From the NCBI GenBank assembly GCA_028695935.1, contig JAQVHY010000017.1, positions 1 through 35,822 of the forward strand: a stretch of 35,822 nt of DNA, in the 5' to 3' direction. The position numbers and the translations under genes were made by a program. Of the stretch, positions 1 to 35,822 are shown one piece after another; position 1 is the stretch's first letter; every line of letters starts with the position of its first letter. Below the pieces are notes generated by a model. The model did no database searches, had not been told where the DNA came from, and saw nothing but the letters and a program-made list of their open reading frames with translations. The stretch comes from Desulfobacca sp. (GTDB lineage: Bacteria > Desulfobacterota > Desulfobaccia > Desulfobaccales > Desulfobaccaceae).

Positions 1-281
1 AAGGCTACCGCGTCGCGGTAGGCCAGATCTAGATCTACACCAGCCACTAGGCGGTCCACCGCCCGGTCCAGGCGAGAAGATTTATTTTTGCATAAGTAAG
101 CTAAGCCATAAGCGGCCAAATCATCGGCCGAAATTACCAAGCCCGACGGCAACTTGGCTGCTCTTAGTTGTCCCATGTTTATCGCCCTCCTTAATGTGCG
201 TGTGCTTACTCTCAGGATTTGAGCCGCCTCGTCCAGGTGGTAAGCCTTTTTGGTTTTGTCTTGTTTTTTTGGGCGTTCCAA
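1..281 (-). CDS. Excisionase/MerR-like HTH protein, copy 1 (partial at window edge)
   Basis: This is the N-terminal part (about 93 codons) of a predicted DNA-binding protein whose 3' end lies off the left edge. Reading from a TTG start (279-281), with AGGGGG six bases upstream, it gives a Lys-rich N-terminus and then a helix-turn-helix of the type AYHLDEAAQILRVSTRTLRR. That is the signature of small MerR/excisionase-type domains that bind DNA as regulators or recombination directionality factors. It is nearly identical to the full-length copy at 34333-34902, which starts with ATG at the same codon. The two differ mainly by VISA in place of IICS around residue 57 and by start-codon use. Its own promoter (336-364) and an upstream terminator (391-414) make it a separate transcription unit. 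Its target is unknown. Confidence 0.75.
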   Translation of the reverse strand, partial: MERPKKQDKTKKAYHLDEAAQILRVSTRTLRRAINMGQLRAAKLPSGLVISADDLAAYGLAYLCKNKSSRLDRAVDRLVAGVDLDLAYRDAVA

Positions 282-335
282 AGTTGACCCCCTTGTCATT
301 TTTTTGTCCATTTTTATCCAAAATATATAACATAA

Positions 336-364
336 ATCATAGCTTGTAAATATCTATCTGTCAA
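336..364 (-). promoter_or_regulatory. Sigma70-type promoter for HTH gene copy 1
   Basis: On the minus strand a perfect TTGACA (359-364) is followed after 17 bp by TATGAT (336-341). It lies between the terminator at 391-414 and the TTG start at 281. Copy 2 has the same -35 but a weaker TATGGG -10. Confidence 0.6.
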
Positions 365-390
365 TATAATTTATTTTTTTAGACAATAAA

Positions 391-414
391 AAAGCCCTGA
401 CTAGTCAGGGCTTT
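391..414 (-). terminator. Rho-independent terminator, copy 1
   Basis: A 10-bp stem (AAAGCCCTGA with TCAGGGCTTT, loop CTAG) is followed on the minus strand by a T-rich run. It ends the leftward transcript that comes through 446-2725. The same structure recurs at 35011-35034 with one loop change. Confidence 0.75.
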
Positions 415-445
415 AAATAACCAATATATCTAAGCAGTTAGCGTA

Positions 446-502
446 CTACCACATGCCGGGCTGGAATTTGCCGGGGATTAATTTAAGGTTCGGGCGGGTC
501 AC
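446..502 (-). pseudogene. Truncated copy of the 65-aa small protein
   Basis: From a GTG start (500-502) the frame encodes TRPNLKLIPGKFQPGMW and then stops. The intact copy at 35058-35255 continues for another 47 residues after the same MW. Alignment of the copies shows that 133 bp are missing here, exactly between two CCAC tetranucleotides (35069-35072 and 35202-35205 in the intact copy). Since 133 is not a multiple of three, the frame shifts into a stop. The remnant retains its leader, including AAAAAGG upstream and the TAGACA operator. Confidence 0.65.
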
Positions 503-601
503 TTGGCTACCCTTTTTATCATTTTGTCTAGAATTCGGGGTTTGGCCGGATGGGAAAAGCCGCGGTTGATCTATGCCATAAATTTTCAGAAGTTTTAACT
601 C

Positions 602-626
602 TAGACAGTTTGGAACATTCTGTCTA
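602..626. promoter_or_regulatory. TAGACA-N13-TGTCTA operator, copy 1
   Basis: Two inverted half-sites, TAGACA (602-607) and TGTCTA (621-626), are separated by 13 bp. A further half-site TGTCTA lies at 525-530, nearer the gene start. The same spacing occurs at 35354-35378 and 15493-15517. Flanking symmetry is partly lost in this copy. It sits just upstream of a possible promoter for the 446-502 gene and looks like a repressor site; the protein that binds it is not known. Confidence 0.45.
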
Positions 627-664
627 ATGTTCGATGGGGGCCCGGGCGGGTATTTGATCACCTT

Positions 665-1168
665 TTAGTTTAGGGCAGCTTTCTTCTCGGAAAGATTGCC
701 GAAGGCGTCGATAATATCTATCCACAGGACGCCGGTCCAGGCCTCAAAACCTCGAAAATCCTCTATGGTAACAGGGGAAAACAAGGCCCGCCACTCATCA
801 GGATTCGCCCCCCATTCCCGGGCCACGGTTTCCATACCTCTAGCCAGCTTCTTGGAAATTCCACTCATCAGCTTATAATGCGGCCAATCTAAAAACGGTA
901 GATCAGGATTAACTTCAATCCTTACGGGCACCACTCCCCGGTCCAAAAGGGCGTCTCTAGACAATGGCGGGGTTTGCTCGCCGGATTTAGTTCTAAAGGC
1001 TTTGCGAACGGTCTCTTCCCAATCTGGATTAGTGGAAAACCAGGCTGCGGGCTTTTCTCCTTTAACCAGGCCGATTGCCGTTGTTCGGATTTCCATTGTG
1101 TCTAAAATTTCCACCAGGGCGGGCCAGGTTGTGTAATGAAAAACTCTGGTTTTTGCCTGTTTAACCAT
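665..1168 (-). CDS. Hypothetical protein, 167 aa, possibly of ADP-ribosyltransferase-like fold
   Basis: I do not recognise a named family. The start ATG is preceded by AGGGAG at a good distance and follows the stop of the 1181-1372 gene by 12 bp, so it is the distal gene of the small-protein operon. The N-terminus has an HYTTW motif (residues 11-15) followed by KGEKPAAWFSTNPDWE (residues 37-52). An HYT near the N-terminus followed by a W-F-S segment recalls phage and plasmid hypothetical proteins that resemble small ADP-ribosyltransferases. That is inference only, and no catalytic glutamate can be assigned. The protein is soluble, with no signal peptide. It is absent from the second copy of this block, where the flanking sequences are joined directly, so it behaves as optional cargo. 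Confidence 0.6.
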   Translation of the reverse strand: MVKQAKTRVFHYTTWPALVEILDTMEIRTTAIGLVKGEKPAAWFSTNPDWEETVRKAFRTKSGEQTPPLSRDALLDRGVVPVRIEVNPDLPFLDWPHYKLMSGISKKLARGMETVAREWGANPDEWRALFSPVTIEDFRGFEAWTGVLWIDIIDAFGNLSEKKAALN

Positions 1169-1180
1169 TTATTTTTCTCC

Positions 1181-1372
1181 CTATTTGGCTACCTTGAGAT
1201 AGGGCTTGCCGCGGCGTTGGATGTGGTCAATGAGGACTTGGAGCAACTTACGCGCTCTCGGTTCCTTCTGGCGCTGGGCAAGGTAGGCAAGATGATAAGA
1301 TATTTCCTCAATTTCCTGTTCCGTGTGTTCGGGCTGGGGCTGCCCGCCGCCCGGAATGACCTGTAGCTGCAT
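1181..1372 (-). CDS. Small MQLxVIxGGG-family protein, 63 aa
   Basis: A member of a small protein family present several times in this window. It starts MQLQVIPGGGQP and ends GKPYLKVAK, with a charged helical centre of about 40 residues rich in Gln, Glu and Arg. The start is an ATG preceded by AGAGGATAAGG. Its relatives at 1442, 1677, 35401 and 35495 share the two ends but differ in the centre. No function is known. It lies in the middle of an operon led by an XRE repressor. Confidence 0.65.
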   Translation of the reverse strand: MQLQVIPGGGQPQPEHTEQEIEEISYHLAYLAQRQKEPRARKLLQVLIDHIQRRGKPYLKVAK

Positions 1373-1394
1373 CCTTATCCTCTTTGGGAAGTTT

Positions 1395-1423
1395 AAGCCC
1401 GGTCAATCGCCATAACCGGGCTT
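1395..1423 (-). terminator. Possible attenuator hairpin between small genes
   Basis: An 8-bp perfect stem, AAGCCCGG (1395-1402) with CCGGGCTT (1416-1423), lies between two small genes of the same operon. On the minus strand it is followed by few T residues, so it is more likely a processing or attenuation hairpin than a full terminator. Confidence 0.35.
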
Positions 1424-1441
1424 TGTGCGTGCAAGTGTAGG

Positions 1442-1621
1442 TTATTTAACTACTTCGAGGTTGGGCAGGCCTAGGATGTGGTTGGATAAGAATTTGCAGA
1501 TGCGTCGGTGTCTATAGTCTGATACCTGCTCGGCCTCTTGACTGAGAAACTGGGCCCAAGCCAGATCTTCTTCTGATAATTCGCGGGGCTGGCCCCCGCC
1601 CTGAATGACCTTAAGCTGCAT
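1442..1621 (-). CDS. Small MQLKVIQGGG-family protein, 59 aa
   Basis: Starts MQLKVIQGGGQPRELS and ends HILGLPNLEVVK. I chose the ATG at 1621 because all paralogues begin at the same Met-Gln-Leu. An in-frame GTG six bases upstream is also possible, and both follow a GGGGG run. The centre (DLAWAQFLSQEAEQVSDYRHRR) is predicted helical. It is very similar to the next upstream gene (1677-1856), so the pair is a tandem duplication. The function is unknown. It has no direct counterpart in the second block at the right end. Confidence 0.65.
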   Translation of the reverse strand: MQLKVIQGGGQPRELSEEDLAWAQFLSQEAEQVSDYRHRRICKFLSNHILGLPNLEVVK

Positions 1622-1676
1622 CCTCACTTCCCCCTATCGGCTATTTTAACCGTAGCACAGGCGCGGTGTGTGCGGG

Positions 1677-1856
1677 TTATTTAATAACCTTTAGTTCAGG
1701 CCTGCCTAGAATGTGGTTGGATAGGAATTTGAAAAACCGGCGGTGTCTGGGGTCTGAAACCTTATCGGCTTCGTAGTAAAGGTGTTGGGCCCACTCAAGA
1801 TCGTTTTGGGATAATTCGCGGGGCTGACCGCCGCCCTGAATAACCTTAAGCTGCAT
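1677..1856 (-). CDS. Small MQLKVIQGGG-family protein, 59 aa
   Basis: Starts MQLKVIQGGGQPRELS and ends HILGRPELKVIK. It is almost identical to 35495-35674, differing at a handful of residues such as QP/RP and AQH/AEY. The ATG is preceded by GGGGGTG. A GTG two codons upstream overlaps the stop of the preceding gene (GTGA), so translation is probably coupled. The centre carries EADKVSDPRHRRFFKFLSN, a basic amphipathic helix. No known domain was recognised, and whether it binds nucleic acid or a protein partner cannot be told. Confidence 0.7.
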   Translation of the reverse strand: MQLKVIQGGGQPRELSQNDLEWAQHLYYEADKVSDPRHRRFFKFLSNHILGRPELKVIK

Positions 1857-1858
1857 TA

Positions 1859-2068
1859 TCACCCCCTGTAGGCTAATTTATATGCAACCTGGATGATGTC
1901 CCGGGCTTGCTCCGGGGTGGCGCCGGCGGCCTGTAGAGCCTCGGCCCACTGGAAATCTGATTTAGCTCCTCGATATCGCCGGTCTTCGGCAAACCGGACA
2001 ATTACCTGGGCCAACTCCTTGTTAAGCCCGGCGGATGTTAAAGCGTCCACGGCTTCGTAAGCGGTCAT
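1859..2068 (-). CDS. Small helical protein, 69 aa, tandem paralogue A
   Basis: This soluble, probably all-helical protein is unrecognised. Its ATG overlaps the stop of the upstream gene as ATGA (2065-2068). The segment from RFAEDRRYRG to ATPEQARDIIQVAYK aligns with 2065-2295, which has FIRYVKDRRCPGERSD and TSPEMARAVIRSVYK, so the two are ancient tandem duplicates. A third copy is cut by the right window edge (35677-35822). The conserved layout is a helix, a basic DRRxxG turn, an aromatic Trp-centred helix and a short C-terminal helix. Function unknown; co-transcribed with the XRE repressor. Confidence 0.65.
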   Translation of the reverse strand: MTAYEAVDALTSAGLNKELAQVIVRFAEDRRYRGAKSDFQWAEALQAAGATPEQARDIIQVAYKLAYRG

Positions 2069-2295
2069 GACTGCCGCCCCCGTATTTTATATACCGACCG
2101 GATGACTGCCCGGGCCATCTCCGGGCTAGTGCCGGCAGCCTCGAATTCCTCAAGCCAATCGAGGTCTGATCTTTCGCCTGGGCACCGGCGGTCTTTTACA
2201 TACCGGATAAATACCTCGGCAAATCCCCTGGTAGCGCCCAGGGATACAAAATGATCAATCCACTCAAGGTCGGTTCGTGGTCTATTCTCTGACAC
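2065..2295 (-). CDS. Small helical protein, 76 aa, tandem paralogue B
   Basis: GTG start preceded by AAGGAG eight bases upstream. Related to 1859-2068: both contain a DRRxxG turn, then S-D-x-x-W and a G-T/A-S/T-P-E-x-A-R segment. The N-terminal half (RTDLEWIDHFVSLGATRG) resembles its own C-terminal half (RSDLDWLEEFEAAGTSPE), so the protein may itself consist of two copies of one helical unit. There is no membrane segment or signal peptide. The role is not known; it is the third gene of the operon. Confidence 0.65.
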   Translation of the reverse strand: MSENRPRTDLEWIDHFVSLGATRGFAEVFIRYVKDRRCPGERSDLDWLEEFEAAGTSPEMARAVIRSVYKIRGRQS

Positions 2296-2316
2296 AGCTT
2301 TTACTCCTTAATTAAA

Positions 2317-2520
2317 TTAGAGATCGTCTTCCAGGATTTTCTTAATTTCCCGGCGCTCTTCCAGCAGCCGGAGATACCGCTCTAACCAATCTGGTATTTT
2401 CCGGCGTCCGGTCTCCCAGGCGGAAACGGCAGGCTCGGACACTCCCAGGGCCTCGGCCAGGAGCCGACGGGACCGGAAGCCTAGTTGCCGCCGTCGCGCC
2501 TTAAGTTCCGCCGGGTCCAC
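2317..2520 (-). CDS. XRE-family HTH transcriptional regulator, 67 aa
   Basis: A compact Cro/C1-type DNA-binding protein made almost entirely of the helix-turn-helix (LGFRSRRLLAEALGVSEPAV), followed by a W-E-x-G-R-R-K-I-P turn typical of the family. I prefer the GTG at 2518-2520 because GGAG lies six bases upstream; a TTG four codons earlier lacks a ribosome-binding site. It overlaps the end of the upstream gene by 20 bp. It is paralogous to the regulator at 5917-6105 (both read LGFR near the first helix and GRRKIP after the second). It likely represses the promoter at 2762-2790, but no operator has been identified. Confidence 0.75.
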   Translation of the reverse strand: MDPAELKARRRQLGFRSRRLLAEALGVSEPAVSAWETGRRKIPDWLERYLRLLEERREIKKILEDDL

Positions 2521-2725
2521 CTGGCGCTCCAAAGGTGCCGAATTGGGTAAATATCTCCCGCCATCTGGTCGAGGTCTCGGGGGATAGGTGGACTAAAACG
2601 GCCATCTGGCCGTCGATGCCGGTCCACAGGCTTACCCGCCTGCTGTTGGGTGGCTCCCAGATCACCATGTCCAGCAGTTCGTCCTCGCCGGCTAAACCCG
2701 TAACCTGATTTAAAAGATCGGACAC
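2501..2725 (-). CDS. Hypothetical small protein, 74 aa, first gene of the operon
   Basis: GTG start with GGAGG eight bases upstream, directly downstream of a strong promoter. The sequence (VIWEPPNSRRVSLWTGIDGQ followed by a short hydrophobic strand) looks like a small beta-containing soluble protein, and the C-terminus is Gly/Pro-rich. No family was recognised. Its position just ahead of an XRE regulator, with overlapping frames, is compatible with a toxin-antitoxin or anti-repressor pair, but nothing in the sequence proves this. Confidence 0.55.
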   Translation of the reverse strand: MSDLLNQVTGLAGEDELLDMVIWEPPNSRRVSLWTGIDGQMAVLVHLSPETSTRWREIFTQFGTFGAPGGPGGT

Positions 2726-2761
2726 GCCCTGGCCCTCCGCGTTAAGTTGATTTTAAGGAAT

Positions 2762-2790
2762 AATATATACAGCGTCGCGGTAAAAGTCAA
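2762..2790 (-). promoter_or_regulatory. Promoter of the small-protein operon
   Basis: On the minus strand TTGACT (2785-2790) is followed after 17 bp by TATATT (2762-2767), a strong sigma70-type match. The AT-rich stretch upstream of the -35 (to about 2812) closely resembles the stretch upstream of the promoter at 16902-16930, which suggests a shared activator or UP element. Confidence 0.65.
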
Positions 2791-2940
2791 CTATAAAATA
2801 TAAAAATTATTACAGGGCGTCAATACAATCCGGCGTTTCCTGTGGGTAATTGTAAGGCGACAGTTACACCAGGTAATAAAATACCACGCGTACTTTGTGC
2901 TGGGTATTTTTTAGCGCCAAGGGTAGTGACTATTCTGTCA

Positions 2941-3225
2941 CTAGGGGGAGTAATGCAATATTCTGCACTGGTGCAATATTCTGCAACGGACCGCGAGGTC
3001 CAGGACGGTGCGGGCGCGTTCGACCTTGGCGCGGGATACACCGACAAGCTGGGCAGTCTCCTTTGCTGATGCCGACTTACCGGTATCAATGCCCTCATTT
3101 GAGGGTTTTGATTTTTCTTGATAATCCACCGACTTATGATCCCATTCCCGCCTTCTCCGTTGGTCCAGCGCCTCAATACATCTGATGATCTCTGCATCGG
3201 TTAGGTTCCGTCGCTCGCTGGAGGA
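2941..3225 (-). pseudogene. Decayed ParB/KorB-like HTH fragment
   Basis: An open frame without a convincing start encodes NLTDAEIIRCIEALDQRRRR and later SASAKETAQLVGVSRAKVER. This resembles the helix-turn-helix segment that follows the nuclease-like domain of plasmid ParB-type proteins. An in-frame TAA (3226-3228) lies just upstream, and no N-terminal ParB domain is found. The 3' end runs into the 44-bp repeat at 2961-3004, which replaces the expected continuation with out-of-family sequence. It is best read as the remnant of a partition or replication-control gene; a short peptide from the GTG at 3127-3129 cannot be excluded. Confidence 0.4.
2961..3004. repeat. 44-bp palindromic repeat, copy A
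   Basis: Matches 3421-3464 with two mismatches, the copies being exactly 460 bp apart. It contains TTCTGCAC direct repeats around a TGCACnGGTGCA palindrome and a GGACC-GCGA-GGTCC hairpin. Copy A overlaps the end of the decayed ParB-like frame. Confidence 0.7.
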
Positions 3226-3265
3226 TTATTGGCGGGAGCGGTGGGATATGGGAAGGAGCACAGCA

Positions 3266-3343
3266 TATCAATTGATAGATTCTTCAATAGTAATTGAAAA
3301 TGTCCGCAATTGCGGACAAATCAGATGTAAACCATGGTTTACA
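3266..3343. promoter_or_regulatory. Cluster of four palindromes (operator or origin element)
   Basis: Four symmetrical sites occur within 78 bp: TATCAATTGATA (3266-3277), TTCAAT-4-ATTGAA (3283-3298), TGTCCGCAATTGCGGACA (3301-3318) and TGTAAACCATGGTTTACA (3326-3343). The last two are perfect 18-bp palindromes that both begin TGT and end ACA, with centres 25 bp apart. No gene starts next to them. They adjoin the iteron block, so they may be sites for a replication regulator. Confidence 0.55.
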
Positions 3344-3420
3344 AAAACCCGCTAATGAGCGTCCTACCCGCCCGCTAATTTCCCCGTCTCCCTCAAGTGA
3401 GGAAGACGGGTTGTGCACTA

Positions 3421-3464
3421 TTCTGCACCGGTGCAATATTCTGCACCGGACCGCGAGGTCCAGG
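3421..3464. repeat. 44-bp palindromic repeat, copy B
   Basis: Second copy of the element at 2961-3004, with a perfect TGCACCGGTGCA core. Here it is in non-coding DNA just before the iteron block, which argues that the element is a repeat in its own right rather than only part of the decayed gene. Confidence 0.7.
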
Positions 3465-3500
3465 TTGGTTCTAATCCCAAAATTTACCCCCTAAAGAAAA

Positions 3501-3711
3501 TGCCGCCATTTTTGCCGCCAACCTGATGGCGGCATTTAAGTAGTTAATATTTATATCGAAAGAGTGTCTGCCGCCACTCTAGATATATAAGGTGTGGGAA
3601 ATATATTTTATTTTCCCACACCCCCCCTCTCTTTTTTTGGCGGCACATATAAATCCATAAGAATTTTTAATAGTTAAGTGCCGCCAAACAGTGGCGGCAA
3701 AAATGGTGGCA
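3501..3711. other. Candidate replication origin with TGCCGCCA iterons
   Basis: Seven exact copies of TGCCGCCA occur in about 210 bp: forward at 3501, 3513, 3569 and 3679, and inverted at 3527, 3638 and 3692. A degenerate inverted copy is at 3704-3711. Two pairs form hairpins (3513-3534 and 3679-3699). Between 3577 and 3637 is an AT-rich stretch and a nested 11-bp inverted repeat. The array directly abuts the 3' end of the Prim-Pol replication gene. Iteron arrays beside a rep gene are the usual layout of plasmid origins, so oriV is the simplest reading. The initiator that binds is not proven. Confidence 0.6.
3591..3622. repeat. 11-bp perfect inverted repeat nested in the iterons
   Basis: GGTGTGGGAAA (3591-3601) is mirrored by TTTCCCACACC (3612-3622) with a 10-bp AT-only spacer. 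It is flanked symmetrically, 14 and 15 bp away, by TGCCGCCA (3569-3576) and its inverse TGGCGGCA (3638-3645), giving a two-tier 77-bp dyad. Confidence 0.7.
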
Positions 3712-3716
3712 TTTCA

Positions 3717-5783
3717 CTAGTTCACATTTAGCCAATAGATCTTTTCTTGGGGATTGTAGCTTAAATCCTTCTCTGCCAAGAGGTTTTTAACGGCCTGATT
3801 CCAAAGCCACACCCCCACACGGTGTTTATGGCCCCGTTTTTCAAGATCACGTTTCCTGAGCGGTCCATTTGTCAGCAACCGCCTGATGGTCTCCTCGATT
3901 TTTGCACCCGCGTTGTCAGCGTCTATCGGATCCGCGTACCGCCGGGCTGCCAGCTCATAGTTGAGTAGAGCAACGGTTTGGTCGGCTATCTCAGGCGTAA
4001 CAACGTCCAGGTGCTCGTTAATGGCCAACAGCACCATGAGCCGGTGCCCGTAGGTGTCCAGACGTTTGGCGGAGGGTGATCGCTCCTGGCCTAAGTACCA
4101 AGCCTCGAAAATATCAGACGCTGCTGAGGTCAGGGGCATTTCGTAAAGCCCCCCACAAGAGCCAGCAAGACCGTCAACAAATTTTAGGGTAGCCCCAATG
4201 TCGGCCGTCAATCCGGCCTTAACTGTCTCGGGGATAACCGCAGGGATGGCGTATTTTCGTTCAGAATTACCAATTACTATAAATAGCCGGTTGATAAAAC
4301 CAATGTCCAAAAACTGAGGGGTAAACATATTTTTGTAGGTGTCTAGTGTGGACGCTGCCAGCAGTGACAGGTGGGCGTCGTTGAGGTCTATAGATCGTTT
4401 TAGCGTTACCGACCGGAAAAAATTCTCCTCGAACAAGGTGTTTACCGCAGGGAGCAGGATAGAGGCTTCAATTTTGCATTTTTGCACCAGGGTTTTTAGC
4501 TCGTCCTGCACCAGGATAGCCCGGGACATCTCCTCGGTTTTACCCAGGGCCTTGGCTAGCCCTTCCCCGCTGCCCACACCATAGATCAGATTAAATTGAT
4601 CCGGTTGGATTGTCTGCCGAAATAGGGATATGGTCTTACTAATAGCTGTAGATTTTCGGTCGTCGGCGCTCTCTCCTAATAGCACCGTATATAGTCGGGG
4701 CTGGGGGCGCAGTTCAGTTTTTAGCGTGATTGTTCCGGAAATAAGGTTACCTAAGATGGTCAGGTAGCTGAAAAAGAGAAACGACTTACAACACTCCAAA
4801 TACTGAGAGTAGGTCTCGGCGTATCTCCCGGCTACACCTCCAATAACCTGTGCCGGCAACTCTGGTATAGGATCTTTGACGGGTGCCGGTACTAGGACAG
4901 GTGTCGGTGCGTTAGGCCGATACCTCATGACCGACCTGGCGATCCTGGCAACCTCGGCGTCGTCCAGGGGCGGTTGACAGCGGGCCCGGTTTTCGACTTC
5001 GAGAGCCGCCCGGATTGCCGCCTCGCCAAATCCTCGCCGCCGCATGGTCCCGGCCAGACTAGTCAGGGTGAGGTTGCGCTGGCCGTCCAGGATAGGCTGC
5101 CCGTCGGTTAATGCCTGGGCCTGGGACTGCTGGGCTGGCGGGGTCTGGATTAATCGGAGTAGCCAATCAGGTATTGAGGATAGTGGAGTGGTTTCGGGCC
5201 GATAATCCCAACTATACTGACGTCCGGAGTTATGGTTTGATGGCGGCGCTACCACGCAACCGCCGTCGGCTTTAAAGTCCACGCCGGCGTATCCGGCCAG
5301 GCCGCCAGCGTTTTTTACCGAATCACCAGGATGCCGGAGGTAATAATGCTGCCCCCCGCCTCCGGTGGCAACGGTCGGGGTCAGGGGTAGATTGCCGGGG
5401 AGTTTTTTGATATCGCCGCCGTTGCGGGGGTCGATATCCAGCACCACCAGACCGGATGCCTGGCCGGTAGCGACGCCGATATTGGCCTCGGGGTATTGGG
5501 TCCACCACTCTCGTATAATGGCCTGGTCGGTAGTGGCGTCGTGCACGCCATGGAGTACTAGTTTCCCGAGGGGGTGTTTGCCCGGGTTGCCGCACTCGGG
5601 GTTACCACAGGCGCAACGTCCGTCCTCGGTAACCCACCAGAGGGGGATAACCGGCCAGCCGCGGCGGGCGTAGTCCAGGGCTGGGGTTAGGAGATTAAGA
5701 TATTTTACTTTTTCTGAAATTGATTCGGATTTTAAACGGTTTTTACCCAAAAAATCATTGACATGATCAGTATCTTGTGGCAT
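3717..5783 (-). CDS. Prim-Pol primase/polymerase with PriCT and DUF3987-like ATPase domain (replication protein)
   Basis: Predicted replication protein of 688 aa. Residues about 35-215 form a bifunctional primase-polymerase domain: a Cys cluster (C57, C59, C64) before GKHP, the metal-binding LDIDP motif (D116, D118), the GGGGQHYYL segment (H146) and VDFKADGGCVVAPPS. Residues about 230-292 match the PriCT_1 helical domain. From about 305 to 560 is a DUF3987-like ATPase region with a P-loop written GESADDRKST, which lacks the Gly usually before the Lys, and a Walker B-like ILVQDEL. Such proteins prime and unwind replicons of plasmids and phages. The gene abuts the iteron array downstream. The ATG start lacks a strong ribosome-binding site. 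The function is well supported by family; which origin it uses is inferred. Confidence 0.85.
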   Translation of the reverse strand: MPQDTDHVNDFLGKNRLKSESISEKVKYLNLLTPALDYARRGWPVIPLWWVTEDGRCACGNPECGNPGKHPLGKLVLHGVHDATTDQAIIREWWTQYPEANIGVATGQASGLVVLDIDPRNGGDIKKLPGNLPLTPTVATGGGGQHYYLRHPGDSVKNAGGLAGYAGVDFKADGGCVVAPPSNHNSGRQYSWDYRPETTPLSSIPDWLLRLIQTPPAQQSQAQALTDGQPILDGQRNLTLTSLAGTMRRRGFGEAAIRAALEVENRARCQPPLDDAEVARIARSVMRYRPNAPTPVLVPAPVKDPIPELPAQVIGGVAGRYAETYSQYLECCKSFLFFSYLTILGNLISGTITLKTELRPQPRLYTVLLGESADDRKSTAISKTISLFRQTIQPDQFNLIYGVGSGEGLAKALGKTEEMSRAILVQDELKTLVQKCKIEASILLPAVNTLFEENFFRSVTLKRSIDLNDAHLSLLAASTLDTYKNMFTPQFLDIGFINRLFIVIGNSERKYAIPAVIPETVKAGLTADIGATLKFVDGLAGSCGGLYEMPLTSAASDIFEAWYLGQERSPSAKRLDTYGHRLMVLLAINEHLDVVTPEIADQTVALLNYELAARRYADPIDADNAGAKIEETIRRLLTNGPLRKRDLEKRGHKHRVGVWLWNQAVKNLLAEKDLSYNPQEKIYWLNVN

Positions 5784-5880
5784 AATTTAATTATCTTTCT
5801 GGGGCGCGAAAGTCCCGGTTATTACCTTTCTGGGTGTAGGCCCGGGTAGGTTGATTGCCTTGAAAAAAGTTTTTGTTTTG

Positions 5881-5910
5881 CCAAAGCCCGGGGGGTCAAC
5901 CGGGCTTTGG
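5881..5910 (+). terminator. Rho-independent terminator
   Basis: A perfect 11-bp stem, CCAAAGCCCGG with CCGGGCTTTGG and an 8-base loop, is followed on the plus strand by CTTTTTTT. It also lies just beyond the 3' end of the minus-strand XRE gene, where the hairpin could work in reverse but has no T-run. Confidence 0.6.
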
Positions 5911-5916
5911 CTTTTT

Positions 5917-6105
5917 TTATGGGCGGTTTTTAATTTTTTCTTTAGTCATATAACACAACAACTTAGGCACCCACTTGGGTATTTTACGCCGTCCCTGCTC
6001 CCAGGCTTCGACAGTGCGCGGACTCGTACCTATCGCGACTGCGAATTGATCACGATTCCGAAAACCTAGAGATTTTCGGATGCTACGGATCTCGTCTGGG
6101 GTCAT
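5917..6105 (-). CDS. XRE-family HTH regulator, 62 aa, probably leaderless
   Basis: A minimal Cro/C1-type DNA-binding protein with helix-turn-helix FAVAIGTSPRTVEAWEQGRR followed by KIPKW. It is a paralogue of the regulator at 2317-2520. No ribosome-binding site precedes the ATG, but a TTGACA-16-TACCAT promoter ends so close that the transcript should start at or next to the ATG; leaderless mRNAs are known for phage repressors. An imperfect dyad (CACTACT with AGCAGTG) overlaps the promoter spacer, consistent with self-repression. It lies between the replication gene and the divergent plus-strand genes and may control one or both. Confidence 0.75.
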   Translation of the reverse strand: MTPDEIRSIRKSLGFRNRDQFAVAIGTSPRTVEAWEQGRRKIPKWVPKLLCYMTKEKIKNRP

Positions 6106-6112
6106 GGTCTGT

Positions 6113-6140
6113 ATGGTACACTACTACAGAGCAGTGTCAA
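6113..6140 (-). promoter_or_regulatory. Promoter and operator of the leaderless XRE gene
   Basis: TTGACA (6135-6140) and TACCAT (6113-6118) on the minus strand with 16 bp between. The dyad CACTACT/AGCAGTG occupies the spacer. The expected start site is about seven bases past the -10, at the ATG (6105). Confidence 0.6.
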
Positions 6141-6267
6141 GAAAAAAATTTTAACCGCCTTAAAAAACTATGAAATTTTATGATACAACGAAACCAGCAG
6201 CGGTTAGAAAATCACCGGCCTACCGGGACTAAACCGACAAAGGGGGCAAGAAACAATACTCCCGGAG

Positions 6268-6507
6268 TTGAAGACGCTTCGGCAGGATGTTTCTGAAATA
6301 AAAGGCATTCTCTCTCTGACCAACAAGCGTTTGGATGATGTCAATACGCACTTAGTCGATCAGAGCCGCCGCATCGACGAAACCAACAAGCGCCTGGACC
6401 GGCTTTACGAAGTGATTGTAAGGCGGGAAGAACATGAGCAATTGTCAGCCCGGGTGCAGCGATTGGAAGAGGCTATGGCAAACCTGGAAAAGAGGATAAC
6501 AGCCTGA
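6268..6507 (+). CDS. Small coiled-coil protein, 79 aa
   Basis: Almost the whole chain is a predicted coiled coil rich in Leu, Glu, Arg and Asn, with the repeat NKRLDDVNTHL then NKRLDRLYEV. There is no signal peptide or membrane segment. The only usable start is a TTG (6268-6270) with CGGAG immediately upstream, and a GGGGG run lies further off, so the exact start is uncertain. Similar short coiled-coil proteins are common on mobile elements without a defined job. It precedes the IHF-like gene on the same strand, 62 bp away, and may be co-transcribed. Confidence 0.5.
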   Translation: MKTLRQDVSEIKGILSLTNKRLDDVNTHLVDQSRRIDETNKRLDRLYEVIVRREEHEQLSARVQRLEEAMANLEKRITA

Positions 6508-6569
6508 ACTGACTAGTTTTGAATTGATCAAATAATCCTGCGCCTGCTCACCGGCAAAGGGGGCAATCC

Positions 6570-6962
6570 ATGAGAAATATTGAAGGCAGCCTGGATAAGC
6601 AGTTCTGGGAAGCTTATCGGCAAAGATTCTCCGGCACCTTGACCAAGGCCAAGCTGAGTGACAAGCTGGTGGAGCGCCGGCTTGCTACCCGTGGGGAAGC
6701 TGCCCGGCTGGTGGAAGCCGTCTTCGATCTGCTCAAGCTGGCCCTGGAACATGGTGAGGATGTGCTGATCAGCGGATTCGGGAAATTCATCGTGCGGGAT
6801 AAAGGCCGCCGGCGGGGACGGAACCCCCAGACCAATGAAGATTTAATATTAGACGCCCGACGGGTGGTGGTGTTTAGATGCTCCGGGGTCTTAAAAGACA
6901 AAATCAACCGGCCCCGGGATCAGCATATCAATCTGCGCGATTGGAGAAGGTGGCGGCGGTGA
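6570..6962 (+). CDS. IHF/HU-family nucleoid protein, 130 aa
   Basis: Clear member of the bacterial DNA-bending family: helical N-terminal body (AKLSDKLVERRLATRGEAAR), then GFGKFIVRDKGRRRGRNPQT, the conserved minor-groove arm with the Pro that intercalates in IHF, and ARRVVVFRCSGVLKDKIN. At 130 aa it is longer than the usual 90-100, with about 25 extra residues before the first helix and an Arg-rich tail ending WRRWRR. ATG is preceded by GGGGG at good spacing. IHF-like proteins shape plasmid origins, transfer origins and recombination sites, all of which may be present here. Whether it works alone or with a host subunit is unknown. Confidence 0.85.
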   Translation: MRNIEGSLDKQFWEAYRQRFSGTLTKAKLSDKLVERRLATRGEAARLVEAVFDLLKLALEHGEDVLISGFGKFIVRDKGRRRGRNPQTNEDLILDARRVVVFRCSGVLKDKINRPRDQHINLRDWRRWRR

Positions 6963-6965
6963 ATA

Positions 6966-7526
6966 TTATTTAATCGCGGTTGTTAGATAATTAATAAAAG
7001 GCCAGGCAAATATCCATAATAACAAAAAACCGGCTCCAAAACCGGTAAGCAGAGTGGGAATCAAGAAATAAGACCAAACCCTTATTTCCTTTCTGGAGAA
7101 ATCGTCCCATGCCAATTGCCATACCCTGGGACGTTCTACCTCTGTGATCTGTGATTTAGTAATACGGTCTAATCTCCGCAAAAATAATGTTTGCGAAATC
7201 ATCTTATATACTTCATAGCCAGCGAAGAGAAGAAGGGAAGCAGTGCTGAGTAATGCAACTATAGCCTCCTGAACGTCAGTTAATTGGTTTTTAGTCAATT
7301 GCCAAACAGCAAAAATGCCTGTATAACCCGCAATAATTACCAGATTCGTATAAGATGCAGCCTTACGATATATATAAGCAAGAAATTCCTTTTGCTGTTG
7401 AGATACCGAGATTTGGCCACTGAGATTCTGTTGCCGAATTATGCGGTTAATATAGTCGACAAGTTTTTTGTCTCTTTCAGTTATTGCCTTATTTATATTT
7501 TCTAGAAGATTGCTTGGATATCTCAT
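6966..7526 (-). CDS. Hypothetical membrane protein, 186 aa
   Basis: An N-terminal charged helical part (residues 1-55) is followed by two membrane segments (about 60-78 and 85-107), a cytoplasmic basic region, and two more (about 148-168 and 170-183). There is no signal peptide. The family is not recognised. The gene is AT-rich relative to its right-hand and left-hand neighbours and converges on the IHF-like gene, with stops only four bases apart. It could be a phage-exclusion or superinfection membrane protein, but nothing specific supports this. Confidence 0.6.
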   Translation of the reverse strand: MRYPSNLLENINKAITERDKKLVDYINRIIRQQNLSGQISVSQQQKEFLAYIYRKAASYTNLVIIAGYTGIFAVWQLTKNQLTDVQEAIVALLSTASLLLFAGYEVYKMISQTLFLRRLDRITKSQITEVERPRVWQLAWDDFSRKEIRVWSYFLIPTLLTGFGAGFLLLWIFAWPFINYLTTAIK

Positions 7527-7539
7527 TACGTAACCTTAA

Positions 7540-8838
7540 TCAATGATTTTTGTCCAAACATTCCAACATCTCCCGATCCCTCTCCGCCATCACTTCGTCG
7601 AAGGCCTTCCGCATGGCCATCTCGAAAAGCTCAATCCGGGTAGATTTCTGAGCAAAGTGATTCAGCTGATTATAGCAGGTCTGATAAAGCTCTCCTTCCG
7701 GGTTGTTCATCATCTCCCGAAAAGCCAGTTCTCTTTCCTGGTCTATTTTAGCCTGCTGGATTTCCCGAAGCTCCTGTAATTTCTGCTCCTGCTCGGCCAG
7801 GGCTTGTTTTTCCAGTTCGACCTGCTTATCCAGGTAGGATTTATAGACCTTGGGAGCCGGGTAATAGCCGGCCCGTTCAATTACCCGGAAAAACCAGTTG
7901 AAGACGTTTTCGATGGGCTTGGACTTCTCGTGGTCCAGGTCCACCATCTCATAGCGGCAATGGCATAAGGATTTAACCATGTTGTTCAAGGTGGCGCCGG
8001 TGAGCTTCATCCACTGTTCGATCTGCTTGGCGGTCAGACCCTTTTGCCGCCAGTAACCTAGTTCGGGGTGAGTGGCCAGAGTTTCTTCTATGGATTTTGT
8101 GAGATTGTGATTTTCCTTAGTAGTAGTAGGTACTTTTAAAAAACTACTACTACTAATAGGTAAATTTGACAATTCAACTGACTGGTCAACTGACTGGTCA
8201 ACTGACTGGTCAACTGACTGGTCAACTGACTGGTCAATGATTTTTATAAAACGATTACAAAGAGGTTCGTCTAATTCATAACTAAAACCAATACAGGAAC
8301 CATCTTTTTTTAATTTTGTTTTTGTAATAAAGCCCTTTTGTTTTAAAATCTGCACGGCATCTTTAACAGAACCTAGGGCGACACCGGTTATTCCAGATAT
8401 GATTTTTCTATTGGTAAATTTGTTTTTTTGGACCTTTAAAAATAATAAAACTTTCACTTGCTTATCAGTTAAACGGATTTCCGGGAATGGCTTAACCGTT
8501 TTGTCAAGTGACTGGTCAACTGACTGGCTAACTGACTGGTCAAGTGACTGGCTAACTGGTTGGGCAACCGACTGGTCAAGTGACTGGCTGTCTGACTGTC
8601 CAGCTAACTGTCCAACTAACTGGCTGTCTGACTGGCTAACTGGCTGACTGACTGGCCAAGTGACTGGTTTTTGTTCAAGTGACTGGTCAAGTGAATGGTC
8701 AAGTGACTGGTTGACTGACTGGTTTTTATTACCATCTCTGATCACATCGGCAGCACGATTAACAATGTCCTCTAAACTCTCAGAGGCATTGCGATGGACT
8801 TCGTCGAGCCAACTACGTCTCTTTTTTTTGGTCTCCAC
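7540..8838 (-). CDS. ParA-linked winged-helix protein with QSVD tetrapeptide repeats, 432 aa
   Basis: GTG start with GGGAG six bases upstream, 45 bp downstream of parA and on the same strand. Residues about 39-113 and 205-226 are tandem tetrapeptides of the form Q-S-V/L-D. Between them (about 120-195) is a winged-helix-like domain (LTDKQVKVLLFLKVQ, then RKIISGITGVALGSVKDAV). Residues about 240-320 form another helical domain, and 330-430 are a long charged coiled coil. The position after parA suggests a partition partner (ParB role) or a replication initiator. I do not recognise the family. The repeats are tandem at DNA level too. Confidence 0.65.
   Translation of the reverse strand: METKKKRRSWLDEVHRNASESLEDIVNRAADVIRDGNKNQSVNQSLDHSLDQSLEQKPVTWPVSQPVSQSDSQLVGQLAGQSDSQSLDQSVAQPVSQSLDQSVSQSVDQSLDKTVKPFPEIRLTDKQVKVLLFLKVQKNKFTNRKIISGITGVALGSVKDAVQILKQKGFITKTKLKKDGSCIGFSYELDEPLCNRFIKIIDQSVDQSVDQSVDQSVDQSVELSNLPISSSSFLKVPTTTKENHNLTKSIEETLATHPELGYWRQKGLTAKQIEQWMKLTGATLNNMVKSLCHCRYEMVDLDHEKSKPIENVFNWFFRVIERAGYYPAPKVYKSYLDKQVELEKQALAEQEQKLQELREIQQAKIDQERELAFREMMNNPEGELYQTCYNQLNHFAQKSTRIELFEMAMRKAFDEVMAERDREMLECLDKNH
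8175..8234. repeat. Five exact 12-bp tandem repeats within the repeat protein
   Basis: CAACTGACTGGT is repeated five times without a mismatch. Each unit contains TGACTGGTCA when joined to the next, a near-palindrome. A second, degenerate tract of the same unit spans about 8505-8730. The units encode the tetrapeptide DQSV on the minus strand. Confidence 0.85.
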
Positions 8839-8883
8839 CTGCTTCTCCCGCTGCCACTTGACTATTTCCTATCGCCAATCAAC

Positions 8884-9696
8884 CTACAAAGCCTGTAGGG
8901 TAATCTTTTGGGGCCACACCTTATCAAGAATAATCAATAATTCTCTTGATAGTTCTTTGTATGCCTTTGCTCCAGTAGCATTTGGCCGAAAACGGCATAG
9001 GGTTTTATCAGATAGCTCGGCTTGTTGAAATGCTGTATTAATTGGTATGGTAGTTTCAAAAACCTCGTCTTCGCCAAAAGTTTTTTTAATCTGTTGCAAA
9101 ATAGCGGTTGAGGCTATTGTTCTGCGGTCAACTTTCGTAATTAATAGTCTTAATAGTTTAAGATCGGGATTAGCTTTCTCTCTTATATCATTAATGAAGG
9201 AAATAGCTTTAATTAAGCCTTCCAGACTAAATTTAGATCCAGCATCATTTGGAACTATTACAAAATCGCTCATATAAAGACTCATGGCGACAATAAGGCC
9301 TAATGTTGGAGGATTATCAACCAAAATTATATCATAATTATCTTTGGCATATTCTCTTATTTTTTCTCGATAAAGGTATAAACTATTTGGAAATGCTTTT
9401 GCTAAAAAAATCTCTAAGGCAGAAACCATTTCATCGTTAGGCAAACAAGATACATTTGAATATTTCGTGAAGTGGATACAATCACTCACCTGAATAGCAT
9501 CTTTGATGAGATTATACATAGTATTTGTATAATCAATACCATCTAATAATATTTTTGAGGAATTACACTGACTATCGTTATCAATAACAAGAACGTTTTT
9601 ATCATTTTTCCCAAGTATGTGCGCCAAGTTACAGGTAGTCGTTGTTTTTCCTGTCCCCCCCTTATTATTAATTATAGATATTATTACTCCACTCAT
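8884..9696 (-). CDS. parA: ParA-family partition ATPase
   Basis: Deviant Walker A motif NNKGGTGKTTTT close to the N-terminus, a second motif VLVIDNDSQCN, and Walker B region IILVDNPPTLG, the hallmarks of ParA/Soj ATPases that move plasmid copies over the nucleoid. I place the start at the ATG of MSGVIISIINNKGG, the normal N-terminus of the family. A longer frame from the ATG at 9780 adds 28 residues (MGNLFNRKEERCF...) and has only a weak AGG upstream, so the true start is unsettled. The short form lacks the N-terminal HTH of P1-type ParA. The gene is strongly AT-rich. No ParB follows; the next gene is the repeat-rich winged-helix protein. Confidence 0.85.
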   Translation of the reverse strand: MSGVIISIINNKGGTGKTTTTCNLAHILGKNDKNVLVIDNDSQCNSSKILLDGIDYTNTMYNLIKDAIQVSDCIHFTKYSNVSCLPNDEMVSALEIFLAKAFPNSLYLYREKIREYAKDNYDIILVDNPPTLGLIVAMSLYMSDFVIVPNDAGSKFSLEGLIKAISFINDIREKANPDLKLLRLLITKVDRRTIASTAILQQIKKTFGEDEVFETTIPINTAFQQAELSDKTLCRFRPNATGAKAYKELSRELLIILDKVWPQKITLQAL

Positions 9697-9837
9697 ATTA
9701 TTTTTTCGCGCTGTGGTGACTCCGGCAAGAATGCCGGAGAGGAAACAACGCTCCTCCTTTCTGTTAAAAAGGTTGCCCATTTAACCTACTTAATCAGAAG
9801 CATGATAGGTGACAGGTATACTAGCTATCTTGGTTGC

Positions 9838-9867
9838 CAATTACCACATTTTTATTATTAATGTCAA
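9838..9867 (-). promoter_or_regulatory. Possible parA promoter
   Basis: On the minus strand TTGACA (9862-9867) is followed after 18 bp by TAATTG (9838-9843). A small TTGG-3-CCAA dyad (9830-9840) overlaps the -10 and might be an operator. The rest of the 9781-10095 gap is AT-rich and without genes. Confidence 0.4.
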
Positions 9868-9975
9868 TATAATAAAAAGAGCATAATATATATCATGAAT
9901 ACAATCTATTTTGTTGTCAAATTGGTAATCATCATTTTAGACTGGTTAACGGTAACTATTTTTCCGGTTAGCAAA

Positions 9976-10011
9976 AAAGGTCGGGAAACCTTTTTAAAAT
10001 CCCCGGCCTTT
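9976..10011 (+). terminator. Hairpin in the leader of the restriction-methylase gene
   Basis: AAAGGTCGGG (9976-9985) can pair with CCCGGCCTTT (10002-10011), with one G-T pair. The left arm can alternatively pair with CCTTTTT just after it. Two mutually exclusive hairpins upstream of a potentially toxic nuclease gene would fit attenuation, but no leader peptide or ligand site was identified. Confidence 0.35.
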
Positions 10012-10095
10012 GTATGGCGCTAAGGCTGCATTAACTGATGCCCGAGTCATATTTTTAGGTAGATTTTTAAATTGAGATTCTGGTAACTTACCTCT

Positions 10096-13000
10096 ATGGC
10101 TGACCATTTTAAGACCTATCTCCAATCTCTGCGATCTGATCTGGCCAGGGGCAACGCCTCTGAGCACACTCACCGGCCATCCTTCAAGATTTTATTGGAA
10201 TCCCTGGGGGACCGGCTTACCGCTACCAATGAACCCCGGCAAGTTACTGAGTGCGGCAAGCCTGATATGGCGGTGTATCAGGGCCCGGTGCTCCTGGGCT
10301 ATGTCGAAACCAAGGATGTAGGGGTCAACCTGGATGCAGAGGAACGCAGCCCCCAGCTAAAACGCTATCGCGACGCCCTACCGAACCTAATTCTTACCGA
10401 CTATCTGGAATTTCGCTGGTATGTGAACGGCGAGCGGCGGGTCACGGCGTCATTGGGAACCATGGCCCGGGACGGCCGGGTCAAGGCCAGGACAGGAGGC
10501 CAGGCTGCGGTTGGAGAGTTGCTATCTCAATTCCTGACCCTCAAGCGTCCCTCGGTGACTAAGGCCAAAGATCTGGCGGAGAGAATGGCGAAGCTGGCCG
10601 GCTTAATGCACCATGCCGCCCTCAAGACCCTGGAAATTGAGCCTGACACCGGAACCCTTAAAGGCTGGCTGGCGGCCTTTGAAAAGACCCTGCTGCCCCA
10701 CCTGGCGCCCGATGAGTTTTCCGATATGTATGCCCAGACCCTTAGCTATGGACTATTCGCGGCCAAGATGAGTATGAAGGATGGCCAGGAATTACGTCGG
10801 GATACCGCCGCTAGCGTGTTGCCCGAAACCAATCCTTTGCTCCGAAGCCTGTTTTATCATCTGGCCGGCCCGGAAGTTCCGCCTACGGTGTCTTGGGTAA
10901 TTGATGATATCGTGAATCTGCTCAACGCTGCCGACATGGAAGCGGTCATGGCCGATTTTGGCCGCGGGTCCCTGGAAAAAGACCCGGTAGTTCACTTCTA
11001 TGAAACCTTCCTGGCGGCCTATGACCCGGAAAAGCGGAAAGTGCGGGGAGTTTATTATACCCCGGAGCCGGTAGTCTCCTATATCGTCCGGGCCATTGAC
11101 CATCTTCTCAAGACCCGGTTTGACCGCTCCTGGGGCTTGGCCGACCCCAAGACCTTGATTCTGGACCCGGCCTGCGGCACCGGGACTTTTCTCTATAGCG
11201 TTATCTCTTTGATTTACGATACCCTGTGCGCCCAGGGCCAGGCTGGGGGTTGGGCCGCTTACGTCTCTCAAAGCCTCCTGCCTCGCATATTCGGCTTTGA
11301 GTTACTCATGGCCCCTTACGCCGTTGCGCACCTAAAGCTGGGGTTGCTCTTGCAGGAAAAGGGCTTTGACTTCCCGCCGGGGCTGCGCCTGGGGGTTTAT
11401 CTTACCAATACCCTGGATGAGGGGTTTAAAAAGGCTGAGGTCCTGCCGTTAACCGGGTTCATTGCCGAAGAAAGTAATCGGGCTGCCCAGATTAAGAAAG
11501 ACGACCCCATAGAGGTGGTCTTGGGCAATCCGCCTTATGCCGGCCACTCTGCCAATGCCAGCTTGCATCGCCTAATCGACCCCAAGACCGGGAAGGTAAA
11601 AACCGAGCGCACCTGGATCGGCAAACTGATTGAGGATTACAAGAAGGTGGACGGAAGGCCCTTGGGTGAAAAGAACCCCAAATGGCTGCAAGACGATTAC
11701 GTAAAGTTTCTCCGCTGGGGCCAGTGGCGCATTACTCGGACAGGCCAGGGGATCCTGGCGATGATTACCAATCACGGTTATCTGGATAATTCCACCTTTC
11801 GGGGCATGCGGCAACAGCTAATGCAGACCTTTAGCGAAATCTACCTGCTGAACCTCCACGGCAACGCCAAGAAAAAAGAGGTCTGCCCCGATGGTTCCAA
11901 GGACGAAAACGTCTTTGACATTCAACAAGGGGTAGCAATCGGGGTATTTGTGAAAATCCCTGACTCGCCAGGTCCGGCCCGGGTGCATTATGCGGATCTT
12001 TGGGGGATAAGGGAGGATAAGAACCGGACCCTGGGTCAAATGGAGGTTATCAGCACGTCCTGGCAAGAGCTTCAGCCGCAATCGCCCTATTATCTGTTCG
12101 TCCCCCAGGATACGGACTTGCGGGCCGAATATGAGCGGGGCTGGCCGGTAAATGAAATTTTTCCGGTCAACTCCGTGGGGCTGGTGACCGCCCGGGACAG
12201 CCTGACCATTCGCTGGACCCGGCAAGAGGTAATAGATACGGTGAAAGACTTCGCCGCCTTGGACCCGGAAACGGCCAGGGAGAAATATAACCTGGGGAAA
12301 GATGTTCAAGATTGGAAAGTCGAATGGGCACAGAGAGACCTAAGAAGTTCGGGCCAGGAAGAAAGCTTAGTGTCGCCGATCTTATATCGTCCCTTTGATG
12401 TGCGTTACACCTATTATACTGGTCAATCACGTGGGTTTATATGCAGGCCTCGATCAGAAGTCATGGACCACATGCTGGCAGGTAAAAACCTGGGCTTAGT
12501 TTGCTCAAGACAACAAGCCCAAAAGACCATGTGGTCATTAGTCGGAGTCGCCGATAAAATAATCGAAAGTTGTTATATATCTGCCAATACCAAAGAGATT
12601 AACTATTTGTTTTTGCTATATCTCTATATTAACGCGGGAAAAGCCGAAAACAATCAAAAGCGGCTGCCCAATTCATATCACTGGCATATTAGCTCCGAAG
12701 GCCGTGTTCCCAACCTCAACTCCGAATTTGTCGAGTACTGGTCTCAACGCCTAGGTTTGGGTTTTGTGCCCGAGGGTCGGGGCGACCTCGAAAACACCAT
12801 AGGGCCAGAGGACATATTTTATTACGCCTATGCAGTCTTCCACTCCCCCACTTACCGGCAGCGTTACGCCGAATTTTTAAAACTGGACTTCCCCCGCCTG
12901 CCCTTAACTGGCAACCGGGCCCTCTTTAAGGCCCTGGTGGACCTGGGGGCGGAATTGGTATCCCTTCACTTGATGGAGTCACCGCGCCTGGAAAAGTTCA

Positions 13001-13314
13001 TAACCAGATTCCCGGTCCCTGGCTCTCAGGTAGTGGAACAGGTAAGATACCAGGACACGGGCAGGCGGGTTTATATCAACGCAGAGCAATATTTTGAAGG
13101 TGTGCCGCCGGAAGTGTGGGCCTTTACTATCGGCGGCTATCAGGTCTGCCACAAGTGGCTCAAGGACCGCAAAGGCCGGACCCTGACCTTTGAAGACCTG
13201 CACCACTACCAGAAGGTCGTGGCGGCTCTGGCCGAAACGATTCGACTCATGGGAGAGATTGACGAGGTAATCCTATCCCATGGCGGTTGGCCGATAGATC
13301 GGGAGAGAGAATGA
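10096..13314 (+). CDS. Single-chain type IIG / ISP-like restriction-methylase, 1072 aa
   Basis: A combined restriction and N6-adenine methylation enzyme. The N-terminal nuclease motif is KPD (P56, D57) with E71-T-K73, a PD-ExK site. The methylase motif I is LDPACGTGTF (from about residue 356) and motif IV is GNPPY (N478-Y481). The region from about 650 onward matches the specificity half of type ISP enzymes. Unlike true type ISP enzymes it has no helicase between nuclease and methylase, so the type IIG class fits better. No separate specificity or methylase gene is nearby. It would cut unmodified foreign DNA and protect its own. The start ATG follows a long leader without a strong ribosome-binding site. 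Confidence 0.85.
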   Translation: MADHFKTYLQSLRSDLARGNASEHTHRPSFKILLESLGDRLTATNEPRQVTECGKPDMAVYQGPVLLGYVETKDVGVNLDAEERSPQLKRYRDALPNLILTDYLEFRWYVNGERRVTASLGTMARDGRVKARTGGQAAVGELLSQFLTLKRPSVTKAKDLAERMAKLAGLMHHAALKTLEIEPDTGTLKGWLAAFEKTLLPHLAPDEFSDMYAQTLSYGLFAAKMSMKDGQELRRDTAASVLPETNPLLRSLFYHLAGPEVPPTVSWVIDDIVNLLNAADMEAVMADFGRGSLEKDPVVHFYETFLAAYDPEKRKVRGVYYTPEPVVSYIVRAIDHLLKTRFDRSWGLADPKTLILDPACGTGTFLYSVISLIYDTLCAQGQAGGWAAYVSQSLLPRIFGFELLMAPYAVAHLKLGLLLQEKGFDFPPGLRLGVYLTNTLDEGFKKAEVLPLTGFIAEESNRAAQIKKDDPIEVVLGNPPYAGHSANASLHRLIDPKTGKVKTERTWIGKLIEDYKKVDGRPLGEKNPKWLQDDYVKFLRWGQWRITRTGQGILAMITNHGYLDNSTFRGMRQQLMQTFSEIYLLNLHGNAKKKEVCPDGSKDENVFDIQQGVAIGVFVKIPDSPGPARVHYADLWGIREDKNRTLGQMEVISTSWQELQPQSPYYLFVPQDTDLRAEYERGWPVNEIFPVNSVGLVTARDSLTIRWTRQEVIDTVKDFAALDPETAREKYNLGKDVQDWKVEWAQRDLRSSGQEESLVSPILYRPFDVRYTYYTGQSRGFICRPRSEVMDHMLAGKNLGLVCSRQQAQKTMWSLVGVADKIIESCYISANTKEINYLFLLYLYINAGKAENNQKRLPNSYHWHISSEGRVPNLNSEFVEYWSQRLGLGFVPEGRGDLENTIGPEDIFYYAYAVFHSPTYRQRYAEFLKLDFPRLPLTGNRALFKALVDLGAELVSLHLMESPRLEKFITRFPVPGSQVVEQVRYQDTGRRVYINAEQYFEGVPPEVWAFTIGGYQVCHKWLKDRKGRTLTFEDLHHYQKVVAALAETIRLMGEIDEVILSHGGWPIDRERE

Positions 13315-13320
13315 AATTTT

Positions 13321-13346
13321 TGGGAAGATATTTCTCCCAGCTTTTC
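13321..13346 (+). terminator. Weak terminator after the restriction-methylase gene
   Basis: TGGGA (13321-13325) pairs with TCCCA (13335-13339), followed by CTTTTC. The stem is short. It lies between the convergent restriction and hepT genes. Confidence 0.35.
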
Positions 13347-13717
13347 TAACGTAATGCCTCTATCATCCTTTTAATGACTGCCGATAAGGGGGGCACTTCT
13401 TGTTTACAGATCCAGAACACCTGTTCGCTATCAATGTCAAAATAATGATGGGCAATAAGATCTCTGAAACCAATGGCGCCCTTCCAGTCGATTTCGGGAT
13501 ATTGCGATAGAAGAGATCCCCCAGTAATTTTGTCGACTTTCTTCAAGGCCTCTCCTATGGCCATGAAAAGCATGCAGATACTATCCAATTTTTCCATGCC
13601 GGCTGACGAGCCGGTGAAATCTTCAACACTCTGAATCGGTTGGGAGCGGCTAGCTATTTTTCCCAAGGCGTCGTCAATCTGTGTGAGCATTGATAAAACA
13701 AGGTTCTTGTCAAACAT
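13346..13717 (-). CDS. hepT: HepT-like HEPN toxin (DUF86)
   Basis: 123-aa helical protein with the RX4HXY motif in GFRDLIAHHYFDID (near residues 93-100), the RNase active site and modified tyrosine of HepT toxins. HepT cuts RNA unless its partner MntA adds AMP to the motif's tyrosine. The ATG start lies within the last 8 bases of the upstream mntA gene, the normal coupled arrangement. Length is normal for the family. The pair may stabilise the element or act as phage defence. Confidence 0.85.
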   Translation of the reverse strand: MFDKNLVLSMLTQIDDALGKIASRSQPIQSVEDFTGSSAGMEKLDSICMLFMAIGEALKKVDKITGGSLLSQYPEIDWKGAIGFRDLIAHHYFDIDSEQVFWICKQEVPPLSAVIKRMIEALR

Positions 13718-14000
13718 AGCGCCCTTCTTTTGATATACGGTCCTTTAGAAAGGGATTCATTTTCTCACGCACCCGAATAATATCAACATGCTTCCCCGTC
13801 AGTCGTTCAATGTCTTCCTTAATGTGCACCAGGGTGAAGGGATTGGGAGTTTTAGTTTTTATACAGATGTCCACATCGCTGTCTTCCCTGGCCTCATCCC
13901 GCGCCATCGAGCCGAATAACCCGATTTCCAGGATGCCATATTTCTCAGCGTAGTCGCTTTTAAATTCCCGCAAGACGGCTAGCAGGCTTTCTCTTCTCAT
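13710..14000 (-). CDS. mntA: MntA-like nucleotidyltransferase antitoxin
   Basis: A minimal nucleotidyltransferase with the GSX10DXD signature: GLFGSMARDEAREDSDVDI. It overlaps hepT by 8 bp, and MntA proteins neutralise HepT by tyrosine AMPylation. I chose the ATG at 14000 because GGAG lies six bases before it; another ATG four codons upstream has its GGAG too far away. All visible catalytic positions are intact, so the antitoxin should be active. Confidence 0.85.
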   Translation of the reverse strand: MRRESLLAVLREFKSDYAEKYGILEIGLFGSMARDEAREDSDVDICIKTKTPNPFTLVHIKEDIERLTGKHVDIIRVREKMNPFLKDRISKEGRYV

Positions 14001-14018
14001 GATTGTCTCCATATTTAA

Positions 14019-14606
14019 TCAAAACTCCACCCCCTGCTGAATCCTCAGCGCGTCCTCGGCGGTCAGGGTGGACAGATACCGCATGGTCATCATGGGTGAA
14101 GCGTGGCCCAGGTGGATTTGCAGGGCCTTGGGGTTGCCGGTCTGCCGGAGCCGCTCAATGGCGTCACTGTGTCTAAGCAGGTGCGGATAGACCCTTTTCG
14201 TAATTCCCGCTCTCTCTGCCGCGGCTTTTAAAATCTGCCAGGCCCACTTGCGGTTGATCGGAAAGAGGCGGTCGTCCAGGCCCAGGCTCCGGTCAAAGGC
14301 ATAGCTCTTGAGCCGGTGCGCCAGGAGGTCCGGACAGGCTACCATGCGGGGCTTTTTGCCCTTGCCTTCGATATATAACACGGGATGGGCGGCATGACTG
14401 CCGATGCGCCTGGGGGTAATGCTCAGGGCCTCGGAGATGCGCAGGCCGGTCTGAAACAGGGTAAGGATGAGCAATTCGTCCCTTAGTCGGTGCCGCCCCT
14501 GGCAGGCCCGGGCCAGGGCCTCAACCTCTTCCGGGGTGAGATAGGGCACGATGCGCAGGGCCCGGGGGAGCATGGACTTGGCGGGGATGAGAGAGTTATT
14601 CTTCAT
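14019..14606 (-). CDS. Minimal tyrosine recombinase (integrase), catalytic domain only
   Basis: The full active-site set is present: R56 in TGLRISE, K82-K85 region in EGKGKKPR, H142 and R145 in HLLRH, H168 in LGHAS and nucleophile Y177 in MRYLST. At 195 aa it lacks most of the N-terminal core-binding domain of XerC/D or phage integrases (about 300 aa). It may need a partner, or it may resolve dimers or integrate the element at a simple site. It follows the XRE antitoxin with a 20-bp gap, so it may be in the same transcript. No attachment site is proven; inverted repeats lie at 15318-15550. Confidence 0.8.
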   Translation of the reverse strand: MKNNSLIPAKSMLPRALRIVPYLTPEEVEALARACQGRHRLRDELLILTLFQTGLRISEALSITPRRIGSHAAHPVLYIEGKGKKPRMVACPDLLAHRLKSYAFDRSLGLDDRLFPINRKWAWQILKAAAERAGITKRVYPHLLRHSDAIERLRQTGNPKALQIHLGHASPMMTMRYLSTLTAEDALRIQQGVEF

Positions 14607-14626
14607 GGGGCTGACTGGTCCTTGCT

Positions 14627-14989
14627 TTACAAAAACACCTTATAATCCGTGTTCAGCGCCTTGGCCAGACGCTTAGCCATCTCCTTGCCGATGGACCTCT
14701 TGCCTCGCTCCATTTCGGAAATATGGCTGACCTTTATTCCTACCCTGGCTGCCAATTGCGCCTGAGTCAAGCCCTCCCGATAACGCGCCCCGCGCAATAG
14801 ACTATCCGGCGTAATTCCTTCCGGGAATACTTCCTCAACGGTGTAAAGGCGATCTTCCCCATCGGCTTGCTCTAACAAGGCCAGCAAGTCATTGATGATC
14901 TTTTGAACCGCGGCGGCGTGCGCCGCGGGAACCCGAAACGAAAGTTCAGCATATTCTGCTGTAGTCTGCACTTTCATGGGGACCGACAT
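14627..14989 (-). CDS. XRE-family antitoxin, 120 aa
   Basis: The C-terminal half is a Cro/C1 helix-turn-helix (GLTQAQLAARVGIKVSHISE followed by MERGKRSIG). The N-terminal half is a short neutralising region. It starts inside the toxin gene (44-bp overlap). I took the ATG of MSVPMKV because AGG lies six bases ahead. The toxin-first order is typical of HigBA-like pairs. It likely binds the toxin and represses the promoter at 15246-15274, whose half-sites are visible. Confidence 0.85.
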   Translation of the reverse strand: MSVPMKVQTTAEYAELSFRVPAAHAAAVQKIINDLLALLEQADGEDRLYTVEEVFPEGITPDSLLRGARYREGLTQAQLAARVGIKVSHISEMERGKRSIGKEMAKRLAKALNTDYKVFL

Positions 14990-15239
14990 AACGCACCTCA
15001 ATTACCTTTATTTCATTTTCCTTTAATTGCCAAACCGCCACATAAGTAGGCCGTCCTTTTTTAAGGTGGCAATGATAGCATTGCGATTTTCCACTAATCT
15101 TTCCAAAGTTTGGCCATTGGGGTAACACTGGCCCCAATAATTGCAATTCCTTGATTAACAGCTTGAAGCTGTCACGAACTTTGGAGGGCAGTTTGACCGT
15201 CTGCTTTTTTACCCTGCCACTAAACTTGACCGCCCACAT
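14946..15239 (-). CDS. RelE/ParE-superfamily toxin
   Basis: 97-aa protein with the family segment KSQCYHCHLKKGRPTYVAVW followed by VIEVRYVGPHESADYSRIC, as in annotated cytotoxic translational repressors. Such toxins cut mRNA on the ribosome. The ATG sits seven bases from the -10 hexamer, so the mRNA is expected to be leaderless or nearly so. Its neighbour downstream is the XRE antitoxin. Length is normal, and no key residue is obviously missing. Confidence 0.8.
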   Translation of the reverse strand: MWAVKFSGRVKKQTVKLPSKVRDSFKLLIKELQLLGPVLPQWPNFGKISGKSQCYHCHLKKGRPTYVAVWQLKENEIKVIEVRYVGPHESADYSRIC

Positions 15240-15274
15240 GGTTATTTTATAACCATTTATAGGTTATGAGTCAA
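15240..15274 (-). promoter_or_regulatory. Promoter and operator of the toxin-antitoxin operon
   Basis: TTGACT (15269-15274) and TATAAA (15246-15251) on the minus strand with a 17-bp spacer. Three half-sites overlap it: GGTTAT at 15240-15245, ATAACC at 15249-15254 and GGTTAT at 15262-15267. This is the expected geometry for binding of an XRE antitoxin dimer. Confidence 0.65.
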
Positions 15275-15317
15275 CTGATTTGTTAATCAAGCAGCATATA
15301 TTTTGTCTGTCCAAAAA

Positions 15318-15340
15318 TAGACACTTGCAACTTTTGTCTA
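15318..15340. promoter_or_regulatory. TAGACA/TGTCTA dyad with 11-bp spacing
   Basis: TAGACA (15318-15323) and TGTCTA (15335-15340) in inverted order. It resembles the stronger dyad at 15488-15522 but with a spacer two bases shorter. Confidence 0.4.
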
Positions 15341-15487
15341 GTTATCGGCCATTTTGAGCCGCCGGTCAACCTAAAACCAGGGAAAAGGATAAACTTATTA
15401 AAAAGGAAAAAAAGGTAGATAATTTAGTTACTTTTGCCCTGGCCGGTCTTTCTCCTGGTCTTTCCCTGGCCCGGCGTCCAGTGGGGT

Positions 15488-15522
15488 AAAACTAGACAAA
15501 AGTGCTACTTTTGTCTAGTTTT
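15488..15522. promoter_or_regulatory. Perfect 15-bp inverted repeat containing the TAGACA-N13-TGTCTA motif
   Basis: AAAACTAGACAAAAG is mirrored exactly after five bases (TGCTA). The inner TAGACA and TGTCTA are 13 bp apart, as at 602-626 and 35354-35378. It lies in a gene-free stretch (15240-15692), so it might be an operator or a recombination site. Confidence 0.6.
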
Positions 15523-15550
15523 CTAATTAGCGCCAAATTACGCTAATTAG
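15523..15550. repeat. 10-bp perfect inverted repeat
   Basis: CTAATTAGCG is mirrored by CGCTAATTAG with an 8-bp spacer, directly adjoining the 15488-15522 dyad. No gene starts here. The remainder of the 15240-15692 gap shows a CCAGGGAAA/TTTCCCTGG inverted pair and no coding frame. Confidence 0.6.
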
Positions 15551-15573
15551 AAGAAAATCTAAGTTTTCTCCTA

Positions 15574-15612
15574 AAAAACGGGCCTCTGTACGCCCGCCAG
15601 AGGCCCGTTTTT
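15574..15612. terminator. Bidirectional rho-independent terminator
   Basis: A perfect 15-bp stem, AAAAACGGGCCTCTG with CAGAGGCCCGTTTTT, has T-runs on both strands. It separates the conjugation block, whose leftward transcript ends here, from the toxin-antitoxin side. Confidence 0.85.
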
Positions 15613-15692
15613 GGGATTACCCATATAAAACCCTTCGCCCGTGGAAATCGGCGCTCAGAAACGCTCCTGGCGCCTCGCTAAAAACTCAGTGA

Positions 15693-15929
15693 TTACGCGG
15701 AGATAACCAATTTATCAGTAATGAGCAGGCTGGAATCGCCGCCGCTGCCGCTGCTGCCGGATTTCTCGCCCGACTCACCTGCTGAGGATTCCGCAGCCGG
15801 ATCCGCCGTCCGTTTACCCGCGGGCCAAACAGACGTGACCCACGACGCCCAGGACAGGGCGTCCAGAGCGGCGCAGGCCGGCAGCCAGAAGATCAGGGTT
15901 AAGACCAGGAAGAGTTTAAGGTTTTTCAC
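15693..15929 (-). CDS. Small lipoprotein, 78 aa
   Basis: GTG start overlapping the upstream stop as GTGA, with GAGGG seven bases ahead. The N-terminus KNLKLFLVLTLIFWLPAC is a lipoprotein signal ending in the lipobox LPAC, so the mature protein should be lipid-anchored at the Cys. The mature part is short, with a Ser/Gly/Glu-rich linker. No family was recognised. It closes an operon with two membrane proteins just past traN. In F-like systems a lipoprotein (TraT) and a membrane protein (TraS) mediate exclusion, and a comparable role here is a hypothesis only. Confidence 0.65.
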   Translation of the reverse strand: MKNLKLFLVLTLIFWLPACAALDALSWASWVTSVWPAGKRTADPAAESSAGESGEKSGSSGSGGDSSLLITDKLVISA

Positions 15930-16393
15930 GATGTTGCCCTCCGCCGACTGGCAACCCAAAAATACCCCCAGGCTGCCAGGCCCCCCAGGGTGATTATTAG
16001 CCACAGCGTCCCGGGCAACCGGTCCAGGGTCGCGCCGATCAGGGCCAGCAGGGCGATCAGGCCCAGAACCAGCAAATTATCACGGGTTTGGCCCGCGGCC
16101 TGCCGCCAGGTGGCCCCGGCCAGGCGGAGCCGGACGGTGGGCCAGGCCAGGCCCCCGCAAATTACCGCCCCGGCCAGGCTGCCCCACAGGTGGGGAGCCG
16201 GGTACCGGGTGGGCAACGTCCCGACCAGGTAGGCCCCGGCCAAGGCCGCGATTAAACCCGCGGCCCGTAGGCACTGCCGCCGGCGGTCCGGACGCGCCCA
16301 GGCGACGGCCAGGCAGGTAAAGGCGGTTAGGGCAGAAACCGTGTAAAATCCAGTAGTTGTGCGCATTGCGTCAATTAATCCGGCAGGTAACAC
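15926..16393 (-). CDS. Multi-spanning membrane protein, 155 aa
   Basis: About five hydrophobic segments with an Arg-rich loop (RPDRRRQC) after the first. The GTG start has GGAGG seven bases upstream and overlaps the preceding gene by 19 bp; a downstream ATG (MRTTTG) has a poorer site. The protein ends WVASRRRATS, suggesting a cytoplasmic C-terminus. No family was recognised. Tight overlap with both neighbours makes it part of a three-gene unit. Confidence 0.65.
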   Translation of the reverse strand: MLPAGLIDAMRTTTGFYTVSALTAFTCLAVAWARPDRRRQCLRAAGLIAALAGAYLVGTLPTRYPAPHLWGSLAGAVICGGLAWPTVRLRLAGATWRQAAGQTRDNLLVLGLIALLALIGATLDRLPGTLWLIITLGGLAAWGYFWVASRRRATS

Positions 16394-16875
16394 TGTTTTT
16401 CCTCCCCCACTGCGAAATTAGAAAACAGCCCGTACAGCACCGCGGCCATTACCGCGGCAAAAATAACCGAAAAAACCTCGGGGGATAGGCTGATTCCCCA
16501 CGCAGGTCCCGCCGGCGTCATCATGGGAGCGGGCAGCCCGGCAGAGACCATAGCCGCGATCGCCGGGTCGAGGGGAGGGGAGGGCCACGGCAGAAACGGC
16601 CAGGCCAGCAGGCCCGGGCACGCCGCCGCCAAGACCGCAACCACGCGGCCAGTCCAATTGAGCCGCTGCCACTCCTCAGTCCAGGTGCCGCGACTAGTGA
16701 CCGGCCAAACCCGGAACACCAGGCACCACGCGGCCAGGCCGATTAACCCGGCCCCCAGGATAATCCCGATAGTCCCGATTACCGGGACCCCGGCCATCTG
16801 CGCCGCTCCGGTCACCAGGCAAGCCGCCGCGCCCAGGGCAGGGGGGGTATAAGTTTGGGAAAAAATTTTTTGCAT
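16375..16875 (-). CDS. Multi-spanning membrane protein, 166 aa
   Basis: First gene of the three-gene unit after the promoter at 16902-16930, with GGAGG ahead of the ATG. Hydrophobic segments lie at about residues 12-28, 32-53, 78-98 and 135-155, with a Pro/Ala-rich loop between the third and fourth. The final CYLPD overlaps the next start. No family was recognised. A role in entry exclusion or in the mating channel is possible from position alone. Confidence 0.6.
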   Translation of the reverse strand: MQKIFSQTYTPPALGAAACLVTGAAQMAGVPVIGTIGIILGAGLIGLAAWCLVFRVWPVTSRGTWTEEWQRLNWTGRVVAVLAAACPGLLAWPFLPWPSPPLDPAIAAMVSAGLPAPMMTPAGPAWGISLSPEVFSVIFAAVMAAVLYGLFSNFAVGEEKQCYLPD

Positions 16876-16901
16876 CTTCGACCTCCTAGTTTTTTTAATT
16901 T

Positions 16902-16930
16902 AATCTATACAATGTCAGCCAAAAAGTCAA
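16902..16930 (-). promoter_or_regulatory. Promoter of the membrane protein/lipoprotein unit
   Basis: TTGACT (16925-16930) followed after 17 bp by TAGATT (16902-16907) on the minus strand; a TATAGA at 15 bp spacing is an alternative. The sequence upstream of the -35 resembles that at the 2762-2790 promoter. Confidence 0.5.
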
Positions 16931-17018
16931 CCATAAAATGCACAAAAAGTTACCTAACCCAAAGATTTAAAAAAGATTATAAGAAAGTTAAAATCACCCC
17001 CTTACTATTACAGAGTAT

Positions 17019-19685
17019 TTAGTTTAGCGACTGTCCCCAGAGATCCGCCGCCCGCTGCTGGCGGATATCCTCTAAATCAACGCCCTCCTGGTTTAGGCGC
17101 TCTATGGTTCGCTCCGCCGCGTCCTGGCGCGGAGCCTCCGGCGGGTTAAGGTTCCATTGAGACCCGGATCCGGTTATCCCGTCGATGGTAAACTCCCGTT
17201 GGGTCGGGTATTCCCCCGAAACTGCCAGCAGCGCCATCCACTCACTCAGATCAACCTGGTCCCAATTGACTTCTTCCAGTTGGCTGATCAATAACCCATC
17301 GCAATCCGGGTCGTCGGTTTCTCCCCAACCTAGCCCTAACTGCCCCCTGATCTGCTCCTGCATGATTCGTCCCAGCGGCGAATTATAGCAGCAGTAGGAT
17401 TCACGCTTCTCGATGCACATACCCAGCACTTCCATAGCGCAGTAAGACCCGACGTAGTGGCAGACCTTCAACTGCTTCTTAGCGCCAAGCTCAAACTCCT
17501 CCTGCTCACACTCCCAGATTATGTGCACGATTATGTCCGCGATCTGGTACAGTGTATATACCCATCCGCAAAACCGCATTAGCCCCATTATATTCATCAT
17601 CGCCGGGGTGAGCGCGATATGAGTGACTCCCATGCCCACGTCGGTGGCGATGAACATGGAATTCGCCAGGCCCGGACTCATGGCGTTAACGACATTGTAC
17701 GCCCCGCGCAGTAGTGTCTGGGTGATCTGGGTGCCGATGGTGGCGCTGTAACTGGCGGCGGCATTGGTGCTGCCGGTCAGGGTTTCCCAGGCCGAGGTCA
17801 GGGCCCGGTCTATGTATCCGGTTATAGCCTGCTGGTAGCCGGAAAGATCAGCCCAGGAGCCGGTAAAGGGGTTGCTGGCCAAGGGATTGGGCATTAAACC
17901 CTCTAGGTGCCACTGGATACCCGTCATTCGCACCGTGTGGAGCGTCAGCCGGATATAATCTACTATACTGACGCCCTCTGGCTCGGTGCAGCAGTCAACC
18001 CAGCCCCCCATGGCCTTCTTGCACTCATAATGCTCGCCCGTCCAGATCTTGCAGCCGGCATGCGGATCGCTGCAATCCATGTCCGACGCGGCGTACTGGG
18101 CTACCTGCAACATGCCGGCGGCCCGGGCAAAGCCGGTGTTGTTCAAATCGAACTGGCCGTCAACGCACTCCTCGCCCATGCAACGGATAACCCCGTCGCA
18201 CATATAGCCCATTTCGGTCTGAAATTCGTCGATATCGACGTTATAGCCGCAATCATAAATCACCGTCCAGGCGTAACAGGTGCCGGTGTCCGGGTCTTCC
18301 GCCCCCTCTATGCACTCCTGGCGCACGTAAACGCAGTTAGGATTATTTTCCAGTTCCCCACAGGTATCGCGGCGGTCGCCGGTGTTCTCCGGACAATGGA
18401 CTTCGCCCTGGGGGTCGGTCCAGCAGTTCATTTGCCCCTGGTTCCAGTCTTCCAGGGTGATCGTCACTTCATGGGCCAAATTGCTGATGCCTACCGAGGC
18501 AAAGGGATTGGTGGAATAAAGTTCGGTTTGGTTAACCCAGGCCCCGGAAATCTGCGTGGCGGTCTCGCAGGGCCCGCCGGTACACTCGTAATTGGTAGGC
18601 CGGATAATCGAATCGCCGGCCACGTCAGTCAACAATACCTCGCAACCCGGGTCGCAGGTCCAGCCGCGGTCAATGATGTGATAGACGTTGACCACCACAT
18701 TGCAGGTCAGCCGCACGTAGTCATGGCTGCCGGCCTCGTTGTGGACGTATAAAGTGGCTACCAGGCCGTTATCGCAACCGGGTATCTGGGAAACACCGGA
18801 ATTATAGGTATTTTGAACAGTCGCGACGGTCCTGATGACCCCTTCCTCGACCTCCAAGCATACGTCGTCAATATCCACCGGGTCACTCAAGACCTCGGGG
18901 TTATCATGCCGGTGCGAACCCCAACAGCCTAAGATCTCGTTGGTTTGCAGGTCGAATTGCACCGCGCAATCATCGTCAGTGGTGCAAGCTATTGATGCTC
19001 CAAACTGATAGGCAAGCTCTACGGTGTAATCGTGATGGCACTGGCACGTCCCACCGGGATACATGATGCGCTCGCAGGTCCGGTAAGTCGGCACATGGGC
19101 CTGACTGGTTACCGGCGTGGTCGTGGTGATGATCTCGCAATTACCAAAATCGCCATCCATCACCTGGTCGATGGCCGTGTCGGTCTGGTTCCACCAGGGT
19201 TGATCGCTCAGGTTGACCCGGGCCCGGTTGCTGGACCCCATGATCGTCCGGTACGCCTGGCCGGTCATGCTCTGGCTGTCTTCCATGGTCTCGGCTTCGG
19301 ACTGCGCCCGGTTGATGGTAGCTGCATCGTTTCCGGCCAGGTCATCGACGTTGGGGTTGGTGACGTTTTCCGAGTCGGGGAACAAGGTCTGGGGAGTGAG
19401 GGTTGTGGTGTTGCCCCGCCAGTTCAGGTTGATATTGCCGTTCTCGTCCTGGTTAGCCAGGGTGGAAGCGTCGGGTATCAGGCCTCGGCCTACCGCCTGG
19501 CCCTGCCGGGCCGAATCCAGAAACCGGTCCTGGGCATAGGACGGCAGGGGTCTGGATGCGGCCATGTAAAGGAAAAAGACCGGCATCCAGACCTGTAGGG
19601 CGGTGAGGATGAGGGATAGGGGTTTACGGAAATTTGGACCACTCGGGTCCGCCATCAAGAAGCTCTTTAATGTAGCGCTGATCAT
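17019..19685 (-). CDS. traN: TraN, mating-pair stabilisation protein
   Basis: Large Cys-rich secreted protein (37 Cys by my count). The C-terminal third has the TraN landmarks CHYVGSYC, LGMCIEKRESYCCYNS, LGRIMQEQIRGQLGLGWG and WMALL. TraN is an outer-membrane adhesin that contacts the recipient cell in F-type conjugation. The start is ambiguous: the ATG at 19685 has GAGG six bases upstream, and an ATG at 19655 (MADPSGPN) would give a more compact signal peptide before PLPSYAQD. The gene overlaps the preceding small membrane gene. At over 870 aa it is longer than F TraN (about 600), the extra length lying in the variable middle domain. Confidence 0.85.
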   Translation of the reverse strand: MISATLKSFLMADPSGPNFRKPLSLILTALQVWMPVFFLYMAASRPLPSYAQDRFLDSARQGQAVGRGLIPDASTLANQDENGNINLNWRGNTTTLTPQTLFPDSENVTNPNVDDLAGNDAATINRAQSEAETMEDSQSMTGQAYRTIMGSSNRARVNLSDQPWWNQTDTAIDQVMDGDFGNCEIITTTTPVTSQAHVPTYRTCERIMYPGGTCQCHHDYTVELAYQFGASIACTTDDDCAVQFDLQTNEILGCWGSHRHDNPEVLSDPVDIDDVCLEVEEGVIRTVATVQNTYNSGVSQIPGCDNGLVATLYVHNEAGSHDYVRLTCNVVVNVYHIIDRGWTCDPGCEVLLTDVAGDSIIRPTNYECTGGPCETATQISGAWVNQTELYSTNPFASVGISNLAHEVTITLEDWNQGQMNCWTDPQGEVHCPENTGDRRDTCGELENNPNCVYVRQECIEGAEDPDTGTCYAWTVIYDCGYNVDIDEFQTEMGYMCDGVIRCMGEECVDGQFDLNNTGFARAAGMLQVAQYAASDMDCSDPHAGCKIWTGEHYECKKAMGGWVDCCTEPEGVSIVDYIRLTLHTVRMTGIQWHLEGLMPNPLASNPFTGSWADLSGYQQAITGYIDRALTSAWETLTGSTNAAASYSATIGTQITQTLLRGAYNVVNAMSPGLANSMFIATDVGMGVTHIALTPAMMNIMGLMRFCGWVYTLYQIADIIVHIIWECEQEEFELGAKKQLKVCHYVGSYCAMEVLGMCIEKRESYCCYNSPLGRIMQEQIRGQLGLGWGETDDPDCDGLLISQLEEVNWDQVDLSEWMALLAVSGEYPTQREFTIDGITGSGSQWNLNPPEAPRQDAAERTIERLNQEGVDLEDIRQQRAADLWGQSLN

Positions 19686-19929
19686 TCTCATCCTCAATTT
19701 CCTTGGACCAGGATTTATCTAAGGAGCCATTGCTCGGGTATCCCCCACTCATAAACCAATACACCGCGCCGCCGATCACCAGGAACAGCCACAGCCCGAT
19801 AGCGGCTAGTTGGAGTCGGATGGATACCATGTCGAGGTAGCCGAAGGCCCAAAGGATTAGGCCGCCCACGAAAACTATCAGGGCGGCGGCATAGACACGA
19901 ATGAAATTGTGTCGGTTTAGCACACTCAC
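19624..19929 (-). CDS. Small two-segment membrane protein, 101 aa
   Basis: GTG start with GGAG six bases upstream, one base past the traG stop. Hydrophobic stretches at about residues 12-32 and 38-59 form a hairpin; the tail is acidic and charged. The family is unrecognised. Its place between traG and traN implies a role in the transfer apparatus. Confidence 0.65.
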   Translation of the reverse strand: MSVLNRHNFIRVYAAALIVFVGGLILWAFGYLDMVSIRLQLAAIGLWLFLVIGGAVYWFMSGGYPSNGSLDKSWSKEIEDENDQRYIKELLDGGPEWSKFP

Positions 19930-19930
19930 A

Positions 19931-22900
19931 TCAATCTCCTTTCGGTCCGGGCTGCGGTGGGCCAGGGATTATAGTTTTGGGAACCTCGTCTTCATCCTGT
20001 TTCTTCCCATAGCCCGGCTGCTGGGCCGGGGGTTGGGTCTGGGTGATTCCCCAGGATTTGAAATGGTCTGAGGGGAGTTTCGGTTTGGACATATCAATCT
20101 CCTCTGTTTGGGCTAGTTCTGAGAAGTCGGACTCCGCCGCGGTGCGGCTGGTGGTTTTGGGTTGTTTGGGTTTAGGTGGTTTGGGAGGCGCTGCCTCATT
20201 ATATATCGGATTCCGGCTCGGATCCACTTTAATTTTGGTCGGCTCCGGTTGAGTAGCCCCTGCCATCTGGGAAGCTTCTCCTTCCCGACCCTGAACTTGT
20301 TCCGGCCCTGGGGTAGTCCCCTTGATCTGGGTAGTGGGTTCCGGTTGGGTGGCCCCTGATACCTGGCCTTGAGTTGGTCCCTGTCCCCCGGCCCCCGCCA
20401 TCGGCGGCCCCTCAGCAGCATGGGCCTGACTTGGCCCGATTAAAGACCAGGCAACATCTCCCCAGGATTTTTCCGAAGGCGGCGCGGCCTGACTGTTGGG
20501 TGCTAATGGATTGCTGGCCATGGCTACCTGATCTACCTGACCATGGTCCTTACCCTGGGCCTGGGCCTGCGGTGAGGGCGCGGGTTGTGTCTGGGGCTGG
20601 GCCTGGGCTGCCCCAGACCACACGGGGTCTGACAGGGGTCCGCGCCCCTGGCTGGCCTGGCCAGATGGCGAGGTCTGGGCCTGGGCCTGGGGAACCTCGG
20701 CATAAACCTGCTCCTGGGTCTGGGCCTGGCGAAATTGATGCGCGTGGGCCAGTGCCTGGGGAATAAACTCGCGAGTTTCCCGAAACGCGTGTGCCCGGGT
20801 CTGCTCGAACGGTACTGCAGGATTCCGGTTTACGTTGTCCGGCCCGGCGTTGTAGCTGCCCAAAGCTTTTTTGACGTCCCCGTCGTAGTCAGATAGCAGT
20901 TTTTTGAGGTATTTCGTGCCCCCCATGATATTCTGCTCCGGATTCCAGGGGTCGGTAACGCCCACTTGGGCGGCGGTGGCGTCGGTTAGTTGCATCAGCC
21001 CCTTTGCCCGCCCCGATTTTGTGACCGGCCCCAGGGCGCGGGGATTGAAGCTGCTCTCCTTCTGGATGACCCCCCGGATTAGCCACTCGGGGACCCCGTG
21101 ATCCCGGGACGCCCGAGTAATAGCCGGAATGTATTTCTCCGAATTTTCCTGGACCTGCTGGTTAGTTAGGGGGCGGTATTTCGGGATCCTATTGAGGACC
21201 GCCGGGTCGGGGGGCCCATAATTTCGTAGATCAAATTTCCCCTCGTCAATCCCCGCCCCCCGGGGTAACCGCTCGGGTGCGCTCAACTGCCGCTGGCGTA
21301 GCTGCTGGGCCTGCTCCAAATTCTTAACAGTCTGGTCGTGGCCGGCAACCGCCCCGATCTCCTGGGTAAAACCAATCTGACCGGCGCGGCTAGCACGATC
21401 AACCTCTTCCCGGGCCAACTGCTCGGGGTTGCTGGCCCCGTGCTCCCGGTGGTAGGCAGTGCGGGCCTCCAACGCCTGCTGTCCGATTTCCCGGGCCTCG
21501 GCCTCGGTGCCGCCGGGACCGCGGACTAGGGAGCCGGTGAGGTATCCAGACTCCTCGAGGCGCTGCCGGGTGGTCTCGGTTGCTCCGGCCGCGAAAACCT
21601 GGGCCAGAGGTTCGGGCAGGCCGCGCTCTATAGCCTGCTGGTAATACCCCTGGTAGATTTCGCCCGCGTATTTACCCCAGACCGTGGCTCCGCGGGGCCC
21701 GCCTACGTACGATTTATCCTCGCCGACGGCCCTGAGCATCTCCCCGAGGGCCGCACGGTCGGATTTTTGAGTTAGTGGGCCTAACCGACTCGGCCTCTCA
21801 CCGTCCGGGTCGAATTGCCCGGCTACGCCGCGTATCATCTGGAGGGTAGCGGTCTGTTTAAGGGGCGCTATATCCCCCAATTTCGTCCCGGCCAATTTTC
21901 CGTTATAGTCAGAGTATAGTTGGTCGCGCGCCTGCCCCCCGGTCCAGTCCAGGATACCCGCGGCCTTCCCCCGGTGGTCCGCAACCACCTGGCCGCGGTT
22001 GAACGGTAGCCGCTGTAGATCGCCGCGATCACGGGTTAGTCGGGAGTGGATAGCACCCTCGTCCGGGGCCTGGATACTGCGGCCACGGGCCTCGGCCTCG
22101 TCGCCCGCGGCAACTACCTGCCCGCGGTCCACCAGGGCGCGGTGCGCGGCGGGGGAATCGGATAGCCCCGGGGCGAATTGGGTGCCGAAGGGGATCTGGT
22201 GCAGTTTCAGCAACTGCTCTCCAGCCTCAATATTACCTTTACTTTGAAGCTCCTTAAGCCGGTCGCCCAGGGCTATCCAGCCGGCTTCGTTTTTCGGAAT
22301 CGTGTCCTGAGACCTGACCCGTATCTGATCACGCAGCGCGTATACGCGGCCTCCTACGTTGAGATCAGGGACGCGATTTTGGAGGTCGTGTAGGGCGCGC
22401 GCGGAGTCTCCCTGTTCGGCGGCCAATATTCTGGCCCACTGGAGTTTTGGCATGGACCGCTGCTCGCCGATCTGGGCGGAAAATTGCTGGGCCTCGGAGT
22501 GGTCTTCACGCGCCTGCACGACGCGGCTGGCGGCGTCCTGGACCCGCCGGGCCGCGTCTTCCCCGTAGGCTTCCCGAAATTCCCGGCTAACCCCCTGCTG
22601 CACCTGATAGGCCAGTTGGGTGCGGAGGGCCGCGGATAGGTTAGACTGACCGGTGCTGTTTTTGGCTGTGTTTAGCGCCTCGTTGATTTTCTGGGCCTGT
22701 CGTTCGGTGATTTTGCCTGACAGGGTATCGGTGCGGCTGCGACCAATGTTGCCGCCGAGAGATAGTCCGGCTCCGACCACTGGCATATCTGGAGACTGTT
22801 TCCCTTCGGTTTGGGAAGCGCCGGGTAACTGTTTACCCCCGCCGCCTATTTTCCCGGTATCTAAGCCCAAACGCCCCCCTATGTGCCCCTCAACCATCCC

Positions 22901-24652
22901 TTTGTGTGCAATCTGATGCGCTGCCGTTAGCACGCCCTCATTACTGAGCCCAAATTGCGACTGATTCTGGCGCAGCCAGGCCTCGGCGCTAGCGTAGGTG
23001 CTGTCCAGTCCCGAGGTCACGCCGTCGCTGGTCGTCACCCCGCCGGTCCCGCCGTATCCTCCATGGTGCGCCTGACTGACGCCGGAAAGGAGGGTGTTAG
23101 TATATTGTTGGGCGGAGGAAACCATTTCCGCCCGGGTGCTGCTCTCCTGCGTCGTAGAAGTCTGGGCATAATTGTAACTGCCGAGGTATTGCGGCAGGCC
23201 GGTGAGGTGCCGGCCCTGCATTGGGTCGTGCTGAAATGAGGGCGCTACCATCTGCGCCGGCGCGTTGGACAGGATATCCGGCCTAAATGACCGCTCGGCC
23301 ACGTGGTCGGCAGTCTGCAACCGGCTGGCCAGGTGGGTCATGGTAATCGCCCCGCCAAACAGCACGGCCAGGGAGATGGCCGGCGTGGAGGCGATCAAAA
23401 GGCCGACCGTGCCAAGCCAATCCTGTAGTTGGCTGGCCGCCATTATGTGGCCCTGGATCGAGGTTACCGCTGATCCGGTGGCCTGGAGGCAGGTCAGTTT
23501 GTTTTGGGCCGCGATCAGCGCGTACTGGTTGAGGATCGCCAGGATCGGCAACCAGATCTGGACCCACAAAAACATGGCCAAGTATTTGAAAATAAGGCGA
23601 AAACCGGCTGGCACAAATGCAACTAACAGGGCATAAAAAGGCGTTATCGCAAACAGAAACCCCTCAAAAAACGCCATCATTGGCCTGGAAAGGTTATAAA
23701 AAAGCGGTCCCTCTGCGGAAATTTGGAGGTTGCGCTGCTCCCGCGCCTGGCCCACCAGTATGGCTAATTCCGGTTTTCCGAAAAAACTACTGGCCTTGAT
23801 CTGGCCGCCCTCAAACGCTTTTAGCACCACGCTGGCCAACATATAGTTACGTCCGTCCAGTGCCGCCTGAGTAAGGCTATCTAGTGCTGATTGGACTAAC
23901 CCCGACGGGTTACAGTTGGGGTGCCCGGGCGGGCAGAGCACCGCCCGCAGGTGCTCATCCCAATCCGTCCATAATTGCCCGCGGAGGTAATTATCTATCT
24001 GGCCCCAGGCCTCGGTGCAGGATATCTCGCGCCCGCCGGAGGGGTCGGTGGGGAGATAGGTTTTGGTAGTATAGATATCGCTGTCCCATCTCATAGCCGC
24101 CCAGGGGTCGGGATTGACCTTAATGGCGTGCTCGTCCAGTGCCCCCAGGCTCAGTCCGGTAGCGGTGCACTCGGCGCAATAATTTTCCAAGGTTTTCGCT
24201 ACTCTACCCCCATGCAGCCCCGCCAGGTCCAGGCCGCGGGCGGAAACGAGTAATTTTGCCGGAGCCGCGAATCCGCCCTCGTCCATCCGAGGCATGGAAA
24301 AAGCCTGGCTAACCGACTCCGTAATCTCATGCGCCATTTTGGAGCATACGCTTCCCGTAAAGGCCACGCCCCAGGGCACGTTATCGACCTGGCGGGATTG
24401 GAGGGTGTAATAGTCATGCACCCAAACCGTCGTAACCTGTCCGAATAACAGGTAAAATAGACCGTAACCAACTATGAATTGACCCCATGGCACTCCGCCG
24501 GTGCGATACATGGCACTGACAGCCGCGGCCAGGACCGCCAAGAGAAGACCTAGCCGCACTAGATCGGTAAATAGTCCGGACTGGCCCAGCATGGCCAGGC
24601 CGTTGAGCACGGTAACTAAATAATTAATATCGCCGATACACCAGATATCCAC
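19931..24652 (-). CDS. traG: TraG-like mating protein with lytic transglycosylase domain, 1573 aa
   Basis: The N-terminal 460 residues match the TraG membrane domain, with hydrophobic segments near 28-48, 55-75, 325-345, 350-375 and 410-440. A long polar helical region follows (about 460-1170). Residues about 1183-1290 are a soluble lytic transglycosylase domain: catalytic E1199 in QKESSF, then GLMQLT and SYNAG. The last 280 residues are low-complexity, rich in Gln, Pro and Ala. F TraG is about 940 aa and uses a separate transglycosylase (orf169), so this is a natural fusion. It should stabilise mating pairs and open the wall. The GTG start follows the traH stop directly, with GGGGG ahead. 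Confidence 0.88.
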   Translation of the reverse strand: MDIWCIGDINYLVTVLNGLAMLGQSGLFTDLVRLGLLLAVLAAAVSAMYRTGGVPWGQFIVGYGLFYLLFGQVTTVWVHDYYTLQSRQVDNVPWGVAFTGSVCSKMAHEITESVSQAFSMPRMDEGGFAAPAKLLVSARGLDLAGLHGGRVAKTLENYCAECTATGLSLGALDEHAIKVNPDPWAAMRWDSDIYTTKTYLPTDPSGGREISCTEAWGQIDNYLRGQLWTDWDEHLRAVLCPPGHPNCNPSGLVQSALDSLTQAALDGRNYMLASVVLKAFEGGQIKASSFFGKPELAILVGQAREQRNLQISAEGPLFYNLSRPMMAFFEGFLFAITPFYALLVAFVPAGFRLIFKYLAMFLWVQIWLPILAILNQYALIAAQNKLTCLQATGSAVTSIQGHIMAASQLQDWLGTVGLLIASTPAISLAVLFGGAITMTHLASRLQTADHVAERSFRPDILSNAPAQMVAPSFQHDPMQGRHLTGLPQYLGSYNYAQTSTTQESSTRAEMVSSAQQYTNTLLSGVSQAHHGGYGGTGGVTTSDGVTSGLDSTYASAEAWLRQNQSQFGLSNEGVLTAAHQIAHKGMVEGHIGGRLGLDTGKIGGGGKQLPGASQTEGKQSPDMPVVGAGLSLGGNIGRSRTDTLSGKITERQAQKINEALNTAKNSTGQSNLSAALRTQLAYQVQQGVSREFREAYGEDAARRVQDAASRVVQAREDHSEAQQFSAQIGEQRSMPKLQWARILAAEQGDSARALHDLQNRVPDLNVGGRVYALRDQIRVRSQDTIPKNEAGWIALGDRLKELQSKGNIEAGEQLLKLHQIPFGTQFAPGLSDSPAAHRALVDRGQVVAAGDEAEARGRSIQAPDEGAIHSRLTRDRGDLQRLPFNRGQVVADHRGKAAGILDWTGGQARDQLYSDYNGKLAGTKLGDIAPLKQTATLQMIRGVAGQFDPDGERPSRLGPLTQKSDRAALGEMLRAVGEDKSYVGGPRGATVWGKYAGEIYQGYYQQAIERGLPEPLAQVFAAGATETTRQRLEESGYLTGSLVRGPGGTEAEAREIGQQALEARTAYHREHGASNPEQLAREEVDRASRAGQIGFTQEIGAVAGHDQTVKNLEQAQQLRQRQLSAPERLPRGAGIDEGKFDLRNYGPPDPAVLNRIPKYRPLTNQQVQENSEKYIPAITRASRDHGVPEWLIRGVIQKESSFNPRALGPVTKSGRAKGLMQLTDATAAQVGVTDPWNPEQNIMGGTKYLKKLLSDYDGDVKKALGSYNAGPDNVNRNPAVPFEQTRAHAFRETREFIPQALAHAHQFRQAQTQEQVYAEVPQAQAQTSPSGQASQGRGPLSDPVWSGAAQAQPQTQPAPSPQAQAQGKDHGQVDQVAMASNPLAPNSQAAPPSEKSWGDVAWSLIGPSQAHAAEGPPMAGAGGQGPTQGQVSGATQPEPTTQIKGTTPGPEQVQGREGEASQMAGATQPEPTKIKVDPSRNPIYNEAAPPKPPKPKQPKTTSRTAAESDFSELAQTEEIDMSKPKLPSDHFKSWGITQTQPPAQQPGYGKKQDEDEVPKTIIPGPPQPGPKGD

Positions 24653-26101
24653 TTATTTTTCCCCCTGCTGCTGATCTCCGATCAGCACCGGCCTGAGTTG
24701 GCAATTGGATATCGCGCTGCCGTAGATCTCCTCTAGATCGGTCGTCAGGTTGGCGGCTAGCTGCCGGTGCTCCGCGGCTAAATCCCGCTGCGCCTCGCGT
24801 AATTTTTCCTGGTACGCCGGGGCCAGTGCGTCGGCCACGTTGTGGCCGTCAATACTCCGCCCCGTCCCCTGGGACGCCTGGTTAATCGACGCCAGAGCGT
24901 CCCGGACAAATCGGCCCACGATGTCGAGGGCTACCAATCTAGAGGATTTTTTAGCGTAGGTCTCCAGACTGCCTATCCCGGCCTCTCCCTTACACACCGC
25001 AACATTGCGGAGCCGGGTCATGTGATAGGGCGCCACCCTGATTAACCGCTTTTCGGTCTCAGTCAACTGCCCGATATTGTTGGCAATTTTAAAAATAAAC
25101 GAATCTGGCCCGACCTCTTGGCTGTCTCCCAGCAGTGCATCCTGGACCAGTCTATCCAACCCCTTAAATTCGTAGTCCGCAGTCCGGACCTCGGTGCAGT
25201 CGGCGTTAAGGCACTGTATTTTTTTTGGTTTCGCCCCTGACGGACTGGCCCCGTAGATCAGGTCGGCGAGTGTTAACGTGGGCTGGTAGGTTTTGATTTC
25301 TGGCACGTCCCCATCTCCCTTCACCCCGATCACCGTGCCGGTAACGCTCATCAGGGCCTCGGCCAGTTCGTTGTCTCCGGAGAGAAAGGCTGAACTCACA
25401 AAACCATTATCCTGTAAAATTTTCCAGGCGATATTTCCCAGCAGGGCCTTAACCTGGTCGTCGGAGAGTCGCTGGTTTGGAGAGCCAGAATTTACACCGT
25501 CGAGAAAATTTGAAAACGCATCTGCCCCCTCCCCCACTGCGGTGGCTAAACTGGCGATGGGGCCATTTTTCATGGCCTCGCCTAGTTGCGAGGCCCCCAG
25601 CTTATCGGCCGCGGTATCAACCAGAAATTGCGCGGCCTTGCAGGAATCCCCCGCCAACGCGTTGGCTTTTTGCAGTGCTCTTTGTAACTTGCCAAGTTCT
25701 TGACTGCAAGTCGGACACATGGTTGAGAGCGCCAGTTGAAAGGCGTAACCCGCGGCATTGGCGGCAATGGCTTGCAGAAGATTGACGAAATGCTCGCCGT
25801 CGATAAAACTGAACGACCCCAAAAACATATCAATCCCGCCGCACCCGGCGTCAATGCTGGGCGGCACGAAATTGATCAGGTCCGTCCTGACCTGGTTGTT
25901 GCGCATGACAACCGACGGCCCGGCAACCACGCCGCGACCCATGGCCCGGTGATAGCCGCCGTCGGTCACGTTTGTCATGGTATCGAACATGCTCTGCATT
26001 TCGTTTTGCAGGGATGCTTGGGCCGCAATGGGGGTGAAGAAAATAACCAGGGCTAGCAGGCTGACGGCCAGCTTGCGGCCTGGGAAAATTATTAGTCTCA
26101 C
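24653..26101 (-). CDS. traH: TraH, conjugative pilus assembly protein
   Basis: A signal peptide (RLIIFPGRKLAVSLLALVIF to AAQA) is followed by family landmarks GCGGIDMFLGSFSFI, FVNLLQAIAANA and TMCPTC. TraH acts in the periplasm or at the outer membrane in pilus extension and retraction in F-type systems. I take the GTG at 26101 because GGAGGG lies seven bases upstream and this gives a clean signal sequence; a longer frame to 26146 would overlap the previous gene. Length is normal. The traG GTG follows the stop with no gap. Confidence 0.88.
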   Translation of the reverse strand: MRLIIFPGRKLAVSLLALVIFFTPIAAQASLQNEMQSMFDTMTNVTDGGYHRAMGRGVVAGPSVVMRNNQVRTDLINFVPPSIDAGCGGIDMFLGSFSFIDGEHFVNLLQAIAANAAGYAFQLALSTMCPTCSQELGKLQRALQKANALAGDSCKAAQFLVDTAADKLGASQLGEAMKNGPIASLATAVGEGADAFSNFLDGVNSGSPNQRLSDDQVKALLGNIAWKILQDNGFVSSAFLSGDNELAEALMSVTGTVIGVKGDGDVPEIKTYQPTLTLADLIYGASPSGAKPKKIQCLNADCTEVRTADYEFKGLDRLVQDALLGDSQEVGPDSFIFKIANNIGQLTETEKRLIRVAPYHMTRLRNVAVCKGEAGIGSLETYAKKSSRLVALDIVGRFVRDALASINQASQGTGRSIDGHNVADALAPAYQEKLREAQRDLAAEHRQLAANLTTDLEEIYGSAISNCQLRPVLIGDQQQGEK

Positions 26102-26135
26102 GATTACGCCCTCCCTCCTGTTTAAAATTATTTTA

Positions 26136-26621
26136 TTAGTCCGCATAAACCGGACATCTTGACATCAGATCAGAGCGCGGGTCGTAAAGATACGTTCCAC
26201 CGCAAATCTTACAACGCTTTGGGGTCAGCACGCCTCCCCGCAAATCCCGAGCAATATACCAGGCGGTGGTACCGTCGATACCACCGGGAGCAAAAGCCTT
26301 ATATTCTCGATATGCCTCCATGACCAAGTTGTGGTCTAAGGTCCGAAAAATGCTGTCGCCCCCAAAGCCATAATAGGTTCCGTAAAACGCAATTCCTTCC
26401 AGTATCTGATTCCTGGTTTGCAGCCGCCGGTAGGCGTACTCTGAAACCCTCCCCTGGGGCGCTGACCTGCCGTGTAACTGGCGATATAGGTCTCGGAGGC
26501 GATTACGGCACAATCCAGTGGCCGCATGGACGATGGGCGGCGTCAAGCCCTCCCGCATCATGTTAAGAGCCGTAGTCCAGGCGGTTAGCTCGCGGGTGAT
26601 TGTATCGGTAGCTATTTCCAC
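26136..26621 (-). CDS. FlhC-family transcriptional regulator in the transfer operon
   Basis: The helical N-terminal part (TGLCRNRLRDLYRQLHGRSAPQG) and the C-terminal CKICGGTYLYDPR...SRCPVY segment match the FlhC family, which activates transcription with FlhD. In FlhC the C-terminal region binds zinc through four cysteines. Here only three are visible, since the last CxxC reads CPVY. Relatives AcaC and SetC switch on conjugation in IncA/C plasmids and SXT elements. No FlhD/AcaD partner is in the window. The gene sits inside the tra operon between traU and traH, so it could feed back on transfer. The GTG start has no clear ribosome-binding site. Confidence 0.78.
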   Translation of the reverse strand: MEIATDTITRELTAWTTALNMMREGLTPPIVHAATGLCRNRLRDLYRQLHGRSAPQGRVSEYAYRRLQTRNQILEGIAFYGTYYGFGGDSIFRTLDHNLVMEAYREYKAFAPGGIDGTTAWYIARDLRGGVLTPKRCKICGGTYLYDPRSDLMSRCPVYAD

Positions 26622-26672
26622 CGAATTCGCGGCGCGGGTGCCCCCGGCTTTAGCCGTGGGGTGGTTGACTGA

Positions 26673-27686
26673 TTACCTCAGGCAGCAGTCGTTCCACCGC
26701 CAGATCAAATAGATATAATCTTCATACCCCGGAATGTTCCGCCACTCCCCCCAGCGGAACGGCGTCTCGCCGATTACATGGTTGTCCTGGGTCTCCGCAA
26801 CCGGGAAAAACATCGACATGCGATACTGCTCCTTGGGTATGGTGGGATAGATATACCCGCCACACAGGGCATCATCCCCCATAGTCTTCCAGGCCAGGCC
26901 CCGGCGGTGCAGGGCGGCAATGGCCTTGGTTGCGGCCAGGCTGGTAACCAGGGGCCGGGAAGAGTTTTGCAGGATGTGGCCCGAAAACGGATACAGCCCG
27001 CCCCAATTGCCGGCGCACCAAAACATCGAGTTAATGGTTTTCCCCGCCAGGCCCGCGGCCGCATCCGCCATGCACGACATCTGCGCCAGGGGATTGGCGA
27101 ATAACACGACCTCGGGATTGGTGTAAAGGGCCAACTCATCATCATTCCACGTAGGGTCAAGCTCACTTATATACATCAGGTCGAAATCTACCAGGCCGTC
27201 GGGGTTGCATTGCCTGTCCAAAAAAAGCTCCATCATAATCAGCAGCGGAAACGCAAAGTAGTGATAGTTATAAAATGTCGAGTCGGTCGAATCCCCGTCC
27301 CCGGTGTTCCCGCCGCCCAGCAGCCGGGCCCGCCCGGGCTGCAAGTTAATCCCCCCCAGCAGCGGGGAGCAATAGGGCACCCGGGTCAACTCAATCAACC
27401 GTGCTGGCTCCCAGAAGCCGATAGGCGCCCCGATACTGGGTCCTAGTTCGCCTTCGCAAAGACACATAAACGGTATAGCCGGGTGTGCCCGGCCACTGGG
27501 GGCGTCGCTGGTGCTGCCGCCCAGAGGGATGCCGCCGATGATGATCGGGAAGATGCAGTCCCAGCAGATGTCGCTCATCAGCCGCTCTGAAAATAATCTG
27601 GCGTCCGGACAGACGTTGCCGGCCTGGACGGGGACCTGGGTTAAGGCCAGGAAAAAAACTAGTAATAAGGATAATTTTGTACGCAC
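26673..27686 (-). CDS. traU: TraU, conjugative transfer protein
   Basis: A signal peptide (KLSLLLVFFLALTQVPVQAG) is followed by CWDCIFPI, CLCEG and a C-terminal part containing FWCAGNWGG and a terminal CC. These are the conserved Cys clusters of the TraU family, periplasmic proteins needed for DNA transfer in F-type systems. GTG start; traI ends 7 bp upstream. Length (337 aa) is close to F TraU (330). Confidence 0.88.
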   Translation of the reverse strand: MRTKLSLLLVFFLALTQVPVQAGNVCPDARLFSERLMSDICWDCIFPIIIGGIPLGGSTSDAPSGRAHPAIPFMCLCEGELGPSIGAPIGFWEPARLIELTRVPYCSPLLGGINLQPGRARLLGGGNTGDGDSTDSTFYNYHYFAFPLLIMMELFLDRQCNPDGLVDFDLMYISELDPTWNDDELALYTNPEVVLFANPLAQMSCMADAAAGLAGKTINSMFWCAGNWGGLYPFSGHILQNSSRPLVTSLAATKAIAALHRRGLAWKTMGDDALCGGYIYPTIPKEQYRMSMFFPVAETQDNHVIGETPFRWGEWRNIPGYEDYIYLIWRWNDCCLR

Positions 27687-27693
27687 CTTCCAG

Positions 27694-30546
27694 TTACCTC
27701 TCTAATTGGATCTCGCGTTCCCGCCCGGCCCGCTCCATCCCTGGGTCACGATCTGTCTCTCTCTGGCGGTCCTCGCGCTCGCCTAGCGCCTGCTCCTTTT
27801 CGCCGGTCCGCTCGCTGACGGCCTGCCGCAAAGCGTCAGCGCTGTTGGTGTAGATTTTTACCTCGTCCCGGGCCCGGGATACCCCCACGTATAACGATCT
27901 CTGTGTCGTCAGATTAGCCCGGTGGCTCTCGGCATGGATTAGCGCCCGGTCCGCGGTGTGGCCCTGGGCGGCGTGCGCGGTGATGGCGTAGCCGTGAGTC
28001 CAGTGTTGGTTATCTCGTAGATTTACGGTCGTAACCTGCCCGTCCCGCCCCATGATTTCGGCGTTGCCATTGCGGTCCAGGCTCTTGATCAGCCCGATCT
28101 GGCCGTTGATGATGCCCGCGTCCTTATCGTTTTTGTTAAAAATGATCTTGTCGCCCTGGCTAACCTCAATCTCCTGGGTTTTGTAAACCTCAACTTTGGA
28201 CAGCCGGGCCGGAATCCAGTCTAATTTCTGGTCGCCCCGGCCCAAAGTGACTTTATCCTGGTCACGGCCTTCCACGCGCCAATAACTCCCCTTATCTATC
28301 CCGTGTTTGGCGTAGCCGCGGCCAAACCGCACCACGTCTCCCAATTTATAGCTGCCGACCCTTTTTATTTCCGCCTGGGTCAGGCCCCGGCGCTCCAAAA
28401 CCTCGGTTTTAAGCCCTGCCTGACTGACCGTGCCCTCGGTTTTTAGTCCCTCTCTAATCGCCTCGTTGATAGCCTTCCGGTCATCGTGGCCGGGGGCAAT
28501 CACCAAGGTTTTCTCACGATCTGCCGGTGATAGGGCCAGGTAATCTGTTGCGATGGCTCCGGCCCGGGCCCCCAGGCCGGCGTCCCGATCTCCTACCCGG
28601 CTGCCCTCTACCGGCGGATTACTAATCTCTATTACTCCCCCCCGGCCATCTATCTCCCTGAGCGCCCGGGCTGCCTGGCCGGAGTAGGCCTGCTCCACCG
28701 CGGTCAGTAATTGGCGGTCACGCTGGCGTAGAATAGTCTCCAATTTATAGGTTTGCACCCGCTCTTGGACCTGCGCAAAAGCCCGGCCCGCCTCTACGCT
28801 GCCTAACTGTTGGGTGTCGCCAACCAGCACCAGGCGGGCGTTGTGGTCTTCGGCGGCGTGGAGTAAGCTGTTAAATTGCTTGGCCCCCACCATGCTCGCC
28901 TCGTCCACTATCCACAGGGATGACGCCGACGGCGGCTGCTCTTGTTGGGCTTGGGGGTTGCCCTGGGCCTGGGCCTGCTCTTTAGCCGCTTCGATCTTGG
29001 CCTGCCTCAACTCGCCTAACCAGGAGTGGACGGTCTGAGATTGGATTCCCGCCCCTGATTCTAGCGCCCGGGCTGCCGACGCGCTAGGGGCCAGGCCCCT
29101 GATATCGTAGCCCTGCTCCCGGGCCTCTGCCGCCACAGTCCGAAGCACGGTCGAAGTTTTAGCGCTCCCCGCGGCCCCCTGCACCGCCACTACCCGGTCA
29201 CGGGTGGTCAATATCCCCTCGGCGGCCTGGCGCTGCTCCTGGTTCCAGCTATAGCTGCTCCCGTTACTCTCGGCCCTGGCGATAGCGGCCCGGGCCTGGT
29301 CCGGGCTGGTAATGCCTTCCCCCATGGCCCCCCGGCCGCGTTGCGCTGCGGATAATAACTGGTGCTCTATTTTCTGACCCTGCCGGGTGGTGTAGCCGGC
29401 CTCGGTTTGGCGGGAGTTCCAGAGGCTAGCCACGGGCTTAGAGATTAACTCCCCTCGGTCCTTAAGATCTTTAATCGCCTGATCTATCTCTGCGCGGGTG
29501 GCCACTCCGAAAAATCGGCTGTTAATAGTCTCCGCTAGATCCCGCACTCTAAACGCCGCCGACCGCTCGGCCAGATGTTCGATACTCATTTTTACCGCCT
29601 GCTCCGCCTCGGCCCGCCGGTCGATCTGGGGTTGCTGGGCGGCCTGGGCGTGGGCCTGGGCTACCAGGTGCCGGGTGTCGTATCCTAACCCCGCGGCCCG
29701 CTCCTGCCAGTGCCGAGTCAACTGGTCCCGGTCTAGATCTACCTTGGCGGCGCGGGTGGCCAGGCACGATACCTCTCGCTCCTGAGTGGTGGCCGTCTCC
29801 CGGGTTTTGCCCTTTTCGGCCAGGTCCGCCTCAATCGCCTGGCTGCGCTGTGAAAAATGGTCTCTAATTTCCTGCGGCACTGCGGCTAGCTCCATCCGGC
29901 CCCGCTCCTGGTCGATCTCCACCTGGTAGCCCAGGGCCTGGGCCCGGACTGCCAACTCCGACTGATAGATCCGGTCGGCCAAGGCCCGGACCCGATAGGT
30001 CTCCCGGCCCTCAATGGACCGCCATTGGCCGTCGGCCCGCTGGGTGGCGTTAATAATGACGGAATGGGTGTGCAGTTGCGGATCCTGCGCCCGGCTGGTT
30101 TTATGGCAAAACGTCGCAATCGCCAGGTTGCCGGTGTTCTCCCGGTGGGTCTCGCCGGACACCTTCACCCTGGTGACCGCGGCCTCGCGCTCTATCCAGT
30201 CCAGGGTAGTTTTGACGGCCCGCTCATGGGCCTCAATCAGCCTATCGTCTCCCCCTACCAGTGCGGCAACCGATACTGATTTGGGGGCGGAAAGAGTTAA
30301 ATCGTAACCCGGAATGTGCTCCCGCTGGCCCTCGCTGTTAATCCGCCCCAGGGTGGTACCGTCAGACAGCCGTCCGTCTAATAGCCGGGTAAAGGTCTCC
30401 CGGTCTACCGGTCCGTCTAGCCTCAGGGCCTCGGCCCCCCGGCCATGCCACGCTGACGGCGACTCCTGGTTATGGGTATAGTAGTCGTCCCTGCGGAAAT
30501 ACGATGCGGCCTGGCCGGGGGAACTGATGGGGTTGATTGAGATCAC
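27694..30546 (-). CDS. traI: MobF relaxase-helicase (TraI/TrwC family), 950 aa
   Basis: Catalytic tyrosines lie in YFRRDDYYTH (Y16 and Y22/Y23), and the three metal-binding histidines are H148, H159 and H161 in DPQLHTHSVIIN. This is the TrwC layout that nicks and covalently holds oriT. A superfamily 1 helicase follows: Walker A GAAGSAKT (K463), Walker B LWIVDEASM, and a late HAAQGHTADRALI motif. It is shorter than F TraI (1756 aa) and near R388 TrwC (966 aa). The GTG start overlaps the traD stop as GTGA, so the two are coupled. The tail after the helicase is highly charged. Confidence 0.92.
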   Translation of the reverse strand: MISINPISSPGQAASYFRRDDYYTHNQESPSAWHGRGAEALRLDGPVDRETFTRLLDGRLSDGTTLGRINSEGQREHIPGYDLTLSAPKSVSVAALVGGDDRLIEAHERAVKTTLDWIEREAAVTRVKVSGETHRENTGNLAIATFCHKTSRAQDPQLHTHSVIINATQRADGQWRSIEGRETYRVRALADRIYQSELAVRAQALGYQVEIDQERGRMELAAVPQEIRDHFSQRSQAIEADLAEKGKTRETATTQEREVSCLATRAAKVDLDRDQLTRHWQERAAGLGYDTRHLVAQAHAQAAQQPQIDRRAEAEQAVKMSIEHLAERSAAFRVRDLAETINSRFFGVATRAEIDQAIKDLKDRGELISKPVASLWNSRQTEAGYTTRQGQKIEHQLLSAAQRGRGAMGEGITSPDQARAAIARAESNGSSYSWNQEQRQAAEGILTTRDRVVAVQGAAGSAKTSTVLRTVAAEAREQGYDIRGLAPSASAARALESGAGIQSQTVHSWLGELRQAKIEAAKEQAQAQGNPQAQQEQPPSASSLWIVDEASMVGAKQFNSLLHAAEDHNARLVLVGDTQQLGSVEAGRAFAQVQERVQTYKLETILRQRDRQLLTAVEQAYSGQAARALREIDGRGGVIEISNPPVEGSRVGDRDAGLGARAGAIATDYLALSPADREKTLVIAPGHDDRKAINEAIREGLKTEGTVSQAGLKTEVLERRGLTQAEIKRVGSYKLGDVVRFGRGYAKHGIDKGSYWRVEGRDQDKVTLGRGDQKLDWIPARLSKVEVYKTQEIEVSQGDKIIFNKNDKDAGIINGQIGLIKSLDRNGNAEIMGRDGQVTTVNLRDNQHWTHGYAITAHAAQGHTADRALIHAESHRANLTTQRSLYVGVSRARDEVKIYTNSADALRQAVSERTGEKEQALGEREDRQRETDRDPGMERAGREREIQLER

Positions 30547-32327
30547 GCTTGGTCCTCAATGTTTTGCAGGTGTGCCGGGATTCCCCCCAAAACTCCGTAC
30601 ACCGTGCGACGGGGGTCAATCGGGGTCAGCTCCGGCCCCAGGGCTGGGCGGTCCTTGCGGCCCGGGGTAATCTTAATTATCGGATGGCTACCCGATAGCC
30701 GGAGATAACCTTCCAGGTCCGGTAGGGCCTGGATCTCGGACGGCAGCACCACTAGCCGCTTCTGACGGGATTGGCTAATCCGTAACCCGTCGAGCCGCCC
30801 GCCATAGCTCAGTCCCTCGGTGGTCTCGGTAACCTCGTACTCGCCCAGGCCCTTGGCCGCCCACTCCGCCGACTCCGGGTCCGGCACCCGGAGGGTAACC
30901 CAGGTGGAGCACTGCCCGCCCATCGCGTTGGCCCCGGCGTCACCGTAGATCTCTTTAAGCTGGGCATAACTCTGTATCCCCAGCACACCGCACACCCCGT
31001 ATTTCCGCCCCTGGGCCAGCAGCCGGGGAACAGCTTCTAGCCGACCGAGGGTCGGCAGTTCGTCCAAGAACAGCCAGATCCGTCGGTCACGGGATGGGGG
31101 CAGGGAGAGGATAGTGGTCGCCGCGATTTCCCACCAGACTGTCAACAGCGGCCTGAGTGCCTGCTGCTGGTCAGCGGGCGAGGCGATAAAGAGGCAACTG
31201 CCGGCGGGTCCGTTTTTAATCCAGTCGCCAATCCCAAACGGCTTCTGCCCGTTACCCTCCGCCCAGAGATAGCGGAGTGATTGCGTGTTGGCCGCCAGAG
31301 TCGCCTGGACGCCGAGCGCGGTTTTTGCATTTTTTTCCGATATCAGGGCCGCCGCCGCGGTGCCCTGGGCTAGTTTCCCCAGGGCCTTTAGGTTCGTTGT
31401 GCATAAACCATCCAATAAGGTTACTACCGACTGCTCCGGAGTCCGGTCGAGGCCGGCTCCTAATAAGGCCCTCGCCCCCAACGCCCAAAACTGGTCAGTA
31501 GTATTGTCGAGAGGGATTAACCAGTTGGCCAGGTTAGTCCCATCCCAGGGATACCGCATGTCGGCCCACGGGGTCCAGTGCTCCGACTCGGCGCAAAGGG
31601 AGTTGAGGATCACGTCCCCCCGGTCCTGGCGGTAGTACAGTTGGATTAACTCGCCAGTCGAGTCGTAAAAAATACACCTATCCCTCCTGGCCCGGGCCTG
31701 GTCAGCCAGGTCAAAAATGATCGTGGATTTGCCGGTGCCCGGCGCTCCCTGCGCCAGCAGGTGTTGGGTCTCCGTATCGGGGGGCAACGGGACGCCGGCT
31801 ACGGCTATCCGGGACAGATAATCAGGCTTAAATTTCGACGCCTCAATCACCTGTGCGCCCCGTTCCCACTGGTCTCCGACCTGCCGCCGGCCCCGGCGGG
31901 CAATCATGCCGGTGACCACAGCCGTAGATAATAGCCAGATCACTCCGCCCGTCCGGGCGTAATCGCCGCCCCAGGCCCAGACACCTGGACGTAGCTGATC
32001 TGCCAGGGCACAGGGGTACCAGGGTTGGCCGTGAGGGTCGTTGACGGCTAACCAGTCAGGGCGCTTATTGCCGACGGGCAGGATCCCCATGGTGGTCTCG
32101 ATGGGGCACACGGTTTCAGCCTTGGCCCAGGCCCAGACCACAGATGGGGTGCCGGGCTGGGCATAGGCTAGGTAGGCTACGGTTGCCCCGATTGTGAGGA
32201 CACCGGATATTAATCCGCTTACAATTAGGGATTTTAGGGTCACCCTCGCGGACTGCCCCAGGGTTTCGGCACCGCGGCCTAGTGACCGGAGGAGTCCGGT
32301 GTTGGGTTTAGATTTTTTTGGTTGCAT
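30543..32327 (-). CDS. traD: TraD/VirD4 coupling protein (TrwB-like)
   Basis: Two N-terminal membrane segments (about 31-54 and 127-144) anchor a P-loop ATPase: Walker A GAPGTGKST (K200) and Walker B WLFLDELPTLGR, with the family IQSYAQLKEIYG segment. Coupling proteins bring the relaxase-DNA complex to the secretion channel. At 594 aa it lacks the long C-terminal tail of F TraD (717 aa) and resembles R388 TrwB. ATG with AAAGGAG upstream. It follows a 550-bp repeat-rich gap that may hold oriT. Confidence 0.9.
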   Translation of the reverse strand: MQPKKSKPNTGLLRSLGRGAETLGQSARVTLKSLIVSGLISGVLTIGATVAYLAYAQPGTPSVVWAWAKAETVCPIETTMGILPVGNKRPDWLAVNDPHGQPWYPCALADQLRPGVWAWGGDYARTGGVIWLLSTAVVTGMIARRGRRQVGDQWERGAQVIEASKFKPDYLSRIAVAGVPLPPDTETQHLLAQGAPGTGKSTIIFDLADQARARRDRCIFYDSTGELIQLYYRQDRGDVILNSLCAESEHWTPWADMRYPWDGTNLANWLIPLDNTTDQFWALGARALLGAGLDRTPEQSVVTLLDGLCTTNLKALGKLAQGTAAAALISEKNAKTALGVQATLAANTQSLRYLWAEGNGQKPFGIGDWIKNGPAGSCLFIASPADQQQALRPLLTVWWEIAATTILSLPPSRDRRIWLFLDELPTLGRLEAVPRLLAQGRKYGVCGVLGIQSYAQLKEIYGDAGANAMGGQCSTWVTLRVPDPESAEWAAKGLGEYEVTETTEGLSYGGRLDGLRISQSRQKRLVVLPSEIQALPDLEGYLRLSGSHPIIKITPGRKDRPALGPELTPIDPRRTVYGVLGGIPAHLQNIEDQA

Positions 32328-32460
32328 GGTGGTTTATTCTCCTTTGGTAGTTATTATTTTGGGTTAATTGTTATTTAAGATCGTTGCCCTTGCCAAGATT
32401 GCCGATATCCAATCACCCCCTTTCCTCAGTTAAAATTTAGTTTAACCTGTATTTACAGCA

Positions 32461-32584
32461 CTTTAATCCGCATGTTGATAAGCTCTAATCCGCATGTTTG
32501 AAAACTTTAATAACAACTATTAAAAACTGCTTTAATCCGCATGTTGGTAAGCTTTAACTTTATCTTAGAAATTACTTTAATCGG
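32461..32584. repeat. 17-bp direct repeats (CTTTAATCCGCATGTTG)
   Basis: Copies begin at 32461, 32483 and 32530, plus a partial one at 32575. The spacings of 22, 47 and 45 bp are near multiples of two helical turns, as expected for sites on one face of the DNA. Confidence 0.7.
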
Positions 32585-32693
32585 CCTCGCTGCCGCTTTA
32601 AAAAGCACCCGCGGTGCAACATGTGTGACACTTTTTTTCGGGGTCCCCCGAAGGGGGTTTATCAATCTTCCCTAAAATCACTTACCTGATTTA

Positions 32694-32779
32694 CCTGTCG
32701 AACTAACTAGTTACCCGTTTTGCCTGTCGAACTAAATACTTATTTAATTTCCTGATTTTCCTGTCGAACTAAATACTTA
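32694..32779. repeat. 20-bp direct repeats (CCTGTCGAACTAAATACTTA)
   Basis: Three copies, at 32694, 32723 and 32760; the first differs at a few bases. Two are preceded by CTGATTT, which extends the unit to the left. Confidence 0.7.
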
Positions 32780-32878
32780 ACTAATTTCCCTTTCAACCCA
32801 AGCACTTAAATGTCAAAAGTGAATAATTAGGAGCTATCACGAGTACCATATAGCAATCACGAGTAATCGTTAGTACCG

Positions 32879-34336
32879 TTATCGGGACGGTTTGGTATGG
32901 CTCGGTATAGACTGGGATGGCTCGGTATGGCCAGGTATAGCCCCGGACAACCTGTAGGTCCAGTCAGCCATTTTTTCGGCCCCGTCATCAACGGTAATTA
33001 GCCCGCGGTGACAGAGGTCGTCGAGTAGCCGGCCCAATCTGGCGGCAGAACATAATCTGACTAAGGCCCTGCGGGTAGCTGTCCCGTCATGCTGGCACAG
33101 GTAATCCAGTATCCGCTGCTCCGCCTGGCTGACCTGGTGCTGTGGCTGCTGACTATGGTCGTCTGCGGATGGGGCGGTCTGGGACAGTAGATCCTGGGTC
33201 TGGATGTCGAGGTCGGCCTCCCGGTTGGATAGATCCTGTTCCCACTCGGTCATATCCTGCTCCCGTCGGTCCAGATCGCTCGCCAGGGCCTGTAATCGGC
33301 TCTCACGCTCGGCCAAATCCCGGCCACGTTGGGTCAGATCGCCCGCCAGGGCCTGTAATTGGCTCTCACGGCGGTCCAGGGCCTCGGCGCGGGCCTGGGT
33401 GTCGGTGATGATCTGCTGGGCCTGGGCCAGGGTGTCGGACACAGTGCGGGCCATCTCTTGCTCCCTCTCGGTCAAGGCTGTGGTCCGGGCTTTGAGGTCC
33501 TGCTCGGCCTGCTGGATATCCCGGTTACGCCGGTTAACCGTGGCCCGCAGGTTTTCGACCTCGCCGGCCTGGGCCTCTAGGTCGCGCTCCCGGGTCTCTA
33601 TCTCGGCCTCGCGCTCGGCTATACGGCGGGCCAACATCTCGCGGTCGGTGATCTTAGCGGCCTCGGTCTGGGCCTGATCTATAATTTTGCCGGCCTGGGC
33701 CCGGGCGTCGGTGACGGTCTGCTGGGCCTGGGCCTCGGCGTCCTGGCGGGCCTGGGCTAGCTCGGCCTGGGCCTGGGTTAACGCGGTCTCGCGGGCCTTG
33801 AGGTCCTTTCCCTGGCGGTCCAGATCAGCGGCGCGACGGTTAAGGGCCTGCTCCTGCTCCTGGAGCTTGGTTCGGATGGCCTGGTCCTCGGCCCGCATTT
33901 CGGCTCGGTTTTTCCCCACCTGGTCCCAATATTGCTGGCCCCATGCCTCAACCTGGGCCCGGGTCTTCTGTAGTTCCTGGGCCTGCTGTTCCAGGTCGGC
34001 GGCCCGGGTGTCCAGATCTTTCCCGCGGTTCTCAATCTCCCGTTCCCGCCGAAACAACCGCTCCTGGAGCTTAATCATTTCCGGCTGCCGCCGCGCCAGG
34101 GCCCGGGGAATGAGGGTCACAATCATGGCCACGACCGCCATCACCGGGAGTAGCCACTGGTATTCCCAGGCCGCTATCGCCCAAATCCGCCAATCGACTG
34201 CACTAGCGCTATCCCGCAGCGCCACATGCCGCACCGGGCCGTAGATCCACGCGGCGGTAGTCAGCACCGCGGCTAACAGCATGGCTGACCAATGGTCTTG
34301 GAGAAAGTGCTTGGTTGATCGGAGCGGATTAGTCAT
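32879..34336 (-). CDS. Membrane-anchored coiled-coil protein with C-terminal winged helix, 485 aa
   Basis: The ATG overlaps the upstream stop as ATGA (34333-34336). Two membrane segments (about residues 18-34 and 62-80) precede roughly 300 residues of Gln/Ala/Arg/Glu-rich coiled coil with repeated phrases such as RxxDLxxREx. After a break, residues about 405-465 (QRILDYLCQHDGTATRRALV, then LLDDLCHRGLITVDD) resemble a winged helix, so the protein may tether DNA to the membrane. The tail has a short HTEPS/HTKPS duplication. It sits directly ahead of the putative oriT and traD. No named family is recognised; a transfer accessory or spacer role is inferred. Confidence 0.65.
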   Translation of the reverse strand: MTNPLRSTKHFLQDHWSAMLLAAVLTTAAWIYGPVRHVALRDSASAVDWRIWAIAAWEYQWLLPVMAVVAMIVTLIPRALARRQPEMIKLQERLFRREREIENRGKDLDTRAADLEQQAQELQKTRAQVEAWGQQYWDQVGKNRAEMRAEDQAIRTKLQEQEQALNRRAADLDRQGKDLKARETALTQAQAELAQARQDAEAQAQQTVTDARAQAGKIIDQAQTEAAKITDREMLARRIAEREAEIETRERDLEAQAGEVENLRATVNRRNRDIQQAEQDLKARTTALTEREQEMARTVSDTLAQAQQIITDTQARAEALDRRESQLQALAGDLTQRGRDLAERESRLQALASDLDRREQDMTEWEQDLSNREADLDIQTQDLLSQTAPSADDHSQQPQHQVSQAEQRILDYLCQHDGTATRRALVRLCSAARLGRLLDDLCHRGLITVDDGAEKMADWTYRLSGAIPGHTEPSQSIPSHTKPSR

Positions 34337-34902
34337 CTTTGTGCTTGGGGGTAGGGGAGGCGTAACCGCATCGCTATATTTTCGGCCAGTTGCTCGCATG
34401 CTCGTTCATGGACGTTCGCCAGATCAGCATAGGACAGCCCGTATAGGATTTCCGGATCGTCGCGGAGGATGCAGCCATATGACTGCCAAATATGGTAGGA
34501 TAACACCCGATTATCTAACTCGCGGATGCGGTCCTCATATATAGCGTACGGGGCTAGGGATCCCGGGCCTGGATGTGCCAGGGCCGTTAGGATGCCTATT
34601 AGGTCTGGCTGTGCCGGACCTAAGGCTACCGCGTCGCGGTAGGCCAGATCTAGATCTACACCAGCCACTAGGCGGTCCACCGCCCGGTCCAGGCGAGAAG
34701 ATTTATTTTTGCATAAGTAAGCTAAGCCATAAGCGGCCAAATCATCGGAACAAATTATCAAGCCCGACGGCAACTTGGCTGCTCTTAGTTGTCCCATGTT
34801 TATCGCCCTCCTTAATGTGCGCGTGCTTACTCTCAGGATTTGAGCTGCCTCGTCCAGGTGGTAAGCCTTTTTGGTTTTGTTTTGTTTTTTTGGGCGGTCC
34901 AT
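34333..34902 (-). CDS. Excisionase/MerR-like HTH protein, copy 2 (complete), 189 aa
   Basis: Full-length version of the gene cut at the left edge. I set the start at the ATG of MDRPKKQ with AAGGAG upstream; a longer frame from 35007 would run back through the terminator. Residues about 12-55 form the helix-turn-helix (YHLDEAAQILRVSTRTLRR). The rest is helical with no recognised domain. It is the first gene of the leftward operon leading to the coiled-coil protein. It may regulate transfer, or act as an accessory oriT-binding factor comparable in place, not in sequence, to TrwA. Confidence 0.75.
   Translation of the reverse strand: MDRPKKQNKTKKAYHLDEAAQILRVSTRTLRRAINMGQLRAAKLPSGLIICSDDLAAYGLAYLCKNKSSRLDRAVDRLVAGVDLDLAYRDAVALGPAQPDLIGILTALAHPGPGSLAPYAIYEDRIRELDNRVLSYHIWQSYGCILRDDPEILYGLSYADLANVHERACEQLAENIAMRLRLPYPQAQR
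34622..34748. repeat. 127-bp segment identical to the left edge (1-127)
   Basis: Positions 1-127 match 34622-34748 without a mismatch; base 128 (c) differs from 34749 (a). Beyond that, homology continues at lower identity. The exact length equals a common assembly k-mer size. Confidence 0.9.
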
Positions 34903-34956
34903 AGTTTGACTCCTTGTCAATTTTATGTCCAATTTTATCCATGATATATAATATAA

Positions 34957-34985
34957 CCCATAGCTTGTAAATATATTTTTGTCAA
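34957..34985 (-). promoter_or_regulatory. Promoter for HTH gene copy 2
   Basis: TTGACA (34980-34985) with TATGGG (34957-34962) after 17 bp on the minus strand; weaker -10 than the copy at 336-364. Confidence 0.5.
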
Positions 34986-35010
34986 TATAATTTATTTTTT
35001 TAGACAATAA

Positions 35011-35034
35011 AAAGCCCTGAATAGTCAGGGCTTT
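35011..35034 (-). terminator. Rho-independent terminator, copy 2
   Basis: Stem AAAGCCCTGA/TCAGGGCTTT with loop ATAG, followed on the minus strand by T-rich sequence. It ends the transcript of the 65-aa gene. Confidence 0.75.
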
Positions 35035-35057
35035 AAATAACCAATATATTTAAGCAG

Positions 35058-35255
35058 TTAGCGTATTACCACGAACTCCGGCGGCTCTTTGATCTCCCAT
35101 ATAAGCCGCCGCATGCCGGGAAAATAATCACGAGCCAATCTTTCCAGGGCGGCGTTTAAGGCTTCGATGTCCTCGTCGGTATAGGCGCTGCGGTCGGATT
35201 TCCACATGCCGGGCTGGAATTTGCCGGGGATTAATTTCAGGTTCGGGCGGGTCAT
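35058..35255 (-). CDS. Small hypothetical protein, 65 aa (intact copy)
   Basis: ATG preceded by AAAAAGG. The sequence starts TRPNLKLIPGKFQPGMW, continues with an acidic helix (DEDIEALNAALERLARDYF) and ends EPPEFVVIR. There is no signal peptide or membrane segment, and the family is unrecognised. Its paralogue at 446-502 is truncated by a 133-bp deletion. Its probable promoter is flanked by TAGACA/TGTCTA sites (35354-35378 and a half-site near 35276), so it appears tightly regulated. Confidence 0.65.
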   Translation of the reverse strand: MTRPNLKLIPGKFQPGMWKSDRSAYTDEDIEALNAALERLARDYFPGMRRLIWEIKEPPEFVVIR

Positions 35256-35353
35256 TAAATTACCTTTTTATCATTTTGTCTAGAGTTCGGGGTTTGGCCG
35301 GATGCGAAAACCCGCGGTTGATCTATGCCATAAATTTTCAGAAAAGTTAACTC

Positions 35354-35378
35354 TAGACAGTTTGTGTCATTCTGTCTA
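35354..35378. promoter_or_regulatory. TAGACA-N13-TGTCTA operator, copy 2
   Basis: Here the dyad is longer and perfect: AACTCTAGACAG and CTGTCTAGAGTT, 12 bp each, around an 11-bp spacer (35349-35383). It abuts a likely -35 (TTAACT) of the 65-aa gene. A further half-site lies between promoter and start codon. Confidence 0.55.
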
Positions 35379-35400
35379 GAGTTCGATTGCCGGGTGCGGG

Positions 35401-35457
35401 TTATTTGATCACCTTGAGATAGGGCTTGCCGCCGCCCTGAATGACCTGTAGCTGCAT
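35401..35457 (-). pseudogene. 18-residue deletion derivative of the MQLxVIxGGG family
   Basis: Reads MQLQVIQGGGKPYLKVIK and stops. It joins the N-terminus of the 63-aa protein (1181-1372) to its own C-terminus, with the whole centre removed in frame, apparently by recombination between GCCGC-like repeats at the two conserved ends. It still has a GGAG-type ribosome site and could be translated as a micropeptide. Confidence 0.5.
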
Positions 35458-35494
35458 CCTTCTCCTCTGGGTTTAGCTTTATGGGGTGGGGGGG

Positions 35495-35674
35495 TTATTT
35501 AACTACCTTGAGTTCAGGCCTGCCAAGAATGTGGTTGGATAGGAATTTGAAAAATCGACGGTGTCTGGGGTCTGAAACCTTATCGGCTTCGTAATAAAGG
35601 TATTCGGCCCACTCAAGATCGTTTTGGGATAATTCGCGGGGCCTGCCGCCGCCCTGAATAACTTTAAGCTGCAT
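35495..35674 (-). CDS. Small MQLKVIQGGG-family protein, 59 aa (second block)
   Basis: Starts MQLKVIQGGGRPRELS and ends HILGRPELKVVK. It is the counterpart of 1677-1856, with which it shares almost every residue. The ATG follows GGGGGTG, and an overlapping GTG six bases upstream couples it to the preceding gene. Function unknown. Confidence 0.7.
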   Translation of the reverse strand: MQLKVIQGGGRPRELSQNDLEWAEYLYYEADKVSDPRHRRFFKFLSNHILGRPELKVVK

Positions 35675-35676
35675 TA

Positions 35677-35822
35677 TCACCCCCTGTCGGCTAATTTATA
35701 TGCAACCTGGATGATCGCCCGGGTTTGCTCCGGGGTGGCGCCGGCGGCCTGTAGAGCCTCAGCCCATTCAAAGTCTGACCTAAGTCCTGGATATTGGCGA
35801 TCTTTCAGATAAGCAATAAAAA
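35677..35822 (-). CDS. Small helical protein, partial (cut by right edge)
   Basis: The C-terminal 47 residues of a third member of the 1859/2065 family: FIAYLKDRQYPG, then a Trp-centred helix and ATPEQTRAIIQVAYKLADRG. The start is beyond the window. Its stop overlaps the GTG alternative start of the next gene. Confidence 0.65.
   Translation of the reverse strand, partial: FIAYLKDRQYPGLRSDFEWAEALQAAGATPEQTRAIIQVAYKLADRG

Follow-up and report, generated by a model that had tools for sequence, protein, structure and literature searches.

The locus described here raises the question of whether a compact array of short repeats lying immediately 3′ of a primase-helicase gene is the site at which its element begins replication and, if so, which protein reads the repeats. 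The window, that is, the whole stretch of DNA that was analysed (35,822 bases), is contig 67 of a 3.17-Mb draft genome. Genes for a TrwC-type relaxase, a coupling protein, TraN, TraH and TraU, together with ParA and a DnaD-like gene, mark the contig as either a conjugative plasmid or an integrative conjugative element. Its ends (1–1986 and 34622–35804) are diverged duplicates of one another (88–94% identity in the larger blocks); a helix-turn-helix gene is included in them, and in a circular element they would form a tandem duplication across the junction. Between the maintenance and transfer genes lies the gene for a type ISP restriction-modification enzyme of 1072 aa (10096–13314). At 7540–9780, ParA is followed by the DnaD-like gene, whose internal 12-bp tandem repeats (TCAACTGACTGG) occur as 5.3 perfect copies at 8174–8237 and as ∼19 degenerate copies at 8503–8723; one of two Desulfosarcina plasmids carries 11-bp repeats in and after its DnaD-like gene, with 12.4 copies downstream, and the ParA/DnaD-like locus is a possible second initiator/iteron origin or centromere.

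Our analysis suggests, with a probability of about 0.87, that the block at 3501–3711 is a cis-acting replication origin of a plasmid-like element, recognised by the protein of the adjacent gene. It is most likely bound by this protein as a self-loading helicase, since the block is kept beside the gene in relatives and the sequence of the repeat tracks residues of the winged helix. An origin bound by the neighbouring initiator had been put forward in the original prediction and is strongly supported by the comparison of homologues.

The block spans 211 bp and, because the Prim-Pol/helicase gene (3717–5783, minus strand, 688 aa) ends at 3717, it abuts the gene, its end at 3711 lying 5 bp beyond the stop codon. 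This agrees with the predicted contact with the end of a Prim-Pol replication gene, and the seven exact 8-bp iterons predicted in both orientations are likewise present as copies of TGCCGCCA; an eighth copy with one mismatch (TGGTGGCA/TGCCACCA) had not been named but lies within the predicted block. Starting at the gene, the block has first a pair of direct copies spaced by 12 bp, the gene-side outer pair (the eighth copy at 3704–3711 and an exact one at 3692–3699, both minus), then an inverted third copy (3679–3686, plus), an inner copy (3638–3645, minus) and the AT-rich centre. Beyond the centre follow another inner copy (3569–3576, plus) and then the mirror image of the first three, comprising an inverted third copy (3527–3534, minus) and the far outer pair, again 12 bp apart (3513–3520 and 3501–3508, both plus). 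Owing to the eighth copy the two ends of the block are mirror images, with the 23-nt end arms (3498–3520 and 3692–3714) being 96% complementary.

Such an arrangement is far from what the composition of the window would produce. The word TGCCGCCA occurs as 12 exact copies in the whole window against 1.95 expected, a number reached in none of 100 shuffles, and the largest cluster of any 8-mer within 250 bp was three copies in 20 Markov shuffles versus the seven found in the block. Other 8-mer clusters in the window (5 and 6 copies) fall inside predicted coding sequence, and no second comparable mirrored array was found elsewhere in it. No DnaA boxes were found near the block, the only DnaA-box-like matches in the window being at 29849 and 31398. 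A switch in GC skew at the block is only partly borne out: the sign does change nearby, from negative (3001–4000) to positive (4001–6500), but the change is weak and the cumulative minimum of the window lies at ∼32 kb, so that GC skew is no clear origin marker here. Two 51-bp direct repeats (2954–3004 and 3414–3464; 94% identity) flank ∼410 bp that contain perfect palindromes (3301–3318 and 3326–3343) and short out-of-frame helix-turn-helix-like gene pieces with weak matches to hypothetical proteins on cyanobacterial plasmids.

The adjacent initiator gene encodes a Prim-Pol domain (aa 35–207; PF09250, E 6.5e-41), PriCT_1 (aa 230–291), a DUF3987-like helicase (∼aa 307–620) and a C-terminal winged helix (∼aa 623–688; 3720–3917, minus strand), which is the proposed iteron reader with K649, H652 and R655 as candidate specificity residues. 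The helicase part gave weak helicase family matches and no hit in a Pfam scan of the window's own sequence; DUF3987 (PF13148), hit in five of 13 relatives (best 2.9e-9), was the only family hit, with no match to DUF927 or D5/Primase_Cterm in the family members. A sequence search found no solved relative of the helicase, and the mean quality of the model of its core was too poor to use (pLDDT 43.5). A Walker-A-like GESADDRKS/T motif and a DE motif are kept in the sequence, and the helicase is therefore likely to be an active ATPase. The C-terminal 78 residues are predicted to form a winged helix (mean pLDDT 81.8; model residue n corresponds to protein residue 610+n), with helix 2 at 644–650, a turn, the recognition helix from ∼653 and two wing strands. 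Foldseek searches with this model returned generic winged helices only, all of them weak (best E 0.0099 among the 50 matches listed).

Single-sequence searches of genome and viral collections with the full-length protein returned only partial relatives, and alignments were needed for further loci; an alignment of the helicase and C-terminal part then gave such loci in genomes and viral contigs. With the helicase part, the plasmid collection gave no match and the phage collection one weak match, and a search of viral contigs with the DNA pattern of the far arm gave none. Two of the closest relatives are on contigs named Deltaproteobacteria. G020 and G016 have aa 303–683 in common with the window protein at 56–58% identity and differ from it in the N-terminus; the former has the same TGCCGCCA array with nearly unchanged spacing, and the latter another word, TGTCATCA, in the layout seen in the window. 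The inverted third copy of the far arm is at the same place, within 1–2 bp, in both of these and in G073 and G108, the inner copy on the far side of the centre is also found in G020 and G016, and the inner copy on the gene side has a counterpart in G020.

Regions 3′ of the homologous genes were scanned for two 8-mers 12 bp apart with a mirrored pair 140–240 bp away. Thirteen close homologues scored 30–32 of 32, where 30 shuffles of each gave maxima of 25–26; five further homologues scored 30–32 and another two 31 and 32. Homologues that have the replication gene and lack the repeats, which would have spoken against the original prediction, were sought, and the opposite was found: each of the 20 distinct close homologues with the helicase and C-terminal winged helix has a mirrored repeat block adjoining the stop codon of its gene. 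These homologues are a small set drawn from draft or metagenome assemblies or viral contigs, in which V085 and V086, identical over the stretch read, are counted once. In their common plan, a pair of 8-bp repeats at a distance of 12 bp is followed by a centre that is mostly AT-rich and by the mirrored pair, over a span of 177–222 bp. Spacing and span are nearly fixed while the iteron word varies from element to element, being TGCCGCCA, TGTCATCA, TGTCAGCA, TGTCCCCA, TGTAGCCA, CATAGTCA, TGTCACCA, TAGCACCA, TGTAGACA, TGTAGTCA, TGCATACA or TGTCACAA. In V055 and V056 the gene-side pair lies within the coding sequence, which argues against an ordinary intergenic regulatory region. The distant homologue G276 scored 27, no better than its own shuffles; 3′ of its helicase gene are 12-bp-spaced repeats (CGATGTAGTAA) without the mirrored layout, beside a different C-terminal domain, and these are possibly a related origin type.

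Within the block, the centre contains an AT-rich stretch with TATATA words (3583–3608), an oriented purine tract on the gene strand (AAAAAAAGAGAGGGGGGG; 3621–3638, minus) and an 11-bp dyad (GGTGTGGGAAA/TTTCCCACACC; 3591–3601/3612–3622). The first two have counterparts among the homologues, with TATATA or ATATAT present in 19 of the 20 centres (expectation 5.4; maximum of 11 over 500 simulations) and GAGAG on the gene strand in 12 (expectation 1.2; maximum of 4 in simulations), CTCTC being at chance level (2/20). The dyad, which the original prediction described as a two-tier element at the heart of the block, is real and beyond chance in the window sequence (0/100 shuffles) but is private to this contig, and in no relative did a dyad stand out clearly from chance. 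What is conserved in the centre is therefore AT-richness and a purine motif of fixed orientation, and not a palindrome. Runs of G, also considered as a conserved feature, occur no more often than by chance (11/20 centres; chance mean 8.9).

The helicase and winged helix are present in every carrier of this origin type, and what precedes them varies: Prim-Pol and PriCT_1 in the window, an NrS-1-type polymerase HBD in G020, G073 and V052, a RepB-type primase in G242, a DnaB N-terminal domain in V053 and essentially nothing in V051, V054 and G569. A clear Prim-Pol match is missing from most of the other carriers scanned. Because the N-terminal part is swapped or absent while the rest is constant, the origin travels with the helicase and not with the primase, and Prim-Pol is not the defining partner of the block, being exchanged or missing in relatives. 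In two single-contig genomes (G430:C1:3084815 and G582:C1:3117210) the module is part of the main contig, which makes integrated elements probable carriers as well. The reading frame of the G575 homologue ends after the first half of the helicase, and this is probably a decaying copy. Other Prim-Pol genes with unrelated helicase halves (L026, L027 and L028) share their contigs with clusters of 8-bp repeats that occur in both orientations (GAAGCGTCC; AACTTCAGTA), and these clusters are further candidate iteron origins.

Variation of the word at constant geometry allowed every protein column to be compared with every iteron base by mutual information, in a set of 13 loci and then of 18. With 13 loci, residue 652 was singled out for base 6 and residue 649 was a leading column for bases 3–5. 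With 18 loci and 326 columns with enough data, 652 was the sole full, reciprocal predictor of base 6 (0/5000 permutations; next-best column 0.40) and 649 was the best column for bases 4 and 5 (2/5000 and 0/5000 permutations). The pairs observed are H652–C6, N652–T6, T652–G6 and S652–A6, Q649–A4, and R655–C7 and Q655–A7. Base 7 varies only once, so that the 655 pair is a single observation, which other columns fit equally well; associations of bases 1 and 2 have only one or two variants behind them and are uninformative. Asn and Gln facing adenine is ordinary DNA-recognition chemistry, and both T6 and A4 place an adenine on one strand. In the predicted structure, residue 649 is at the end of helix 2 and residues 652 and 655 are in the turn and at the start of the recognition helix, which is the usual place of DNA contact in helix-turn-helix proteins. 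These comparisons indicate that the repeat sequence tracks winged-helix residues 649 and 652, and perhaps 655.

Predictions made from the protein were written down ahead of reading the DNA of new loci, and were correct for five new homologues and partly correct for a sixth. The words TGTCACCA for V065 and TGTAGCCA for G430 were found as predicted, as was TGTAGTCA, a word new to the set, for G582. For G459, T was predicted at base 6 and the word found is TGTCATCA; for G443, A4 and a base 6 other than C (perhaps G) were predicted and the word found is TGTAGACA. For G569, TGTCACCA was predicted and TGTCACAA/TGTCACAT found, so that bases 4–6 agree and base 7 does not; G569 has Gln in place of Arg at residue 655, a reason for base 7 that was taken up only after the fact. 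V085 has unfamiliar residues at 649, 652 and 655, and a loose guess at its base 6 was wrong.

That the iterons are read by another protein, with the residue-base correlation reflecting shared descent only, is a very unlikely explanation. It would draw on the modest number of loci (about 20), several of them close relatives, and on the word being identical between closely paired loci, for example G073 and G108. Against this, a tree built from the helicase only, with the winged helix left out, scatters the matched changes over four separate events for N652/T6 and five for Q649/A4. Several deep branches of this tree are weak and three of its rows are long, but a single origin of either pair was allowed by none of 200 bootstrap trees. 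Since matched changes arise repeatedly on this tree, shared ancestry alone is insufficient to account for the match. Identical words also occur in distant proteins (G000 and V054; G073, V053 and G430), and the new residue pair of G582 gave a new word as predicted. Still less credible, and close to negligible, is that the block consists of chance repeats, a transcription terminator or a structured RNA following the gene: the strong local dyad at 3591–3622 and T-rich tracts 3′ of the stop codon would suit such an element, but it is the repeats that are conserved and not the dyad, their number and geometry are far above shuffles, and the gene-side pair of V055 and V056 is placed inside coding sequence.

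A more substantial, though still improbable, alternative is that the same protein binds the block as an operator or copy-control (incompatibility) site and that replication starts elsewhere, for example at the repeats of the DnaD-like gene beside parA. Two complete Desulfosarcina plasmids conserve the pair of ParA and DnaD-like genes, the 12-bp tandem repeats in the window's DnaD-like gene and the 11-bp repeats at one Desulfosarcina locus could serve as such a start, and RepA_N-type initiators also bind iterons (PMC7145576). However, the block is 3′ of the gene and not at its promoter, and the mirrored geometry that it constantly keeps around an AT-rich centre is that of an origin (as in PMC6092414); viral and chromosomal contigs carry such blocks as well. 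Moreover, the covarying protein is itself a helicase, and, apart from DnaD_N, no Pfam initiator domain is present in the DnaD-like gene. A replication origin read by the adjacent helicase remains our preferred reading of the block.

For such an origin, we strongly infer from the covariation and the blind predictions that the initiator uses its winged helix to bind each of the 8-bp iterons, with residue 649 reading base 4, 652 reading base 6 and perhaps 655 reading base 7. The paired, mirrored iterons may position two helicase assemblies in opposite orientations around the AT-rich centre, as suggested by the twofold symmetry of the block and by analogy with SaPI Rep. The DUF3987-like ATPase would then melt the TATATA-rich centre and unwind outward, the fused Prim-Pol domain would lay primers and a host polymerase would take over. 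More broadly, it seems probable that these loci represent a family of helicase-origin modules that use a simple winged-helix code, can be separated from the primase and occur in Desulfobacterota-like bacteria on plasmids, chromosomal contigs and viral elements. In this code, Q at 649 would specify A4 and K/R/W mostly C4, H/N/T/S at 652 would specify C6/T6/G6/A6, and R/Q at 655 C7/A7.

The repeat changes together with a few residues at constant geometry, by a rule that predicted origins not yet seen. That initiators match their iterons is known in principle for other replicons, and no residue-to-iteron code for PICI/SaPI, pRN1 or DUF3987 systems was found in the open-access literature searched. 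If the code is true, replicon identity and the compatibility groups of plasmids and phages would be predictable from a few protein residues, and the choice by an origin-binding helicase between its own and a rival origin becomes directly testable. The substitution H652N should move preference from TGCCGCCA toward TGCCGTCA, K649Q should lead to A4 and R655Q to A7, with TGCCGTCA, TGCAGCCA and TGCCGCAA as contrast words to TGCCGCCA.

Comparison with known systems shows that the block is not a categorically new replicon class, a possibility that the original prediction had raised on account of its mixed direct and inverted iterons. An AT-rich centre surrounded by both direct and inverted repeats, located 3′ of rep, is the published organisation of PICI/SaPI origins, and SaPI Rep is reported to appear to bind as two hexamers (PMC6092414, PMC7581432). 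In both systems the origin directly follows the initiator-helicase gene on its 3′ side, an AT-rich stretch lies between two sets of short iterons, the C-terminal domain of the helicase recognises the iterons (here by inference) and the primase is separate or fused. They differ in that the helicase here is DUF3987-like and SaPI Reps are of the DUF927 or D5/Primase_Cterm type, and in that the carriers here are conjugative-plasmid-like, viral and chromosomal contigs and not a phage satellite; no phage-satellite gene set (int, rpr, xis, packaging or interference genes) was seen in the window. By this analogy, the block most likely works like PICI/SaPI origins with a different, DUF3987-like helicase. 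A PICI-like layout beside another helicase family, on conjugative-plasmid and viral contigs, suggests that the layout is a more general solution, perhaps reached more than once.

Other initiators share parts of this design. Phage P4 alpha combines a primase, a helicase and a C-terminal winged helix that binds origin repeats in one polypeptide. The winged-helix part is alike in general form, although P4 alpha is absent from the 50 listed fold matches of our winged helix, and its primase is of the bacterial Toprim type (PMC4234260), in contrast to the Prim-Pol (PF09250) or other primase found here. The crenarchaeal plasmid pRN1 likewise has a Prim-Pol, helicase and winged-helix protein with an essential origin region directly downstream of the gene; its helicase is of SF3 and its origin is a 100-nt stem-loop without iterons (PMC4234260), whereas here iterons are the conserved feature and the central dyad is unique to the window. 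In SCCmec Cch2, of the Primase_Cterm/D5 type, the C-terminal domain of the helicase also binds short direct repeats directly downstream of the operon, with three 5-nt iterons and no mirrored arms described (PMC7581432).

Classical iteron plasmids place iterons and an AT-rich melting region beside rep, and rely on non-helicase initiators that recruit host DnaA/DnaB and on longer tandem iterons. They differ from the present block, with its 8-bp mirrored repeats, helicase initiator and no DnaA box nearby. DUF3987 ATPases fused to primases were predicted to be new replicative helicases (PMC5862659), and our sequence comparisons now attach a putative origin to this DUF3987-like family.
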